Assembly: GCA_026392035.1 (NCBI GenBank)
Contig: JAPLCX010000097.1
Location: 1-64,000 of the forward strand
Source: Candidatus Auribacterota bacterium
GTDB lineage: Bacteria > Auribacterota > Tritonobacteria > UBA1439
Length of the DNA stretch: 64,000 nt
Reading direction: 5' to 3'
The translations under genes were made by a program, and so were the position numbers. Positions 1-64,000 of this stretch are shown one piece after another. Each line of letters opens with the position of its first letter. The stretch's first letter is position 1. The notes under the pieces were generated by a model. That model saw nothing but the letters and a program-made list of their open reading frames with translations. It made no database searches and was not told where the DNA came from.

Positions 1-35
1 CGTGTTCTCATGTCTAGCCCAGGCATCATCTCCAC

Positions 36-68
36 CTCCTAACAAACGATATACCAGCTTGTTAGGAG
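36..68. repeat. 10-bp perfect inverted repeat (hairpin)
   Basis: CTCCTAACAA at 36-45 pairs perfectly with TTGTTAGGAG at 59-68 across a 13-nt loop. No T-run follows, so it is not a typical intrinsic terminator. It lies about 85 bp upstream of the promoter of the first gene and could be an operator, an attenuator or the end of a repeat cut by the window edge. Nothing else was recognised in bases 1-150. Confidence 0.5.
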
Positions 69-153
69 ATATGTCACCACATTTTCGAGTACCTTTTACT
101 TTTGAGTCAACGAATCCATTTGGAGTACTTTTATTATGAGGTAATGCGGGATA

Positions 154-182
154 TTGTCGAGCTCGGCTGATTCTTGTATAAT
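154..182 (+). promoter_or_regulatory. Sigma70-type promoter; transcript probably leaderless
   Basis: TTGTCG (154-159), a 17-bp spacer and TATAAT (177-182). The predicted start of transcription is at 189-190, the first base of the ATG at 190. No Shine-Dalgarno sequence precedes that ATG. The -10 is perfect and the -35 matches 4 of 6. Confidence 0.6.
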
Positions 183-189
183 AGTGTAT

Positions 190-1611
190 ATGCGCATCAT
201 GCTTGTGAACCAGCCCCTAATCCCCTCGGCAAGATATGGCCAGCTTGCTGCTGCGGGATCCTACTCGCCTCCTATGGGACTTTGTTCTCTTGCCGCTGTT
301 GTGAAACACCAAGGACATGAGGTTTCTATCGTTGATGCTCAGTCCCTCGGCCTCGATTATGAGGGAACGCTCCGGCATGTTGAGAAAAACAGGCCCTCAC
401 TGATCGGAATAACCGCTTTTACGTCAACCTTCCCCAGCGGCAAGAAACTCGCTGAGATGGTGTCATCTCGCGTTTCGCCAAGGCCGCTTATTGTTTTTGG
501 TGGCCCACATGTGACGGCTATGCCCGAGGATTCGATGCGGGAGTGCAATGCCATTGATATAGTGGCCATAGGAGAAGGGGAAGAGACCTTACGTGAGCTG
601 CTGGACGCCCTTGCACACAAGAGACACGTCTCATCCGTCAACGGCATAGCATTCCGCGACAATGGCACGATCAACACAACCCCAAAGAGGGAATTCATCC
701 GCGACCTCGACACCCTTCCATTCCCGGCGTGGCCCCTTCTCACCAATTTCCCGCGTGCATATAGCACGCAGCATTTCTCAATCGCGGCCGGGCCTTCCTC
801 GTCCATCATCACTTCACGTGGATGCCCAAAGCGGTGTATTTTCTGTGACCGCTCCGTTTTCGGGAGGCATGTTCGAGGGAACTCCGCTGGATACATAGTG
901 GAGATGATGGAATATCTTTACAATATTTTCGGCGTAAGAAGCTTTAATTTTGAAGATGATAGCTTCTTGGTTTTGCAGAAACGGCTGATTGAATACTGCG
1001 AGCTGGTAATAAAAAAGAACCTGCGTATCACCTGGGCGTGCCAAACGCCCGTAGATACGGTCTCGAAAGAACTCCTGCCCCTGATGAGGAGGGCTGGATG
1101 TGCGATGATAAACTTCGGAATAGAGTCTGGCAGCCAGAGGATACTGGACCGTATGCAAAAGGGAACAAGCGTCGAACAGATCGAGGAGGCGATCAGATTA
1201 ACTCATGAGAGCGGTATACTCACCCGCGGGCTCATGATTGTAGGTTTTTTCGGCGAAAACAAGGAAACGATGGATGAAACGCTCGCATTTTTAAAGTGTA
1301 GCAAACTCGATGATATAAGCTGGCACTATTTCACCCCATTACCCGGCAGCGAAGCGTGGGGACATACGAGAGAATACGGCGCGTTTACACCTCAATGGGA
1401 GAGGATGAACCTTTACCAGCCCACCTTTATTCCATCGGGGCTGACAGCCGAAGACCTGATATCATTTGTAAAGAAGTCGTACCGGCAATTCTATTTCAGG
1501 CCATCTGTTGTGTCGTCATACCTAAAACGGCTCAGAAGCGTGGGCCAGTTTCGACAGATTTTGAAGGGCACGAGTGCGCTTTTTTCGTACGTCGTGAGAA
1601 GAAGGGACTGA
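190..1611 (+). CDS. B12-binding domain radical SAM protein
   Basis: The product has 473 aa. A Rossmann-like cobalamin-binding N-terminal domain (about residues 1-135, with GGPH and GEGEE segments) precedes a radical SAM barrel with the 4Fe-4S motif CxxxCxxC at C212, C216 and C219. A conserved GIESGSQ stretch follows, and then the C-terminal FYFRP motif shared by nine rSAM proteins in this window. The start at 190 is preferred to the TTG at 154 because it aligns with family starts and the promoter overlaps the longer form. It is the closest sister of the gene at 6132-7550: the cysteine positions are identical and both have an RYGxLAxAG N-terminus. The family contains methylases and cyclases (BchE, HpnP, GrsA types). 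The substrate is unknown, and context suggests a glycan or lipid. The stop overlaps the ATG of the following pseudogene (TGATG). Confidence 0.93.
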   Translation: MRIMLVNQPLIPSARYGQLAAAGSYSPPMGLCSLAAVVKHQGHEVSIVDAQSLGLDYEGTLRHVEKNRPSLIGITAFTSTFPSGKKLAEMVSSRVSPRPLIVFGGPHVTAMPEDSMRECNAIDIVAIGEGEETLRELLDALAHKRHVSSVNGIAFRDNGTINTTPKREFIRDLDTLPFPAWPLLTNFPRAYSTQHFSIAAGPSSSIITSRGCPKRCIFCDRSVFGRHVRGNSAGYIVEMMEYLYNIFGVRSFNFEDDSFLVLQKRLIEYCELVIKKNLRITWACQTPVDTVSKELLPLMRRAGCAMINFGIESGSQRILDRMQKGTSVEQIEEAIRLTHESGILTRGLMIVGFFGENKETMDETLAFLKCSKLDDISWHYFTPLPGSEAWGHTREYGAFTPQWERMNLYQPTFIPSGLTAEDLISFVKKSYRQFYFRPSVVSSYLKRLRSVGQFRQILKGTSALFSYVVRRRD

Positions 1612-2041
1612 TGAAACAAAGCGCGCTCCTCCCGAACCCGCCCGGCAAATGCCTGTATGTCAGGGATTATTTCTATTCAAAAATATCGAAAACAGGTTAA
1701 CTCCACTATCCTGTCGAGCTACTGGTTTTGAGCGGAACTTTATCGGCTGCCGGCTATAACGTCTACGTAATGACGCTCATGCGAGGCGCATCGGCGCGGA
1801 AGAAATACCCATGTGGTATGCGCCCGAATTCGGTGTCCGGAGGAAGTGCTACTTCTGCTGGAACAGCAGCTTTATCTATCCCAACGGCGATGTCTGCCCC
1901 TGTGAGTCTTTTTACTACAAGCTCGGCAATGTGAACGAAAGCACTTTTTTAGATATATGGCATAGCGAAAAGTATCGTCGGTTCAGGAATGTACTCAAAA
2001 GGTCGATTCTCCCCGCCTGCGCCCGATGCTGTAAGTTGTAG
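1611..2041 (+). pseudogene. Decayed B12-binding radical SAM/SPASM gene
   Basis: An ATG at 1611 opens a typical B12-rSAM N-terminus (PNPPGKCLYVRDYFYSK) that is cut by TAA at 1698-1700. The same frame then continues as LHYPVELLVLSGTLSAAG, clearly homologous sequence, to about 1785. From about 1784 a different frame encodes only the end of a SPASM domain up to 2041, with CYFCW, CPCE, LGNV, IWHSEKYR and PACARCC. The central B12-linker and radical SAM barrel, several hundred codons, are absent. The remnant therefore shows one nonsense codon, one frameshift and a large internal deletion. It followed the gene at 190 in an operon. No intact SPASM-containing B12-rSAM remains in the window. The call rests on motif recognition, with good confidence that it is non-functional. 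Confidence 0.8.
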
Positions 2042-2107
2042 CCGTGTTTTTAGAGTCGTTATCCAGAACATGTCTCGTGTGCCATCGGATTTATAGTACA
2101 GGACAAA

Positions 2108-3979
2108 ATGACTAAGGGTAAATATATATTTTCGGAAAATCAGGTTTTGCTGATAGGGACTGCCCTCTTTGCATTGATCCGAATAATTGTGCTGTTGTTT
2201 TCCAGGAAGGTTTACATGGATGACGTCGAGGAATTGATTGTAGGCAACCTTGCAGCTGATATTCTTACAGGCGGCAAAATTTTGCCACTTCGGCAATACT
2301 TCGCTCATGGGTGGTTCTGGGCTGGACAATCTGCCACGGCCTTTATGACTATCGCAGCCTATTATGTTCTCGGCAGTTCGTATTTATCTCTTAAATTGAG
2401 TTTCTTGGTGCTGCAACTTATCACGTTTGTGTTGCTCTTTGTAGTTATGGATCGGTATATTAGTAGAAAAGCAGCTACACTCGCCTGTCTTCTTTATCTA
2501 TTTCCCTCGGCCACATTTATTTACTATCAACTCTGGGTAAATTCGTTTCACCAATGTATTATTACCTTTGTAGTTGCGATACTACTGATCTGGAGGAATG
2601 CTCAGATTTCTGTGCATCGAACGTCGCAGATGTTATGGGTCGTACTTCTAGGCTATCTCATGGGTCTTTCAACTCTTTTTTGGGGGAGCAATTTTATTGT
2701 GGCAGGTATAGTTGCAATGTTCTGCCTATGGGAGTGGAGAAGGGGCGGTGCGAGTCGGATTATAAAGAACTCTGCCTTGTTGTTGCTGGGATTCATTATA
2801 GGATATATTCCAGTATTATCTCGATTTTCTCAGGCACTGGCTCAGCTTAGTGCTGTAGGTTATGATCCAGGAAGAACTATCTCTCAGATTGTTAGAAGGT
2901 CGCTCATATTGGCAGGGCCGACATTATCTGCTGTTTATGAGCCATGGGTACCATGTAATATGCTCCTACATCAATTTGCCTATGCAGCAGGAATAATCGC
3001 CTACATATGGGTACTGTTTAGGCTGGTAGTGGATAATGAAAAAGGCAGATCTGCCATGCATCTGTTTGTTGCCATCTATCCCCCGATATATGTTCTTATT
3101 GTCGCTCTCTCCGCATTAAATGATGCCTATGGATTCAAGGAGTCACTCAATCCCTGCCCCTTTGGGCTGAGGTATTCAAACCCCTTGATTGCTATCTCTG
3201 TAATCGCAGAGTCGATAATGATATGTGATTTTACTGGATATAGAAATATTGTAGCGAAGACACTTGGGATTCTTATTCTTGTTGTTTTAATGTGTTTTGG
3301 TCTTTTTTCTTTATATAGCATTTTAGTTCCAGTAGAGAAGGGCTATGGTGCCAAGCAGCCTGGCTATTTTGCCCAGGAGATTGGGTGCTGTATTACTGAG
3401 CAATATCTGGACGACTGGTCTCGCTTCACCCCGCTAATGGAACGAGTCCTTGCTAAAAAAGAAACCACGTTGAGAAATGATATTGCTCGAGGAGCTGCTT
3501 GGCTCACCTGTCTTTATCGAATTACTGATGACAATTTTCATATATCCAATCCCAAAAAGTTTCAGGCATATATAAATATAGCGCAGAAACATGTCCCCGC
3601 TGGTCTGCAGCAATTGTTCAAAGAAGAAATTGGGGCTTTTGTCTTCTGTCATACAAATTACAATTTGAAACTATCTCTCGATAAGCTTGCGCAAGGTCTC
3701 AGTGAGAAGGATGCCGAACTGAGTTACATCGGGCTGGCGCGTATGCTGCCTGCCTGGACAACCGACCCTTCAAAATTGGAAGAGGCAATTCATACTATTC
3801 CACTGAAAAATAAGAATCATCTGGCATACGCTATTGGGCAATATTTCTCGGCCCTGCCTGATCAAGAGAGAACCGTGCGTAGCATAGCCGATAAAATCAC
3901 AGAGAGAGAATCATTCCTCGCAGGTAGCCGTGATCCCTTTGGCACGCGAATGTATTGGCCCCCGATTCATTGCCACTAG
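2108..3979 (+). CDS. Polytopic membrane protein, GT-C glycosyltransferase-like
   Basis: The product has 623 aa. About 10-11 hydrophobic segments fill residues 13-410, and a soluble tail of about 210 aa follows. The first extracytoplasmic loop carries an acidic cluster (D38, D39, E41, E42), the position where GT-C transferases hold their catalytic Asp/Glu. It is a clear paralogue of the protein at 62047-63819: both have a VEEL motif at residues 40-43, similar loops and a similar charged tail. The gene is visibly more AT-rich than its neighbours. The expected role is transfer of a sugar from a polyprenyl-phosphate donor on the outer membrane face; this is inferred from fold and context only. 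Confidence 0.85.
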   Translation: MTKGKYIFSENQVLLIGTALFALIRIIVLLFSRKVYMDDVEELIVGNLAADILTGGKILPLRQYFAHGWFWAGQSATAFMTIAAYYVLGSSYLSLKLSFLVLQLITFVLLFVVMDRYISRKAATLACLLYLFPSATFIYYQLWVNSFHQCIITFVVAILLIWRNAQISVHRTSQMLWVVLLGYLMGLSTLFWGSNFIVAGIVAMFCLWEWRRGGASRIIKNSALLLLGFIIGYIPVLSRFSQALAQLSAVGYDPGRTISQIVRRSLILAGPTLSAVYEPWVPCNMLLHQFAYAAGIIAYIWVLFRLVVDNEKGRSAMHLFVAIYPPIYVLIVALSALNDAYGFKESLNPCPFGLRYSNPLIAISVIAESIMICDFTGYRNIVAKTLGILILVVLMCFGLFSLYSILVPVEKGYGAKQPGYFAQEIGCCITEQYLDDWSRFTPLMERVLAKKETTLRNDIARGAAWLTCLYRITDDNFHISNPKKFQAYINIAQKHVPAGLQQLFKEEIGAFVFCHTNYNLKLSLDKLAQGLSEKDAELSYIGLARMLPAWTTDPSKLEEAIHTIPLKNKNHLAYAIGQYFSALPDQERTVRSIADKITERESFLAGSRDPFGTRMYWPPIHCH

Positions 3980-4003
3980 GACCACTGTAGGGGGTGGAGA
4001 ATA

Positions 4004-6121
4004 TTATAATAATTTGTATATTCTGATTCCCGGGCATCCTCTGGGAACAGATGCCCTTTCTCGTGATGAATACGCGAGGGAAAAATAGCGAGGGTCGTCA
4101 AGGTACCTCAAAATAGGCAATTCCTGATAGAGCGGATGAGTATACGCAGTTTCGTTGAGATGGATGTGCGTGATGCCGTGCATCTTCAAAATTCGCACCG
4201 CTTCATCGACGGATTTCGCCTGATACAGTTCCTTCGACTGGTACGAGTCGGCGGGAACAATCCTTCTCGGTATGATGTAGAATCGCGAGTCAAAAGAGAA
4301 GAGCACTGCATCCCGTGGCAGATTCTTTTCCATCCACTCACCCTCCGGCTGGAGCCACCGGGGATTGATATATTCGATGTAGTGGTAGCTCGGATCTTTG
4401 TGCGCTCTATCGATATGCCAGATGAGTGGGAACGCGATCTGCTGAAACACCTGGCCCATGAAGATAACCATCCCGACTGCGAGGAGGTTTTCCTTGATCC
4501 ATGTAGAGAGCCTCGCGGTGTTGAGGATGTAGCAGAGGATGACGACGACGATCAGGCCCGTCTGATAAAAGTCAAATATCGCTCCGTTAAGGAATCTGAG
4601 CCATGAGTGCCAGGAGGCTATGTCAGCAATCGGCCAGTAGTGATCGGTATCCAGGAGCAGTTCACTACGGCAGCTCACGATCTGCCACGCCATCAGAAGA
4701 ACAATGAGTGCCACGGTTTCAGAGATGCGCAACCCCCTGGTAAACATATCTCTCATCACGGAGCCTCCGAGAACTGCGGCGAGACAGAGGATTGGCAGCA
4801 GGAATTTTGACGAATCCCCCGCGCTGGGGGGATATCGAAGAATCAAAAGATAGGCAATATAATAGGCGAAGTATAACGCCACGATGAATAGTTCAAGGGG
4901 TGATTTCCACCATTTACTCCGAAAGAGGTACAGTATGAAGAACAGGGGCGCGAGAAAGCCCCAGTGCAGCAGGTCGAACCAGAGCGCGAATCCCTGCAAA
5001 CCCGGCAAATTAGTTGAATGCTGTATCGCCCATGCATCTATGTTCTTTCCTCCCAGTATGTCGGCGAGGGCGGGATATATAGGATTGCCGAAGAGTAGGA
5101 GATTCCGCGCCAGGTGGGGCAGGACAATGCAGAAGGCGGGCAAGCATATCTTGGTGAATCCTCGCACGCCTAGCCGCAGCGGAGTGACATCTTTTCTTCC
5201 AGACGGAATCATGCTCATCGCGAAGAGGGCGAACAGAAAAACCGCGGCGAAAAGTGCGCCAGGGTATTCAACCCAGTAGGCAAATCCGAGGTTAACGCCG
5301 ATGAGGTAAAGGCATCGCTCGTCACCGCTGAGATGAAAGCGTGCGAGAAAGTATATGGCGCCGAGGCAGAAGAAATTCATTACGATAGTAGAACTGGCGA
5401 AGACGCTGTAGAAAAGGAACATCTCCATCGAGAGACATATGATAACGGCGCTCAGGGCGCTTTCGCGGTCGTGAACCAGGCCGATTCGGGAGATTCGGTA
5501 GACGAGCGAACAGGAGAGAGCCGCGAAGATGAATGAAAACAGCTTGATCAGCCAGTAGTGGGGGTAGCCGAACAGGATATTTTCTATACCGTAGAGTATT
5601 GGAATGAATGACGGATAGGCATTGGCGAGTTCGGCACTGCTGAGGCTCACGTCGGTTGGCAGGTTCCCGCTACGGAGTATCTTTTCCGCGATTGGCAGAT
5701 GGTAGCTCCACACATCCCAGAAGTATATCGGGGCCATAATCTTATAGATAAAGAATACAATGAACGTGGATAGTATGAACACCGAACAGAGCCGCTGGTA
5801 AAAATGAGACTTGCGGGAAGGGAACTTCTCTTTCCTTCGGAGCGGGGAGGCCGGATAGCTACCAGAGCGAAAATAAAGAAGTAGTGTCATGAGAAGTGTG
5901 AGAGTAACGAGGCAGAGGAACAGCGAATTACGATTGAGAACGAGACTGACCCCCTGGTTAGCCGTAAAGAGGATCAGGGTGATGAGGGCGGCCCCCGAAG
6001 GGAATGAGAAGATGAAAAGCTCTCTCCTGTCTCTGAATTCTGCTCCCCTTCCGATGATACAGAGCAGGAAGAGGTACCCGGCCATGATGTCCATGGCGAA
6101 GAATAGAAAAAACAGAAGCAC
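4004..6121 (-). CDS. Polytopic GT-C-like glycosyltransferase with soluble C-terminal domain
   Basis: The product has 705 aa and starts at a GTG, chosen because an excellent Shine-Dalgarno run (AGGAGGAGG) lies just upstream. About 12-13 hydrophobic segments occupy residues 1-570. The first long loop contains FWDVWSYHLP (near residue 133), like the Dxx(x)xYH motif of GT39/ArnT-type enzymes. Residues from about 585 form a soluble domain with WMEKNLP and GITHIHLN stretches, common in uncharacterised bacterial GT-C proteins. It is the last gene of the reverse operon, 10 bp after the rSAM gene 6132-7550. It probably uses a lipid-linked sugar at the periplasmic face. Acceptor and donor are unknown. 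Confidence 0.86.
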   Translation of the reverse strand: MLLFFLFFAMDIMAGYLFLLCIIGRGAEFRDRRELFIFSFPSGAALITLILFTANQGVSLVLNRNSLFLCLVTLTLLMTLLLYFRSGSYPASPLRRKEKFPSRKSHFYQRLCSVFILSTFIVFFIYKIMAPIYFWDVWSYHLPIAEKILRSGNLPTDVSLSSAELANAYPSFIPILYGIENILFGYPHYWLIKLFSFIFAALSCSLVYRISRIGLVHDRESALSAVIICLSMEMFLFYSVFASSTIVMNFFCLGAIYFLARFHLSGDERCLYLIGVNLGFAYWVEYPGALFAAVFLFALFAMSMIPSGRKDVTPLRLGVRGFTKICLPAFCIVLPHLARNLLLFGNPIYPALADILGGKNIDAWAIQHSTNLPGLQGFALWFDLLHWGFLAPLFFILYLFRSKWWKSPLELFIVALYFAYYIAYLLILRYPPSAGDSSKFLLPILCLAAVLGGSVMRDMFTRGLRISETVALIVLLMAWQIVSCRSELLLDTDHYWPIADIASWHSWLRFLNGAIFDFYQTGLIVVVILCYILNTARLSTWIKENLLAVGMVIFMGQVFQQIAFPLIWHIDRAHKDPSYHYIEYINPRWLQPEGEWMEKNLPRDAVLFSFDSRFYIIPRRIVPADSYQSKELYQAKSVDEAVRILKMHGITHIHLNETAYTHPLYQELPILRYLDDPRYFSLAYSSRERASVPRGCPGIRIYKLL

Positions 6122-6131
6122 AGTCCTCCTC

Positions 6132-7550
6132 CTATGCCCGGCAAAGGTGTTTCATCAGGGCAAACGCTCCTCTGAGAAGAGCCACTAATTGTCGCCAGCT
6201 CCTGATTCTCCTCAGATATGATAGGATAATACGTGGTCTGAGGTAAAATCTCTTCAAAACATGCCGCGCGCACTGGTCGAGCTTCTCGACTGTAAAGCCC
6301 TCAGGGACGAATGTGGGGTGGAAGACGCTCATTTTGTTGAAATCCGCGATCACCCTACCGTAGCGCGGGGCCTCTTTCCAGATCGGTGCTCCAGGGAATA
6401 CGGTAAAGAATGTCACGCTGATGTCATCCAGAGGGATGCCTGTAACAAACTGCAATGTCCTCTCGATAGTTTCCGCTGTTTCCATCGGATGCCCCACCAT
6501 GAGAAATCCCTTTGTCTTCATTCCACAGTCACGGGCGCGGTGCACTGCATCTTCTATCTGCTCAAGTGTAATACCCTTCTTCTCGAAATCGAGAATCTCC
6601 TGGCAACCGGATTCAATGCCGATGAGTATCTGCCAGCAGCCCGCCCTCATCATGGCGTTGAGTGCCGGACGGTCGGGCATCATATCGGCCCGGGCCAGGC
6701 AGCTCCAGCTTATGGCGGGCGCCTCCCTGAGTAGCAGTTCCGTAAGCTTCTGCAGGCGGCGGCGGAAGATCATGAAATTATCGTCTTCAAAGAGAATCTC
6801 TCGGATGCCGAATCGGTGATAGAGCGTGCGGATCATGTCGATGATGTATTCAGCGCTGTGAGCCCTGCACACATTCTTAAAAACACCGGTATCACAGAAG
6901 ATGCAGCGGCCGGTGCAGCCGCGCGACGTGATGAGCGAGGTTGAGGGGGTATTCCGAACACTCTGTGGTGCAAGGTAGTAGTAGCGTGCGAGGGGAGGTA
7001 GGAGATCCCATGCGGGCAAGGGAAGAGCATCGAGTTCCTTGATGAACGGCCGCGGCGAGGCTTGACGCAGGAGATCTCCATCCCTTGATACGATTCCCTG
7101 TATCCTGCTCGTGTCCACATTATCTGCAAGGGCGGACACGAGCTCAGTGAGTGTGTGCTCGCCCTCGCCGACGACACCGTAATCAAAGCCGGGAAAGAGG
7201 TGCATCGTTTCCCGTGGTTGGGAAGTGAGGTGCACGCCACCTACAATTGTTGTGATGTTGGGGCGTTTCTCCTTCACTGCCGCGGCGATCGTGGCCGCGC
7301 GCTGTATCGAAAGAGTGACGGCGGTGCATGCGAGGATATCCGGTGCCAGAGATGCAATCTTCTCAATAGTCTCTCGCTCGCTGAGCCGCAGCGCCTCCGC
7401 ATCCAGGATACACACATCCCGTCCTTTTTCCCGCAACACGCTCGCGAGGTAGGTGAGACCGTGCGGGGGTTCCATCGCTCCTGCGGATGCCAGCGAGCCG
7501 TATCGTTCTTGAATGGTGAGCGGAGGATTCAGGAAAAGGATCTTGTTCAT
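6132..7550 (-). CDS. B12-binding domain radical SAM protein
   Basis: The product has 472 aa and is the sister of the gene at 190-1611. The B12-binding domain covers about residues 1-135, the cluster motif is C212/C216/C219 (RGCTGRCIFC), then come FEDDNF, GIESGCQ and the C-terminal FYLRP motif. Its start overlaps the stop of the upstream GT2 gene by 4 bp (ATGA), indicating translational coupling. It sits between a DPM1-like GT2 and a GT-C protein. Together with 190-1611/2108-3979 this places two related rSAM-plus-GT-C pairs in convergent orientation. The chemistry is not determinable from sequence; methylation or a skeletal change on a lipid-linked sugar is plausible. Confidence 0.93.
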   Translation of the reverse strand: MNKILFLNPPLTIQERYGSLASAGAMEPPHGLTYLASVLREKGRDVCILDAEALRLSERETIEKIASLAPDILACTAVTLSIQRAATIAAAVKEKRPNITTIVGGVHLTSQPRETMHLFPGFDYGVVGEGEHTLTELVSALADNVDTSRIQGIVSRDGDLLRQASPRPFIKELDALPLPAWDLLPPLARYYYLAPQSVRNTPSTSLITSRGCTGRCIFCDTGVFKNVCRAHSAEYIIDMIRTLYHRFGIREILFEDDNFMIFRRRLQKLTELLLREAPAISWSCLARADMMPDRPALNAMMRAGCWQILIGIESGCQEILDFEKKGITLEQIEDAVHRARDCGMKTKGFLMVGHPMETAETIERTLQFVTGIPLDDISVTFFTVFPGAPIWKEAPRYGRVIADFNKMSVFHPTFVPEGFTVEKLDQCARHVLKRFYLRPRIILSYLRRIRSWRQLVALLRGAFALMKHLCRA

Positions 7551-8296
7551 TCCGGAGGGAGAGTGTGCAGCGAGTGTGGTTCAACCTTGCTGCGCCTGAA
7601 AAGTTTTAGTCGGAACGCGATCATCTCTTTGAGGATCGCGAGAATTACCCACGGACCGGAGAGGGTCGATGTGCCTCTGGATCTCGGGAAATAGTCTATG
7701 CCAAATTGTGATACGCGATAACCCGCACGAATTGCCCGTATGATCAACTCAGCGTCGATGAGAGACCCATTGGATTCCAGTTCAATGGAGTCGAAAACCT
7801 GCCTTTTGATGAGCTTGAAGGAAAAGTTAATATCCCGGATGCGCACTCCGAAGAGGATTCTTATGAGAATATTGTACGCTGCCGAGTAAACGGTCCTGAG
7901 CACGCCTTCACTTGTTCGGTCGTGGCGGTAGGCGGTTACAATATCACAGTTGGTGAACTCCATGATCCTCATCGCCCTTTTAATTTCCTCCAGGTCGAAT
8001 GGTAAGTCCATGTCGCTGTAGATGACGATCTCCTTTTTCGCGCACGCAAAGCCTGTCCTCAGAGTGGTCCCCAGTTTGGAGTTTACCTTGTGATGCAGAA
8101 CCCTGATCCTGGAGCTTTCCCTGGCCATGCGATCCGCAATTTCACCACAGCCATCGGTACTCGCGTCATCAACGATGATGATCTCGTAGTCGTCCGTAAT
8201 TGTGTCCAGTGTGCGCGTGGCGAGGCTGACTGTTTTTTTCACATAGTCCCTCTCGTTAAACATTGGAAACACTATGGAGATGCTGTAGTGATTCAT
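7547..8296 (-). CDS. GT2 glycosyltransferase, polyprenyl-phosphate sugar transferase type
   Basis: The product has 249 aa with a GT-A fold: IVFPMFNE at the N-terminus, DDASTDG near residue 43, and a DMD triad (the DXD metal/nucleotide site) near residue 95. A DINFSFKLIKR segment follows, as in dolichol-phosphate mannosyltransferase-like enzymes. No C-terminal transmembrane pair is present, so it is of the soluble DPM1 type. It probably makes a polyprenyl-phosphate hexose used by a GT-C enzyme such as the product of 4004-6121 in the same operon. The start is 25 bp after the end of the preceding rSAM gene, and the stop overlaps the next start. Confidence 0.9.
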   Translation of the reverse strand: MNHYSISIVFPMFNERDYVKKTVSLATRTLDTITDDYEIIIVDDASTDGCGEIADRMARESSRIRVLHHKVNSKLGTTLRTGFACAKKEIVIYSDMDLPFDLEEIKRAMRIMEFTNCDIVTAYRHDRTSEGVLRTVYSAAYNILIRILFGVRIRDINFSFKLIKRQVFDSIELESNGSLIDAELIIRAIRAGYRVSQFGIDYFPRSRGTSTLSGPWVILAILKEMIAFRLKLFRRSKVEPHSLHTLPPE

Positions 8297-8321
8297 ATAC
8301 GTGCGAGTACTCCCTCTATAA

Positions 8322-9677
8322 CTATACGCTTCTTGTTTTGAGCGAATAGCAGAACAGATTCCAAAGGTCTCTCAGCGAAAGCATGCGCAGTAATCGTAGC
8401 AGTTTTTTCGGGCGCATATATGTTCTGCGGTAGGCATGTTTGATCAGGTGGCGGAGATCAACATCGCTGACGCCTTTTACTGTGTGCGCAATACCGCCGT
8501 AGAAGAGACCCCCGTCCCGCAGAGGGAATTCACGAATTGCACCCTCGCCGGACAGTATATCATAGAGCACAGTGCCGGGAAAGGCAGTTACTCGTGAAAA
8601 TTGAGTCAGCTCAGTGTCGAGCCCCACTGCATAGTGTATGGTGTCCTCAATATGAATCCTTTGCTCCCAGGGGAATCCGAGCATGAAGAAGGAGTAGGTA
8701 GAGAGTCCTTCTTCCTTACACCAGCGCACCACCTGCTTCACCTTTTCTAGATCGAAACCTTTTTTAATCCTCTGCAAAGTCTCTACATTGCCGCTCTCAG
8801 GCGCCACCCCTACAATCCAGACCCCGGCGGCCTTGAGCTTCTTCACCGTGTCGCGGGTTATGCGATCCACCCGGATACCGTTGGTGAGCTGGAGGTGCAC
8901 CTTGATTTTTCTACGCAGTATCTCGTCACAAATTTCTTCGGTGCGCTGGATATCCATGGTGAAATTATCATCATAGATACAGATTTCCTTCACACCGAGA
9001 TCGCATACCTGCCATTCTATTTCATTGACCACATTCTGGACCGAGCGCGCCCGCCACCGATTCCCCATGGTTTTGAAACAATAAATGCACCCATAAGGAC
9101 AACCGCGCGAGGTAATCAGGCTTGAAATGGGCAGTGCTCTCTTCACTGGTGAGTAGTAACGGGTGATATCCACCTTGTCCAGCGCGGAGAAGGGAAGGCT
9201 GTCGAGATCCTTGATGAACTCCCTCGGCCCGGTACAGATAATCTCGCCTGACCTGTCTTTAAAGCAAAGGCCCTTCACCTCGGCCCATGGCGCGCCCGAT
9301 GCCAGTTCGTACATAATTTCTTCCCCTTCACCCACTGCGACTGCATCGATGCAGCTTTCCTGAATGAGCCTGCGGGGAATGGAGATAGAGAGCGGGCCTC
9401 CTGTAACGATCAATTTTTTAGGCCACGCATGTTTGACATTCCTGGCAATGTGAAGAGATTGTTCTACGTTGGATATGTTGATGCTCAATCCGATGATGTC
9501 TGCATCAGCGATATCGCGCTCACGCAGCTGTTCAATATGACAATCCGTTACAGTGGCGGGGATGCCTTTTGATTCAAGATAGGATGCGATGCCAAGGATG
9601 CCGATGGGAGGAAGGCGATTGATGAACAGGCGCGGATCCCGCGGCGCCTGGGCGATCAATAATATTCGGGAGGTCAT
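8322..9677 (-). CDS. B12-binding domain radical SAM protein
   Basis: The product has 451 aa. The N-terminal domain retains a D-x-H element (D45, H47) resembling the cobalamin-binding DxHxxG motif, which most paralogues here lack. The rSAM motif is C193/C197/C200 (RGCPYGCIYC), followed by YDDNFT, a PESGN segment in place of ESGS, and a C-terminal YMRP variant of the shared motif. Both flanking gaps within the reverse operon are short (25 and 34 bp). Class: uncharacterised B12-dependent rSAM enzyme, possibly a methylase. The N-terminal MTSRILLIAQ fits the usual family start. Confidence 0.92.
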   Translation of the reverse strand: MTSRILLIAQAPRDPRLFINRLPPIGILGIASYLESKGIPATVTDCHIEQLRERDIADADIIGLSINISNVEQSLHIARNVKHAWPKKLIVTGGPLSISIPRRLIQESCIDAVAVGEGEEIMYELASGAPWAEVKGLCFKDRSGEIICTGPREFIKDLDSLPFSALDKVDITRYYSPVKRALPISSLITSRGCPYGCIYCFKTMGNRWRARSVQNVVNEIEWQVCDLGVKEICIYDDNFTMDIQRTEEICDEILRRKIKVHLQLTNGIRVDRITRDTVKKLKAAGVWIVGVAPESGNVETLQRIKKGFDLEKVKQVVRWCKEEGLSTYSFFMLGFPWEQRIHIEDTIHYAVGLDTELTQFSRVTAFPGTVLYDILSGEGAIREFPLRDGGLFYGGIAHTVKGVSDVDLRHLIKHAYRRTYMRPKKLLRLLRMLSLRDLWNLFCYSLKTRSV

Positions 9678-9711
9678 AGTAAAAGTATTTTTTAGCCGGA
9701 GTCGGGCGCCT

Positions 9712-11211
9712 TTAGGCTGCCCTTCTCAGGATGAGCTTACTGAAGCCCGTTCGCGCAAAAGCGCCGATCATGTCCATTGCTGGAATTATCCTGTAATCAA
9801 ACGAGAAGAGTATCAATCTGAGCCACGTGACTGGCTCGATAATCGCAACGATAAAGGGGTAAAGGCATGTGGTCATGAGCGCCACCGCGGGGCGGTGACG
9901 GTGTGCGACAAGAAAAGCAATAAGCGATTTCGGCAGGAGTGGACACATCCTGATGATTTTATTGAGGAGAATGTGTTTGTATTTGAAGTAGTTTTTTGAG
10001 CAGGGGTTTTCAATGGGAAGATTATCGGCTACGGCGTGAGCGTAAATTTCAGTGCCCTGATAGAAAGTGAGCGAGTAGAGCTGAAATTGAAAAGGTCTGG
10101 GGATTTTTAAAATGAGATTGATGGTTTCAAGAATATCTTCTTCAGTCTCAAATGGATTATCCAATATGATATCGTACAGTGCGGCGATGGTGTATTTATT
10201 GGTGAGGTGGGCTGCGCGCAATAGCTTTTCATTAGGAACGGAGCGCAGATAGATATCCTTCTTGGTCCGTTCCGAACCGGACTGCAAGCCGATAAAAATC
10301 CACGAAAGACCGCTCGCCTTCAGCAGGCGGATCTTTTCTTCGGTAATGGTGTTGGGTGTGCCACAGCAGATGAATCTTGTGCGTATCTGTTCCTGATACT
10401 TCTCGGCAAAATCTTTAATCCAGTTGCTGCCATGTGCGAAAAAATCATCATCATGGATGATCACATACACGATGTCTGGATACAATTTGATGGCGCATGA
10501 GAGCTCTTCAATGACATTGTCCACTCTCCTCTCTCGCACGCGATGAACTCCATAGAGTTTGGCAAGGAAAGAATTGCAGCAATAGGAGCATGAAAACGGA
10601 CATCCCCTGATTGTTATCAGACTGTAAAATCTGCCTGAAAATCTGGAATATTTCTTGAAAAGATCGTTGTCCATCGGGACAATTCTATTGCGGTGCAGAA
10701 TAAAGCTTTTTTCAGGGTGATGCTCGGGAAAGGGAAATACGTCGAGGTCATTATTGAGCGGTCTCAATGCGTTGATTACAACCCTGCCTGATTCCCTGAA
10801 GGCCAGGTTTAAGACAGCGCGTGGGGAGCGCCGCGCGTCCAGCGCAGTTGCGAATTCCAGAAAGGAAACCTCTGATTCGCCGATAAAAACGTAGTCCGCA
10901 GAGTTCAGACATTCTTCCGGGGCTATAGAGGGGTGTATCCCCCCCCACACAATGCAGATTTGAGGAAACGCCTTCTTGATCTCGGAGGAAATGAGCTGTG
11001 CCTTATCATAAGAGTCGCTCATGAGGCTGATGCCCACTATCCCTGGCGTGAATAGCTGAACGAAATCCTTGATGACGGGGATAGCTTCCGCATTAAATGA
11101 AGGGAGGAAGAGGATGTGAGAATCCACTCCGTTCTTCCGCAGGTAGGAGTGAATATATTTCAGGCCGATCGTGTCTGTATTAGGCTGTAAAGAAATAAGC
11201 AGTATTTTCAT
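9712..11211 (-). CDS. B12-binding domain radical SAM protein, CxN clade
   Basis: The product has about 499 aa. The start at 11211 (MKILLISLQP) is chosen over an in-frame ATG 21 bp upstream because it matches family starts. The cluster motif is C204/C208/C211, and the last cysteine is followed by C-N (SYCCN), the signature of a four-member clade here (also 11988, 18933, 30747). That clade has a HDDDFF-type strand, a W-I-K-D-F helix and no FRP motif. The C-terminus (about residues 420-465) is strongly hydrophobic and could bind membrane, which would suit a lipid-linked substrate. It lies in the reverse operon between the methyltransferase gene and another rSAM gene. Confidence 0.91.
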   Translation of the reverse strand: MKILLISLQPNTDTIGLKYIHSYLRKNGVDSHILFLPSFNAEAIPVIKDFVQLFTPGIVGISLMSDSYDKAQLISSEIKKAFPQICIVWGGIHPSIAPEECLNSADYVFIGESEVSFLEFATALDARRSPRAVLNLAFRESGRVVINALRPLNNDLDVFPFPEHHPEKSFILHRNRIVPMDNDLFKKYSRFSGRFYSLITIRGCPFSCSYCCNSFLAKLYGVHRVRERRVDNVIEELSCAIKLYPDIVYVIIHDDDFFAHGSNWIKDFAEKYQEQIRTRFICCGTPNTITEEKIRLLKASGLSWIFIGLQSGSERTKKDIYLRSVPNEKLLRAAHLTNKYTIAALYDIILDNPFETEEDILETINLILKIPRPFQFQLYSLTFYQGTEIYAHAVADNLPIENPCSKNYFKYKHILLNKIIRMCPLLPKSLIAFLVAHRHRPAVALMTTCLYPFIVAIIEPVTWLRLILFSFDYRIIPAMDMIGAFARTGFSKLILRRAA

Positions 11212-11259
11212 AAAAGTATGGTATGCGGGCACCGGGAGCCCCGTTGCCCTGCCACGCTA

Positions 11260-11991
11260 TTATGTCGCAGACACTGAAGTCGTTCTATCGACAGGCGGAG
11301 CATTGATCCCTTCCTTCCGACATACGTAGAGAATATGCGGATGCAGATAACCATTATCTATTCTCTCGACGTGGACATGTAAATGTAAAGCGCTGAATAT
11401 CTTGGCAAACTCTTCCTGGCTCCGGAACTGCACTCTCTGTCCGTTGGTAATGCCCAGAATCTTTACGGCAAGCACCTCCTGAGCATACGCCCAGGCATAT
11501 TTCCAGCGTGGCGATGTATCAGTGGTTTTGACGAGCAAAAGCCCGCCGGGTTTTAAATTCGTATAACAAGCCCCAATGATCCTATCCTGGTCTCCCGGAC
11601 TGAAAAGATAGAGCACGTCAATAAGGAGAATGGCCTCGGCGGGCAATAGGGCGAAATTCAATATATCTACATGTCTGAATTCGACGTTGTGGATATTTCG
11701 AGCGGCCTGGCGCGCGATGGATATTTTATCCTCGGATATGTCGCACCCTATTACCGTGCGCCTCGCCGAGGTGAGAGCCAGATAGAGCGAGAAGAGACCG
11801 TGGCCGCAGCCGAGGTCATAGATTGATCCAGCCGCCGGGACAAGGGGCTCAATACGGTCAAACGGGCATGTGAGATAGCGGATCTTATTGTGGAGCCTCG
11901 CTGCGAGGGGCAGACCGTGGTAGTGGAGAAGAATTTCAGGCATCCTGTGCGACGACCGCGTGCTCATGATATGTTCCATTCCAAGACTCAA
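11260..11991 (-). CDS. Class I SAM-dependent methyltransferase
   Basis: The product has 243 aa with a Rossmann methyltransferase core: motif I DLGCGHG near residue 60, an acidic GCDIS at the end of strand 2, and LLIDVLY and NLKPGGLLLV as later motifs. The substrate is unknown; position among rSAM and glycosyltransferase genes suggests O- or N-methylation of a sugar or small molecule. The ATG overlaps the stop of the upstream rSAM gene by 4 bp (ATGA), which supports this start over the later methionines at residues 5 and 9. The C-terminal 20 residues look unstructured. Confidence 0.9.
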   Translation of the reverse strand: MSLGMEHIMSTRSSHRMPEILLHYHGLPLAARLHNKIRYLTCPFDRIEPLVPAAGSIYDLGCGHGLFSLYLALTSARRTVIGCDISEDKISIARQAARNIHNVEFRHVDILNFALLPAEAILLIDVLYLFSPGDQDRIIGACYTNLKPGGLLLVKTTDTSPRWKYAWAYAQEVLAVKILGITNGQRVQFRSQEEFAKIFSALHLHVHVERIDNGYLHPHILYVCRKEGINAPPVDRTTSVSAT

Positions 11992-13421
11992 CCGGCTTTA
12001 CTTGTGAAAACTCTCCATGATAGCTGCAGGTATTCCCTGAACGATATCTTGTAATAAAAGATCTTGTATCTCAGGCAGTATGCTTTATGCAATCGCCTCG
12101 CCTGGTTGTAAATCCAACTAAAGGGTAATCTTATCAAGATGAGAGACATCCTGTACAGCCATGGGAACGCGACTATAAGTGAAAAGAGCTTTTGCAGGTT
12201 TTCTATTTTTCTTTTATCGGGTAGTTTGAGCGGCGAATGCACATGATAGGTTTCTGCGAATTGGGTTGTTGTCGGGGACAGGAGCCCCATCTTTATAGAG
12301 GTGTCATATATCTCCGTCCCCGGATAGGGAGAGAGCAGTGAAACCCATGCGTAATCGGGGCGACAACGGATATTCAGATTCAATGTTTCGAGGCACTCCT
12401 TGAGGCTTTCGCCGGGAATCCCGAGCATGTTCTGGATAATGAAATTGATCCTGTATTTTCGCAGCCTCTGTGCGAGTGTGAGCAAAGTTTCTTTGGAGAT
12501 AGGGCGTCGAAGAACATTATTGCGGACGTAGTCATTGCCCGCCTCCGCAGCCCATGCAATGCTGAAACAGCCGGCATCTTTCAGGTATGCGATTTCTTCC
12601 TCGGCAACCTGGTCCGGACGGATATTGCAGTTGAAGGGCAGACCGATCTGCTTCTTGAATTTAAGACTGAATTCCTTGAGCCATTCTTTGCTGAAGACAA
12701 GAGAGGAGTCATGGAACAGCACAAATTCGAGAGGATACCGCTCCTTGACCTGTGCAATCTCATTCACGACATTGTCGGGGCTCCTGAATCGGATGACCTT
12801 GCCTTTCCCCTGGTAGATCCTGTTATAGAGATGATTGAAGCAGTAGGAGCATCTGTGCATGCATCCGCGGGAAGCGATGAACGTTTTCATCTTTGAGGAG
12901 CGCGCCGTGGGATATGAGTAAAAGAGCTCCCGATCCGGGAAGGGTATGCTGTCCAGGTCTTCGATGAGAGGCCTCACATCATTGCGGTAGATCGTCTTAT
13001 CCCGCTTGATATGGAAATTTCTGACAGTGGTGATATCGTCGCCTCTCTGGAGTTTGTCGGCGAGCTCGACAAACGCCTCCTCTCCCTCTCCGACGCATAT
13101 GGCATCAACGCCTTCCTCATCAATCATAGCTGGGAAAAATGTGGGATGGGGGCCGCCGAAGACGGAGAAGACGCGGTGGGCGTTTTTAATTTCCCGGTTG
13201 ATTCTCAGGAAAAGCTCGTGCGCTCCGGTGGTGATGCTGTAGGCGATGATATCGGGGCTTGCTCCGGCGAGGTGCCTTTTTATCTCTCTATCGGTTGCAC
13301 CACAGATATCCACGCGGTGCCCCGCTTGTGAGAGGGGCGTCGATAAGTACATGATCCCCAGCGGTTCAAAGCCGCCCACGGAATAGTTCCGCGCTGCATC
13401 TGATATGAAGAGGACGTTCAT
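11988..13421 (-). CDS. B12-binding domain radical SAM protein, CxN clade
   Basis: The product has 477 aa. The B12-binding domain contains FGGPHPTFFP, and the rSAM motif is C187/C191/C194 followed by F-N (SYCFN). It resembles the gene at 18933-20442 along its whole length, including YSxxTG, GGPHPTFFP and YRI/LYxGKGx after the cluster. The C-terminal 70 residues are basic and hydrophobic, without the FRP motif. Start and stop both overlap the neighbouring genes by 4 bp, so it is translationally coupled to an FRP-clade rSAM upstream and a methyltransferase downstream. The product could act on the same intermediate as those two enzymes. The reaction is unknown. Confidence 0.92.
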   Translation of the reverse strand: MNVLFISDAARNYSVGGFEPLGIMYLSTPLSQAGHRVDICGATDREIKRHLAGASPDIIAYSITTGAHELFLRINREIKNAHRVFSVFGGPHPTFFPAMIDEEGVDAICVGEGEEAFVELADKLQRGDDITTVRNFHIKRDKTIYRNDVRPLIEDLDSIPFPDRELFYSYPTARSSKMKTFIASRGCMHRCSYCFNHLYNRIYQGKGKVIRFRSPDNVVNEIAQVKERYPLEFVLFHDSSLVFSKEWLKEFSLKFKKQIGLPFNCNIRPDQVAEEEIAYLKDAGCFSIAWAAEAGNDYVRNNVLRRPISKETLLTLAQRLRKYRINFIIQNMLGIPGESLKECLETLNLNIRCRPDYAWVSLLSPYPGTEIYDTSIKMGLLSPTTTQFAETYHVHSPLKLPDKRKIENLQKLFSLIVAFPWLYRMSLILIRLPFSWIYNQARRLHKAYCLRYKIFYYKISFREYLQLSWRVFTSKAG

Positions 13422-14848
13422 GGGCGCCTCGAACTCGTAAAAGAATAGCGAAGCATTCTCAAGCCCGCCGTGGCGTAGGTGATCATCATGGGGACGGATT
13501 TGAGTTTCTTAAAAACCCTGATGGTGTGGATCGGGCGCAGGAGGAGCTTCCTATTTGCCCATTTCTCGAGGCGGGCGACCTCTCCAGCAGAAAGGTACAG
13601 TGTCCCCATAGAAGGGGTGGAATAATCTCCTCTCACGGCAGATCTCTTGTCTATGAGCCTGTTCTCAACAGCGATCTTATGGAGCTCTGAGCCGGGGAAC
13701 GGACAGGCAATGCTGAAGTTGGATATGTCCCCATCGAGCTCCTTCGCAAATGCAACGGTCTGACGCACTGTCTCCCTCGTCTCCCATGGCAGGCCGATCA
13801 TGAAAAAGAGGTAGGTGAGAATCTCCTTCTCTTTGCACAGCCTGACGGCCTCGCGGCACTGATCGAGCGTGATACCTTTCTTCATCATATCGAGAATCGC
13901 CTGGCTGCCGGACTCAATGCCGAATCCGATGGCGAAACAACCTGCCCTTTTCATCCAGTCGAGCCTCTCGTCGTCGATCGTGTCCACACGGCTGTTCGTC
14001 GCCCAGCGGATCCGGAGATTCTTCTCGATGATTCTCCGGCACACCTCGACGACCCAAGGCTTCTTGAGTGTGAAGGTGTCCGCCCTGAACCAGAAATCCC
14101 GTATGTCGTATTTACTGACACACTGCTCGATCTCGTCAACGAGCGACGCCGGGCTGCGAAAAACAACGTTTCTCCCGTAGAGGTTGGGCACGAGGCAGAA
14201 TATACACTCGAAGGGGCATCCCTTACTGGTAAGGATGAGTCCCATTCTCTTTCGGGTATCGGGCATGAGGTAGAGATTATTCTTGAGCAGGTGCCGCGCA
14301 GGGAAAGGAAGCTCGTCGAGGTTCTCCAGACCGGGTCGATCGGGGTTGACGATGATCTGCTGGCCTTTGCGGTAGGTGATCCCATTGACCTGGCTTAGGT
14401 CTCGGCCCGGGGCTATTTCTGTGATTATGAACTCCGGTTCTCCACGGATAAGTATATCTATCTCTGGGTGGCGGGCCATTTCTATCTTGCCCTTGTCCGC
14501 TGAGATGACGCCCTTTGCAATGGTCATTATGCGGGGGTCAGTACATTTGGCAATTGCAAAGGCCCGGCAGTCTTTATCGAATGTAGGGGCGACCGTGCTC
14601 GCGATGAGCAGGTCGGGAGCTAATTGTTTCAAATCCCGCTCAAATTCGCTCCAGCCCTTTTTCTCTGCAGGGTAGTCTTTGATTGTGCACTCCACGCCGG
14701 CCCGCTCAAGCGCCGCCGCCATGTACGCGAGGTCCATGGGGGGGCGGATCATAAAGACCGCCTCGCTCTCGATCGGCGCCTGGCAGCGATCAAAACGATC
14801 ATAGAGGCCGGTCGGTGGGTATATCAACAATGCCCGTTTGATATTCAT
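13418..14848 (-). CDS. B12-binding domain radical SAM protein
   Basis: The product has 476 aa and is the first gene of the eight-gene reverse operon. The start at 14848 (MNIKRALLIYPP) is chosen because an extended -10 promoter (complement of 14880-14888) predicts transcription from about 14873. That excludes the longer reading frame beginning at 14902. The rSAM motif is C211/C215/C218 (KGCPFECIFC), with a FRADTFTL strand, GIESGSQ and an LLRP version of the C-terminal motif. The B12-binding half has the phrase AKGVIS where paralogues have a GGPH element, so cobalamin contacts may differ. The stop overlaps the next gene by 4 bp. Confidence 0.92.
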   Translation of the reverse strand: MNIKRALLIYPPTGLYDRFDRCQAPIESEAVFMIRPPMDLAYMAAALERAGVECTIKDYPAEKKGWSEFERDLKQLAPDLLIASTVAPTFDKDCRAFAIAKCTDPRIMTIAKGVISADKGKIEMARHPEIDILIRGEPEFIITEIAPGRDLSQVNGITYRKGQQIIVNPDRPGLENLDELPFPARHLLKNNLYLMPDTRKRMGLILTSKGCPFECIFCLVPNLYGRNVVFRSPASLVDEIEQCVSKYDIRDFWFRADTFTLKKPWVVEVCRRIIEKNLRIRWATNSRVDTIDDERLDWMKRAGCFAIGFGIESGSQAILDMMKKGITLDQCREAVRLCKEKEILTYLFFMIGLPWETRETVRQTVAFAKELDGDISNFSIACPFPGSELHKIAVENRLIDKRSAVRGDYSTPSMGTLYLSAGEVARLEKWANRKLLLRPIHTIRVFKKLKSVPMMITYATAGLRMLRYSFTSSRRP

Positions 14849-14879
14849 ATGGTCAGGAGAATTATGTAATTCATGTATA

Positions 14880-14888
14880 ATTCTAGCA
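14880..14888 (-). promoter_or_regulatory. Extended -10 promoter of the reverse operon
   Basis: Read on the minus strand: TGC followed by TAGAAT, a TGn extended -10 with a 5/6 hexamer. Predicted transcription starts near 14873, 25 nt before the start codon at 14848. No good -35 is seen, as expected for extended -10 promoters. Confidence 0.5.
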
Positions 14889-14938
14889 TATCTCCCATGC
14901 ATTCGCGATTGGTACCAATCGCCGCCACGCTTTATCCC

Positions 14939-15075
14939 GAAATGGCGGATAACAGATTGAAACGTTCACCTGATGGGTGAAATGTAATCAGAAGTACTTC
15001 TCCCTGTACGGGCTTGATTTATCAAGCCCGTAACGCGGGTCGGATGAATCCGCCCCCTACATTATCCGCCATTTC
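14939..15075. mobile_element. MITE-like element, copy 1 (137 bp)
   Basis: A 137-bp segment bounded by perfect 14-bp terminal inverted repeats, GAAATGGCGGATAA and its complement. Inside are a GGGCTTGAT/ATCAAGCCC hairpin (9-bp stem) and a second imperfect hairpin. A copy of identical length lies at 30416-30552, and the left end recurs at 51615-51629. It has no coding capacity. It sits between the divergent promoters of the reverse operon and the 15137 gene. No target duplication is visible. Confidence 0.8.
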
Positions 15076-15104
15076 TGGTTTATTGCGTATACTGCTGCTC
15101 TGTG

Positions 15105-15113
15105 TGATATACT
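15105..15113 (+). promoter_or_regulatory. Extended -10 promoter for the GT2/amidotransferase operon
   Basis: TGA followed by TATACT (15108-15113). A weak TTGCGT at 15083-15088 is spaced 19 bp away. The predicted start is about 15120, 17 nt before the ATG at 15137. It lies 30 bp beyond the MITE-like element, so the element may have displaced older upstream sequences. Confidence 0.5.
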
Positions 15114-15136
15114 TGTACCATGGGGTTCAAGCCCGC

Positions 15137-15985
15137 ATGAATGCCTCCATAATAGTTCCGGCATATAACGAAGAGGGGACGATCGGCAGGACTGTTGCCG
15201 AGCTTAAGAAGCTCGGTCAGGACTACCAGATCCTCGTCGTGGATGATGGCTCGCGCGACAGCACCTCCGCGCGGGCGCGCGAAGCCGGCGCGGACGTGTT
15301 AAAGCATCCCTACAATAAGGGATATGGCGCCGCACTCAAGACCGGGATTATAGAGGCCGCACACGATGTCATCGTAACATTCGATGCGGACGCCCAGTAT
15401 GAGACTCGCGATGTGCCGCGGCTGCTCGATCAAATTTCAATCTATGACATGGTCGTGGCGGACAGGAGCGGAAGCAGGGCCGCCAGCATCCGCCGCATGC
15501 CGGGCAAATGGATCCTCGCCGTGGTCGCCAATTATCTCATAGGTCACCGGATCCCCGATCTCAATAGCGGCTTCCGATGCTTCCACAGGGAGAATGTCAG
15601 GAGATTCTTCCAGATACTCCCCAACGGCTTTTCATTCTCCACGACGATAACACTCGCATATTTCAAGGAAGGGCTGAGTGTCGGTTATATCCCGTGCGGC
15701 GTGAAGGCGAGAGATTCGGGAAGGAGCGAGGTCAGGTATCTGCGCGATGGCGCCCAGACACTTTTACTCATTGCCCGCATCACGGCGCTCTTCAACCCGT
15801 TGAAGATTTTCGCCCCTGTCGGAGGTCTCCTGATTGCCGTGGGCATCATCTACGGGCTGTGTTCGATTTTTACTATTGCGCATATTGCGAGTGGGGCAGT
15901 GCTGTCCACCCTTGCCGGCATTATCGTGCTACTCTTTGGAATCCTCGCTGACCAGATTGCGTGTATACGGCGCCAGATCAAGTAG
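15137..15985 (+). CDS. GT2 glycosyltransferase with two C-terminal membrane helices
   Basis: The product has 282 aa. The start at 15137 (MNASIIVPAYNEE) is chosen because the longer frame begins inside the MITE-like repeat and upstream of the promoter. GT-A features are VVDDGSRD near residue 35 and DADAQYE (DXD) near residue 82, then PDLNSGFRCF, a signature of the dolichyl-phosphate glucose/GtrB-like group. Two hydrophobic helices at about 215-240 and 250-270 anchor it in the membrane, as in polyprenyl-phosphate sugar synthases. It is paralogous to 60979-61812. The downstream neighbour, 62 bp on, is the amidotransferase fusion, suggesting the pair makes and attaches an amino sugar. Confidence 0.92.
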   Translation: MNASIIVPAYNEEGTIGRTVAELKKLGQDYQILVVDDGSRDSTSARAREAGADVLKHPYNKGYGAALKTGIIEAAHDVIVTFDADAQYETRDVPRLLDQISIYDMVVADRSGSRAASIRRMPGKWILAVVANYLIGHRIPDLNSGFRCFHRENVRRFFQILPNGFSFSTTITLAYFKEGLSVGYIPCGVKARDSGRSEVRYLRDGAQTLLLIARITALFNPLKIFAPVGGLLIAVGIIYGLCSIFTIAHIASGAVLSTLAGIIVLLFGILADQIACIRRQIK

Positions 15986-16047
15986 CAGCCCCTCATCTAT
16001 TGAACATACTGATCATGGGAACCATCCCGTTTCTATGAGAGGAACGC

Positions 16048-18090
16048 ATGTGCGGAATATTTGGGATATCTATCCGTAGTGATTCCGGCTTTTCGCCTCG
16101 CGCCATTTCAAATGCGGTGAGTACGCTTTTTAGATTTTCCGAATCAAGAGGCAAAGAAGCAGCGGGGCTTGCGGTATTTTCAGGCAACCGCGTAGATGTC
16201 TTCAAGGATGCAATTCCCCCCTCCCGTTTGATAAGGACTCAACAGTACAAGAGACTCACCGAACGAGTCCTAACTGATTTTTCAGGCAGCGGGCCTTTGC
16301 GCGCGCTCACTCTTATCGGCCACTCCAGGCTTGTCACGAATGGTTCGCAGGAAACTCACCATAATAACCAGCCGATTGTCGCGGGCGGGATTGTAGGAAT
16401 TCACAACGGGATAATTGTCAATGCGGGTGAGCTTTTTACGCGATTCCCTTCGCTCAGGAGGGAATACGAAGTTGACACGGAGGTGCTGCTGCGCCTTATT
16501 GAAATGTTCCGCAAGGAAGGAAAGTCAGTCCAAGAGGCGGTGGGGGAGGCATTCGGGCTTATCGAGGGGGCCGCATCGGTTGCACTTGGATTTGCCGACA
16601 CCGATTGTATTGTAATGGCGACCAATACGGGCTCACTCTATATCTGCTGTAACCGATCCCGCACCGCGATGGTCTTTGCCTCGGAACGGTACATACTCTC
16701 CCGGCTCATGAAGCAGCGTTTCGCAAGAGGATTCTTTAGCGAGGCAGACATCATGCAGCTCAAGCCGGGGTTTGGATACTGCGTGAGTCTGATCGATCTC
16801 GCGCAGGGAGAGTTCCCCCTCCGGCAGCCTCTACCCCGGGGTGGCCTTACCATATCCCGTTGCACGACAGGGTCGAGGACTATCGTCGATCATATCCCCG
16901 AATCCGCACGGAGAGAGGCGCCGCGGGTGATGCGCGGGCGCGCCACCCCTGCCGCGGTGAAGGAGTTTGAGGCGCTTTCCAGGGCGAACGAGGAGGCCAT
17001 CGCCCGTTTGAGGCGCTGCACCAGGTGCATCCTTCCGGAGACGATGCCGTTCATCACATTCGACGATGAGGGAGTGTGCAACTACTGCAGAGGCTATAAA
17101 AAGATTCAGGTGCGGGGGCACGAGGTATTGCTTGAGGCCGTGAAGCCGTATCGCCGGACAGATGGCGAGCCGGAGTGCATTGTATCTATCAGCGGCGGGC
17201 GGGACAGCACCTATAGCCTCCACTATGTGAAGAACGTGCTCGGTATGAATCCGATCGCATATACCTATGACTGGGGTATGGTGACGGATCTGGCGAGAAG
17301 AAATATATCGCGTATCTGCGGCAAGTTGGGAATCGAGCATATCTTGGTATCCGCGGATATCGCCAAGAAGAGACGATATATCAGGAAGAATGTTGAAGCA
17401 TGGTTGAAAAGACCCGATCTGGGCGTAATCCCCCTCTTCATGGCGGGCGATAAGCAGTATTTCCACTACTTGAACAAGCTCAAGCGGCGTACAGGAATCA
17501 GGCTCGCGATCTATGCGGAGAACCCGCTCGAGCGGACGGATTTCAAGCTGGGGTTCTGCGGTGTGCGGGAGGACAGGAAGAGGAGTTACGCCGACATATC
17601 TCTCATGAGAAAGGCTAAGCTCGCCGCGTATTATGTACGGCAGTTTCTGCTGAATCCCAGGTACTTAAACCGGTCACTCTTCGATACGATGTTCGCCTTC
17701 ATTTCAACCTACGGCATCCAGCACGATTATGTTTTTCTATTTAACTACATTCCGTGGGATGAGAAGACGGTGACCTCGATCATCAAGGAACAATATCACT
17801 GGGAGGTCGCCCCCGATACGCCGACCACATGGCGTATAGGAGACGGCACTGCCGCTTTTTACAATTATATCTATTATACAGTGGCCGGTTTCACCGAAAA
17901 CGACACCTTTCGGAGCAACCAGGTACGCGAGGGGATGCTCACACGGACCGAGGCGTTCGAAATTGTCAGAAAGGAAAATAGGCCAAGATTTGATTCCATT
18001 CTCTGGTATTGCGAAACGATAGGGATTGATTTTGAGCGCACCATTGCCGGAATACACGCGATCCCGAAATATGCCCCCATCAGCGGGTAG
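16048..18090 (+). CDS. Fused glutamine amidotransferase (class II) and WbpG/PseA-like sugar amidotransferase
   Basis: The product has 680 aa. The N-terminus MCGIFGIS gives Cys2 as the catalytic nucleophile of an Ntn-type glutaminase domain (about residues 1-235), with GHSRLVTNG and GIHNGII motifs. After a linker, residues from about 325 match N-acetyl sugar amidotransferases: the metal-binding-like pairs CTRC and CNYC surround ILPETMPFITFDDEG. A PP-loop SISGGRDS (near residue 382) binds ATP, and NPLERTDFKLGFCGV follows. In known systems (WbpG with HisH-like WbpH) ammonia comes from a separate class I glutaminase; here a class II domain is fused to the synthetase. The likely role is converting a sugar acetamido group to an amidino group or a similar ammonia-dependent reaction. 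A clear AGAGGAA ribosome-binding site precedes the ATG. Confidence 0.88.
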   Translation: MCGIFGISIRSDSGFSPRAISNAVSTLFRFSESRGKEAAGLAVFSGNRVDVFKDAIPPSRLIRTQQYKRLTERVLTDFSGSGPLRALTLIGHSRLVTNGSQETHHNNQPIVAGGIVGIHNGIIVNAGELFTRFPSLRREYEVDTEVLLRLIEMFRKEGKSVQEAVGEAFGLIEGAASVALGFADTDCIVMATNTGSLYICCNRSRTAMVFASERYILSRLMKQRFARGFFSEADIMQLKPGFGYCVSLIDLAQGEFPLRQPLPRGGLTISRCTTGSRTIVDHIPESARREAPRVMRGRATPAAVKEFEALSRANEEAIARLRRCTRCILPETMPFITFDDEGVCNYCRGYKKIQVRGHEVLLEAVKPYRRTDGEPECIVSISGGRDSTYSLHYVKNVLGMNPIAYTYDWGMVTDLARRNISRICGKLGIEHILVSADIAKKRRYIRKNVEAWLKRPDLGVIPLFMAGDKQYFHYLNKLKRRTGIRLAIYAENPLERTDFKLGFCGVREDRKRSYADISLMRKAKLAAYYVRQFLLNPRYLNRSLFDTMFAFISTYGIQHDYVFLFNYIPWDEKTVTSIIKEQYHWEVAPDTPTTWRIGDGTAAFYNYIYYTVAGFTENDTFRSNQVREGMLTRTEAFEIVRKENRPRFDSILWYCETIGIDFERTIAGIHAIPKYAPISG

Positions 18091-18230
18091 GCGTGAGGCT
18101 ACTATCATGAATTTTAAGACTTTTCGATTTGCTAACTTCATAATAAGATTATTTTGTTGACGTTTCTTCATACTAGCCTTATTTTTTATACCACTATACA
18201 TCTTTTTGCGCATAAACATTCCATTAAGTG
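18091..18230. other. AT-rich intergenic segment without a gene
   Basis: About 140 bp of markedly AT-rich sequence between the amidotransferase fusion and the MITE-like element. No convincing coding region was found; only short frames are open on either strand. It may be a remnant of inserted DNA. The whole gap 18091-18383 contains this stretch plus the element. Confidence 0.5.
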
Positions 18231-18383
18231 CTAGTGTGGTGTCTCGGAAGTAGCATTCAAAAGTCCTGCCATTGCGAGGAGCGTAGCGACGAAGCAATCT
18301 CATGATTGCCAATATGTTGAGATCGCTTCGCTTTCGCTCGCGATGACAGACATATGCTAGGAATTTCCGTGACAAGACACTAG
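18231..18383. mobile_element. MITE-like palindromic element (153 bp) with CTAG ends
   Basis: The left end CTAGTGTGGTGTCTCGGAA (18231-18249) matches the complement of the right end CTAGTGTCTTGTCACGGAA (ending at 18383) at 16 of 19 positions. The interior (about 18270-18348) is a long imperfect hairpin beginning CATTGCGAGGAGCG and ending TCGCTCGCGATGACAG. This resembles a palindromic repeat widespread in bacterial genomes. It has no coding capacity. The right edge coincides exactly with the broken end of the following transketolase-type gene. Confidence 0.75.
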
Positions 18384-18917
18384 TTTTACGACCACACGGG
18401 GGAGGTTCCGGAGGAGCCTTACACGGTCCCCCTCGGGAAAGCCGCTGTCAGGAGAAAGGGTAAAGATGCCACCATCGTCGCCACATCGTACATGGTGTAC
18501 GAGTCGTTGAGGGCCGCCGAGATCCTGGCGCGGGAGGGGATAGAGGTGGAGATTGTGGATCCGCGCTCGCTCGTCCCCCTGGATAGGGACGTGATACGCA
18601 TCTCGGTGAGAAAGACCGGACGGCTAATCGTCGCAGACACGGGCTGGAAGAACTGCGGTTTTTCCGCGGAGATCGCTGCTCTGGCCGCGGAGGACTGCTT
18701 TGCAGAACTCCGGGCCCCCGTGAGAAGGGTGTGCCTCGCGGACGTCCCCATGCCGACGAGCTGCGCCATCGAGAAGCTGGCTTACCCGGGGCCGGCGGAG
18801 ATTGCCTTGGCGGTGAGGGAGATTGTGTCGGGCAAGAGCCGTGAAAAGCTTCTCGAGGAAGGCCCCCCAAGCGCTTGCGACGGATTGCCCGAAAAGCAGT
18901 TCCACGGCCCCTTTTAG
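18384..18917 (+). pseudogene. Truncated transketolase/E1-beta type gene, C-terminal half only
   Basis: Immediately after the element's terminal CTAG, an open frame encodes FYDHTGEVPEEPYTVPLGKA and continues through a complete transketolase C-terminal domain: VEIVDPRSLVPLD, VRKTGRLIVADTGW and APVRRVCLADVPMPTS. This is the C-terminal half (about 177 aa) of a protein like the beta subunit of pyruvate/acetoin dehydrogenase E1 (usual length about 325 aa). The thiamine-diphosphate-binding N-terminal half is missing, and an in-frame TAG (18381-18383) closes the frame at the element boundary. The truncated gene cannot be active alone. It ends 15 bp before the next rSAM gene and shares its high GC, so the two probably belonged to one operon. 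Confidence 0.82.
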
Positions 18918-18932
18918 CCCCTGCAGCGGAAA

Positions 18933-20442
18933 GTGCCACCAGTGAAGATCCTTTTTATTTACAAGATAGAGAGCTTCATCGCCCCGCTGGGGCCGATGGT
19001 CATCTCCGCCATCGCGCGCAAAGCGGGGCACGAGACGTTCCTCTGCGATATGCGGAAGGAGGACCCGCTCGCGCGGACCGAGGCGCTCAACCCGGACATT
19101 GTCGCCTACAGTTCCTCCACGGGCGAATCGAAGCACTACCTCCGGTTGAACGTGAGGATCAAGGAACGTTTCCCGGAGCTGTTCACCATCATGGGAGGCC
19201 CCCATCCCACCTTCTTCCCCCGCTCCGTGATGGAATCCACTCTGGACGCGGTGTGCGTCGGGGAAGGGGAGGGGGCATTCCGGGACCTCCTCAACGCCAT
19301 CTCGGCAGGGAAAGCGATCGCGGGCATCCCCAATGTCGTGTCGAAAGGAGAAACGGAACCGTCCTCCGTCCGGGATCTCGTGGCGGACCTCGATTCCCTC
19401 CCCCTTCCCGACTACCCGCTGTTCTACGACGCGACACCGATGGGGCGGTATCCCCTCAAGAGCTTCATGGCGGGCCGCGGCTGCCCCTACCGCTGTACTT
19501 ACTGCTTTAATGCGAGCTGGCGCGCTCTTTATCGGGGGAAGGGGAACTATCTTCGGCGGCACTCCGTCGGCTACGTCATCGAGGATATCCTTGCAGTTCG
19601 GTCCCGGTGGCCCCTCTCCTGCGTCAAGTTCTACGACGATATTTTCTGCTACAAGGCGGACGCGTGGCTCGATGAATTCTCGAGAGAGTACCGCGACAGG
19701 CTGGGGATCCCGTTCTTCATCCTCACGCGTGCCGATCTCCTGACGGAGGAGATGGCAAAACTCCTGAAACACGCCGGCTGCCGTACCATCAGCATGTCCA
19801 TCGAAGCGGGAAATCCAGATATCCGGAACAATGTCCTCGGGCGCAACATGACGGATGGGCAGATTCTCGATGCCTATCGCCTCTGCGAGAAGTACGGTAT
19901 CTACACTTTCACGAACTGCATCGTCGGCCTTCCGGAGTCCACCATTGAAAAGGATGTCGAGTCGGTAGACCTCTCGATCAAAGCGAAGGCGACCTGGGCG
20001 GAGTTCCCCATCTTCTTCCCCTACCCAGGGACGAAACTCGGCGACCGCGTGATCAGCATGGGGATGTACTCCCCCCGACTACGCCCGGATGCACACCGCG
20101 TACATGTACCGGTCCCCCCTCTCCTGCTTCACAAAGAGGGAGAAACACGCACAGATGAACCTGTCCGTGCTCGGCGCTGTGGCGGTCGTCTTCCCCCGCC
20201 TGAGAAATCTAATCGTTACGCGCCTGATCTTCATGCGGCACAACCGGTGCGTCACATTTCTCTATTATCTGATCAAAATGTGCGTCCTCCGCCGGAATAT
20301 CTACATGCCCGAGACGGGGATGCTGACCTCTCTCCGTATCTTTCTTGGGAGTCTTCGTCAGGAGATCTTCCGGCACGAGAAGGAAGACAAGGCATGGGAC
20401 GCATCGCACAGCGCGCCGCCTAACCACGAGGGGAAGATATGA
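18933..20442 (+). pseudogene. B12-binding radical SAM gene, CxN clade, with a +1 frameshift
   Basis: GTG start at 18933 (alternative GTG at 18942). The first frame encodes a normal B12-binding domain and rSAM motif C184/C188/C191 (TYCFN). The protein matches the 11988 gene up to LGDRVISMGMYSP, then a run of six C (20071-20076) shifts the frame. The zero frame continues as Arg/Pro-rich nonsense to 20423. The shifted frame reads PDYARMHTAYMYRSP and gives a sensible hydrophobic and basic C-terminus ending at 20442, overlapping the next ATG by 4 bp. Dropping one C would restore a product of about 502 aa. This could be a true mutation, an assembly error in a homopolymer, or slippage. The gene is GC-rich compared with its neighbours. 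Confidence 0.8.
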
Positions 20443-21956
20443 CAGTACGCGGGTTGATGTCCCTGAGGAGATTGCGTGTGGTAGGAGTGCTCGTCTATCC
20501 GGTCGCCTTCTTCGCCGTCATGGCATATATGCTCCTTCTTGCGACCGACTATAACGCCACGTGGGCGCACCCGGAACTCCCATTAGGATACGTCCCGAAC
20601 GCATTACGGTACGGGACGGCGTTCTCGATCAGGGATTTCATACGGGGCTTTGACTACATGCAATTTGATGGCGCTCCCCGCCCGAGATTCGTATCCTATT
20701 CCTTCCAGATTATCAATGAAAAGTTCCGTATCTGGCTTTTTCACTACGTCATCCCGCACCCATCCCTCTCGCTCACGTGGATATTCACCTTGATCCTCTC
20801 TCCCGTTCTGCTGTTCGCATTTCTCAGTCGCCTGGTCCGAACCCCCCTCGCGGGATGGATAGGAGTCACGCTCTATTTCGCCTCACCCGGGTGCCTCTCG
20901 GGGATCGCCCTGTTGTTTCAACCTGCAAAACCTCTTGCAACCTTCTTCAGCATACTCTGTCTCTATTGCGCATTGCGGGTATCTGCTGCGATTGAAGCAC
21001 GGGGCTCCCTTTCGATGAGGGCGTATTCCGTATACCTGTTTCTGCTCTGCATGATGTTTCTTTCGTTCTGCATCGATGAAACGGCATGGTTCCTCTATAT
21101 CATCATCCCCGTCTTGTTTCCCGGCATATTCACCCGGGGTGACGGGAGGCCGGCGAGAGTGATGTGGTATATCTCTACGGGCGCGGCTTATTCCATATTC
21201 GTGTTATATCTGATGCCGCGCATCACGACTGCGCTGGGCTATGGGGGGTTTGAGTTCCTGAAATTCACCACGGGTAGGAAAGACTCATTTCATGCGGAGA
21301 ATTTGATATACAATGCCTGGAAATTGACGTCGTGTCAGATCATCTTCTCCATGAACCTGTTCGGTCACGACATCCCCACTGCACAGTCTGCTCCCGCCGG
21401 CGCGTATCAGGTTGCGTCATGGGTCTACGCCGTCATCTTCGCGGGATGCCTGGCATGGCTCGCCCTGCGCCTTCCGCGTTGTCAGAGGAAGGTATGCGGG
21501 CGCTATTTCCTGGCCTGGTTTCTGTTCGTCGTTTTTGAGACTATGCTGCTCACCAAGCAGGGTCACAAGACGGTCATCAATTCAAGTTACTACTACGGTG
21601 CCCTCGCATCGGTATTTCTGACAATCCCACTGGCCATAGTCCTCTCGTCGTCTACCGAAGGCGCCTCCGGTATGCTCAGCAAGGTGCTGTTCTCGCTCAT
21701 CGTCGCGGCATCCCTGTACAACTTTGTGTTCATAAATGAATCATGGATTCAGGAACATAGCCGGGTTGTCTTCTATCAAGAATTCATGCAACCAGGTGAA
21801 CTCGAGACATGGGGGCCGTTGGATGCGAAGGTATCGTATGACATGGTGCGGAAGGCATGGCGCAACAGGCATGATAAAGACATGCTGAATAAGATGAAGT
21901 CGAGCTTCCCGCTGAGGGCCTGTTGGTTGTTCCGCGAGTTAGAATATATACGGTAA
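20439..21956 (+). CDS. Polytopic membrane protein of unknown function, GT-C-like
   Basis: The product has 505 aa with a short basic N-terminus and about 10-11 hydrophobic segments. A long first loop (about residues 42-90) carries HPELPLGYVP and GFDYMQFDGAPRPRF, and a short C-terminal tail is rich in Trp, Lys and Arg. No family signature was recognised. The layout, with a large first loop followed by helices, is that of the GT-C-like membrane proteins around it. Its ATG overlaps the stop of the frame-shifted rSAM C-terminus by 4 bp, which supports that frame as the real one. It precedes two further membrane-protein genes on the same strand. Confidence 0.8.
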   Translation: MTVRGLMSLRRLRVVGVLVYPVAFFAVMAYMLLLATDYNATWAHPELPLGYVPNALRYGTAFSIRDFIRGFDYMQFDGAPRPRFVSYSFQIINEKFRIWLFHYVIPHPSLSLTWIFTLILSPVLLFAFLSRLVRTPLAGWIGVTLYFASPGCLSGIALLFQPAKPLATFFSILCLYCALRVSAAIEARGSLSMRAYSVYLFLLCMMFLSFCIDETAWFLYIIIPVLFPGIFTRGDGRPARVMWYISTGAAYSIFVLYLMPRITTALGYGGFEFLKFTTGRKDSFHAENLIYNAWKLTSCQIIFSMNLFGHDIPTAQSAPAGAYQVASWVYAVIFAGCLAWLALRLPRCQRKVCGRYFLAWFLFVVFETMLLTKQGHKTVINSSYYYGALASVFLTIPLAIVLSSSTEGASGMLSKVLFSLIVAASLYNFVFINESWIQEHSRVVFYQEFMQPGELETWGPLDAKVSYDMVRKAWRNRHDKDMLNKMKSSFPLRACWLFRELEYIR

Positions 21957-21964
21957 GGAAGCAT

Positions 21965-23575
21965 ATGAAACCATCCAGAATGCTTATCGCCGCCGGGCTG
22001 GTTGCGGCGCTCGCCTTCGTCGAGGCGCTCCATGCCGTGCGGTATATCCGGCTGGACAACGACGGCATGCGCTTTGCGCTCGTCGCGGATCAGATACTTG
22101 CGGGGCGGGGATTGCGGAGTCCCTTGATACCCTTCTCCCTGCGTCCGGATTCCCTCGGTACCGTTCTCTATACCGAGCAGGGTCCATTCCTCTCGATCCT
22201 TTATGCAGTGATGGGCGGTGTGAGGCCGGGGCGTGTGTGGCCCGGCCAGATCCTGAACCTGTGCGCGCATCTAGCAACCTCTCTTTTCTCCTTCCTGATC
22301 GCCCGTCGCATTGCCGGGAACATTGCCGGGGTGGCTGCGGGAATTGTCATCGCTGTGAGTTATCCTTTGCTTGATCCGGTCGGTCAATTCTGGTCGGAGG
22401 CAGTGTATATTGCGTTTGCCATGATGACCGTCGGGATGCTCCAGGCAGCACGAGAGGAGAATCGAGGATGGCGTTCTTTTGTGGGGAGCGGTATCGCGGC
22501 CGCATGTGCATATGCGACTCGATTTATAGGATGCGCCCTGCTGCCCATTTTTTTCTGGGAATCCCTCTTTTCCTGGCGACGTACCGGGCGGCGGGCGGCG
22601 GTTCGCACAATCCTCCTGACTGTTCCACTGCCTCTCTTAGTTATCACAGTTTTGTTGACGAGGAACTGCGTCCTCATGGGCAGTATTCGCGGTGTATGGT
22701 TTCCCCACACGGAGAGAAGTTGGAGTGAGACTCTCCGCGGTATCATAGAAATGAATAGAGAGCAGTTCGATATCTCAATTCCTGGGGTACGGGTCACGCT
22801 GGCGTTTCTCCTGCTGATAATTCCGGGAGCGGCACTGCTCTGGCCGCCGGGGGGCGCATTAAGGATTGCGCGGCTCTTTGCGCGCGGTCTTGATCTGGTG
22901 CTCATCACCATTGTCTGCTATACCGCCGCGCTGGCGCATGCGCTGGCTGATACTCAGCCAAACTACGAGATTCGCTACGTCGCACCGTTGACGCCTTTGC
23001 TATGGATCACCGCGATTGTCGTAATCGCGCGTGGATGGAACTGCCTCACGCAAAGGGGAATGCGGCGGCTGGCGAGTGCCGGTATTGCATTGAGCCTGAT
23101 ACTGATCATTATCGGCGAAACAGAGAGGAGCTGGAGATTGCTGCCGCACCATGCGCCGAGCGGCGACTACGGCTTCGAGAGCGGAGCATGTCAGTGGGTT
23201 GTAGCACACAACAGGAAGGGTTCTCTCGTCGTCACCAACACCCCCTGTATGTTGGCTTTTTTCAGCGGCATCCACACAGTAGGTTTGCCGTTGAGGCACC
23301 CGTGGCTCGCCTTCGAAAAGGTCCCTAACGATCTGGAACGAGTCCTCCCCGAGAAAATGAAGGAGATCGGTGCCGAGTACCTGCTTCTGTTCAGAGCGAT
23401 AGACGGTTTGCCGAGGGAGGAATGGAGTGGAGTGGAGAACGGACTGCCGGAGGATGTCTGGGGTAGATTCATCTCCGATCTCTCTCGTCCGTTGGCGGGC
23501 GAGAAGGTAAAAGGCTTTTTCGTCAAGGTGTACGAGTGCCACGAGGGTGTGGTATACAGGATGACGGAGCGCTGA
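21965..23575 (+). CDS. Polytopic GT-C-like glycosyltransferase
   Basis: The product has 536 aa. The start at 21965 (MKPSRMLIAAGLV) is chosen because an AAGGA ribosome-binding site precedes it and the longer frame begins inside the previous gene. About 10-11 hydrophobic segments are present. The first loop, RYIRLDNDGMRFALVADQIL, holds the acidic residues typical of ArnT/PMT-like GT-C enzymes. A soluble tail of about 140 aa begins with ACQWVVAHN and VVTNTPCMLAFFSG, the pattern found at the end of many bacterial GT-C proteins. It lies 8 bp after the preceding membrane-protein gene, so the two are co-transcribed. Donor and acceptor are unknown. Confidence 0.86.
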   Translation: MKPSRMLIAAGLVAALAFVEALHAVRYIRLDNDGMRFALVADQILAGRGLRSPLIPFSLRPDSLGTVLYTEQGPFLSILYAVMGGVRPGRVWPGQILNLCAHLATSLFSFLIARRIAGNIAGVAAGIVIAVSYPLLDPVGQFWSEAVYIAFAMMTVGMLQAAREENRGWRSFVGSGIAAACAYATRFIGCALLPIFFWESLFSWRRTGRRAAVRTILLTVPLPLLVITVLLTRNCVLMGSIRGVWFPHTERSWSETLRGIIEMNREQFDISIPGVRVTLAFLLLIIPGAALLWPPGGALRIARLFARGLDLVLITIVCYTAALAHALADTQPNYEIRYVAPLTPLLWITAIVVIARGWNCLTQRGMRRLASAGIALSLILIIIGETERSWRLLPHHAPSGDYGFESGACQWVVAHNRKGSLVVTNTPCMLAFFSGIHTVGLPLRHPWLAFEKVPNDLERVLPEKMKEIGAEYLLLFRAIDGLPREEWSGVENGLPEDVWGRFISDLSRPLAGEKVKGFFVKVYECHEGVVYRMTER

Positions 23576-23582
23576 TCGTTCA

Positions 23583-23648
23583 ATGAGGAAAACCACCGTT
23601 TCAGCCGCTGGCGCGGTGCTGCTCCTTATACGTAACATTTTCCAATAA
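23583..23648 (+). other. Small 21-codon reading frame, possible gene remnant
   Basis: An ATG 7 bp after the previous gene opens a 21-aa frame (MRKTTVSAAGAVLLLIRNIF) ending at TAA. It is basic then hydrophobic and resembles the start of the membrane protein at 63833 (MRKSHVAGVGLLLLLLYMIS). It may be the stump of a lost membrane-protein gene or a chance frame. Evidence is weak. Confidence 0.25.
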
Positions 23649-23669
23649 GTCAACAGGAGGGGGAGCGCC

Positions 23670-25430
23670 GTGGAGCGGGTGATTACGAATATTTCCGCCG
23701 GGCGTGAGGAGAAACACCGCCTCTTCGTCGACTTGTGCGCGGCTGCGGTTTTCCTCGCCATAGCGATAGTGGCTGCCGCGGCCTGTTGGGGAGGTCGCTA
23801 CGTGTATCTCCGCGAGGGCGGAGACGAGGCCGGCCAGTGCGCCTTCGCCGCGGCCGCCGACAACCCGGGATCCTTCGCCGGGGATGAGCTGCTCGGCGAC
23901 CCCGGCAATCGGACTATCTACAACGTCCTCCACATCCACCTGCTGAGATATCTGCGGCGCATTACCGCCGACTACGGCACCGCTCATGCCATGCTCCAGG
24001 GACCCGTGGTGTTTCTACAGCTGCTCGGGTTTTATTTGCTCGGCATCGCGCTTTTCCGCAGCCGGTACTGGGCCCTTCTCCTCACCGCGGCGTGCGCGAG
24101 CACGTATGAATTCGGCGGCGAGTACTGGGGGATATGGTTCTCACCCCTCCCGAGGAGCCTTTTCCAGGCTTTGCTGCCGTATCTGCTCCTGTGCGCCTGG
24201 CGGTGGAGGACGAAGCCCGCGCGATGGCCTCTGCTTATGGTGATGGCGGGATTCTCCGTATTCATACACCCCGTGAGCGGCCCCCCCGTGGGGTTCGGGC
24301 TGTGGCTCGCGCTCTGGTTGTGCATGCCCACGTCTTGGCCGCTCCTCAGGCGGATGGCGTATATGCCGGCGCTCGGCGCGGCATTCATGATCGGAGCATC
24401 CTTCTATTTTGTGGGGCATCGCTACTGCGCGGTGCCGCCTGAAGAGTTCGATTCCTATTATGCGTTGTGCGTGGCGGCTCACAATGTCGCGAATATGTCC
24501 CTCCGCGCGCCGTTTGACCTCTTTGTCCGCCTCCTGCCGTTGGAGTGCTACTTCTCGCTCGTGCTCGCCGTCGGCTCATGGCTGCTCCTCTATCGCCTGA
24601 GGCGTCGGGTGCCAGAGGGTTGTCTTACGGTTTTGACCTGGATCGGCGGGGTAATCATCTTTGTAGCGCTGTCGGAACTCTATATGTACGTACTTTATTC
24701 GCGCCACATCATTCCGCATGTGACCTGGTTCTGGCGGTCGTTGCGCTTTGTCTTCCCATGGCTGTACCTCTTCACGCTCTGGCCGCTCGCGGAGCTCTCA
24801 TCGGTGTTCGCGGGGGGGGGATTCAGGAATCATCTACGGCGTGGCCTCATCTGCGCGATAGGAGCCCTCTTTGTCACGGCCTGGCTCTTCTCTTTTCCCC
24901 CCGAGATCAACACCCGGTGGTCGCCCAGCAGGTACAGCGAGGAACTGTACCGCGTACAATGGCACGGGCGATGTCCCGAGCGTGTCCTCTGGGATACAGT
25001 GCGGGATACCTTCGAGAATCGGGTGCCGCTGGGGAGCACGGTAATGGTCACCGACCCCACGATGGCGTGGATTTGCAGGTTTCACCTCCTGAAACCGGTC
25101 ATATACTCCGCCACTGACGGCGGGTTCCTCGTACCGGTGAACAGGGACGCGGCGCGTGCCTGGTATGGGAAACGGGAAGAATTCCAGTCGATTACTCGGA
25201 TCGCGAAACCGCGGGAAAAGCTCCGAAGACTGGTGGCGATGGCGCGGCGCTACGGCGCCGCAGTAATCCTCACCGATACCCACTTTATCGTATGCCCGGG
25301 CACACCGCATACCCTCTTCCCGAATTCGCTGGATGAGGCATTCTTGGAGAGCCTAGGCATCAGACAGATGGGCGCATGGGGCGGTCTCCGGCTCTACGGG
25401 GTCGACCGCACCGGCAGGGGAAGAGGGTGA
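23670..25430 (+). CDS. Polytopic membrane protein, GT-C-like
   Basis: The product has 586 aa from a GTG start, supported by a strong AGGAGGGGGAG ribosome-binding run. The cytoplasmic leader is about 20 aa, and about 11 hydrophobic segments follow. The first loop carries YVYLREGGDEAGQ (acidic) and a further acidic GDELLGDPGN stretch, and its 50-60 residues contain an HIHLLRYLRRI amphipathic part. The last 150 residues are soluble, with VMVTDPTMAWICRFHLLKP and AAVILTDTHFIVC, a nucleotide-like alpha/beta pattern also seen in other tails here. The family could not be named. It lies 94 bp after the previous gene, in the same direction. Confidence 0.82.
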   Translation: MERVITNISAGREEKHRLFVDLCAAAVFLAIAIVAAAACWGGRYVYLREGGDEAGQCAFAAAADNPGSFAGDELLGDPGNRTIYNVLHIHLLRYLRRITADYGTAHAMLQGPVVFLQLLGFYLLGIALFRSRYWALLLTAACASTYEFGGEYWGIWFSPLPRSLFQALLPYLLLCAWRWRTKPARWPLLMVMAGFSVFIHPVSGPPVGFGLWLALWLCMPTSWPLLRRMAYMPALGAAFMIGASFYFVGHRYCAVPPEEFDSYYALCVAAHNVANMSLRAPFDLFVRLLPLECYFSLVLAVGSWLLLYRLRRRVPEGCLTVLTWIGGVIIFVALSELYMYVLYSRHIIPHVTWFWRSLRFVFPWLYLFTLWPLAELSSVFAGGGFRNHLRRGLICAIGALFVTAWLFSFPPEINTRWSPSRYSEELYRVQWHGRCPERVLWDTVRDTFENRVPLGSTVMVTDPTMAWICRFHLLKPVIYSATDGGFLVPVNRDAARAWYGKREEFQSITRIAKPREKLRRLVAMARRYGAAVILTDTHFIVCPGTPHTLFPNSLDEAFLESLGIRQMGAWGGLRLYGVDRTGRGRG

Positions 25431-25468
25431 GGAGCGGCGGCACCCTCTTCTCGGGATGAAAGTCTATC

Positions 25469-25497
25469 TTGCTCAGAGGACACCCGCGAGATATACT
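25469..25497 (+). promoter_or_regulatory. Sigma70-type promoter
   Basis: TTGCTC (25469-25474), a 17-bp spacer and TATACT (25492-25497). Predicted transcription starts at about 25504, leaving a 68-nt leader before the ATG at 25572. The 11-bp sequence CCGCGAGATAT occurs at 25485-25495, overlapping the -10, and again at 25534-25544 in the leader. It could be a repressor site or chance. Confidence 0.55.
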
Positions 25498-25571
25498 AAT
25501 CACACCAATGCGCCGGTTTTGTAGCTCAAATGCCGCGAGATATCTATAACCCAGCCCTGCGACGGAATACA

Positions 25572-26981
25572 ATGAATATAGTGCTCATAAATCCACCCAT
25601 CCTTGTAGATGAGGTAATGCGCGATTTTAAGAAATTTGAGCGCATGCGGGGAATTTACCCCCCGCTGGGGCCCTTGTATATTGCTGCGATAGTAGAGCAG
25701 ATGGGGCACGAGGTGATTGTGATAGATTGCGATGCCGAGGAAAAACACATGCAGCGTATAAGGAATGTGTGTGAATCGCTGCATCCGGATGTGGTTGGCT
25801 TTTATGCATTCACATGGAACTACCGCGGCGCGGCACAGCTGGCAGCCTTTGTCAGATCCATCTGTCCGAAGGTGAAGACGATTATCGGCGGCCCCAACGC
25901 CACGTCATTCCCTGAAGAATCGCTCCGGTCAGGCGAATTTGACATTGCTGTCATGGGGGAGGGAGAGGAGACTGTAAAGGAACTCCTCGATGCCCTGAAG
26001 GACGGAAGGTCCCTTCACGGTGTCGCGGGTATTGCTTTCAAAGAGGGGGAGAGAGTCGTCAAAACCACGCCCCGTGAGTTTATCATTGACCTGGACTCCA
26101 TACCGTTCCCCGGTCGACATTTCGTTCCCATGGGCCGCTATTTTGATGTATTTACCCGGGCGCGGAGATTCGCCACGATGATCGCCACGCGGGGCTGCCC
26201 GTTCCAGTGCACATTCTGCAACCGGAATGCCAGGCTCGGCCGCGTGCTGCGGGCGCGCTCGCCAGACAATGTTGTCGCCGAGATGAAAAAGCTCCGGAAC
26301 GACTATGCGGTACGGGAGGTAATGTTTTTTGATGATAATTTTATTCTCGATAAATCTTGGGCTTATGATTTCTGTAGAGCCATCGAGGATGCAGGCCTCG
26401 ATATGCTGTGGGAAATACGGACGCGTGTGGATACCGTTGATGAAGAGATTTTAAAGGCTCTCAAAAGCGCAGGATGTTACAGGATCAGGTTCGGCTTCGA
26501 GGCGGGGGACAACCAGATACTGAAGAATATGAAAAAGGGTATCACTGTGGAACAGTCCCTCGAGTGCGCGCGCCTATGTCACAAGATCGGGATCGAGATG
26601 TTCGGCTATTTCATCCTCGGCGCCCCCGGCGAGACCGAAGCGACAATGGAGAAGACCGTCAACCTTGCCATTACGATTGAGCCCCGCTTTGCTTTGTTCA
26701 GTAAATTTGTCCCGTACCCCTGTACCGAGGCGTTCGATTGGGCTGTCGCGAACGGCTACATCGAAAAGAACTACTGGGTAGATTTTCTCGCAGGACGGGA
26801 CCTTGATTCTCACCCCGCGTTGGATCAGAAGCAGCTTCCAGCGAAAATTGTTGAGGAATATCTCAACATGGCCAACAGGAGATTTTATTTCAGGCCGGGG
26901 TATCTCTTTAGTATGCTCAAGGAGATTAAGAATCCCTCGCGGTTCTGTCAGCATCTCAGGATTGCCCGCAGCCTTCTGTAA
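25572..26981 (+). CDS. B12-binding domain radical SAM protein
   Basis: The product has 469 aa. The start at 25572 (MNIVLINPPIL) matches family starts; the upstream in-frame ATG at 25530 adds 14 unrelated residues. B12-binding domain (IIGGPNATSFPEE, MGEGEE), rSAM motif C209/C213/C216 (RGCPFQCTFC), MFFDDNFIL, RFGFEAGDNQIL (a variant of the ESGS motif) and a C-terminal FYFRPGY. It has its own promoter and is followed 18 bp later by a YfhO-type gene, forming a two-gene unit. The reaction is unknown. The pairing of one rSAM with one polytopic transferase repeats elsewhere in the window. Confidence 0.93.
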   Translation: MNIVLINPPILVDEVMRDFKKFERMRGIYPPLGPLYIAAIVEQMGHEVIVIDCDAEEKHMQRIRNVCESLHPDVVGFYAFTWNYRGAAQLAAFVRSICPKVKTIIGGPNATSFPEESLRSGEFDIAVMGEGEETVKELLDALKDGRSLHGVAGIAFKEGERVVKTTPREFIIDLDSIPFPGRHFVPMGRYFDVFTRARRFATMIATRGCPFQCTFCNRNARLGRVLRARSPDNVVAEMKKLRNDYAVREVMFFDDNFILDKSWAYDFCRAIEDAGLDMLWEIRTRVDTVDEEILKALKSAGCYRIRFGFEAGDNQILKNMKKGITVEQSLECARLCHKIGIEMFGYFILGAPGETEATMEKTVNLAITIEPRFALFSKFVPYPCTEAFDWAVANGYIEKNYWVDFLAGRDLDSHPALDQKQLPAKIVEEYLNMANRRFYFRPGYLFSMLKEIKNPSRFCQHLRIARSLL

Positions 26982-26999
26982 AATGGATGCATCGCTTGT

Positions 27000-29372
27000 A
27001 TGAATAGGCATGCGTTACACATTTTTTTGATAGTTTGCATTTTGTTTATTCTCCCGCTCATTTACTACGGCTGGGGCTTTCCCTTTACCGAGTTGCTTGA
27101 GCCGGCAGAACCGGGCAAGCTGGCCGAACGGATATATTCACAGGAACTTCTCGCCCGGGGGGAGATGCCGCTGTGGAATCCGTATTTGTACTCAGGCCAT
27201 CCGCACATGGCGTGCCTCCAGCCGGCAACATTCTATCCCCCCAACTTTCTGTACATGATCCTTTCTCTTCAGGTCGCGTCCAACCTCATACTCTTGCTGC
27301 ACTACTCCGCCGCAGGCATATTCACGTTTTTCTTCTGCATGACAATAGGATTGTCCATGGAGGCCGCGCTTCTCTCCGCGATATCCTTTATGTTTTGTGG
27401 CTACCTCACTGCTCATCGGCCGTTTCCTGACATTATGAACCCCTCCATTTGGCTGCCGCTCATGCTTCTTCTGGCGCACAAGATTGTGGAGCGCCCCTGT
27501 TTCAAATATGCCTTTCTGGCGAGCCTTGTCCTCTGTATCCAGATTTTTGGCGGCCATACGCAGCCGGTCCTCTACACCATTTTTATCTGTCTGGCGTACG
27601 TCTCGTACCTCAGCTTCAAAAGATATAGCGGGCGAAAACGATGGATGCCTCCATTGGTATTTGCAGCGACTATCGGACTGGGGGTTTCTCTTGCCGCGGT
27701 GCAACTGCTTCCTCTACAGGAAGTCTCGTCGCTTTCCATCAAGCGGGGGGTGGACTACCAAGAGTTTATTAAATATTCATTTCACCCACTGCTGCTTCCT
27801 ACCTTGATATATCCCTTCCTGTTTGGTGCGGATTTCCCCTCTCTGTACGAGGGCTGGTACCAGGGGCCGTGGAACCTTGTGGAGATGTCGGGGTACACCG
27901 GCATTCTTCCGCTTTGCTTCGCGCTATGCGCCGTTATTATTCTCGTGCGCAAAGAGGCCCAAGTGAGATTCTGGGGGATCGTCGCGGCGATAGCGTTGTT
28001 CTTGGTCCTCGGCAAGCATAATCCATTGTACCGGATCACATGGTATTTCCCTTTTTATAATATATTCCGGGCTCCCGCGAGAAACTGGTATGAATTCGAT
28101 TTTGCGATTGCAATCCTTGCCGGATTCGGCCTCTGGCAGGTAATGAAGAGGGAGAGATCGCAGCGAAGAATAGTGATGTTGGTTGCGGGTATGCTTTTGG
28201 GAATCGTGGTGATCTCGATATGCCTGTTGGCATACTGGGAACGGCATGGCGCAGCGCTGCTCGATGCTATTTCAGGTCAGGTTCCGCTGAACGCCGATAA
28301 AATGCTGAAAATAATCACGATGAAAAGTAACGCCGTATTTATTCCAATAATCCTCATGCTGACGTCCCTGTGTGTAATGCTCCTTATTGTGTTCCGGGTA
28401 AAGAGAAACGTTGTGTTCACGGCTCTATTCGCAATTCTCTTCATAGACCTCCTGTCGTGTGGGAGCTTCTACTGGCGATATGGAAAGAGCGGATCCGCCA
28501 CGTTTGCAGAGTCGCGCAAGCACTTTGCACCGCTGCTGGACTACATCAGGAATAGAGAGACCGATGCAAACGGATTCCGGATATGCAGCATGATGAGGTC
28601 CGAGGATGACATGACTGATTGCTACCCGGTTATTGATAGATTTGGCCCCTATCGAAGCATCAACGGCTATGGCATGATGCTCTCGAGGGATTATGCGCGG
28701 TTGTTGCGAACCGATATTGTGGGCACCACACCGGAAGCCCTGTTTTTCAACAACCGTATCCTCTCCATGCTCGGCGTGAAATACATCATCGCCAGGCGAG
28801 AGGAAAAGAAATTTCTCGAATCCATCAGGGCGGAAAACGGGAGAGGCCTTTACCGTGAAGTAGCGCCCGCCGGCACTATAGCCCTCTTTGAAAATGCCTC
28901 CCCCTTTCCCCGCGCCTGGTGTGTCGGGAGAACGCGCCCCGTGGGAAATTTGGACGAGGCGGTGCGTATTCTATGGTCGCCCGATGTAAAAATCGACCTT
29001 TCGCGTGAGGTCCTCATTGAAGGGGCGAAGCCATGCGATAGTACCTCTGAGGGGGAGGCACGAGTGGTTTCCTATGAACCACAGAGGATAGAGATACGAT
29101 GTAAATCTTCCGGCAAATGCCTCCTGGTCCTATCCGAGCGATTTTTTCCTGGATGGCAGGCATATGTTGATGGGAGCGTTGTGCCGATATACAGGGCCAA
29201 CGCGATTCTGCGGGGGGTCTGCGTTCCGCCGGGTGAACACACCATAAAATTCATCTATAAACCGCGCTCATTTGCGGTGGGTGCCGCGATCAGCGGGGGT
29301 ACGCTTATGGGTTTGCTTGTTGCAGCCGTTGTGCTTGGCTTGAAAAGGGGCAATAATTCACGGATCGTCTGA
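27000..29372 (+). CDS. YfhO-family polytopic membrane protein
   Basis: The product has 790 aa. About 12-13 hydrophobic segments occupy residues 5-480. The first loop has the YfhO-type phrase GEMPLWNPYLYSGHPHMACLQ. A soluble extracytoplasmic region of about 290 aa includes FPRAWCVG and a terminal beta-sandwich with SERFFPGWQAYVDG, followed by PPGEHTIKFIYKPRSF and a last membrane helix. These are the hallmarks of Pfam YfhO, whose B. subtilis member is linked to glycosylation of lipoteichoic acid. It probably transfers a sugar from a lipid carrier to a surface polymer. The start lies 18 bp after the rSAM gene. Confidence 0.93.
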   Translation: MNRHALHIFLIVCILFILPLIYYGWGFPFTELLEPAEPGKLAERIYSQELLARGEMPLWNPYLYSGHPHMACLQPATFYPPNFLYMILSLQVASNLILLLHYSAAGIFTFFFCMTIGLSMEAALLSAISFMFCGYLTAHRPFPDIMNPSIWLPLMLLLAHKIVERPCFKYAFLASLVLCIQIFGGHTQPVLYTIFICLAYVSYLSFKRYSGRKRWMPPLVFAATIGLGVSLAAVQLLPLQEVSSLSIKRGVDYQEFIKYSFHPLLLPTLIYPFLFGADFPSLYEGWYQGPWNLVEMSGYTGILPLCFALCAVIILVRKEAQVRFWGIVAAIALFLVLGKHNPLYRITWYFPFYNIFRAPARNWYEFDFAIAILAGFGLWQVMKRERSQRRIVMLVAGMLLGIVVISICLLAYWERHGAALLDAISGQVPLNADKMLKIITMKSNAVFIPIILMLTSLCVMLLIVFRVKRNVVFTALFAILFIDLLSCGSFYWRYGKSGSATFAESRKHFAPLLDYIRNRETDANGFRICSMMRSEDDMTDCYPVIDRFGPYRSINGYGMMLSRDYARLLRTDIVGTTPEALFFNNRILSMLGVKYIIARREEKKFLESIRAENGRGLYREVAPAGTIALFENASPFPRAWCVGRTRPVGNLDEAVRILWSPDVKIDLSREVLIEGAKPCDSTSEGEARVVSYEPQRIEIRCKSSGKCLLVLSERFFPGWQAYVDGSVVPIYRANAILRGVCVPPGEHTIKFIYKPRSFAVGAAISGGTLMGLLVAAVVLGLKRGNNSRIV

Positions 29373-29385
29373 ATGAATAGGAAGA

Positions 29386-30225
29386 TCAGTATCTTCTCCC
29401 CTGTGACCAGCGTGGTGCATTCCCATTTTTTGCTATTTCAACGGCGATATCCCGCAGATAAGTGAATCGGTATCCTCTGGATTTGAGAAACCTCACAAGC
29501 TTCTCGAAGGCTTTGGTCTTGTCACGCACTAGTCTTCCCCTGAGGTATCCGATCTTTTCCTTGAGCGGGAGCATATGATACGACGGCACATTGCTAAAAT
29601 CGTAGAGGTGCATGCAGATGTTTAAGAATCGAGGGCAGCCCAGGACCGCCATAAGCGTTTTGTAACATACCGAACCGAGAAGATTGACGTGGCTGGCGGT
29701 GACGGGCAGGCGCACGAATGGCATTACCGAAAGGGGGATCTCCAGCAGGCCCGTCTCCCCGTAGATGAACGGATGAGTCGGAAAATGCAAATTGTTGTAC
29801 CTGCCGGGAAGATAGGAAGGGAATATCGAGGAGCTGTAAATCAACCCCTGTGTTGCGAGGAAGCCGATTTCCGCGGGGGATACTATACCCTGGGGGGCCC
29901 GATACCCCCGGGGAGACTCGCCGAAGTAACGCTTGTATGCGTCTATACCCTTCCGGATGTCCTCGATTTTACGCTCGGGTGGTTCGCGCAGCGGATGGCT
30001 GTAACTGTGCGTCTCAAAGCGGGAGCCGAGCGACTGCAGCCTTTTAATGATGGGGAAGTTTCCATCGAGAATCGATCCGGTAACGAAAGTGGTGAGTTTT
30101 ATTCCGTATGCCGAGACCATCTGTTCAAATGCCTCCGTGCATTGGAGGCTTTCATAGTAATCACACCCCGTCATGCCGGCGTAGTCCGCTTCGAGATCAA
30201 GGCTGAAACACGCGATTCTGTCCAT
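29386..30225 (-). CDS. Polysaccharide deacetylase (NodB homology domain)
   Basis: The product has 279 aa. The start at 30225 (MDRIACFSLDLEADY) is chosen because the 17 extra residues of the longer frame are unrelated to the family. NodB motifs are the LDLEAD metal-binding strand, HSYSH (motif 2 HxxxH), GYRAPQG (motif 3 R-x-P) and a late MHLYDF. It is most like the subgroup with a D-x-E-D-type first motif found in exopolysaccharide loci. It probably removes an N-acetyl or O-acetyl group from a surface sugar. It is monocistronic, convergent with the YfhO gene 13 bp away, and paralogous to 33210-34028. Confidence 0.91.
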   Translation of the reverse strand: MDRIACFSLDLEADYAGMTGCDYYESLQCTEAFEQMVSAYGIKLTTFVTGSILDGNFPIIKRLQSLGSRFETHSYSHPLREPPERKIEDIRKGIDAYKRYFGESPRGYRAPQGIVSPAEIGFLATQGLIYSSSIFPSYLPGRYNNLHFPTHPFIYGETGLLEIPLSVMPFVRLPVTASHVNLLGSVCYKTLMAVLGCPRFLNICMHLYDFSNVPSYHMLPLKEKIGYLRGRLVRDKTKAFEKLVRFLKSRGYRFTYLRDIAVEIAKNGNAPRWSQGRRY

Positions 30226-30276
30226 GTGCGTATCGCTCAACAGGTTGGATGAGCACCAATGAGACTCCCCATTCAA

Positions 30277-30415
30277 CTTTCGTTACACATCGTATGGTGC
30301 TCGATTGGCGTGTACTCCCGGCGCACAGGAAGCACGCGATGCCGGGATTGATCTCACTTGAGCGCAGCTTACTCTACCACAATACAGTCTGAAAAATAAG
30401 CACCTTCCTTGCCCC
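30277..30415. other. Intergenic region, no gene seen
   Basis: Between the divergent deacetylase (-) and rSAM (+) genes the non-coding gap is about 520 bp. Its left part (30226-30415) holds no recognisable gene or clear promoter. The MITE-like element fills 30416-30552. The right part, 30553-30746, contains only a weak TTGCGG/TATTTA pair (30714-30741) ahead of the rSAM gene. Confidence 0.4.
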
Positions 30416-30552
30416 GAAATGGCGGATAACAGATCGAAACGTTCACCTGATGGGTGGAATGTAATCAGAAGTATTTCTCCCTGTAGGGGCTAGATTTATC
30501 AAGCCCGTAACGCGGGTCTGATGAATCCGACCCCTACATTATCCGCCATTTC
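30416..30552. mobile_element. MITE-like element, copy 2 (137 bp)
   Basis: Same length and orientation as the copy at 14939-15075, differing at only a few positions. It has the same perfect 14-bp terminal inverted repeats. In this copy the inner pair TGTAGGGG/CCCCTACA is also perfect, giving nested stems. It is non-coding and lies between divergently transcribed genes. Confidence 0.8.
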
Positions 30553-30746
30553 GAGCTTGCATGGATCGTTGATGTTTTTACGTGCAGTGCGTCGCTCGAC
30601 CGGCGATGGGATCTATTAATCCGTTGAGGGGCGGTATTTATTTTGGTAGTATCCTCTATGCGTGGACTCGCGTGGCTGAGGTGTTTCATAATCTCTCCCC
30701 GCGCAAACCTCAATTGCGGTGAGACTGCCTCATCGTATTTATCGCC

Positions 30747-32165
30747 ATGAAGATCCTCTTTGTCTATCCCGAGATCGGCACGCGGAGCTATCTTGAGCCG
30801 CACCTCGGTCTCTGCACGATCGCGGCGGTGCTCAGGGCGCGAGGGCATCAGTCGCTCCTCTTCCGACCGATGCGTTTTTCTCCAAGGAAATTCCTCCGGG
30901 AAGTGGACTTTCACAGGCCGGACATGGTTGCCTTTTCCTGCACCACGCATCAGTACCCCTATGTGCAGAGATACCTCGATCTGTTGAAAGGAAATCGGCA
31001 TATCCCAACAATCATAGGTGGTGTCCATGCGACGATGGCAAGCGAAGAGGTTATTGCGGAGCCGAATGTTGATATGCTATCGAGGGGCGAGGGAGAAATG
31101 CCCATGCTGCGAGTGGCGGAAGCCATGGCGGCAGATGAAGATACATCCAGAATCAAGAGCATATGGGCCAAAACGAGAGAGGGAGAAATAATCCGGAATG
31201 AGATCGGCCCGCTCGTGGAGAACCTCGACGAACTGCCGTTCCCTGACAGGAAATTTTTCGGCATTGAGGCCATTCTAAGAAAAAATGGTTACAAAATGGC
31301 GGTGCTCGCGGGGCGCGGATGTCCGTACTCATGCAGTTATTGCAGCAATAGGGCGTATGGGGAGCTTTACGGAAAAAACAGCCATTATGTAAGAAAACGC
31401 TCGGTTGGCAACGTTATTGAAGAATTGAGAATGCTGAAGGGGCAATATCATATCAAGATAGTAGCCTTCCAGGATGAGGTATTCGTTCTGGATCGCCAAT
31501 GGCTGAGAGAATTCTCTGAGCGATACCGCAGGGAGATTGCGCTCGGCTTTCAATGCCTGGCACGCCCGGAACAGATTGACAACGAAACAGTGTCACTCCT
31601 GAAGGATGCCGGTTGTCTCAGTGTGAGCCTGGGGGTGGAGACGGGGAATGAGGATATGCGACAGCGCATCTTAAACAGGATGACCTCCAATGAGCAGATA
31701 CTCAATGCGTTCAGATTATTGAAAGAATCCGGGATTGACAGGCTTTCTTTTAATATGATAGGGATCCCGGGCGAGACGGCTGCAACAATAGAAGAGAGCA
31801 TCGCCTTCGCCAGGAGACTTGATCCGGATTGGATTGGTTTAACGCTGTATCATCCATATCCCGGGACTCCTCTGGCAGAGCATTGCTATGAAAAGGGATA
31901 TGTTATAAAAGAGGAATTCAACCCCAGCTATGGGGCCGATGAGAGCATGTTGGCACTCCCCTCAATCTCGGCAAAAGAGCTCACGCAGGGGTACCGCAAA
32001 TTTGAGAATTATGCCTTTGCGTTGTATGTTAAAAACAAGTATCCGTTGCTCTACCCATTATATGTCGCCATCAGGCCGATCCTGAAAAGCCCGCTCCGGA
32101 GGCGGCTCATCGAGCTTTCGTACAGACTTATCCACGAGCGGGGATTATTTCGCAAGAGCTACTGA
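30747..32165 (+). CDS. B12-binding domain radical SAM protein, CxN clade
   Basis: The product has 472 aa. B12-binding domain with IIGGVHATM, rSAM motif C192/C196/C199 followed by S-N (SYCSN), then a RSVGNVIEEL helix, FQDEVF and RQWLREFSERYR, all shared with the 18933 gene. The fourth-helix region reads GVETGNEDM rather than ESGSQ. The C-terminus is hydrophobic and basic (YPLLYPLYVAI) with no FRP motif. It heads a six-gene forward run ending at 37079. The start has no clear ribosome-binding site. Confidence 0.92.
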   Translation: MKILFVYPEIGTRSYLEPHLGLCTIAAVLRARGHQSLLFRPMRFSPRKFLREVDFHRPDMVAFSCTTHQYPYVQRYLDLLKGNRHIPTIIGGVHATMASEEVIAEPNVDMLSRGEGEMPMLRVAEAMAADEDTSRIKSIWAKTREGEIIRNEIGPLVENLDELPFPDRKFFGIEAILRKNGYKMAVLAGRGCPYSCSYCSNRAYGELYGKNSHYVRKRSVGNVIEELRMLKGQYHIKIVAFQDEVFVLDRQWLREFSERYRREIALGFQCLARPEQIDNETVSLLKDAGCLSVSLGVETGNEDMRQRILNRMTSNEQILNAFRLLKESGIDRLSFNMIGIPGETAATIEESIAFARRLDPDWIGLTLYHPYPGTPLAEHCYEKGYVIKEEFNPSYGADESMLALPSISAKELTQGYRKFENYAFALYVKNKYPLLYPLYVAIRPILKSPLRRRLIELSYRLIHERGLFRKSY

Positions 32166-32229
32166 CAGTCTGTAGAGAGAAGACGGGGACGCTAGTCTAT
32201 AAGGTATGGCACGGGTAATCTGAATAAGC

Positions 32230-33213
32230 ATGAATAAGAACAATCATCTTCCTGCGGTGACGGTAGTAGTATCAGTATATAACAAAGCAAGGACTGTAGC
32301 AAAGTGCATATCGTCCATCCTTGAGATTGACTATCCACTGAAAGAAACACTTATTATAGAAGGATACTCTAGTGACGGCTCGTATGAGATCCTGAAGCAA
32401 TTTGAAGATAAGGCGCGCATTGTAAGAATCAAGGGGAATTACGCGACCGCACTGAACAGGGCACTGGAGCTGGTCTCTACGCCCCTTGTTGCGCTCACCG
32501 ATGCTGATTGCACCGTGGATAAGGGCTGGCTCCGGGAACTCGCCGAGGGATTTGCCGAGGAGGAGGGCGTTGTTGCGGTGGCAGGTTATGTGGGGACGGG
32601 GCAGGGGATTACTCTCCTTGCCACGCTTATCGGGATCGAGTTTGAGGAGCGATACAGGCGCTTTCCCAGATACCTGCTGAGATCTCCCACCATGAACCTG
32701 TGTGTTCGGACGGAAGCAGCGCGCCAGATCGGATTTGACCAACATTTGCCGGTGGCCATTGAAACTGATTTCGGATACCGGCTTACCAAACTTGGCAAAA
32801 TACTCTACCAACCCTCTGCCGTCGTGCTGCACTATCCTCGTACGACATGGAATGGCTTCTTTATGCAACAGGTGGCTTTCGCGAGGGGTGCGTTTATGGT
32901 ATACCGCATGCACAAAGACAAACTGAAGGGCGACCATATCTCGACATTCTCCATGATCTGGCAGGTTCCCCTTTTCTGTCTGGCATGCTTATTCCTTTTT
33001 ATGGGACTCCTTGATTGCACGTGTGGCGCCATCTCCTTAGTTCTCTTTGCGGCGCTCTTCCTGATTTATGCGCGCGATATGGCGAGACTTCCTATCAGGA
33101 AAAAGCATTATCCGATGATGGCGGCGATCCTGTGCATGCGGACTGTTGGCTGGGCGGCGGGGGCGATCAGTGGGTTAGCGACACCTATGGCGCAATGGAT
33201 GCGGAAAACATGA
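32230..33213 (+). CDS. GT2 glycosyltransferase, processive/chitin-synthase-like, membrane-anchored
   Basis: The product has 327 aa. GT-A domain: VTVVVSVYNKART, DADCTVD (DXD, near residue 90), IETDFGYRL (acceptor/ED site) and QQVAFARG, the equivalent of the (Q/R)xxRW-type motif. Two to three hydrophobic helices occupy about residues 238-305. This arrangement is typical of membrane GT2 enzymes that add sugars to lipid-linked or growing chains. The next gene, a deacetylase, overlaps its stop by 4 bp (ATGA), so transfer and deacetylation of the same residue are probably coupled. Confidence 0.9.
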   Translation: MNKNNHLPAVTVVVSVYNKARTVAKCISSILEIDYPLKETLIIEGYSSDGSYEILKQFEDKARIVRIKGNYATALNRALELVSTPLVALTDADCTVDKGWLRELAEGFAEEEGVVAVAGYVGTGQGITLLATLIGIEFEERYRRFPRYLLRSPTMNLCVRTEAARQIGFDQHLPVAIETDFGYRLTKLGKILYQPSAVVLHYPRTTWNGFFMQQVAFARGAFMVYRMHKDKLKGDHISTFSMIWQVPLFCLACLFLFMGLLDCTCGAISLVLFAALFLIYARDMARLPIRKKHYPMMAAILCMRTVGWAAGAISGLATPMAQWMRKT

Positions 33214-34028
33214 TGCGCACTGGAAAGTATGCATTTCTCACCCTCGACTTTGAGCCCGATCACTGTGATCTGGTGAAGGGCAATCATTACGATGCATTTC
33301 GGGGGATTCCTAAGTTTCTTGGCATGATACGGAGCCGAGGTATAACCGTTACCGTGTTTGCCACGGGTATAGTCCTGGAGGAAAGGGAGGCGGATATCCG
33401 TACCCTGGTAGAGGCTGGTGCTGAGGTGGAATTGCACTCGTACAGCCACAAGAGAGGAACAAACGGAATTACTGAAATCACAAAAGGGATTGAGGCGTAT
33501 CGTCGAATATTCGGTCGTTCTCCCAAGGGGTACAGGGCTGCGCGAGGAATGATCTCAGATGAGGAAATAGCGTGCCTCGCCGCGCAGGGCTTCCATTTCG
33601 ACTCGAGCCTCTTCCCCTCGTTTTTCCCGGGTAGGTTCTGCAATATCGCAAAGCCGACGGCCCCTTTTTTCTATCCCGGGACATCACTCTTGGAAATCCC
33701 TTTTTCAGTTATTTCTCGAATCAGATTCCCGGTATCACTGAGTTATATCCAGCTCGCCGGCTTCCCCACATTCCGCGCGCTCAAATGCATCTTCGGGCTG
33801 CCTGATATCCTTATCATAGATTTACATCTGCATGATTTATTCCCACCGGATATCTTCCGTTCATTGCCCGTAAAATGGAAACTGGTATACTCTAGGTGTT
33901 TCATGCGGCATCGCGAGAGAGGGTTGAATGATCTGGAAGATCTGATCCGGATGCTGGAGGGTGAGGGGTACACATTCGGGATCCTCGGGGACCTGTATCG
34001 CGATTACGTGAAGGCAGCGGGCATATGA
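33210..34028 (+). CDS. Polysaccharide deacetylase (NodB domain)
   Basis: The product has 272 aa. The start at 33210 (MMRTGKYAFLTLDFEPD) gives a 4-bp overlap with the GT2 stop; the longer frame only runs inside the GT2 gene. NodB motifs: LDFEPD, HSYSH (HxxxH metal site) and a motif 3 that reads GYRAARG, with the usual proline replaced by alanine; the paralogue at 29386 keeps GYRAPQG. The 4-bp overlap with the formyltransferase start on the other side ties three reactions together: sugar transfer, deacetylation, formylation. It probably exposes a free amine on an N-acetylated sugar. Confidence 0.91.
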   Translation: MMRTGKYAFLTLDFEPDHCDLVKGNHYDAFRGIPKFLGMIRSRGITVTVFATGIVLEEREADIRTLVEAGAEVELHSYSHKRGTNGITEITKGIEAYRRIFGRSPKGYRAARGMISDEEIACLAAQGFHFDSSLFPSFFPGRFCNIAKPTAPFFYPGTSLLEIPFSVISRIRFPVSLSYIQLAGFPTFRALKCIFGLPDILIIDLHLHDLFPPDIFRSLPVKWKLVYSRCFMRHRERGLNDLEDLIRMLEGEGYTFGILGDLYRDYVKAAGI

Positions 34029-34804
34029 GAATTGTGCTGGTCACACAAGAAGAGCCGTTTTATCTTCCGTTATTCACACGGCTGTTTCTCGAAAAGCTGA
34101 AAGGGAATATAGTGTTGGTGGTCGGACTCAGCGCGGTCCCCCCTCAGGAAAATCGCTTTCTTATGGCGAGAAGATTCCTTATCCTGTGGGGCGCACGACT
34201 CTTTGCATACAAGCTCTTGAGGTACTCGTATTACAGAATCCTTGACTCCCTGCCAATCCAACTCGGCACCGCAATTTATTCAAGCCGGCGACATTGCATA
34301 CGTATGCATATACCATACATTGCGCCTCAGTCTTTGAAAGGTGCTTATGCCATGGAGCGTATTAGGGCATGCGTCCCGAATCTGCTAGTTTCCGTAGCGG
34401 CAAACCAAATATTCAGCAAGGAGTTATTATCGCTGCCCACGCTGGGATGCATCAATCTGCATGCCAGCCTGCTCCCCCGCTACAGGGGCATCAATCCGAC
34501 TTTCTGGGTGCTTGCGAAAGGGGAAGAAATAACCGGTGTGACCGTGCACTTTATGAATGAGAAGTTTGACGATGGTGATATCATACTGCAGAGAGAGATC
34601 AGCATAAGCAAGGACGATACGTTGCATAGTCTCTATTCCAAAGAGATTATCCTCGGACTGGATCTCCTGTGTGAGGCAATTAGCTTATTGGAAAAGGGAA
34701 GCGTGCCTCGAAAGCCAAATGATTCACGGTATGCGACGTATTATTCTTACCCCACTCGATCGTCCGTAAAAGAGTTCAGAGAGAGGGGGAGACGGTTTTA
34801 CTGA
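34025..34804 (+). CDS. Formyltransferase-fold enzyme, probable amino-sugar N-formyltransferase
   Basis: The product has 259 aa. The central motif INLHASLLPRYRGINP contains the Asn and His of the N10-formyltetrahydrofolate-dependent formyltransferase active site. MNEKFDDGDIILQ supplies the conserved Asp. The N-terminal hundred residues are shorter and more basic than in methionyl-tRNA formyltransferase, and the tRNA-binding C-terminal barrel is absent. It therefore belongs with sugar N-formyltransferases or ArnA-like domains. Directly following a deacetylase (4-bp overlap), it may formylate the amine that enzyme exposes. A GART-type enzyme is a less likely alternative. Confidence 0.88.
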   Translation: MRIVLVTQEEPFYLPLFTRLFLEKLKGNIVLVVGLSAVPPQENRFLMARRFLILWGARLFAYKLLRYSYYRILDSLPIQLGTAIYSSRRHCIRMHIPYIAPQSLKGAYAMERIRACVPNLLVSVAANQIFSKELLSLPTLGCINLHASLLPRYRGINPTFWVLAKGEEITGVTVHFMNEKFDDGDIILQREISISKDDTLHSLYSKEIILGLDLLCEAISLLEKGSVPRKPNDSRYATYYSYPTRSSVKEFRERGRRFY

Positions 34805-34873
34805 GCGGAGCGCAGAAGAGCATCGAGGAATGCCGCATAGGGGAATAGTTATCTGACCGTATGGATCACAACC

Positions 34874-35590
34874 ATGAATAGCATCACTGCAGACAAGATT
34901 CTTATCATAATCCCCGCGTATAACGAGGAGAGAACCATAGGCGCGGTTATCCGCAGCATCCTTTCCTTGACTGAATTCCGCAATGTCCTTGTTATCAACG
35001 ATGGCTCATTTGATCGGACCTCGCGTACGGCTTGTACGGTGGGCGCACGCGTGTTGGAACTCCCGTATAATCTGGGGATCGGCGCGGCTGTCCAAACCGG
35101 ATACCTATTTGCCGAAAAGGAACGCTACGAGTATGTGATCCGCGTTGATGCAGACGGCCAGCACGAAGTGTCGCAGATGTGTACATTGCTTGCCCCATTG
35201 CTGGCCGGCGAGGCTGATATGGTTATCGGATCCCGGTATCTCTCATATGGGGAGTATCGTTCTCCATTAGCCAGAAGAATCGGCATAAAAATATTGGCGG
35301 GTTTTGTTTCCTGGATTATAGAGTCGAGGATCACGGACGCTACATCTGGTTTTATAGCCCTGAATCGCAACGCTGTGGCAATTCTGGCCGAGTCATCCCC
35401 TGATGAATATCCCGAGGTCGAATCCATCGTGCTGCTGCACGAAAAAGGATTGCGCGTCAAGGAGGTCGGAGTGAAGATGGGCCATCGCCAGGAGGGGAGA
35501 TCGTCCATCACCGCCCTTGGATCTATCTACTACATGGTGAGGGTAATCCTGGGCCTCACCATTGAGCTTTTGAGAAGAGACTCGTCCTGA
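34874..35590 (+). CDS. GT2 glycosyltransferase, soluble polyprenyl-phosphate mannosyl/glucosyl transferase type
   Basis: The product has 238 aa. GT-A features: IIIPAYNEERTIG, INDGSFD and RVDADGQHE (DXD, near residue 97). ATSGFIALNR follows, as in GT2 proteins that are usually encoded beside DUF2304 proteins; a DUF2304 gene is present here but 9 kb away at 44304. No membrane helix at the end, only an amphipathic helix. It lies 69 bp after the formyltransferase gene and 31 bp before an rSAM gene in the same run. Confidence 0.91.
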   Translation: MNSITADKILIIIPAYNEERTIGAVIRSILSLTEFRNVLVINDGSFDRTSRTACTVGARVLELPYNLGIGAAVQTGYLFAEKERYEYVIRVDADGQHEVSQMCTLLAPLLAGEADMVIGSRYLSYGEYRSPLARRIGIKILAGFVSWIIESRITDATSGFIALNRNAVAILAESSPDEYPEVESIVLLHEKGLRVKEVGVKMGHRQEGRSSITALGSIYYMVRVILGLTIELLRRDSS

Positions 35591-35621
35591 TCTTCAGCTC
35601 GGTGCGCATGGCAAGAAAGCA

Positions 35622-37079
35622 ATGAATATATTGCTATTGAATCCTCCGTTCATCGGTAAATTCTCAAGGGCATCGCGCAGTCCTGCCGTCACAAAGAGCG
35701 GCACGATATATTATCCGTTCTGGCTCGCCTACGCCGCAGGCCTTCTCGAGCAAAGAGGATTCAACATCCGCTTGGTGGATGCCCCCGCTGATGGGTTGAC
35801 CCGAGAGCAGATTTTAGTAAAGCTGACGGGCTTTACACCAGACCTCATCGTCGTGGATACCAGCACCCCGAGCATTTATGAGGATGTGAAATGCGCAGCA
35901 TTTCTTAAACGACAGTATCCGCACAATGTAATCACCCTCGTTGGTACCCATCCATCGGCACTTCCGGAAGAAACGCTGTGCCTGGACGGCGCCATTGATG
36001 TTGTGGCGCGAGGGGAATATGATGAAACCCTTGTCGAACTTGCGAAGGCAGTTGACGCGGGAGGAGATTTCTCCGCGATTAAAGGGATCAGCTACCGCGC
36101 GGGCAATCTGGTGCGGCACAATGCCGCCAGGGCGTTGATAGAAGATGTGGACAGACTTCCCTTTGTGACATCGGTGTACAAGAAACATCTCACCATACGC
36201 AACTATTATTTTGCCGCAGCCCGTTATCCGATGGTGATGATCATTACCGGCCGCGGGTGCCCCTACCGGTGCTTCTTCTGCGTGTACCCGCAAACCTTTC
36301 ACGGCCATCGTTACCGGCCGCGAAGTCCGGAAAACGTTGTTGCGGAGTTTGAGTACGTGAAGGAGAACCTCCCGCAGGTGCGGGAAATCGGAATCGAGGA
36401 TGACACCTTCACCGCCATTGCCGAGCGGAGTGAGCGGATATGCGATCTCCTGATCGAGCGGCAGATTGGTCTGCCCTGGTATTGCAATGGGCGAGCCGAC
36501 ATCAGCTACCCGCTGCTCAGGAAGATGAGGAGGGCGGGGTGCAGGCTCATCACGGTGGGGTTTGAGAGCGCCGATCAGGGAGTCCTCAATGCGATACACA
36601 AGGGATTGACAGTAGAGCGGATGCTCCAGTTTGCCATGGACGCGCGCCGGGCGGGGATACTCATACACGGCTGCATCATGATCGGCAATCCCGGAGAAAA
36701 TGCCGATACCGTCCGGAGAAGCTTCGATTTTGCACTGCGCACACGGTGTGACAGCATGCAGTTTTACCCCCTATTCGTTTATCCGGGCACTGAGGCGTAT
36801 GACTGGGCACGTCGATCCGGCTACTTGAAAAGCACCAACTTCCGCAACTGGCTGGATGTGAAGGGGGATTATGCGTGCGTGCTGGATCTCCCCGGACTCC
36901 CTGCCGGGAAAATTGTCGAAATCTGTAAAAGGTTCTATATTCACTACCATTTGCGCCCATCGTATATCCTCTACAAAATCTGGCAGTTTGTGACGCGGCC
37001 CTCGGAGGGGCTCAGAACACTGCGTTCAGGGCTCCTGTATCTGCGCTTTCTATGGCGGGACAAAATCGGGAGCGCCTGA
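35622..37079 (+). CDS. B12-binding domain radical SAM protein
   Basis: The product has 485 aa. The N-terminus LNPPFIGKFSRASRSPAVTK plus GTIYYPFWLAYAAG marks a subgroup with a long loop after the first strand, not seen in the other members here. rSAM motif C213/C217/C220 (RGCPYRCFFC), EDDTFTA, GFESADQGVL in place of ESGSQ, and HLRPSYILYKI as a variant of the shared C-terminal motif. It is the last gene of the six-gene forward run, convergent with the rSAM gene at 37150 after a 70-bp gap. It probably modifies the sugar or lipid intermediate built by the upstream genes. No terminator hairpin was seen in the gap. Confidence 0.93.
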   Translation: MNILLLNPPFIGKFSRASRSPAVTKSGTIYYPFWLAYAAGLLEQRGFNIRLVDAPADGLTREQILVKLTGFTPDLIVVDTSTPSIYEDVKCAAFLKRQYPHNVITLVGTHPSALPEETLCLDGAIDVVARGEYDETLVELAKAVDAGGDFSAIKGISYRAGNLVRHNAARALIEDVDRLPFVTSVYKKHLTIRNYYFAAARYPMVMIITGRGCPYRCFFCVYPQTFHGHRYRPRSPENVVAEFEYVKENLPQVREIGIEDDTFTAIAERSERICDLLIERQIGLPWYCNGRADISYPLLRKMRRAGCRLITVGFESADQGVLNAIHKGLTVERMLQFAMDARRAGILIHGCIMIGNPGENADTVRRSFDFALRTRCDSMQFYPLFVYPGTEAYDWARRSGYLKSTNFRNWLDVKGDYACVLDLPGLPAGKIVEICKRFYIHYHLRPSYILYKIWQFVTRPSEGLRTLRSGLLYLRFLWRDKIGSA

Positions 37080-37149
37080 TGCTCGCAACCAGCTCGTGCG
37101 CATCCGGTGAGAGGGGGTATCTTCCGCTGCCGTTGCCGGATACGGTGGC

Positions 37150-38562
37150 TTATCCTCTCCGGGATATATTCCACAGCGAGGTAACGCCGTCAGCAATTGA
37201 CCTCCAATTACGGGGCGAGAGGAGTTGACTCAGGTACTTGAGAAAGAAGCGGGGTCTGAAGTAAAATGACATGAATGCCTTGCGATGCAGGGAGAGGAGT
37301 TCTTCGCGGCTCATTCCTGGAGGGACATAGGTTGCTGATTCATAGCACTTATACTCATCGAAGCAGGTTGCCGCTCTCCCCTCTCTGGCTGCAATCTCGC
37401 TGAACTTCGTTCCCGGGAACGGTTGGGCGATGGTGAATTGCGCCGTGTCCGGATTGAGTTTTTTCGCGAATGCGATCGTCTCCGCTACGGTTGACGCTGT
37501 TTCTCCTATGTTCCCTATCATGAAATAGCCATGAATCTTGAGTCCAGCCCGTCTGGCAATGCGTGTGGCCGTGAGCGACTGCTCCAGGGTTATCCCCTTG
37601 TTTATGTTGTCGAGTATCATCTGACTTCCGGACTCATAGCCGAAGTGAATCGCCCTGCATCCGGCCCGCTTCATCGAGATTATTGTTTCTTCATCCACCG
37701 TGTCAACCCGAGCCTGCGCCATCCAGAGCGGATCGATCCTCCTGAGGAGGATCTCTTCACAAATTCCGAGCACATGGCTCTTCCGTACAGTGAGTGTGTC
37801 GTCAGCGAAGCCGAATATCCCTATGTTGAGCCGCTCCATGCAATCATTGATCTCATCAACCACGCGAATCGGTGACCGATAACGAATCGTTGAACCGAAC
37901 ACAGCCGAGCTCCCGCAGAAGATGCAGTGGAAAGGGCACCCCCGGGATGAAATGATATTCGTATAGTATGGACGAACCCGTCGGCGTAAAGAGGATGCAT
38001 GTTTATAGAGAGTTATCTTCAATAGATCTCTTGCGGGGAATGGGAGCGCATCAAGGTCCTTGATAAAACCCCTGCGCGGAGTTTGTTCGATGTTCCCATT
38101 CAATCTGAGGGAGATACCTGCGCACGTGTTCAGGGGCTTTCGGGCTGAAAGGAGGGAGGCTAATTCCTGGACTGTTTCCTCTCCTTCGCCCACCACCGCG
38201 ATGTCAGCCCCCGTCGCCTTTAGTGTATCCGCAGGGAGGGCGGTGACGTGCGGGCCCCCAATGACGACAGGAACCGACGGCATTAATTTTTTAATAGATG
38301 TTATTGCATCCGCAGACGAGCCGAGCATGGGAGTGGTAAAGCTGATGCCGACCATGTCCGGTTTGCGAGTCCACACTGCGCGGGCGATGGCGGTATGGTC
38401 ATGAACGTTCTCTGCTTCGGCGTCAATAACCGTGACCGCATGATTGTTGTCCCGCAGCGCGGCGGCGATATAGAGCAACCCGAGCGGAGGATCGAGATAG
38501 CGGACACCGCGGATTTTTCTGTAGATATGCCGGTATAAAGGGTGGATGAGAACGATATTCAT
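37150..38562 (-). CDS. B12-binding domain radical SAM protein
   Basis: The product has 470 aa. The start at 38562 (MNIVLIHPLYRHIYRK) is chosen because a promoter predicts transcription from about 38587, inside the 47-codon upstream extension of the open frame. IGGPHVTALP and VGEGEE in the B12-binding domain, rSAM motif C209/C213/C216 (RGCPFHCIFC), GFADDTLT, GYESGSQ and FYFRPRF at the C-terminus. The subgroup resembles 25572. It is monocistronic and divergent from the 38702 rSAM gene. Confidence 0.93.
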   Translation of the reverse strand: MNIVLIHPLYRHIYRKIRGVRYLDPPLGLLYIAAALRDNNHAVTVIDAEAENVHDHTAIARAVWTRKPDMVGISFTTPMLGSSADAITSIKKLMPSVPVVIGGPHVTALPADTLKATGADIAVVGEGEETVQELASLLSARKPLNTCAGISLRLNGNIEQTPRRGFIKDLDALPFPARDLLKITLYKHASSLRRRVRPYYTNIISSRGCPFHCIFCGSSAVFGSTIRYRSPIRVVDEINDCMERLNIGIFGFADDTLTVRKSHVLGICEEILLRRIDPLWMAQARVDTVDEETIISMKRAGCRAIHFGYESGSQMILDNINKGITLEQSLTATRIARRAGLKIHGYFMIGNIGETASTVAETIAFAKKLNPDTAQFTIAQPFPGTKFSEIAAREGRAATCFDEYKCYESATYVPPGMSREELLSLHRKAFMSFYFRPRFFLKYLSQLLSPRNWRSIADGVTSLWNISRRG

Positions 38563-38593
38563 TGGATGGGGGATCCGAGTCTCACGATGCCCC

Positions 38594-38622
38594 ATTGTAG
38601 ACGATGGAGCGGGGGCGGACAA
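38594..38622 (-). promoter_or_regulatory. Sigma70-type promoter for the 37150-38562 gene
   Basis: On the minus strand: TTGTCC (complement of 38617-38622), a 17-bp spacer and TACAAT (complement of 38594-38599). Predicted start about 38587, leaving a 25-nt leader. It lies back to back with the forward promoter at 38667-38695. Confidence 0.6.
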
Positions 38623-38666
38623 GAAGAAACTGCTCCTGCCTGGAGATCGCGCCTGGGGATCGCGAT

Positions 38667-38695
38667 TTGAACACGTTTCACCATTTTGATATACT
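38667..38695 (+). promoter_or_regulatory. Near-consensus promoter; transcript predicted leaderless
   Basis: TTGAAC (38667-38672), a 17-bp spacer and TATACT (38690-38695), with a TGA extended -10 directly before the hexamer. The expected +1 (seven bases after the -10) is 38702, the A of the ATG. No ribosome-binding site precedes the ATG, so leaderless translation is likely. Confidence 0.7.
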
Positions 38696-38701
38696 CGTCG
38701 C

Positions 38702-39781
38702 ATGTATCTGTCTCAAATTGCGCGCGTGGGCACAGGCTTATTCAGAGCACGCATGTTCGGTGCGCATATCCCCCTTGCCGTATGGATTGACGTTACCAAT
38801 CGCTGCCCCGCCGGTTGCGCCTACTGCGAGGTCTTCAAATCGGGGAAGGGGGACATACCCCTGCCCGGCCTCCTGCGGCTCATGGACGAGCTCCGGGAGC
38901 TCGGCTGCGTGCGCCTCCATCTCACCGGGGGCGATCCCCTCATCAGGGACGATATCGGCGAGATCATCGACCACGCCCGAAGGCACAACTTTCTGCTCAC
39001 CCTCTCGACCAGGGAGCATTTCGTGCCGAAGAGGATCGCGGACCTGGAAAAGATCGATATGCTCTTCTTGAGCTTCGAGGGAGAGGAGAGCGTGCACGAC
39101 GAACTGAAGGGGAAGGGGAGCTTCCGGGCGCTCATGGATGCGTTCGCCCTGCTCCGTCAGCGAAAGGTGAAGTTCCTGACGACAACTACCCTGACGAAGC
39201 GGAACGTTCAATCTGTCCCGTTCATCCTCGAGACCGCCCGGCGCTACGGCTTCGTCGCCAATTTTCAGTGCCTGCACTATCCTCTCACCGCCGCCTCGTC
39301 CTCCGGTTTTCGCACCACCCATCCCCTGGCGGACCTCCTCCTCACGGAGGAGGAGCACCGGGCGATCGGGAGAAAGCTCCTGGGGCTCCGAAGGGTGGGA
39401 TTTCCCATCGCCACCTCGGCGCCGTGCCTCCGCTACATCTTTTTGGAGTGGAAGAACCATCAGGAGGTGTTTCTTCCGCACCGGCTTCGTCCGGGACTCC
39501 GCTGCTGGGCGGGGAGACTCTTCTGCCAGATCGACGTAGAGGGGTTCGTCTACCCGTGCGGCTCGACGTTCGAGCGGGGACGGCGGGACGAGTATCTCAA
39601 CGCCCTCGACGTCGGCTTCGGGAAGGCGTTCGCGCATCTTGCCTCGAGCCCCTGCCAGGCCTGCCTGCAGGCCTGTCATGTCGAGCTGAATCTGCTGTTT
39701 TCCCTCGACATCGGAACGCTATGGCACTGGTTTCGCACTCTTGTCGCCCCCCGGGGGCGCGCCGAAACGGGGGACTCATGA
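38702..39781 (+). CDS. Radical SAM protein with SPASM-like cysteine-rich C-terminus
   Basis: The product has 359 aa. The barrel starts early, with the cluster motif C35/C39/C42 (NRCPAGCAYCEV) and LTGGDPLIR. Late cysteines CWAGRLFCQIDVEG, YPCGS and CQACLQAC form a SPASM/twitch-like auxiliary cluster region. There is no B12-binding domain. Such enzymes modify peptides or act as dehydrogenases or epimerases on sugars and cyclitols. Here it heads a three-gene unit with a B12-rSAM (4-bp overlap) and a second rSAM/SPASM enzyme, so a carbohydrate substrate is a reasonable inference. High GC third positions set it apart from flanking genes. Confidence 0.9.
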   Translation: MYLSQIARVGTGLFRARMFGAHIPLAVWIDVTNRCPAGCAYCEVFKSGKGDIPLPGLLRLMDELRELGCVRLHLTGGDPLIRDDIGEIIDHARRHNFLLTLSTREHFVPKRIADLEKIDMLFLSFEGEESVHDELKGKGSFRALMDAFALLRQRKVKFLTTTTLTKRNVQSVPFILETARRYGFVANFQCLHYPLTAASSSGFRTTHPLADLLLTEEEHRAIGRKLLGLRRVGFPIATSAPCLRYIFLEWKNHQEVFLPHRLRPGLRCWAGRLFCQIDVEGFVYPCGSTFERGRRDEYLNALDVGFGKAFAHLASSPCQACLQACHVELNLLFSLDIGTLWHWFRTLVAPRGRAETGDS

Positions 39782-41202
39782 CCGCGCGCAACGGCATCCG
39801 GGTGGCCCTGGTGAATCTCCCGCAGGTTGTCCCCGAGCTCATGCACATCTCCCGGGTGCGGAAGGCATACTCCGAGACCGCCCAGATCCTTCCCAACCTC
39901 AGCCTCGCCTACCTGGCGGCGCAGCTCGAGCGCGAGGGCTTCGAGGTGCGGTATGTCGAGGCGTTCGCGTTGAAGCTCTCGGTTGACCGGATCGTCGAGG
40001 CGCTGCGGGACTTCGCCCCGCACGCGGTCTGCTATAACCTGATCACCGAGACCTTCCTGAATTCTCTCGCTTACATCAGGACGATCAGGGAGCGCATCCC
40101 GGCGCCCGCGATCGTGGGGGGGATGCACCTCTCCCTCTACCCGCACGAGACGCTTTCCCATCGGTGCATCGACTACGGGATCGTCGGCGAGGGCTGGAAG
40201 AGCCTGCCCCGTCTTTTGCATTCGCTCGCGGAGGGGGAAACCGATCTCTCGGGAGTGCAGGGGCTCCTGTACAGGACGGGCGATGAGCTCGTGCAAAACG
40301 CGCCCAGCGAGGGGTGCACCCCCCTGGAGAGCGTTCCGTTCCCGGCGCGGCACCTCCTCCCCAATGACGCCTATAACTGCGTGATGTCCAAGCGCTTTCC
40401 CATCACGGTGATGATCTCGAGCTACGGCTGCCCGTTCAAGTGCTCCTATTGCGACGTGGGGACCCTCTCCTTCCAGATGCGCAGCGCGGAGAGCGTGATT
40501 GCCGAAATGACCGAGTGCAGGGAGAGGCACGGCATCCGGGAGATCTGGTTCCAGGACGAGACGTTCACTCTCAACGCGAACCGCCTGTACGCCATCTGCG
40601 AGGCGCTTATGCGCTCGAAGCTGGACGTGATCTGGTCCATCAGAACCCGGGCAGATCTGGTCACCCTCGACATGCTCAAGGCCATGAAGCGCGCGGGCTG
40701 TTTCAAAATCCATTTAGGCGTCGAATCGGCCGACCCGGCGGTCCTCGCCGAGCTCGGCCGCACCATCCCCCTCGAGAGGATACGGGACGCCTTTTTCTGG
40801 GCTCGTGAGGCCGGCATCGCCCCGCTTGCCTTCTTCATGATCGGCAACCCCCTGGAGGACCGCGCGGCGCTCGAGCGGTCGATCAGTTTCGCCGGGAGCC
40901 TGCCGTGTGATTTCATCCAGGTCAACAAGCTGACCCCCTGCCCCCCGTCCAAATTCTATACCCGCGTCGTTCGGGAAACCGGGCGCGATTACTGGGCGGA
41001 ATATACGCGGGGCAACAGCGCCGCCATCGCGGAAATGGGAAACTATTTCTCCCTGTTTCCCCCCGAAGAACTCGATGCGTGGCAGAAAAAATTCTTCCGA
41101 ACGTTCTACTTTCGCCCCTCCTATATTGTACGGAGGATCGTCGAGGTGCGGTCATGGAAGGAGTTTAAGAGTCTCGCCAAGGCGGCGCTCTCGATCACCT
41201 GA
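39778..41202 (+). CDS. B12-binding domain radical SAM protein
   Basis: The product has 474 aa. The start at 39778 (MTARNGIRVALVNLPQ) overlaps the previous stop by 4 bp; a much longer frame starting upstream reads the preceding gene out of frame. The B12-binding domain has VGGMHLSLYP; rSAM motif C218/C222/C225 (YGCPFKCSYC), WFQDETFTL, GVESADPAVL and FYFRPSYIVRRI at the C-terminus. GC-rich, like its two partners. The DETF strand and Asp after the third Cys place it in the FRP clade. Confidence 0.93.
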   Translation: MTARNGIRVALVNLPQVVPELMHISRVRKAYSETAQILPNLSLAYLAAQLEREGFEVRYVEAFALKLSVDRIVEALRDFAPHAVCYNLITETFLNSLAYIRTIRERIPAPAIVGGMHLSLYPHETLSHRCIDYGIVGEGWKSLPRLLHSLAEGETDLSGVQGLLYRTGDELVQNAPSEGCTPLESVPFPARHLLPNDAYNCVMSKRFPITVMISSYGCPFKCSYCDVGTLSFQMRSAESVIAEMTECRERHGIREIWFQDETFTLNANRLYAICEALMRSKLDVIWSIRTRADLVTLDMLKAMKRAGCFKIHLGVESADPAVLAELGRTIPLERIRDAFFWAREAGIAPLAFFMIGNPLEDRAALERSISFAGSLPCDFIQVNKLTPCPPSKFYTRVVRETGRDYWAEYTRGNSAAIAEMGNYFSLFPPEELDAWQKKFFRTFYFRPSYIVRRIVEVRSWKEFKSLAKAALSIT

Positions 41203-41208
41203 CAGCCC

Positions 41209-42327
41209 ATGCGCAAGAAATATCTGCGAGTACTGCTGAACCGCCTGCGATCCGCCGGCCCCGGTGCGCTGCTGCGCCAGGGGTGGAACGCCATGGCCGT
41301 CGCCCGGGCCGCGGCGGCGGGCGGAGCGCCGCCGGCCCCCGTCTCGGCGACCCTTGTCCTCACCTATCGCTGCAACCAGCGGTGCGTCATGTGCAACTTC
41401 CCCGGCCGGGCCCGCAGGGACACCCCGGAGATGTCGACCGTCCGGGCGCGCCAGATCATCGGGGAGCTCGCGCTGATGGGGACTTCTGGGATCTCCTTCT
41501 ACGGCGGAGAACCGCTGTTGAGAAAGGATATTGTGGAGCTCACCGCCCATGCCCACTCCCTGGGGCTCATGACGCATATCTCCACCAACGGGATGCTCCT
41601 GAGCCTTGAAACCGCCCAGGCCCTCGTGCGCGCCGGGGCTGACCTGATTTCGATCTCCCTCGACGGAGGCGTCGCCGAAACCCATGACCGCCAGCGCGGA
41701 GTGCCCGGCGCATTCCAGGCGGTGCAGTGCGCCGTCGAAAGCGTTCGCGCCGCACGCGCCGCCGTCGGGAGGCGCTGTCACTGCGCGCTCGCCGCGACGC
41801 TCACCGCGGGGAATGCGGATGAGACCGGGCGGATCATCGCCGCCGCACGGGCCCTCCGGGCCGATACGCTCTCTGTTTTCGAGGCACAGGAATTGTCGGG
41901 CCTTGCGCCGTGGGGTTCCGGGGCGGAGACGGAAACGCTGCGCCGCGCCCACACGCTGCTGCGGGAGGAGAAGAAGAGAGATCCCAACTTCATCGACAAC
42001 TCGGAGGAGTATATCCGCACCTGTCTGGCCCTTCTCGACGGAAAGCCGCCGCCCGCGCGGTGCTGCGCGCCCTACTCCGACATCTTTATCGACACGTACG
42101 AAGACGTGTATGCGTGCAATTATTTCTTCGGCATGGCGCGAATGATCGGGAACCTTCGCGGCGGCAGCGTGGCGGCGTTCTGGCGCTCCAACGACTACCG
42201 GAAGGCGCGGGAGGATCTGCGGAACTGCGCGCTCTGTAACTATATGTGCCATCGGGAGCTAAGCCTGATACTCAATCGCATGAACATCTTCCGCATCCCT
42301 CGCGGCTTTTCGCGAACCGCCGTGTGA
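41209..42327 (+). CDS. Radical SAM protein with SPASM-type C-terminus
   Basis: The product has 372 aa. An N-terminal extension of about 45 residues, then YRCNQRCVMC (C55/C59/C62), FYGGEPLLR, STNGMLL and SLDGG, the classic order of SPASM-family barrels. C-terminal cysteines CCAPYSDIF, YACNYFF and CALCNYMC, with IGNLRGGSVAAFWRS between them, match the SPASM layout. It is related to 46993-48105. It begins 6 bp after the B12-rSAM gene and completes a GC-rich three-gene unit. The function is unknown; SPASM enzymes in glycan loci may oxidise or epimerise sugars. Confidence 0.9.
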   Translation: MRKKYLRVLLNRLRSAGPGALLRQGWNAMAVARAAAAGGAPPAPVSATLVLTYRCNQRCVMCNFPGRARRDTPEMSTVRARQIIGELALMGTSGISFYGGEPLLRKDIVELTAHAHSLGLMTHISTNGMLLSLETAQALVRAGADLISISLDGGVAETHDRQRGVPGAFQAVQCAVESVRAARAAVGRRCHCALAATLTAGNADETGRIIAAARALRADTLSVFEAQELSGLAPWGSGAETETLRRAHTLLREEKKRDPNFIDNSEEYIRTCLALLDGKPPPARCCAPYSDIFIDTYEDVYACNYFFGMARMIGNLRGGSVAAFWRSNDYRKAREDLRNCALCNYMCHRELSLILNRMNIFRIPRGFSRTAV

Positions 42328-42450
42328 TTCGCCCGCGCACCGGCATGCGGCGGCGGGTGAAGGGTATCAGGCTCCCCATGATGGGGATCAGGGCTTGGGA
42401 CGTCGATTCTGAACAATGGTTACATTCTCTCCAACTCTAGGAGGACCTTC

Positions 42451-44052
42451 ATGAGTGCACATGCGAGATTCGCAATTGTGCTGACCGTTGTATTCCTCGT
42501 CATTGCGGCCATGCTCCTCCTTCGCCACGAAATGTATACAGATGAACTCAACCCGTGGCTGTACAACACGCGTAGCCCCTCGCTCCCCGCGATGTTCCGT
42601 ATCTCATCGGTCGAAGACCAGCCCCGCCTCTGGTACCTCATGCTCTATCCGCTAAGCCGTGTGACCGATTCGCCGTTCGCCATGCAGTGGCTGCATTGGC
42701 TCATTGCAGGAGCGGTCGTCTATATCTTCGCCCGATATGCCCCGTTCACCAAAGGGCAGAAGGTCTTGTTTGTATTCGGTCGTATGATGCTATTTGAATT
42801 CGGAACGCTTGTACGGTGCTACTTGATCGGCATTCTACTGCTGTTCATCTTCTGCAGCCTTTTTCATGCCCGCCGTTCCAGATTTGTCTGCCTATGCGTG
42901 ATCCTTGCCCTCCTGGCCAACGCCAATATCGGCGGCCTTACCATCGCCGCCGCCGCGGGATTGGCACTCGCACTCGAGCAGATCGGACCCCGCAGGGATC
43001 CCCCTCTTCGCGCCCTGACAACGGTTGTCGGATTTTACGCTCTTTTCCTCGGATGTATCATCGCTGAGGTTCAGTGCTTCCCGGGGTTTTACCTAGGCGG
43101 AACCATGAATGGCGCTCTCCGTCTTTATCTGCCCAGGGTCCTTGATCTGCGGAATCTTATCAAAGGCGCTGTGACAGTCGCCGACGGTTTTATTCCCCTC
43201 ACGAATCAGTATAGCCACCTCTTGCCGTTCGATAAATATCCCGACATTGTGAAAATCATCATCGTCTCATTTATAATGCTATGGGGACTGTTGCTTTTCC
43301 TGAGGACACGTACCGCCTTCTTTTTTTGGCTGTTCTCGACCATCGGAATAGCCCTCTTTTTCGCATTAATTCCCGCGCCAGGTAACCACCGACAGTACGG
43401 ATACCATTATTTTGTTTTTATTGCCGCGATCTGGATGATCCGGAGGGAGGATGACCGACCGTCTCGTTTCCTTCTTTTCGGAAAGCTCACCGACCGTGCC
43501 CGGTCTTCCGCCGATCGCATGCTGTACGTCCTTCTCATCATTCAGATCCTCTGCAACATTGACCCTGTATATGCTGATTGGCGGCTCCCATTCTCATGCG
43601 GTCGAGCAGCAGCCCGGTATATCAGGGAAACGGGCCGGGAGGATTGGCTGCTTGCGGCGTGTAAAATATTGCCCGCTACATCGGTCGCGGCGTATCTCGG
43701 CAGGGATATATATGCCCTCCCCTACGATAGAATCTTCGAAGTTCCTATGGCAATGAAAATGGATGAAGAGGAGGGGGATGAAAGTTTAAGGAAAGACGCC
43801 CTGACAAGAGTGCCGGGTCTCCGGGATAAATACGGCAGCGATATTCTGTTTATATTCAACTATTGGCCTCTTAAAGAATCCTTGAGGCAGCAGTATGGCT
43901 TGATCGAAGTGGCCCGCTTTGAACATGCGCTCGTGACGAATGAAAACTTCTTTCTCTATACATTCGACTCCGCTGCAGACGCGCGTATGCGCTCAAAGCT
44001 CCAAATGATCAGGCGCAATGAAGGCGGCAACGTCCAGGGGGTAACGCCGTAA
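42451..44052 (+). CDS. Polytopic GT-C-like glycosyltransferase
   Basis: The product has 533 aa. The start is fixed by an AGGAGG ribosome-binding site six bases upstream. About 10 hydrophobic segments lie in residues 8-375. The first loop has MYTDELNPW (D31, E32), the acidic pair of GT-C enzymes. A soluble tail of about 150 aa follows with AARYIRETGREDW and DILFIFNYWPLKES. It is separated by 123 bp from the rSAM triplet, so it may be co-transcribed or have its own promoter, but none was clear. The proposed role is periplasmic transfer from a lipid-linked sugar. Confidence 0.87.
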   Translation: MSAHARFAIVLTVVFLVIAAMLLLRHEMYTDELNPWLYNTRSPSLPAMFRISSVEDQPRLWYLMLYPLSRVTDSPFAMQWLHWLIAGAVVYIFARYAPFTKGQKVLFVFGRMMLFEFGTLVRCYLIGILLLFIFCSLFHARRSRFVCLCVILALLANANIGGLTIAAAAGLALALEQIGPRRDPPLRALTTVVGFYALFLGCIIAEVQCFPGFYLGGTMNGALRLYLPRVLDLRNLIKGAVTVADGFIPLTNQYSHLLPFDKYPDIVKIIIVSFIMLWGLLLFLRTRTAFFFWLFSTIGIALFFALIPAPGNHRQYGYHYFVFIAAIWMIRREDDRPSRFLLFGKLTDRARSSADRMLYVLLIIQILCNIDPVYADWRLPFSCGRAAARYIRETGREDWLLAACKILPATSVAAYLGRDIYALPYDRIFEVPMAMKMDEEEGDESLRKDALTRVPGLRDKYGSDILFIFNYWPLKESLRQQYGLIEVARFEHALVTNENFFLYTFDSAADARMRSKLQMIRRNEGGNVQGVTP

Positions 44053-44260
44053 CTGTGGATGCGCACGATATTCATGCCGTGGTTGTCCCTTCAGTTGCAC
44101 CCGGAATTGCTATAGAGGTTTTACCGGCATCGGGCAAGCGCGAAACAGCGCCATGTGAACGACAGACGGGCAGCGCATTACTCCTTGCGGGCAGATAGGT
44201 TATGAAAATATGGTAATGCGGGGAAGAGGAACTGCGCTCTGTCGGATAGCTCTTTGTATA

Positions 44261-44269
44261 TGCTATACT
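44261..44269 (+). promoter_or_regulatory. Extended -10 promoter
   Basis: TGC followed by TATACT (44264-44269). Predicted start about 44276; the DUF2304 gene begins at 44304 behind a GGAGG ribosome-binding site. No good -35. The 250-bp gap 44053-44303 otherwise holds nothing convincing. Confidence 0.55.
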
Positions 44270-44303
44270 TTCCAACGAGGATTCAACTGCAACGGAGGTG
44301 CAT

Positions 44304-44666
44304 ATGGCAAACAGGCTGAGCATCTTTTTACTATTAACCAGTGTGGGGCTTATTCTGTTCATTGTTGAGCTTGTGCGGAGAAGGCGGCTCAAGGAAAAGT
44401 ATAGCGTGCTATGGCTCGTGATGGGCATCGTGATTACAGCAATGATTATATGGCCGCGGTTCGGCATTTTCTTGAAAAATATATGCGGGGTCGAGGCCCT
44501 CTCGAACATGGTGTTTCTGGCAGCAATGATTTTTATTGTGGTGATGTGCATTCACTTTTCGATGTGCATTTCCATGCTGACGGAGCAGACGAAGACACTT
44601 GCCCAGGAGATAGCACTCCTTAAATGTGGCGGTGGGTCGGGGCGATCGGAGAAAGACCGTTGCTGA
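44304..44666 (+). CDS. DUF2304 family membrane protein
   Basis: The product has 120 aa. The start at 44304 (MANRLSIF) is set by GGAGG (44294-44298); the GTG at 44298 lies within that site. Three hydrophobic helices at about residues 5-22, 34-52 and 67-88, with ELVRRRRLKEKYSVLWL between the first two, are characteristic of DUF2304. The family is usually encoded next to DPM-like GT2 enzymes and is thought to assist their membrane attachment; here the closest gene is a polytopic protein. The stop overlaps the next start (TGATG). Confidence 0.88.
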   Translation: MANRLSIFLLLTSVGLILFIVELVRRRRLKEKYSVLWLVMGIVITAMIIWPRFGIFLKNICGVEALSNMVFLAAMIFIVVMCIHFSMCISMLTEQTKTLAQEIALLKCGGGSGRSEKDRC

Positions 44667-46996
44667 TGGACGCCGGCAGAAACACAACCATACGCCACGC
44701 GGCATTGCACGCGGGAACGGTGCTCTTTTTTATCCTTGCCGCGCTCTACATGACGTATCCCCTGATCATCGGGATGACAAACACGGTGGGGCATCCGTGT
44801 CTCGGTTTAGAAGGGGCGTACTGGATCGGGGAGGGATCGAAAATATGGACGCATCCTCACGACCTGTGGGCTGCGACATTCTTTTTCCCGCATCGCGACA
44901 CCCTCATAACCAACCAGTGGACGCTCGGGATTTATCTTATGGCCGGGCCGGTGTATCTCTTCACGCGCAACGCGATCCTTGCGTCTAATTTTTATCTGCT
45001 GCTCGGCTATTTTCTGAACGGCCTCTGCATGTTCTTTCTTACAAGGCATCTTCTTAAGAACACTTACGGGGCTCTTGTCGCCGGCTTCGTGTTTGCCTAT
45101 TGCCCGTTCAGATTTTCCGCGCCGATGCTCACCGGCATCATGTCGAATTACTGGATATGCCTGTCGCTCCTCTTCCTCCACAGGTTCATGGAATCACGGC
45201 GCGAAGGCGCCGGAAGGCCGGTGCGTCTCTCCCGGGATGCGTTATTCGCTGCATTCTTCTTCGGACTGCAATGCATCACCGACCCTTTTACAGGAATATT
45301 TTATTCGCTGATGCTGGCGCTCTATCTCGTCAGTCACTTTGCTGCGGGAAGATTGCGCCGTACACCCGATATGCTTCTCAATATCATTGCAGCCGTCGCG
45401 ATAGTAGCGTGTATGATCTCTCCGCTGTTCTATCCCTATATGGAAATGATAGGTGTGCGAGGGAGCGAAGATATGGCGAGGGGACTTGAGGAATCTCAGA
45501 TCTTGTCATGTGATCTTATCTCCTATCTCGTGACGCCGCCCACCAATTTCGTATATGGCTGGATACCTCATGTCTATAAGGTGTCGCGGGCACAGTACCT
45601 CTTTCCCGGATTTGTCGCCGGTTTTCTTTTTATTGTCGGGCTTGTCCGGAAGAAGGGTTCACATCTTTCAGGAAGTGGCGAAAAGTTATTTTTAATCATC
45701 CTCGGCATTCTCGGCATCCTTATCTCCTTCGGCCCCTATATTTCGTGCGGGGGGCAGAGGATATGCCCCGGGCCTTATCTGCTCCTCTATCGCTGGTGCC
45801 CCTTATTCAGAAGTCTGCGGGCGATAGGGTGGGCTGCGCAATTGTGGCTCATCCCGTTCGCGATTTTCTGCGGTGGGGGGGCAGTCGCGCTACTCGGGTG
45901 CATTTCAGCCCGGCGGATAAGGGCATTGACAGGCGTTTCCATCATTTTGTTTATCCTCATCGAGTATTTCAATAAGAATGCATCAGGTGATTACTTCACT
46001 GCGCAAAACTATCATGTGGATTTGCAAGTGCCGCAGGTCTATGAGTGGTTGAAACTGCAGCCAGGGGAGTTTGGGGTGCTGGAACTACCGATGCCAGACA
46101 ATGACGGCGAGTTTGAAGTATCAGGGAATGAAACCTACTATATGTTCTGGTCTCTTTACCATGGGAAGAGGATCGTCAACGGAGACAGCAGTTTCAGACC
46201 GCCCGAGTACTGGCCCTTGATTGACATAATGGCGCATTTCCCCTCAAAAGAATCAATTGCCATCCTGCGGGCGCTGGGTGTGAAATATGTAATTATTCAC
46301 CCCGACCGCTATGATTATGACGAGTTTGAACATAGAAAGATAGGGGATGGGATAGGGAAGACAGTGGTTGAACGTACCCAGCAGTTGCCGGACGCGCTGA
46401 GGTTCGTGGGAGGATTTGGGCATAGCGTTGTCTTTGAACTGCTGGCGAGAGGAACCCCGCCACCGCCCCGGCGGGAAGGTACATGGAGGGAAATCAAGCC
46501 GGCGGGTGACTGGAAGTTGACGAGCACGATCAATCAGGATTTATTGCCGCTCATATTTGATAGGAACATGGCGACTGCATGGACTGCCTTCCACGGGTGC
46601 AATCTATACAACAACAATAATACGGTGGAAGTTGACATGGGAAAAGTGCTGGAGCTCTCGCGGATGGTACTGTGCTATCGGGGCTTCCGCGAGTTCCCAA
46701 GGGGAGTATGGGCACAAGTTTCAGAGGATGGGAAGTCATGGGATACTATTGATGTTCTTCCCTCCTACAGGGATCTTGTTGTCACACTCATCAATGATCC
46801 TCATAAGCGAGAATTGGATATGGTGTTTGCCCCGCGCAGGGTGAGGTACATTAGGTTGATTCAGACATTGCCATCTCTGTGGTGGTCTATCAGCGAGCTC
46901 CGTCTCTATACGAAAGGTGATAATGCTCGGGAGACAATTGAGGAGGGGGATGCAAAGCCTGCGCAGGTGAAGGCAGGCGTCTCGCGTATGGATTAG
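44666..46996 (+). CDS. Polytopic membrane protein with a discoidin (F5/8 type C)-like C-terminal domain
   Basis: The product has 776 aa. The start at 44666 (MDAGRNTTIRH) couples it to the DUF2304 stop. About 11-12 hydrophobic segments in residues 15-445 include the LTRHLLK and CPFRFS segments of the same family as 54545. An alpha/beta tail with VYEWLKLQPG and LRALGVKYVIIHPDRY follows. From about residue 613 to 751 comes a beta-rich domain with KLTSTINQDLLPLIFDRNMA, AWTAF, WAQVSEDGKSWDT and RRVRYIRLIQ, the pattern of discoidin carbohydrate-binding domains. The domain would face the cell exterior and could hold the acceptor glycan. The gene converges with 46993 with a 4-bp overlap of ends. Confidence 0.85.
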   Translation: MDAGRNTTIRHAALHAGTVLFFILAALYMTYPLIIGMTNTVGHPCLGLEGAYWIGEGSKIWTHPHDLWAATFFFPHRDTLITNQWTLGIYLMAGPVYLFTRNAILASNFYLLLGYFLNGLCMFFLTRHLLKNTYGALVAGFVFAYCPFRFSAPMLTGIMSNYWICLSLLFLHRFMESRREGAGRPVRLSRDALFAAFFFGLQCITDPFTGIFYSLMLALYLVSHFAAGRLRRTPDMLLNIIAAVAIVACMISPLFYPYMEMIGVRGSEDMARGLEESQILSCDLISYLVTPPTNFVYGWIPHVYKVSRAQYLFPGFVAGFLFIVGLVRKKGSHLSGSGEKLFLIILGILGILISFGPYISCGGQRICPGPYLLLYRWCPLFRSLRAIGWAAQLWLIPFAIFCGGGAVALLGCISARRIRALTGVSIILFILIEYFNKNASGDYFTAQNYHVDLQVPQVYEWLKLQPGEFGVLELPMPDNDGEFEVSGNETYYMFWSLYHGKRIVNGDSSFRPPEYWPLIDIMAHFPSKESIAILRALGVKYVIIHPDRYDYDEFEHRKIGDGIGKTVVERTQQLPDALRFVGGFGHSVVFELLARGTPPPPRREGTWREIKPAGDWKLTSTINQDLLPLIFDRNMATAWTAFHGCNLYNNNNTVEVDMGKVLELSRMVLCYRGFREFPRGVWAQVSEDGKSWDTIDVLPSYRDLVVTLINDPHKRELDMVFAPRRVRYIRLIQTLPSLWWSISELRLYTKGDNARETIEEGDAKPAQVKAGVSRMD

Positions 46997-48105
46997 TGCC
47001 TGTCATGAGCGCCGGGAGATTCGTGCCGGCCAAGTCTGAAATCGTAGAGCAATGTTTTCCCCTCAGGGGAGTCCCATCGCACCGGAAGCCGGTCCTTGTC
47101 ACTCATTAGATTGACGTAGGCTTTGATAAATTCCTGCTCTTCCGCAATCCAGCATTTGGGGTGATACCGCTTAAAAAGGTAGGTTGATAATCCGCGCGCC
47201 CTGATGATTGCCAGCGGCTCCTCGAGTACATTCCCCAAGGAAATGTGAATGAACGGGCAGGCAAGTACGTCACCGTAACAGGTGATATACAGCATTTCAT
47301 GCACCGCGCCGCAACCCCGGGGGCCAAAATTGCTGTCGAGGTCGCGCATCATGAAGGGATAGGCCTCCCTAAGCTTGTTGTAATAAGCAATATCCTCCGG
47401 ACGCATCAGAAAATGCTGCGATTTCATCCAATTACCTGCAGGCGCTGCGAAGAGAGTATTGATCACTATCTTTTTCTTGTGTGCGAACTCCAGCAGCTTT
47501 TTAAACCCATCTGAATAGAGCGCGGTGCGGGGTAGGGTCATGTTGATGCTCACCGCAAAGCCCATGGATAGCGCCTCCTCGAGGGCACGCATCGCCTTAT
47601 AATATGTGCCGGGAACTCCGCGGAATCGATCGTGTTCTTCCGGTTTGCCACTGTCCAAACTCACGTTGATCGTATCTACGCCAGCGCGCTTCAGCGATAG
47701 CATCCTCTCCCTGGTGAGCAACGTGGCGTTGGTCGCAATAGGGATTCTATTCCAACGCGGGCGGAGGGCCTTGATGATCGTTTCTAGCTCTGGATATAGC
47801 AGCGGTTCTCCCCCCTGTATGCTGAACGCAATGCAGCCCAGCCGCATTGACTCGCCGGAAACGCGCGAGTAGTCTTCAACACTCATCGTCGGGCGGCCCC
47901 TTCCCCACGCGAGACTGGTAGTGAAGCAGTGCTTGCATTTGAGATTGCAGAGATAGCCGATAGAAAAATCGGTGCCGCGGAGCAGATTGCTGCGGAAAAT
48001 ATAGACGCGGATAGCAGAGTAGAGAAGCCGCATGATATACAGCGGCTTGCGCCATGGCAGGGCTTGCCGCATGAGGATTTGGAATCTGATTATGGCTCGG
48101 TGCAT
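46993..48105 (-). CDS. Radical SAM protein, SPASM-type
   Basis: The product has 370 aa. An amphipathic N-terminal extension of about 48 residues precedes YLCNLKCKHC (C53/C57/C60), IQGGEPLLYPE, ATNATLL and VSLDSGKPEEHD. The C-terminal part has GCGAVHEMLYITCYGD, ACPFIHISLGNV and CWIAEEQEF, a reduced set of SPASM cysteines. It is related to the 41209 gene and to activator-type SPASM enzymes of carbohydrate loci. It begins 7 bp after a methyltransferase gene, forming a two-gene reverse unit. Confidence 0.9.
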   Translation of the reverse strand: MHRAIIRFQILMRQALPWRKPLYIMRLLYSAIRVYIFRSNLLRGTDFSIGYLCNLKCKHCFTTSLAWGRGRPTMSVEDYSRVSGESMRLGCIAFSIQGGEPLLYPELETIIKALRPRWNRIPIATNATLLTRERMLSLKRAGVDTINVSLDSGKPEEHDRFRGVPGTYYKAMRALEEALSMGFAVSINMTLPRTALYSDGFKKLLEFAHKKKIVINTLFAAPAGNWMKSQHFLMRPEDIAYYNKLREAYPFMMRDLDSNFGPRGCGAVHEMLYITCYGDVLACPFIHISLGNVLEEPLAIIRARGLSTYLFKRYHPKCWIAEEQEFIKAYVNLMSDKDRLPVRWDSPEGKTLLYDFRLGRHESPGAHDRH

Positions 48106-48112
48106 TGTTTCG

Positions 48113-48718
48113 CTAGGTAGTTGTTTTTGAGAAGAGGAGAACCTTTATTCCCCCCCACAGCAGTTTCCCTCGATCAACAGGGAGAAAAGAGTATCTGCCA
48201 AATTCCTCTATAAATGACGGGATTTGGTGAGGATACTCAGGCACGTTCATGCTGTGTTTGACCCACTGCTCGATGTGTGATAACAGTTTGACGACAGGAA
48301 TCGAGTGATCAACTTGCACGATCATGATGTAGCGCCTGCTTAATCGACACAACGCTGCAATGAACGGACGATAATCTTCAAAATGCTCAATGAGTCCATC
48401 GCTGAACACCAGGTCGTAAGCGCCCGAATGGGTGAGCAGGTTCTCGTGGCGCACCTTGAGGCCTTGCGCCCTGCACATCGCCACCGCGGCGGGAGAGAAG
48501 TCCATACCAACGGCGTTGCCGGTGAGCTCCGAAAGCAATCTTAGCGTGCGCCCGGAACCACAGCCCACGTCAATACAATTGGTAACCTCAAGCCCGTTAA
48601 GGAGACGCCGTATCTGCCCGAGTTTCCGCCAGGTGATGTACAACCCGAGGGGGGTATATTTTCCTCCTCGCCCCCAGAACTTCTCCCAGTTGGCATAAAT
48701 GGATGAATAAGGGTCCAT
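48113..48718 (-). CDS. Class I SAM-dependent methyltransferase
   Basis: The product has 201 aa. Motif I IDVGCGSG near residue 51, GMDFSP at the acidic strand-2 end, then VFSDGLIEHFED. The start is supported by an extended -10 promoter 22 nt upstream of it. The preference for small sugar or lipid substrates is inferred from context only. It pairs with the SPASM-type rSAM gene downstream. Confidence 0.9.
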   Translation of the reverse strand: MDPYSSIYANWEKFWGRGGKYTPLGLYITWRKLGQIRRLLNGLEVTNCIDVGCGSGRTLRLLSELTGNAVGMDFSPAAVAMCRAQGLKVRHENLLTHSGAYDLVFSDGLIEHFEDYRPFIAALCRLSRRYIMIVQVDHSIPVVKLLSHIEQWVKHSMNVPEYPHQIPSFIEEFGRYSFLPVDRGKLLWGGIKVLLFSKTTT

Positions 48719-48746
48719 GCTGACGTCTCTGATTTAATAAGATATT

Positions 48747-48755
48747 ATTATAACA
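48747..48755 (-). promoter_or_regulatory. Extended -10 promoter
   Basis: Minus strand: TGT followed by TATAAT (hexamer complement of 48747-48752). Predicted start about 48740, 22 nt before the methyltransferase start codon. Confidence 0.6.
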
Positions 48756-48907
48756 GATTCCCGGCTATTATGCATTCGCCACCCGGCCGTCACTTGCTCC
48801 TTGTGATGCTCTATAAATTGATGTATCATTAAAATCAATGCATAAGTGCAGCGCAGGTTCGCCATGATTATTCACTGAGTTGCGCATTATGGAGCCCATG
48901 TTGTACT

Positions 48908-49870
48908 GTGGATATCATTACAAAAGCAAAAAAGTTTGTCCGCCTCTCATGCGGGTTGAGGTCGAAGCTTCCAGAAGATGTAAGCATCGAGATTACCACG
49001 CGATGCAATCTCATGTGTCCGATGTGCTATCGCTTTCATCTTGGCATTGTCGAGAAAGACATGCCTTTCCCTGTTTATACGAGGATTATTGCCGAGATGC
49101 CGGCGAAGCTTCGGAGATTGAGCCTGACAGGGCTGGGCGAGAGCCTTCTCCATCCTGATTTTCCTCGAATGCTCGAGCATGCCAAGGAAGGGTTGCCATG
49201 GACAAAGGTAGATATCGCCACGAATGCCATGAGCCTCGATAGGTCTCTGCGCAAGTTGCTAATTGATTCCGGCATATGGATGCTCACCTTTTCTGTTGAG
49301 GGCATCGGAGAATATGCAGACGGCATTACCCATCCGGTCAGAGAGACGGCGGTAGAAAATTTTCGGGCGTTTGCAGAAGCAAATGTGAAGGCAGGCAAGC
49401 CCGTGAGAACGCGATTGCAAACAGTTATGGTGAATGATTCACAACTCCGCACGATAGTTGATTTTGCGAGGAGTACCAGTGTGGATGTCATCAATTTCGC
49501 GAGAATGGATGTCCCTGCCGGGGCTGGAATTGCCCGAAAGCCGGAAGGGGAGATCAGGAGACTGTACACCATGGCGAGGCGCATGTGCCGGAGGGCAGGC
49601 ATAAGCTATTTTTGCATAAATGACCAAAACATATTCCTCCGCATAGCGACTCGCTATGACAGGGGATGTGTGCTGTACGATAATTACGCGTATATTGACG
49701 TGGATGGCAACGTGCTCCCCTGCTGTTTTATGAGAGATTGTTCTTTCGGAAATATAAAGGCTGAATCATTGCCTGTGATCTGGCGCGCTGAGAAGCATCA
49801 CGCATTTTCTCCGCAGAGGACAGCCGCCTGTCAATCCTGTGACATCTCTAAGTTCCACTATAATCACTAA
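48908..49870 (+). CDS. Radical SAM protein with SPASM-like C-terminus
   Basis: The product has 320 aa from a GTG start. ITTRCNLMCPMC (C33/C37/C40) and LTGLGESLLHPD, in which the usual GGEP reads GLGE. Then come ATNAMSL and FSVEGIGEYADG. C-terminal cysteines: GCVLYDNYAYIDVDGNV, LPCCFMRDC and CQSCDIS, consistent with a SPASM domain binding auxiliary clusters. It is similar to rSAM/SPASM proteins of capsule and O-antigen loci. It stands alone, 190 bp from the divergent methyltransferase. Confidence 0.89.
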   Translation: MDIITKAKKFVRLSCGLRSKLPEDVSIEITTRCNLMCPMCYRFHLGIVEKDMPFPVYTRIIAEMPAKLRRLSLTGLGESLLHPDFPRMLEHAKEGLPWTKVDIATNAMSLDRSLRKLLIDSGIWMLTFSVEGIGEYADGITHPVRETAVENFRAFAEANVKAGKPVRTRLQTVMVNDSQLRTIVDFARSTSVDVINFARMDVPAGAGIARKPEGEIRRLYTMARRMCRRAGISYFCINDQNIFLRIATRYDRGCVLYDNYAYIDVDGNVLPCCFMRDCSFGNIKAESLPVIWRAEKHHAFSPQRTAACQSCDISKFHYNH

Positions 49871-49983
49871 GGTTCGGCCGCCGGTGGCGATTGATCTTGA
49901 GTTTCTCTCGAAATACAGTACCCTATTCATGTATCGCGGTAGGTGTGTAAAAATTTCACGTTGGGCTTGTCATCTTCTCAACC

Positions 49984-50004
49984 GAGGCAATTGCCTCTTT
50001 TAGG
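49984..50004 (+). terminator. Possible weak intrinsic terminator
   Basis: GAGGCAATTGCCTC, a perfect 14-bp palindrome, is followed by TTTT. The stem is only 5 bp once a tetraloop is allowed and lies about 115 bp beyond the rSAM stop. It may instead be a protein-binding palindrome. Confidence 0.3.
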
Positions 50005-50012
50005 CTGTTCCT

Positions 50013-50032
50013 AAAAACTGGGGATAGTCCAG
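50013..50032. repeat. 20-bp repeat, left copy
   Basis: AAAAACTGGGGATAGTCCAG. The same 20 bases with one change occur at 51791-51810, in the same direction, so the two copies flank the SGNH-like gene. Confidence 0.7.
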
Positions 50033-50045
50033 GCCCGTTTCAGGA

Positions 50046-50073
50046 TTGACACCCCATTTCCCTATACTATAAT
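50046..50073 (+). promoter_or_regulatory. Consensus sigma70 promoter
   Basis: TTGACA (50046-50051), a 16-bp spacer and TATAAT (50068-50073). Both hexamers are perfect. Expected start about 50080, 21 nt before the ATG at 50101. The strongest promoter in the window by sequence. Confidence 0.75.
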
Positions 50074-50100
50074 TTTTACCGCAGCACAGAAGTCCTGTAA

Positions 50101-51558
50101 ATGATCGCGATGGTGCGCATGAGCATTCACCTCTGCAGACTGTCTCATACACGATTACGCGCGTTGCTGTTCGGAATCGTGGTTGGCCTTATCTTGGCCG
50201 AGCTGATAAGCCATGCCTACCTGCGCCGCACGCTCGCATGCCAAGCGCAATACCGGGTGCGGTCGCAGGTTTGGGATCCGGAACACCTTCGTTTTGCATT
50301 GATTGGCAGTTCCGTTGCCCAAGGGTATCCATATGAATCATACGCCAACCTACTCAGCTACGCCGTTGCCAAACTGTCTGCTGACCGCCCCTTGGTGATC
50401 GATAATTACACCGAACCCGGCGCGCCACTGACGGAATCCTTGGCAAACTTCTGCTCGAGGGCTCGATTTCTACCACACCTTCTTGTCATCTGCGCCGGGA
50501 ATAATGAGTACAGTGGATTTCTCGGGCAAAGGGAGTACCCGACGCCAGTGGTGTCTCCACGTTCACCGCTAGAGCAGTTGATGTCGGCCAGCTCATTCGG
50601 CACCCTGCTGCTCCACTGTGATTATATCAGTCACCGACTCCGTTTTCCGGGTGACCACCGACTTCTGTTTGCGCCGGCCCCGCTGCCGCAGTACGAGCGG
50701 ACATTCACCGCCGATCGCTTCCGACGGCAGGTCAAGTTCCTTCTCGATTATTGTCGGCGCCAGGGGATACCGGCGGTGGTTGTGGTGCTTCCACCGGGCA
50801 ACCTATGGTTTCCCCCGTCACGATCTTGGTATAAGGGTCCCCCTAGGGACCGCGACCAAGCCGGGCATCAATTCTGGGACGCCATGCGGCATCTCTATGT
50901 GGATGGCAACACCAAGGCGGCCCAGGCAGAGCTGACTGATCTCAGCCGGAAATGCAGTTTCGCCCACTTGAGTTATGAGCTGGGCCGGCTCGCCGCCCTT
51001 GACGGCGAGATTGGTGCCGCGCGTGCATGGCTGGAACAAGCCAGGGAGCAGGACGCGTATCCGGTGAGTTGCACGGAGGAATTGCGTACCGTTCTTCGCG
51101 ATGTTGCAGGTGCGGAGGGCGTTCCCGTAGTGGAGATTAGTCGGGTAATGGCGGGTCTCACTGACAACGTGCTGCCGGGCTATGAGCTTTTCTGGGATGC
51201 ACACCATTTCCGAACCCCGGTGTATGAGGCGTTGGGCAGTGAGCTCGCGATCACTATTCACCAAGCGCTGGCGTCTCGATATACATTAGCGCTATGGTTG
51301 AAACGGACCTTAGATTTGCCCACCGTCGCTCACTTGGAGGCGACGACCACCGAAGCAAATTGGTTTGTGGATTTTTCAGTCCGGAGTCCCTACAGGATTC
51401 ATCATTTCACAATGGCTCGCGAATACTCCGAACAATTACGTCAGGCAGACGCTATGTTTTATGCCGCAGAGGCGGCTCGCCACAATGTCGACTTAGTGTC
51501 GCTTGATTTATTGCTGGCCCAAGAAAAAAAGCTCATCACCCGGTTCGCCCAAAATTAG
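50101..51558 (+). CDS. SGNH/GDSL hydrolase-like protein, single-pass membrane anchor
   Basis: The product has 485 aa. One hydrophobic helix at about residues 20-38 anchors a large extracytoplasmic domain. SGNH features: IGSSVAQG (block I with the Ser nucleophile), ICAGNNEYSGFLG (block III Asn) and FWDAHHF (block V Asp-His). Between blocks III and V lies an alpha-helical insertion (about residues 255-320) resembling TPR helices. Related proteins occur as SGNH/TPR hydrolases in delta-proteobacteria and PVC genomes. A role in removing or moving acyl or acetyl groups on a surface glycan is plausible. It has a consensus promoter and is flanked by 20-bp direct repeats. No clear ribosome-binding site; ATGs at codons 4 and 7 are alternatives. 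Confidence 0.82.
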   Translation: MIAMVRMSIHLCRLSHTRLRALLFGIVVGLILAELISHAYLRRTLACQAQYRVRSQVWDPEHLRFALIGSSVAQGYPYESYANLLSYAVAKLSADRPLVIDNYTEPGAPLTESLANFCSRARFLPHLLVICAGNNEYSGFLGQREYPTPVVSPRSPLEQLMSASSFGTLLLHCDYISHRLRFPGDHRLLFAPAPLPQYERTFTADRFRRQVKFLLDYCRRQGIPAVVVVLPPGNLWFPPSRSWYKGPPRDRDQAGHQFWDAMRHLYVDGNTKAAQAELTDLSRKCSFAHLSYELGRLAALDGEIGAARAWLEQAREQDAYPVSCTEELRTVLRDVAGAEGVPVVEISRVMAGLTDNVLPGYELFWDAHHFRTPVYEALGSELAITIHQALASRYTLALWLKRTLDLPTVAHLEATTTEANWFVDFSVRSPYRIHHFTMAREYSEQLRQADAMFYAAEAARHNVDLVSLDLLLAQEKKLITRFAQN

Positions 51559-51614
51559 AATGATCTTCTTTTCTCACGAGAATCTGGGGATTTGAATCCT
51601 ACAATGGTGTATCC

Positions 51615-51629
51615 CGAAATGGCGGATAA
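51615..51629. repeat. Solo terminal repeat of the 137-bp element
   Basis: GAAATGGCGGATAAC, identical to the left end of the elements at 14939 and 30416 and preceded by the same ATCCC as copy 1. The rest of the element is absent: a degraded copy or a solo end. Confidence 0.6.
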
Positions 51630-51790
51630 CCGATAAAAGTCATCACTGGAAGGTGTTGTCAGATGGGGACTCATTGGGGGAGTCTTGCCTGTCGCCCCAG
51701 GCGGGTAAACCGGCAGCTTGCCCGCCTTCGGTGAGGCAGGCTCCGTGCTTCTTCGTTTACCCTGTGGTAAAGCAGTAGAGGCGTATTAGC

Positions 51791-51810
51791 AAAAATTGGG
51801 GATAGTCCAG
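51791..51810. repeat. 20-bp repeat, right copy
   Basis: AAAAATTGGGGATAGTCCAG, 19 of 20 identical to 50013-50032. Confidence 0.7.
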
Positions 51811-51989
51811 CGCCGGTACTCATTGATGTGCTGCTATTGCACCGGCGGGCTTTTAGATGGAACAAGTCAACTTATCCATGGATATTGTTGCAGGCAAATG
51901 TCTTCGAGAGGCAGAGTTCAGGCATGTTTAACCTGATCTATTCATCAAGTCGAGATCAGAATGATCTTCATACTTGCTAACTCATTGAA

Positions 51990-52078
51990 TTGTAGGGGCT
52001 TGATTTATCAAGCCCGTTTTCAACGTGGGTTCGATAAAACTTGTCCTGAGCTTGCCGAAGGATCGAACTCCTACAACA
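51990..52078. repeat. Palindromic dispersed repeat related to the interior of the 137-bp element
   Basis: TTGTAGGGGCTTGAT followed by TTATCAAGCCCG matches the core of the 137-bp elements. The segment ends with an inverted pairing of TTGTAGG and CCTACAA. The inner part TGTCCTGAGCTTGCCGAAGG resembles repeats common in uncultured bacterial genomes. It lacks the GAAATGGCGGATAA ends, so the family is modular. Confidence 0.6.
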
Positions 52079-52091
52079 GGGGGATGAATAA

Positions 52092-52232
52092 TTCAGGCTA
52101 ACGATCTATGTGACGTTCAGTGAGAACAGGCCGATCCTTGAGGCATTGGGGATTGTCGATGAGCTAATCTCCATCAGAAGGAGCGGGGCAGGGGTGTTTC
52201 TCTCTGACACAGTAAAGGCGGGAAAGCGATAG
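52092..52232 (+). pseudogene. Possible C-terminal remnant of a PIN-like (DUF3368-type) protein
   Basis: A 46-codon open frame without a start encodes VTFSENRPILEALGIVDELI and then SIRRSGAGVFLSDTVKAGKR before TAG. The end pattern (helix, GxGVFLSD, basic helix) recalls the C-terminus of PIN-domain toxin-like proteins. Too short to assign firmly. It lies 26 bp before the next membrane-protein gene. Confidence 0.25.
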
Positions 52233-52258
52233 AACAAGAAAGAGTCCACAGGACACAC

Positions 52259-54409
52259 ATGACAACAGAGAAGAGAAAAGGATCCCACGACGTGAAACAG
52301 CAGATCTTTCCACTCTCTCTATTTGAGATGGCAGTGATTGCCGGCTTCTATATGTATGGGATAACACAATGGAGTAGCATACCCCATGTGGCGTTCGATG
52401 CATGCCTCTGTGGATCACTGCTGTTGTATTGGTCTGGAAGCCGTACTAAACTTTTGAGGGTACTGCTGTCGCCCCTGTGTGCATTTCCATTATCATATCT
52501 CCTTATCCTCGTCTGCCTCTGGAAAAGGTTTACCCCCTCATTGAGCGCTCTTATCTGGCATGACGATGCCCCTAATATTTACTATTCCACGATAGAGGGA
52601 TTAAGGATTCTGTCTGAGGGGGGAGTGGTTGGATGGAGATCGATAATGCTTGGGGGGTACCCGAGCATTTTTAACAGCAATTCCAACCTCGCATTGTTCT
52701 CGTGGCCGTTCATGCTCATCTGGGGCAATCAGACCGGCTTCAATGTCTTCATTTTTAGTACCATGATGATGTTCCCGCTGCTCTGCTACTTCTGTGCGAG
52801 GGCGTGGATTCGTTCCTGTCCGAGCGCTTCTGTGTGGGCGCTCTATTTCTCATGCGCATATCTGATCGGATACATGGGTGATTTCTTAGGGAATTGCACA
52901 TTCGACAACATGATCGCTATCGATCTCTATGTTCTCGCGCTCATGTTCGCGCGAGGCTTCCTGGATATGAAACCGATGAGCGGTTTCTACCTCGCGATCG
53001 CGATTGCACTGAGTGGTTACGCGCACCCCGCCTTTTTTGTGCTGTGTCTCTTGACTGTCTGTGCGCTCGTTATAGCGGGTTATAGAAGAATTGCTTACGT
53101 GGGCCGCCTGGCAATACTTCTTGTCGTTGTGTTCTTCTGCACGCTGCCGTACGGATGGTTTGTCCTAAATTACACGCGATACTTCGTCGAAAACCAGGAC
53201 AAGTTCGCTGTTGTCGCGGTTGACACTTCCTTCCATGCGCGTATCACCATGATCATACATGGCTTGAGGGGAATGCTCGATATGCCGGGAAGCCTGGCCC
53301 CGGGCATAGTCTTACTTCCGATCTGCGTGTGGCTCCTCATGCAGAGGACAGACAAGGAGATGCGTGCGGCGGCGTGGGCATATCTCCTCCTAATAGCGAT
53401 TATCGGTGTCGGGATGGAATTCACAGCTATGACCTTTCAGAGGATGCTGCGTGGGATGCCCGTCTTCTGGATTCTGTTCTTATCCGCGCAGACATCTCCA
53501 AAAGTGTCAGGGAATGGACGCGGGCGAACCCTGGCATCAAGTTTTTTGTTTTTCATAGTGGCTACATCTCTTGTAATGTCTGTTCCTTCTGCCATTTCCT
53601 GGTCAACCCCGCGTCTCAAGAGCCTTGACAGGTACAGTCGCCCTTTCCTGGAAATGATTGAGGGGCTGGGAGGGAATCTGGTGCTCTTCGAGGGGCAAGG
53701 TGGATTGAACCATGCAACCGAGACTGCCATGGCGCGGCGGAGCGAAAAGTGGTCCGATGACGTCCATCTTCTCGGTCCGATCGCACTTGCCACCGGAAAA
53801 AACTTTTTTTCATGGGATGCGGATGGATTCCATCCCAGCATCTTTCGTTCAAATGCAATCCCGTGTGGGACATATAAGGGCCGTTTCCTCTCCGAATATC
53901 CGCCACAGGAGATAAATGCCCTTTTGAAAAAGTGGGGGATCAAGTATCTCGTGTTGTGGAGCAATGAGGCACGGGACTATTTTGGCCGGCAAGGGGGTTC
54001 ATACAAACGCATATGGAATATTGACACCGGGGAATTGCAGAAAGCAGGTTTTGAGCCGGTGCGGTGGGAAATTTACGAGTTTTTTGATGCCGATCCGAGG
54101 AGCGTGGTGGTCGCCTCTGGATCTGGTGAGATTGAAACGAAGGATTATTTCACGAAGATTCTGCGTCTCCGGGGCGTGAAAAAGGGCGAGAAAGTGATCG
54201 TGCGCATGAATTATTTCCCGGCCTGGAGGGCGTTCTGGGAAGGGCATGATGTGGACTTGTTCAATGAGGATGGGCAACTGGCGATGCAATGCCCGGCGGA
54301 CGGGAATATGATTATCCGTTTATACTTCCCCAGGTACACAGTATTAACCATAATGGCGGTGCTGTCGCTCGCGGCATGTTTCTTCTTAGCGAAGAGGGGA
54401 TATGTGTAG
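52259..54409 (+). CDS. Large polytopic membrane protein, YfhO/GT-C-like
   Basis: The product has 716 aa. About 12-13 hydrophobic segments are present, the last one at the extreme C-terminus. The loop near residues 98-140 carries ALIWHDDAPNIYYST and LGGYPSIFNSNSNLALFSWP. The former has the acidic pair expected of GT-C enzymes and the latter resembles the YfhO loop phrase with G-x-P and N. The soluble domain (about residues 445-690) ends in a beta-sandwich with MNYFPAWRAFWEG, equivalent to FFPGWQAYVDG in the 27000 gene. It is therefore a distant YfhO relative. An AGGA ribosome-binding site precedes the ATG. First of three membrane-protein genes in a row. Confidence 0.84.
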   Translation: MTTEKRKGSHDVKQQIFPLSLFEMAVIAGFYMYGITQWSSIPHVAFDACLCGSLLLYWSGSRTKLLRVLLSPLCAFPLSYLLILVCLWKRFTPSLSALIWHDDAPNIYYSTIEGLRILSEGGVVGWRSIMLGGYPSIFNSNSNLALFSWPFMLIWGNQTGFNVFIFSTMMMFPLLCYFCARAWIRSCPSASVWALYFSCAYLIGYMGDFLGNCTFDNMIAIDLYVLALMFARGFLDMKPMSGFYLAIAIALSGYAHPAFFVLCLLTVCALVIAGYRRIAYVGRLAILLVVVFFCTLPYGWFVLNYTRYFVENQDKFAVVAVDTSFHARITMIIHGLRGMLDMPGSLAPGIVLLPICVWLLMQRTDKEMRAAAWAYLLLIAIIGVGMEFTAMTFQRMLRGMPVFWILFLSAQTSPKVSGNGRGRTLASSFLFFIVATSLVMSVPSAISWSTPRLKSLDRYSRPFLEMIEGLGGNLVLFEGQGGLNHATETAMARRSEKWSDDVHLLGPIALATGKNFFSWDADGFHPSIFRSNAIPCGTYKGRFLSEYPPQEINALLKKWGIKYLVLWSNEARDYFGRQGGSYKRIWNIDTGELQKAGFEPVRWEIYEFFDADPRSVVVASGSGEIETKDYFTKILRLRGVKKGEKVIVRMNYFPAWRAFWEGHDVDLFNEDGQLAMQCPADGNMIIRLYFPRYTVLTIMAVLSLAACFFLAKRGYV

Positions 54410-54544
54410 GGGTGTTAGATTTGAGAGAGAAGCAGGGCTCAATGTGCTTGCTATCCTTCCTCTGGTCATATGGGATATCCTCTCGCGGCGTGGGGTGCTG
54501 TAGTTCTCACTCCCCTTGAAAGGTGAAATGATGGGGTGGTGCGC

Positions 54545-56284
54545 ATGGTGACTTGGAACTATCGACACATGGAACCTGCCTGCCTGGAAACCTCGGGGAG
54601 AAATGCACGGAACCATCAACCCGATATGACCGCCTATCCAGAAGAAGCATTCGTAACACGCATCTGCACGATGGTACTCCTCCCCCTCTTCTTTTACCTT
54701 GCATGTTTCAGTGCCCTGACCTATCCTCTCATCACCCGTGTCGCAACACACTATATCTCCGATTCCGGGGACTGGTGCATGGATGCGCCTCAGAATATAT
54801 GGAACATGTGGTGGGTCAATAAGGCGGTGACAGAACTCCACCAGCCTGTGTGGCAGACAAATTACCTGCACTATCCACATGGCAGCACGCTCCTCGGTCA
54901 CACGCTTAATCCTTTCAATGGGTTTGCGGGTATTATCCTCCAGAGATTTATGACCCTCCCGCAGGCCTATAACACGATGGTCATATTCAGTTTTATCGTG
55001 GGGGGGTGGGCGGCGTTCTATCTCGCCTACCTATTCTCACGCTCCTACGCCGGCAGCCTGCTCGCGGGGTACATCTTCACCTTTTCACCCTTCCACTTCG
55101 CGCACGCCCTGGGGCACCTCCAGCTCGTCTCTCTCGAGTGGATCCCCCTCTTCATCGCGGCCTTCTATCTCTTTCTGGACAGGCCTACTGTGATCAGAGC
55201 GGCTGCGTCGGCATTGCTGCTCTTCCTCATCATCCTGTGCGACTACTATTATGCCTTCTATTCAATGGTGACGGCCGTCATCATCGCGGGGTACTGGATG
55301 TGGATGAAGAGAGACTTTCTCCTCCTGGTCAGGAGGGAGTACCGCAGGCCGATGGCGGTGTTTGCAGCCCTCGGCCTCGTCACCACAGGGGCGCTCGTAG
55401 GGTTTTTTATTCTTGCCCACCGCAGCGACCCGTTCACCGGCGGTCACTCGGTCGAGGAGAATTCGATGAACCTCTCGTCTCTTGTTATTTACGGGGGACA
55501 TTGGCGTTTCAGGGAATTAACGCGCCGCTTCTGGGAGGGGCTCCCCCCAAACCCCGTTGAGACGAGCGTGTATCTCGGGTTTTCGGTGATCGCCGTACTG
55601 GTGTACGCGTGGGTGAAGAGAAGGAAGATAGCGGCGCATGGACTGGGTCTCTGGTATTTCATTCTTCTCTTCTTTGTGATTCTGGCGCTCGGGCCCGTGA
55701 TGCGCATCGGAGGCAGTGCGCTCACGTGGTTCCCTCTCCCGTACAGTGCTCTCACATACATGTTCCCTCTCCTGAATCTTTCAGGATGCGCCATGCGCAT
55801 GATGGTTATGGTATACCTCTCCGCCGGCGTCATTGCCGCCATGGCGTACCCTCTTCTGCGCCGCGGGCTTCTTGGGAGTAAAATGGTTCTTGCCGTCTTC
55901 GTCATCCTCTTAGTTCTTGAGTACCTGCCGTATCCACTGTCCGCGCAGCGGGCGAGGGTTCCCGCCTATGTCCAGGTGTTCAGGGCCCTCCCCCCCGGCG
56001 CGGTAGCGGACTGTCTTAACGATAAATACAGTGCGCACTACTATCAAACACTGTACGAAAGACCGCGCGTCGCAGGTTACCTCTCGCGCTATCCTGCGAG
56101 TGTGGAGCGAAAATATACTGAAATTGACGAGGTGATGATGATGGATATTCCCCGATATTCAAAAAAGTTATATGACGAGTACAAGCTGCGCTATATCCTC
56201 ACGAAACCGGATTATCCACCCAATCCGAAATTAAAGCTGCTCTATACCGATGCGGAGTGTAGGATCTATGAACTCCAGCCGTGA
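54545..56284 (+). CDS. Polytopic membrane protein, GT-C-like
   Basis: The product has 579 aa from the ATG at 54545 (a GTG at 54536 and later ATGs are alternatives). About 11 hydrophobic segments. The N-terminal part reads TYPLITRVATHYIS, GDWCMDAPQNIWNMWWVNKA and YPHGSTLLGHTLNPF, and is homologous to the start of the 44666 protein (YPLIIGMTNT, EGAYWI, FFPHRDTL). A 110-aa soluble tail follows but no discoidin domain. 7 bp separate it from the GT87-like gene downstream. Function by analogy: transfer of a lipid-linked sugar. Confidence 0.82.
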   Translation: MVTWNYRHMEPACLETSGRNARNHQPDMTAYPEEAFVTRICTMVLLPLFFYLACFSALTYPLITRVATHYISDSGDWCMDAPQNIWNMWWVNKAVTELHQPVWQTNYLHYPHGSTLLGHTLNPFNGFAGIILQRFMTLPQAYNTMVIFSFIVGGWAAFYLAYLFSRSYAGSLLAGYIFTFSPFHFAHALGHLQLVSLEWIPLFIAAFYLFLDRPTVIRAAASALLLFLIILCDYYYAFYSMVTAVIIAGYWMWMKRDFLLLVRREYRRPMAVFAALGLVTTGALVGFFILAHRSDPFTGGHSVEENSMNLSSLVIYGGHWRFRELTRRFWEGLPPNPVETSVYLGFSVIAVLVYAWVKRRKIAAHGLGLWYFILLFFVILALGPVMRIGGSALTWFPLPYSALTYMFPLLNLSGCAMRMMVMVYLSAGVIAAMAYPLLRRGLLGSKMVLAVFVILLVLEYLPYPLSAQRARVPAYVQVFRALPPGAVADCLNDKYSAHYYQTLYERPRVAGYLSRYPASVERKYTEIDEVMMMDIPRYSKKLYDEYKLRYILTKPDYPPNPKLKLLYTDAECRIYELQP

Positions 56285-56290
56285 GGTGCT

Positions 56291-57493
56291 ATGAGAGCGA
56301 TGTTGGTTAAAAAAGCGGCATATGCATTCGTCCTCTTCTATTTCCTCTATCTGGTAGCTCATATTGCATTTGATAAAAGCGATGACTACCAGTGGGACTT
56401 TAGGTCAAATTGCAATGCTGCGAAGGCCTACGTCAGCGGATTAAATCCGTATTCGGGTACGTACTTACAATTCAATCGCGCCTATCCGTATCCCCCTCAC
56501 ACATTGTGGTTTTACAAGCTATTCACATTAGTAAACTGGAATACGGCGTTCTATCTTTTCTTGTTTTTGAAAGCTGCATTACTGGGATGGCTCATCTACC
56601 TCTGGCGCTCCAGGTTTATTGGAGAGGAGTGTGATGCCCTCTTCTTCTTATTTTGCATAGTGGCATACAACAGTCCTCTTTGTACAGACCTGTGGGTTGG
56701 CAATAATACGGTGATAGAGCAGTGTGTCCTCTGGTCTGCCTTCTCCTTTTACCTTCGGAGGAAGCTCGTGCCCTTCTGCGCCCTGGTTGTGCTCCTGGCA
56801 GCATGGAGAATTACCGAGGCCTATTTTCTCATTCTTGTGCTATTTTCTACCGACAAGAAAAGATATTTATACATGGTCGGTTCCTGTGTGGCGCTCGCGG
56901 GTATTTTATTGCTCTCGTTTCTCAAGAATCCGCAATTGTATGCGTCATCCGTGAATGGGATTATGAACCTCGCATTTATTAAGCAACATGGGGGTTTAGA
57001 GTGTCCGTCCTCATACTACTTTCTGCGAAGCTTATTTGATTTGCTGGCCAAAAAGACTGGGCTTGTGGTGCCGAGTCATATTACGTGGGGCTGCTATATC
57101 GGCATAGCCGTAATTGTTATTTCTCTGACGTATCAGGCGTGTGTCAGAGTGAGCGCGGCCCGATCAAAATCGGATGTACAGAAAATACTTGTATATCTCA
57201 ATTGTTTTGCATATGTACTCGTTCTTCCTTACATCTCAGATTACTGGTACGCTCTCCTTATCGTACCTACGTATTACGTGATGAAGAGAGCTACTCGGTT
57301 GAGTACCTACATTCTCCTGTTCATTCTGGCGAGCCTCTCAAAAGAGGGCAAATTTTTCTACGATGATGTGGTTGGACTCATGTGGAACTATTACCCGTTG
57401 CTTATTGCGTATGCGATGTGGGGAATATTCCTCGGCATACTTTGGGGGGACAACGCGCGCGCATATGACAGGGTACCAGAGGCGACACGATGA
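56291..57493 (+). CDS. GT87-like (DUF2029) polytopic mannosyltransferase family protein
   Basis: The product has 400 aa with about 10 hydrophobic segments. The first loop has YQWDFRSNCNAAKAYVSGLN followed by PYSGTYLQF and AYPYPPH, the D-x-x-x-x-x(N/Y) and YPP pattern of the GT87/PimE-like group. The motif NSPLCTDLWVGNNTV matches the GQ/GN-containing loop of the same family. GT87 enzymes use polyprenyl-phosphate mannose on the outer membrane face. It ends 47 bp before the end of the convergent rSAM gene. Somewhat AT-rich. Confidence 0.86.
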   Translation: MRAMLVKKAAYAFVLFYFLYLVAHIAFDKSDDYQWDFRSNCNAAKAYVSGLNPYSGTYLQFNRAYPYPPHTLWFYKLFTLVNWNTAFYLFLFLKAALLGWLIYLWRSRFIGEECDALFFLFCIVAYNSPLCTDLWVGNNTVIEQCVLWSAFSFYLRRKLVPFCALVVLLAAWRITEAYFLILVLFSTDKKRYLYMVGSCVALAGILLLSFLKNPQLYASSVNGIMNLAFIKQHGGLECPSSYYFLRSLFDLLAKKTGLVVPSHITWGCYIGIAVIVISLTYQACVRVSAARSKSDVQKILVYLNCFAYVLVLPYISDYWYALLIVPTYYVMKRATRLSTYILLFILASLSKEGKFFYDDVVGLMWNYYPLLIAYAMWGIFLGILWGDNARAYDRVPEATR

Positions 57494-57539
57494 AAGTTGA
57501 AGGTGGAGGTGCTACCTTATAATCTTGTCTTGCGCAGAA

Positions 57540-58988
57540 TTATATGCGTTCCTCTGTAGATGCCTGTTTCTTTCGCAAAAGAAAAGATGTCAGGTTGGGG
57601 AGGAGGCTCAGGATGACCCAGAGGTATGAAGGGTTGCACAGTGTCTCTTTCATTGCCCTCAAGATGAACCGTGGACGGAAGTAAAATTCCCTGAAGGCCT
57701 TTTTGATCCATCGGGCGTGATCGAAACCGGCTATTTTCAGCTTCCCGCCCTCTGAAGAGAGCCACGTGGAAAAGGATGTCAGCTCGCCGCGGTAATGTTC
57801 CGGATGCCACCAGTTTTCCTGCACCGTGTGATCCCTGAGGCCTTGAGTGTAAATTGCAGTGCCCGGATATGCGGTCGTGAAGAAAAAAACCGCAATGTCG
57901 GGATTCAACTTCTTTGCAAGGTCGATAGTCTGCTGTGCGGTTTCCTGCGTCTCACCCGGGTTGCCGAGCATGAAGGCGGCATACGTTTTAATGCCGGCCT
58001 CATGTGTCATCCTGAAGGCCTCAATGATCTGGCCGACCGTGGTCCCCTTCTGAAGGTTGTCGAGTATCGTCTGAGAACCGGACTCGGCCCCGTACAGTAT
58101 CATGCTGCAGCCCGCCTTTTTCATTTCACCCAGCAGTTCTCGATCCACACAGTCAACCCGGCTGTTGCACCGCCAGGACATCTTGAGATTAGCCCGCTGA
58201 ATTTCTTCCATGAGGTGCATGCTATGCGCGCGATTCAGAGTAAACGTGCTATCCTTGAATGAAAAATGTCGTATGCCATGATCCTGCACAATAGATCTGA
58301 TCTCGTCAACGATCAAGGCAGGTGTTCGGAGTCTCAATTTCTTCCCCTGGCTTATGTAGGCGTCGCAGTACGAGCAGTGGTACGGACACCCCCGGCTTAC
58401 GATCATGGAGGCTACATTCTTCCCCGGTAGATAGGGCATGGAATAGGAAATCATATCGAGCATCCGGTAACTCAGCGGGTTCAGCTCGTCAATGTCGGGA
58501 ATAAAAGCTCTGTGTCTGTTCTTTTGGATTTTACCCGTGCCGTCTCTGTAGATCAGTCCCTCGACAAGAGGCCAGTGATGATTATCCGGTTTTAAGCACA
58601 ATTCCCACAGCGGGTATTCCCCCTCGCCGTAGATGACGAAATCGAGCTCGGGGCAGATGGTGAGGCTCTCTTCCATGGTGGCATTGGCATGGGCGCCGCC
58701 GAGACAGGTTTTGATATTTTTTTCGAGCGACTTGATTTGCCGCGCGATGGTGAGGGCTACGGGAAGCTGTGGCGTCATCGCGCTTATTCCGATCAAATCT
58801 GGAGCTGAAGCGGCAATCCGCTGAACGATCTCATCTACTGTCAGGCCCTTGATTTCGCCGTCGATCACGCCTGTCTCGATGCCGCGCCTCTGGAGAAACG
58901 TCGCCAGGTAGAGCGCGCCAAGCGGCTGGAGGCCGTAGCGTGGTTTCTGGCCGGGAATAAGCGGGGGATAGACGAGTTGGACTTTCAT
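57540..58988 (-). CDS. B12-binding domain radical SAM protein
   Basis: The product has 482 aa. Start MKVQLVYPPLIPGQ overlaps the upstream stop by 4 bp. The B12 domain contains a GIETGVIDGEIKG segment and LGGAHANATMEE; rSAM motif C201/C205/C208 (RGCPYHCSYC), FKDSTFTL, GAESGSQTIL and FYFRPRFILRAM at the C-terminus. It belongs to the FRP clade. Third gene of the operon GT2, FrhB-methyltransferase fusion, rSAM. The electron-transfer protein before it could in principle supply electrons to the enzyme, but this is speculative. Confidence 0.93.
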   Translation of the reverse strand: MKVQLVYPPLIPGQKPRYGLQPLGALYLATFLQRRGIETGVIDGEIKGLTVDEIVQRIAASAPDLIGISAMTPQLPVALTIARQIKSLEKNIKTCLGGAHANATMEESLTICPELDFVIYGEGEYPLWELCLKPDNHHWPLVEGLIYRDGTGKIQKNRHRAFIPDIDELNPLSYRMLDMISYSMPYLPGKNVASMIVSRGCPYHCSYCDAYISQGKKLRLRTPALIVDEIRSIVQDHGIRHFSFKDSTFTLNRAHSMHLMEEIQRANLKMSWRCNSRVDCVDRELLGEMKKAGCSMILYGAESGSQTILDNLQKGTTVGQIIEAFRMTHEAGIKTYAAFMLGNPGETQETAQQTIDLAKKLNPDIAVFFFTTAYPGTAIYTQGLRDHTVQENWWHPEHYRGELTSFSTWLSSEGGKLKIAGFDHARWIKKAFREFYFRPRFILRAMKETLCNPSYLWVILSLLPNLTSFLLRKKQASTEERI

Positions 58989-60976
58989 TGCGCGTTATGT
59001 GTCTCCTCGTCCGCGGTGATCTTCCGGCACCAGAGGATGCGGCGGAGACATATCCAGCGCCTTATTATTTCGGGAAGCAGGTTCTCGATCCACTCGCCGG
59101 TTCGCGTGATCCAGCGCGGGCCATAGGGGATGAGCACCGTGCTCTCTTCACGATCGATTTTAAAACCGGATTCCGCGAGGGATGACATGAGCTCTTTCCT
59201 GGGGATGAAACGGTGCGGGCCCTCGCCGTGGTGTAATCCCGTCGCCGCCGCGAACGTATGGAGCGGGTCCCAGAGCACATTCGGTGTTGTGAGCAGAAGT
59301 CCCCCCCCGGGTTTGAGAACACGGCTGAGTTCGGAAAGGAACTCATGATAGGCGAAGATGTGTTCGATGGTTTCGAATGAGACAATGTGGTCAAACAGAG
59401 CGTCATCGAACGGCAGGCGCATATCACGCCAGAGAAGCACCTGGTAGGTCATTCCTTCCCGCGAGAGTCTGTCCCTGCAGATGGAGACCATTGAAGCGGA
59501 GGGATCGAGGCCGGTCATTCGTATTCTCTTCCTCTTGCCGAAGTAGAGCGTCCCGTTGCCGGTGCGGCATGCGATGTCGAGTATGCGATCGCCTTCCCTG
59601 ATCTCACCGGCGCACACGCGATATCCGTCCGAAAACCGCCGCCCGTAGGAGTAGGTTTTTACATTGATCTCATCGTAGTCCTCTGTTGCATCCCAGTGCC
59701 GTCCCACATCATCGAGCGACCAGTAGCGATTCCCTTTGCCCCCGAGCCGCTTCTTGCTCCGCCCCCTGAATCCCCTCGCCAGCCAGCCCAGGGCGGTCAG
59801 GGGGAGGAGGCCGAGCATAATCCGCGCGGGGCGGCTCCTCCCGATGTGGAGTGTGACGAAGAAGAGGGCAGCAGAGATTTTTTCTGGCATCGAGAGTGGG
59901 AGATGTGGCAAATTGAATGCGGGAGTAGTGGGGGAGAGACTCAGCCGGACCGAGATCGCGCGTTTCTTGTACTGGATGAGGTGCGCGTGTGAGCGATAGA
60001 GCTGCGCGGAGGTCAGATCCTTGATTTGCAATGAGCTTCCTGCTGCTTGCAAAAGCTCCTTTCCTTTTTCTGTACGCACGATGATTGAGGAATATCCACG
60101 CTCCGCATCGTTGTCAGGCCAGTAGTCTCCGATCGAGATGTCGGCGAGTTCGGCGAAGAGGTCAGGGCAAACAGCGCAGCGCGGAGGGAGATGAGTGAGA
60201 TGGAGAAAGTTGTAGCTTTGTTTGGGGATAGAGAGGATTTTCCCATCCCTTGTCGAAACCGTGAAGCTGCCCGGCCACTCCCCCCCCCGGTAGCTGAGTG
60301 AGGAGACCTTGTGGGGATCGATACCCAGTTTCTTGAGGAGGAAAGGGGTCGCCTCCGGTGTGAGGTTAAAGCCGCAGAAGAGTCCGATGGTGTGGGTGAT
60401 CGGTGAGGCCGTCATGGCTCCTGACTGCTGCAATTTTCGAATGCCGTGAATGTGACAGGGAAGTCCGACAAGCGCAAGCGGGCCTCGCAGGTTTCCCGTT
60501 TCGGCGAGTGCACTGTTGATGGGAAGGAGGGTGTACTTTGACCCCGCAGCACCCGATATTTCCCCGACCGTCCTCGCAATCCTGATCTCCGGCTGGAATG
60601 GCCGCGCTTCCGACATGGCGCAGACGATGGCTCCCTGAATGAGATTGCTCCCCAGAGCGGAACAGAGAATCTCCGTCACGGCGCCGCCGGAAGAAAATGC
60701 GCCTGTGAGGGCACGACTGTCGGAACGGCCGATATACATGGCCCGGAAGCATCCGAAGTAGGGGTCGGGCACATGATCCGGGAACAAGCGATGATTCATC
60801 TCTTTGAAGTCAACGGCGATGCCGGGGCACGCTAGATAGCACGCGCCGCAATGATCGCACTCTTCGACGAGCTTCACATGACCCTCGATGTAACCAAGAG
60901 CCCTGTGGGGACATGCAGCGATGCAGGTGCCGCAGCTGTGGCAGAGAGCCTGAGGGATATCCAGGAAACTGGGCAT
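58985..60976 (-). CDS. Fusion of an F420 hydrogenase beta-subunit (FrhB)-like protein with a SAM methyltransferase
   Basis: The product has 663 aa. The N-terminal two 4Fe-4S motifs are CHSCGTCIAACP (about residues 12-23) and CDHCGACYLACP (about 40-51). An FrhB-like flavin/iron-sulfur oxidoreductase (about 75-340) follows, with GLPCHIHGIRKLQ, GLFCGFN, CAVCPDLFAELADISIGDYW and SIIVRTEKGKELLQ. A basic, partly hydrophobic linker (about 370-425) follows. The C-terminal part (about 430-640) is a class I methyltransferase with ILDIACRTGNG (motif I has Ala-Cys-Arg for the usual GCG), FETIEHIF and RVLKPGGGLLLTTPN. FrhB homologues occur in polysaccharide loci as putative reductases. The fused pair may reduce and methylate one substrate. 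The start lies 2 bp after the GT2 stop. Confidence 0.88.
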   Translation of the reverse strand: MPSFLDIPQALCHSCGTCIAACPHRALGYIEGHVKLVEECDHCGACYLACPGIAVDFKEMNHRLFPDHVPDPYFGCFRAMYIGRSDSRALTGAFSSGGAVTEILCSALGSNLIQGAIVCAMSEARPFQPEIRIARTVGEISGAAGSKYTLLPINSALAETGNLRGPLALVGLPCHIHGIRKLQQSGAMTASPITHTIGLFCGFNLTPEATPFLLKKLGIDPHKVSSLSYRGGEWPGSFTVSTRDGKILSIPKQSYNFLHLTHLPPRCAVCPDLFAELADISIGDYWPDNDAERGYSSIIVRTEKGKELLQAAGSSLQIKDLTSAQLYRSHAHLIQYKKRAISVRLSLSPTTPAFNLPHLPLSMPEKISAALFFVTLHIGRSRPARIMLGLLPLTALGWLARGFRGRSKKRLGGKGNRYWSLDDVGRHWDATEDYDEINVKTYSYGRRFSDGYRVCAGEIREGDRILDIACRTGNGTLYFGKRKRIRMTGLDPSASMVSICRDRLSREGMTYQVLLWRDMRLPFDDALFDHIVSFETIEHIFAYHEFLSELSRVLKPGGGLLLTTPNVLWDPLHTFAAATGLHHGEGPHRFIPRKELMSSLAESGFKIDREESTVLIPYGPRWITRTGEWIENLLPEIIRRWICLRRILWCRKITADEETHNAQ

Positions 60977-60978
60977 GG

Positions 60979-61812
60979 CTACCTTCTCTTGATGATGATG
61001 TCGGCGAGCAACCCGAGCAGGGCTATCTGGAGGGAGAAGAGTATCAGGATGATCGTGGTCACATCCATTACCCTGTGGAACGCGAAGAGGCTGTAGAGCC
61101 CCACCGCAAGTCCGGAGATGAGCAGGATCGCGCTCACGGGGAGGAAAATCTCGAGCGGCTTGAAATATGTGGCAAGCCGCACGATAAGAAGGAGGAAGTT
61201 TAAGAAATCGCGGATGGGGCGGATTTTGCTCTTCCTGCCCCTGCTCCGGTAACAGATGGGAACGTACTCGATCTTATGGCGATTGACCAGGTACGCAACC
61301 GTGAGCGTTGTGGTGAGAGAAAAACCATCAGGGAGGAGATGGAGGTAGCGCAGCGCCGTCTCCTTGCGAAAAACCCTCAGTCCCGAATTGAGGTCCGGCA
61401 CGCGAGTCCTCGTGAGCAGCCAGACTATCTCGCGGAGTATCGTCTTGGCGAGCCGGTTCAGCGGCGGGAGCGGGCTCCGGGCCCCGACGACCATTTCACA
61501 CCCAGCGAGTTTCCCGAGGAGCAAGTTGATCTGTTCAGGAGGGTATGTCGCATCAGCGTCAATGAGGGCAATCTGCTCGCCGGAGGCAGCTTTGATACCG
61601 TCTTTGACAGAGCTGCCGTAACCACAGTTGGCCTCATGGCAGATCAGGGTGATGCCGCTCATTGAGCGGAGGAGTTCAATTGAACCATCATTGCTCGCAT
61701 CATCCACCACGATGATTTCATATTTTTGGCCGTTGAGGGCGTGAGTAAGGCCATTGATGGTCGCCTGGAGTGTGTCACGTTCGTTGTATACCGGTACAAT
61801 AATACTGATCAA
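60979..61812 (-). CDS. GT2 glycosyltransferase with two C-terminal membrane helices
   Basis: The product has 277 aa. A TTG start at 61812 (decoded as Met, then ISIIVPVYNER) is preferred: GGAGG sits five bases upstream (complement of 61818-61822), and the promoter predicts transcription from about 61830, downstream of the GTG at 61833. VVDDASNDGS and IDADATYPP (DXD, near residue 86), PDLNSGLRVFRK and a terminal pair of membrane helices make it a paralogue of 15137-15985, of the DPG/GtrB type. It heads the operon and probably makes a polyprenyl-phosphate sugar for a GT-C enzyme. Confidence 0.91.
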   Translation of the reverse strand: MISIIVPVYNERDTLQATINGLTHALNGQKYEIIVVDDASNDGSIELLRSMSGITLICHEANCGYGSSVKDGIKAASGEQIALIDADATYPPEQINLLLGKLAGCEMVVGARSPLPPLNRLAKTILREIVWLLTRTRVPDLNSGLRVFRKETALRYLHLLPDGFSLTTTLTVAYLVNRHKIEYVPICYRSRGRKSKIRPIRDFLNFLLLIVRLATYFKPLEIFLPVSAILLISGLAVGLYSLFAFHRVMDVTTIILILFSLQIALLGLLADIIIKRR

Positions 61813-61836
61813 GAAAACCTCCGTACATTCCACTCC

Positions 61837-61845
61837 ATTATAGCA
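61837..61845 (-). promoter_or_regulatory. Extended -10 promoter
   Basis: Minus strand: TGC followed by TATAAT (hexamer complement of 61837-61842). Predicted start about 61830, 18 nt before the TTG start codon. The remaining gap to 62046 shows nothing certain for the forward gene. Confidence 0.6.
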
Positions 61846-62046
61846 TTACCGCAATCGATTCGCTAAGACAATGCGGCACTGGAGAAGAATCATTATAGAC
61901 AAAACAATATCCAGAACATAGAATTAAGCACATAAGGGCGGGGAGGATAATAATAATGATGGGTCCGCTCATCCTAACTCCTTATCGCTGGGTGAGATAG
62001 GGCAGTTCTTGAGGATGAGTAGGGCTTCTATCTCTTCTTTGCGCTA

Positions 62047-63819
62047 ATGAAAAGAGTGAAATGCATGCGCTATTTTTGTGATAGAGCACTCGTAATCCTT
62101 GTATTCTTCTTTATCTTGACCCGCTTGTTACTATTGCTCTTCGACTTTTCGGATCTGACCCAGGTCGAGGAACTCTATAACGGGACGCTGGCCAGAGAGA
62201 TCGTGCGCGGGCCGTTCTTGCCGTTGCTGCAATTGCGCTATATCGAGTACCAGAGCGGCTCTCTTATCGTGAGTTTCATCGCCATCCCCCTTTTCTATCT
62301 CTTCGGCGAAACCTACTTCACGCTCAAGCTGGTTGCCCTGCTCTTCTCCACTGCCACATTGATTATATTCTATCTATTGCTGAAACATTTCTACTCTCAG
62401 AGGGTGGCCACATGGGGCGGGATCATGTTTGTTTTCCCACCGCGGATTTTTGCGCTGCTCAACCTCAAGGTTGAGGGCGCAAATTCGCAGGCCATTCTCA
62501 TCACGTTCGTTATCTGGTATCTATTCTTTTCCCTCCTGCGCTATGAGAACGATCGTTCTCCGGGGGAAAAGCGTGAAGGGATGGGAAACGCGCGTGCGTT
62601 TCTTATCGGTCTCCTCTCCAGTTTCGGGGTATGGTTCTGCCCTGTGGTGCTCATCGCCATTGTCTGCATTGTCATCATCAGCTTTGCGCGCGATAAGCTG
62701 TTTTATTTCAGGAAGCGATTCGTATATTCATTCGCTGGGTTCTGGGTCGGCGCCATCCCTGCGATCATTGATTATCGAGCGACTGGTTATGCCGGATTGA
62801 AATACCTCCTGACACAACCCTATCAAGGCAGGACGTCCCCGTTCATCTCATTGATCACTGAACTGTGGGGGCGCGGCCTTCTCGACTCGGTTTCGTCAAA
62901 AAGCGTTCTCATTTCTGCGAGACTGATCAACATGTATTTCTACATCCTCGTGATATTTTCTATCGTCCTCTATCTTTGTTTCCAGCGGGGGCGTATAGTC
63001 TCTTTTCTGCGTGCCATGGTTTTTCCGGCGCGCTCCCATCCGCTGACGTTCGAAGTGGTGAAGGGCATTGCGTTCCCTCTGTACATCGTGGCGTTCTCGC
63101 TCGCGTACGGGGCGAGCAAGTACCATATCTCAAAGAGCCCTAGCGCAATAGACGCGTATCGATACCTCGTCTCGCTCTACCCATTCCTCTTTATTGTGGT
63201 AGTGCTTACAATGGATGAAATATGGGTGAGGGGATCGAGAATTGCCGTGGGGATTGTCACCTTAGCCATGATTCTCGGAGTCGCAGAAATTGCTGTTTCA
63301 CTCAATGGAAAGGACTACGGAAGGGGATTTCGGCTAAAGGGATACGACTACGAGATGCTCGGCCTGCGACTGTATGAGCAGATGAGTACGGCGCCGAATA
63401 GCGCCCTTGCGCTCGCCTCCGATAAAATAGCCGAGTATGGTAATCGTGATGCGTGCATAGGTGGTTTTGCGTTCATGTTTACCAAAGATTGTCTCAAGGA
63501 AAAGGGTGAGGGTGATCTCCGGTCCTTTGTGAGCCGGCTTGGATCGGTAGATGAGAGATGGCGTCCTTATTTTTATCGCGCCCTCGGGCAACTGCTCCCA
63601 TTTGACTTTTCGACCCGGGATGGCATCAATAAGTGGCACGCGATGCTGAATGCGATAGATGAGAAATATCTCACGTATTACTATGAAGGGGTGGGGAGCG
63701 TGGTGCGGAGTTGCTACCAGGACAATAGAGAGAAACAGATGGAGTGCGGGGGACATGTTCCTCCCCGGTTCAGCTCCGCGTTTGAGGCCGGCATGAGCAT
63801 CCCGTATCCCGTTCTGTAG
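62047..63819 (+). CDS. Polytopic membrane protein, GT-C-like, paralogue of the 2108 protein
   Basis: The product has 590 aa with about 10 hydrophobic segments in residues 12-420 and a charged soluble tail. The first loop has FDFSDLTQVEELYNGTLARE, with VEEL at 40-43 exactly as in the protein at 2108-3979. The tail (about 435-590) matches that paralogue too. The gene is followed after 13 bp by another membrane-protein gene. No clear ribosome-binding site; ATG at codon 7 is an alternative start. Glycosyltransferase function is inferred from loop acidic residues and context. Confidence 0.84.
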   Translation: MKRVKCMRYFCDRALVILVFFFILTRLLLLLFDFSDLTQVEELYNGTLAREIVRGPFLPLLQLRYIEYQSGSLIVSFIAIPLFYLFGETYFTLKLVALLFSTATLIIFYLLLKHFYSQRVATWGGIMFVFPPRIFALLNLKVEGANSQAILITFVIWYLFFSLLRYENDRSPGEKREGMGNARAFLIGLLSSFGVWFCPVVLIAIVCIVIISFARDKLFYFRKRFVYSFAGFWVGAIPAIIDYRATGYAGLKYLLTQPYQGRTSPFISLITELWGRGLLDSVSSKSVLISARLINMYFYILVIFSIVLYLCFQRGRIVSFLRAMVFPARSHPLTFEVVKGIAFPLYIVAFSLAYGASKYHISKSPSAIDAYRYLVSLYPFLFIVVVLTMDEIWVRGSRIAVGIVTLAMILGVAEIAVSLNGKDYGRGFRLKGYDYEMLGLRLYEQMSTAPNSALALASDKIAEYGNRDACIGGFAFMFTKDCLKEKGEGDLRSFVSRLGSVDERWRPYFYRALGQLLPFDFSTRDGINKWHAMLNAIDEKYLTYYYEGVGSVVRSCYQDNREKQMECGGHVPPRFSSAFEAGMSIPYPVL

Positions 63820-63832
63820 CGAGGGAAATCTT

Positions 63833-64000
63833 ATGCGGAAATCACATGTGGCAGGAGTGGGTCTCCTCCTGCTTCTCCTCTACATGATTTCGAACACGGT
63901 CTGGTTCCACTGTGGAGCATCATTGTACGGCAGGGATGTCGCAGGGCACTTGCTGCTTGTCGAGAAATTTTACTATCGGATACACGATCCCATCGAGAGA
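63833..64000 (+). CDS. Membrane protein, 5' part only (cut by window end)
   Basis: An ATG at 63833, preceded by GAGGGAAA as ribosome-binding site, opens a frame of 56 codons running off the window. A basic start and a hydrophobic helix (VGLLLLLLYMISNTVW) lead into a loop SLYGRDVAGHLLLVEKFYYR with acidic and His residues, the layout of GT-C-like proteins. It is probably co-transcribed with the preceding gene. Confidence 0.7.
   Translation, partial: MRKSHVAGVGLLLLLLYMISNTVWFHCGASLYGRDVAGHLLLVEKFYYRIHDPIER

Follow-up and report, generated by a model that had tools for sequence, protein, structure and literature searches.

A conserved fusion of an FrhB-like iron-sulfur oxidoreductase with a class I methyltransferase next to a polyprenyl-phosphate-sugar synthase

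The FrhB/FdhB family, which includes the beta subunit of Frh, the N-terminal half of Fsr, and FpoF, is characterized by a flavin- and cluster-binding domain with aligned cluster cysteines. The FrhB cluster of Frh has Cys104/134/192/195 as its ligands (PMC3591093). FpoF and Fsr also carry ferredoxin motifs at the N terminus. Other relatives, BciB and 7-hydroxymethyl chlorophyll a reductase (5dqr), are FAD/Fe-S proteins of the FrhB fold that reduce an organic molecule; BciB is an FrhB-family 8-vinyl reductase that works with ferredoxin and FAD (PMC4836224). Outside methanogens, FrhB-like proteins are common in public records, where most are unassigned and labelled F420 hydrogenases. A search for open-access papers on FrhB in the setting of polysaccharides or radical SAM enzymes turned up no description of an FrhB-methyltransferase fusion.

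Two systems are relevant for the tailoring of sugars by radical SAM enzymes. AprD4, which acts on an amino sugar, is a diol dehydratase in sugar deoxygenation and works with a separate NADPH reductase partner, AprD3 (PMC5461906). HpnJ, of the HpnI-HpnK-HpnJ set, converts a lipid-linked glucosamine to a cyclitol ether (PMC12583986).

The window analysed here is a stretch of 64,000 nucleotides from a Candidatus Auribacterota genome (GCA_026392035.1, contig JAPLCX010000097.1). A gene at 58985..60976 on the minus strand encodes a protein of 663 aa in which a double [4Fe-4S] ferredoxin region, an FrhB domain, a basic linker and a class I methyltransferase follow one another. The frame opens with ATG and has no internal stop, and all domains score above the Pfam cut-offs, confirming the domain reading of the initial annotation. 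The ferredoxin-type region, recognized from Fer4 matches and the cysteine map, covers residues 1-61 (60794..60976, minus strand), with two Fer4 motifs above the gathering cut-off within residues 10-61. Residues 80-157 (60506..60739, minus strand) belong to FrhB_FdhB_N (PF04422; E 7e-17, 61.9 bits against a cut-off of 22) and contain SSGGAVT, which alignment to Frh identifies as the flavin-pyrophosphate helix motif. Residues 167-317 (60026..60478, minus strand) belong to FrhB_FdhB_C (PF04432; E 5e-35, 121 bits against 23.3).

The interdomain region delimited by alignment, residues 345-418 (59723..59944, minus strand), is basic and partly hydrophobic. It is preceded by a clade motif, HxH....KKR (residues 330-339), that is invariant among the GT2-linked members holding that stretch, except in G005, where it ends in KKS; the motif could bind phosphate or sugar. 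In an amphipathic-helix check, the amphipathic character of the window's own linker segment was not strong, and membrane binding through the linker is a guess. The methyltransferase domain, drawn from Methyltransf_11/25/23 matches and the family alignment, comprises residues 419-663 (58988..59722, minus strand). Methyltransf_11 covers residues 466-561 (E 5e-18, 66 bits against 21.2), Methyltransf_25 and Methyltransf_23 also exceed their cut-offs, and together the matches span residues ~446-608. The clade motifs of this domain in the family alignment are HWDATEDYDEIN..TYSY and LHHGEGPHRF. AlphaFold2 models of the window fusion and four relatives had a mean pLDDT of 44 and a pTM of 0.40, too poor for the flavin site or domain contacts.

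The fusion is a new combination of known families and not a new fold, and it lies at a distance from the characterized members of each. It scores 98.4 bits against FrhB (TIGR03289) and 69.6 bits against FpoF, where the equivalog cut-offs are 331.5 and 475, and it differs from both in carrying a methyltransferase. Similarity to the pigment reductases is low (5dqr, E 2.7e-11); unlike the fusion, those enzymes have pigment substrates and no methyltransferase or GT2 partner. The methyltransferase domain stays well under the cut-offs for the UbiE/MenG quinone methyltransferases (46.7 bits against 378 and 44.6 against 158). Its nearest solved relatives include the D-glucose O-methyltransferase 6uv6, a match that is weak evidence because such methyltransferase matches are generic.

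Evidence that the fusion is genuine came from its relatives. A second assembly, from another genus of the same family (G001), encodes a fusion of 659 aa with 51% identity over residues 1-656. The gene order, GT2 (60% identity), fusion, B12-dependent radical SAM enzyme (51%), is that of the window, as are the junction spacings of 2 nt between GT2 and fusion and an ATGA overlap between fusion and radical SAM gene. Four Chloroflexota metagenome-assembled genomes (L035, L036, L037 and L038) encode the fusion with 34-38% identity to the window protein, and a fifth Chloroflexota genome (G572) has a fusion with 65% identity to that of L036. The copy in L038, on a contig whose name gives a coverage of 2.9, has a frame break within the FrhB part, away from the domain junction. 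The database look that the initial annotation had called for thus found the two-domain architecture again in G001 and in five Chloroflexota members. Since an independent assembly repeats both the fusion and its gene order, and Chloroflexota relatives exist, we rejected a chimeric contig or misassembly. A search of viral contigs found no relatives of the fusion. The protein is therefore genuine, conserved and rare. That the two genes became joined by chance or artefact and serve no function might be argued from the variable fused state, with two of nine pairs split; such a reading has next to no probability, as it is refuted by relatives from independent assemblies in two phyla, whose motifs are conserved at 34-51% identity within a conserved operon.

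The two halves are partners whether or not they are fused. The methyltransferase subfamily was found in nine genomes, and an FrhB partner is present in all nine. The pair is fused in the window, G001, L035, L036, L037, L038 and G572, and consists of two overlapping genes in G005, which belongs to the window's family, and in G647 of the Chloroflexota; the six Chloroflexota genomes with the pair thus comprise five fused and one overlapping case. G005 has two ORFs with an ATGA-type overlap, and G647 has a 463-aa FrhB and a 260-aa methyltransferase with a 4-nt overlap. Separate genes had been named at the outset as an observation that would speak against the proposal; they do exist, but because both cases overlap within one operon, they support a functional link. 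The fused or split state changed at least twice on the methyltransferase tree. G005 groups with the window on the FrhB tree and with the Chloroflexota on the methyltransferase tree, so the two parts of the pair may not share their whole history. One further genome, G019, has GT2 and FrhB without the methyltransferase.

The pair is rare but consistent. A profile built from the nine methyltransferase domains was run against 384 genomes spanning the domain and matched strongly only in the window genome (G000), G001 and G005; a fourth match, in G026, was partial (78 bits). In a sample of 400 genomes from the phylum of the Chloroflexota relative, with only two candidates scored per genome, the fusion was found in the centre genome only. 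In that relative's order, 5 of 154 genomes have the pair.

The constant neighbour of the pair is a GT2 glycosyltransferase of the polyprenyl-phosphate-sugar synthase type with C-terminal membrane helices (60979..61833, minus strand), assigned from PF00535, a 5mlz match and a transmembrane scan. Its stop lies 2 nt ahead of the fusion ATG, and its true start is perhaps a TTG at 61812, directly after GGAGG. The nearest solved structure is the dolichol-phosphate mannose synthase 5mlz (E 4.5e-18), followed by ArnC and GtrB. The GT2 therefore resembles the DPM1/GtrB/ArnC/AglJ polyprenyl-phosphate glycosyltransferases, to which it is linked by matches to 5mlz, ArnC, GtrB and AglJ, although its score against AglJ (TIGR04182) is 131.2 bits, under the equivalog cut-off of 325. 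A GT2 of the DPM1/ArnC type lies directly upstream in all eight loci with upstream DNA, from two phyla (window, G001, L035, L036, L038, G647, G100 and G019). Further membrane proteins surround the operon. Three multi-span ORFs of 716, 582 and 400 aa, with 6-8 hydrophobic segments, occupy 52259..57493 on the plus strand (the 400-aa protein is a GT87) and have counterparts with 34-62% identity beside the G001 operon; a 590-aa multi-span membrane protein at 62047..63819, also on the plus strand, is kept at the G001 locus (43%). In the Chloroflexota, a multi-span LPG_synthase_TM protein lies downstream in five of six loci, and is absent in G572.

On the other side of the fusion lies a B12-binding radical SAM enzyme of HpnJ/AprD4-like type (57540..58988, minus strand; PF02310 and PF04055), whose start overlaps the fusion stop as ATGA. 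With all three genes on the minus strand and 2-nt and ATGA junctions, the proposed operon of GT2, fusion and radical SAM enzyme holds. The best profile is HpnJ (TIGR03471; 230.9 bits against a cut-off of 577.6). The score against the AprD4 diol-dehydratase profile (NF033070) is 106.3 bits, where the cut-off is 500, and the nearest solved structure is AprD4 (6fd2, E 9.9e-24). Given that AprD4 and HpnJ both modify sugars, the protein appears, from these matches, to lie near sugar-modifying enzymes and outside both families. The locus shares with AprD4/AprD3 and HpnI-HpnK-HpnJ a radical SAM enzyme related to those that tailor sugars; it differs from them in the missed equivalog cut-offs, in the type of reductase, and in the lack of a convincing hopene cyclase in the window genome, where the best candidate was a 341-aa frame at 29.7 bits. 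A literal HpnJ or hopanoid function was rejected on the basis of the HpnJ score and the hopene cyclase search.

The redox centres were compared across members. The window fusion has all 12 expected cluster cysteines, at positions 12, 15, 18, 22, 40, 43, 46 and 50 of the ferredoxin part and 174, 201, 267 and 270 of FrhB, and the last four align with Frh Cys104/134/192/195. All 12 are also present in G001, in L038 when its two pieces are taken together, and in 10 related FrhB proteins, stand-alone or differently fused. G019 keeps the four FrhB ligands and cluster I; C40, C43 and C46 are missing. In the remaining five Chloroflexota members (L035, L036, L037, G572 and G647), none of the four FrhB-cluster ligands survives: C174 is replaced by D, C201 by T or V, C267 by T, and C270 by S or A. 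They retain the flavin motif SGGxxT. The four of these that reach the N terminus have lost ferredoxin cluster II too, retaining exactly Cys 12, 15, 18 and 50, which we take to be the set expected for cluster I, as in 2[4Fe-4S] ferredoxins. To judge from these substitutions, the five members may have a changed redox function or none, although the pairing persists in them. This subgroup is a natural experiment on the purpose of the cluster.

Ferredoxin is likelier than F420 to be the electron partner. CofD (TIGR01819) had no match above cut-off in the window genome or in its phylum sample, while three controls passed, which makes F420 unlikely as a hydride carrier and is a further difference from FrhB and FpoF. 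F420 dependence was rejected on these grounds.

The initial annotation had suggested that both activities could act on the same lipid-linked sugar, a suggestion strengthened by the GT2 at all eight loci and by a methyltransferase found only with FrhB. Because the partners recur in a second phylum, fused or adjacent, beside a lipid-sugar enzyme, the same lipid-linked sugar is proposed as substrate, and we consider the chance roughly even that the fusion is a bifunctional enzyme that tailors a polyprenyl-phosphate-linked sugar by redox chemistry and methylation. Its substrate, electron donor and chemistry, and the sequence in which the steps occur, are what we infer from domains and gene context. 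In this model, the GT2 would produce the sugar on polyprenyl phosphate at the membrane. Ferredoxin would probably supply electrons to the FrhB half, an FAD/[4Fe-4S] oxidoreductase, for one redox step, either on this sugar or on an intermediate that comes from the radical SAM enzyme. The methyltransferase half would then methylate the redox product, using SAM, and the finished sugar would pass to the neighbouring membrane glycosyltransferases. A stricter version, in which one polypeptide, without releasing the carrier-bound sugar, first generates a group by its redox step and then methylates that same group, is a tentative suggestion. If this version is true, there would be a redox-and-methylation module for lipid-linked sugars, with or without a B12-dependent radical SAM enzyme, in at least two bacterial phyla. 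The constant methyltransferase and polyprenyl-phosphate-sugar synthase partners point to a concrete substrate class.

An alternative assigns the FrhB half to the adjacent B12-dependent radical SAM enzyme as its own reductase, which would reduce the cob(II)alamin or the [4Fe-4S] cluster of that enzyme, or else its product as AprD3 does for AprD4, with the methyltransferase acting later on the same product. The initial annotation had also raised reduction of the downstream enzyme, and part of the evidence agrees. The ATGA overlap occurs in the window and the same gene order in G001; G002, of the same family, has a B12-dependent radical SAM protein fused in frame to FrhB (credible over about residues 334-1308), which is the one strong argument; a radical-SAM-like ORF with CxxxCxxC (L046:11877-10792) lies directly ahead of FrhB in G003; and AprD4, the nearest solved relative, works with a separate reductase. 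However, the radical SAM gene adjoins the pair in only two of the nine genomes (window and G001) and is lacking next to it at G005 and at five Chloroflexota loci. Moreover, 16 of the 43 ORFs in the window are radical SAM proteins (13 B12-type and 3 SPASM-type), so one beside the fusion is unsurprising; the whole window genome has 28 B12-binding matches above cut-off and one FrhB only. The complete loss of FrhB-cluster ligands in five Chloroflexota members weakens a general role of this kind further, leaving the reductase reading possible and rather doubtful.

The ligand loss speaks for a third reading, in which the FrhB half survives as a relic scaffold whose role is to position the methyltransferase beside the GT2 at the membrane, SAM-dependent methylation being the sole chemistry. 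Pairing persists in the five members without the cysteines, and the C-terminal extension of FrhB is basic and partly hydrophobic. Against this, the ligand cysteines are intact in the window, G001, L038 and the 10 related FrhB proteins, as is the flavin motif in those readable at that site; this implies selection for redox function in those members and makes a pure scaffold improbable. It is very improbable that the FrhB half instead reduces the double bond of an isoprene unit in the polyprenyl carrier, yielding a dolichol-like lipid for the DPM1-like GT2, with the methyltransferase modifying the carried sugar or lipid. The GT2 is a constant partner and FrhB relatives such as BciB reduce carbon-carbon double bonds with ferredoxin, but the known isoprene reductases belong to a different family, and the constant methyltransferase partner is left unexplained.

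The settings of FrhB outside the pair are varied. Several FrhB-like proteins seen here adjoin polysaccharide genes. The 116 plasmid records with FrhB contain FrhB alone, none reaching 80% query coverage, and their contexts, which include nitrite reductase, ectoine transport and amino-acid use, are so mixed that no one context fits all FrhB proteins.

The FrhB proteins at five Chloroflexota loci (L035, L036, L037, L067 and L068) have lost all four cysteines that ligate the FrhB [4Fe-4S] cluster (C174, C201, C267 and C270 in the window's fusion protein), as shown by a cysteine map. The flavin motif, SGGxxT, is retained in these FrhB proteins wherever it can be read, and the cysteine set of ferredoxin cluster I is kept in those ligand-less proteins whose sequence reaches the N-terminus.

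Genome G002, which belongs to the window's family, encodes an in-frame fusion (L045:7638-10565) that joins a ferredoxin-FrhB protein to a B12-binding radical SAM enzyme. In a second family member, G003, a radical-SAM-like ORF with a CxxxCxxC motif is followed directly by an FrhB gene (L046:9371-11877), a further instance in this family of FrhB adjoining a radical SAM gene.

The window itself is dense in radical SAM genes between positions 154 and 49870, with 13 B12-binding ORFs (one of them slightly under the B12 cut-off) and three SPASM-type ORFs; the whole genome has 28 B12-binding matches above the cut-off. These ORFs alternate with genes for multi-span membrane proteins and GT2-like genes, and the stretch looks like a large tailoring island for a lipid or surface glycan.

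Judging from sequence, the window GT2 gene probably starts at the TTG at 61812 rather than at the listed GTG at 61833. GGAGG lies immediately upstream of this TTG, and the GT2 of another genome, G001, has a methionine at the aligned position.
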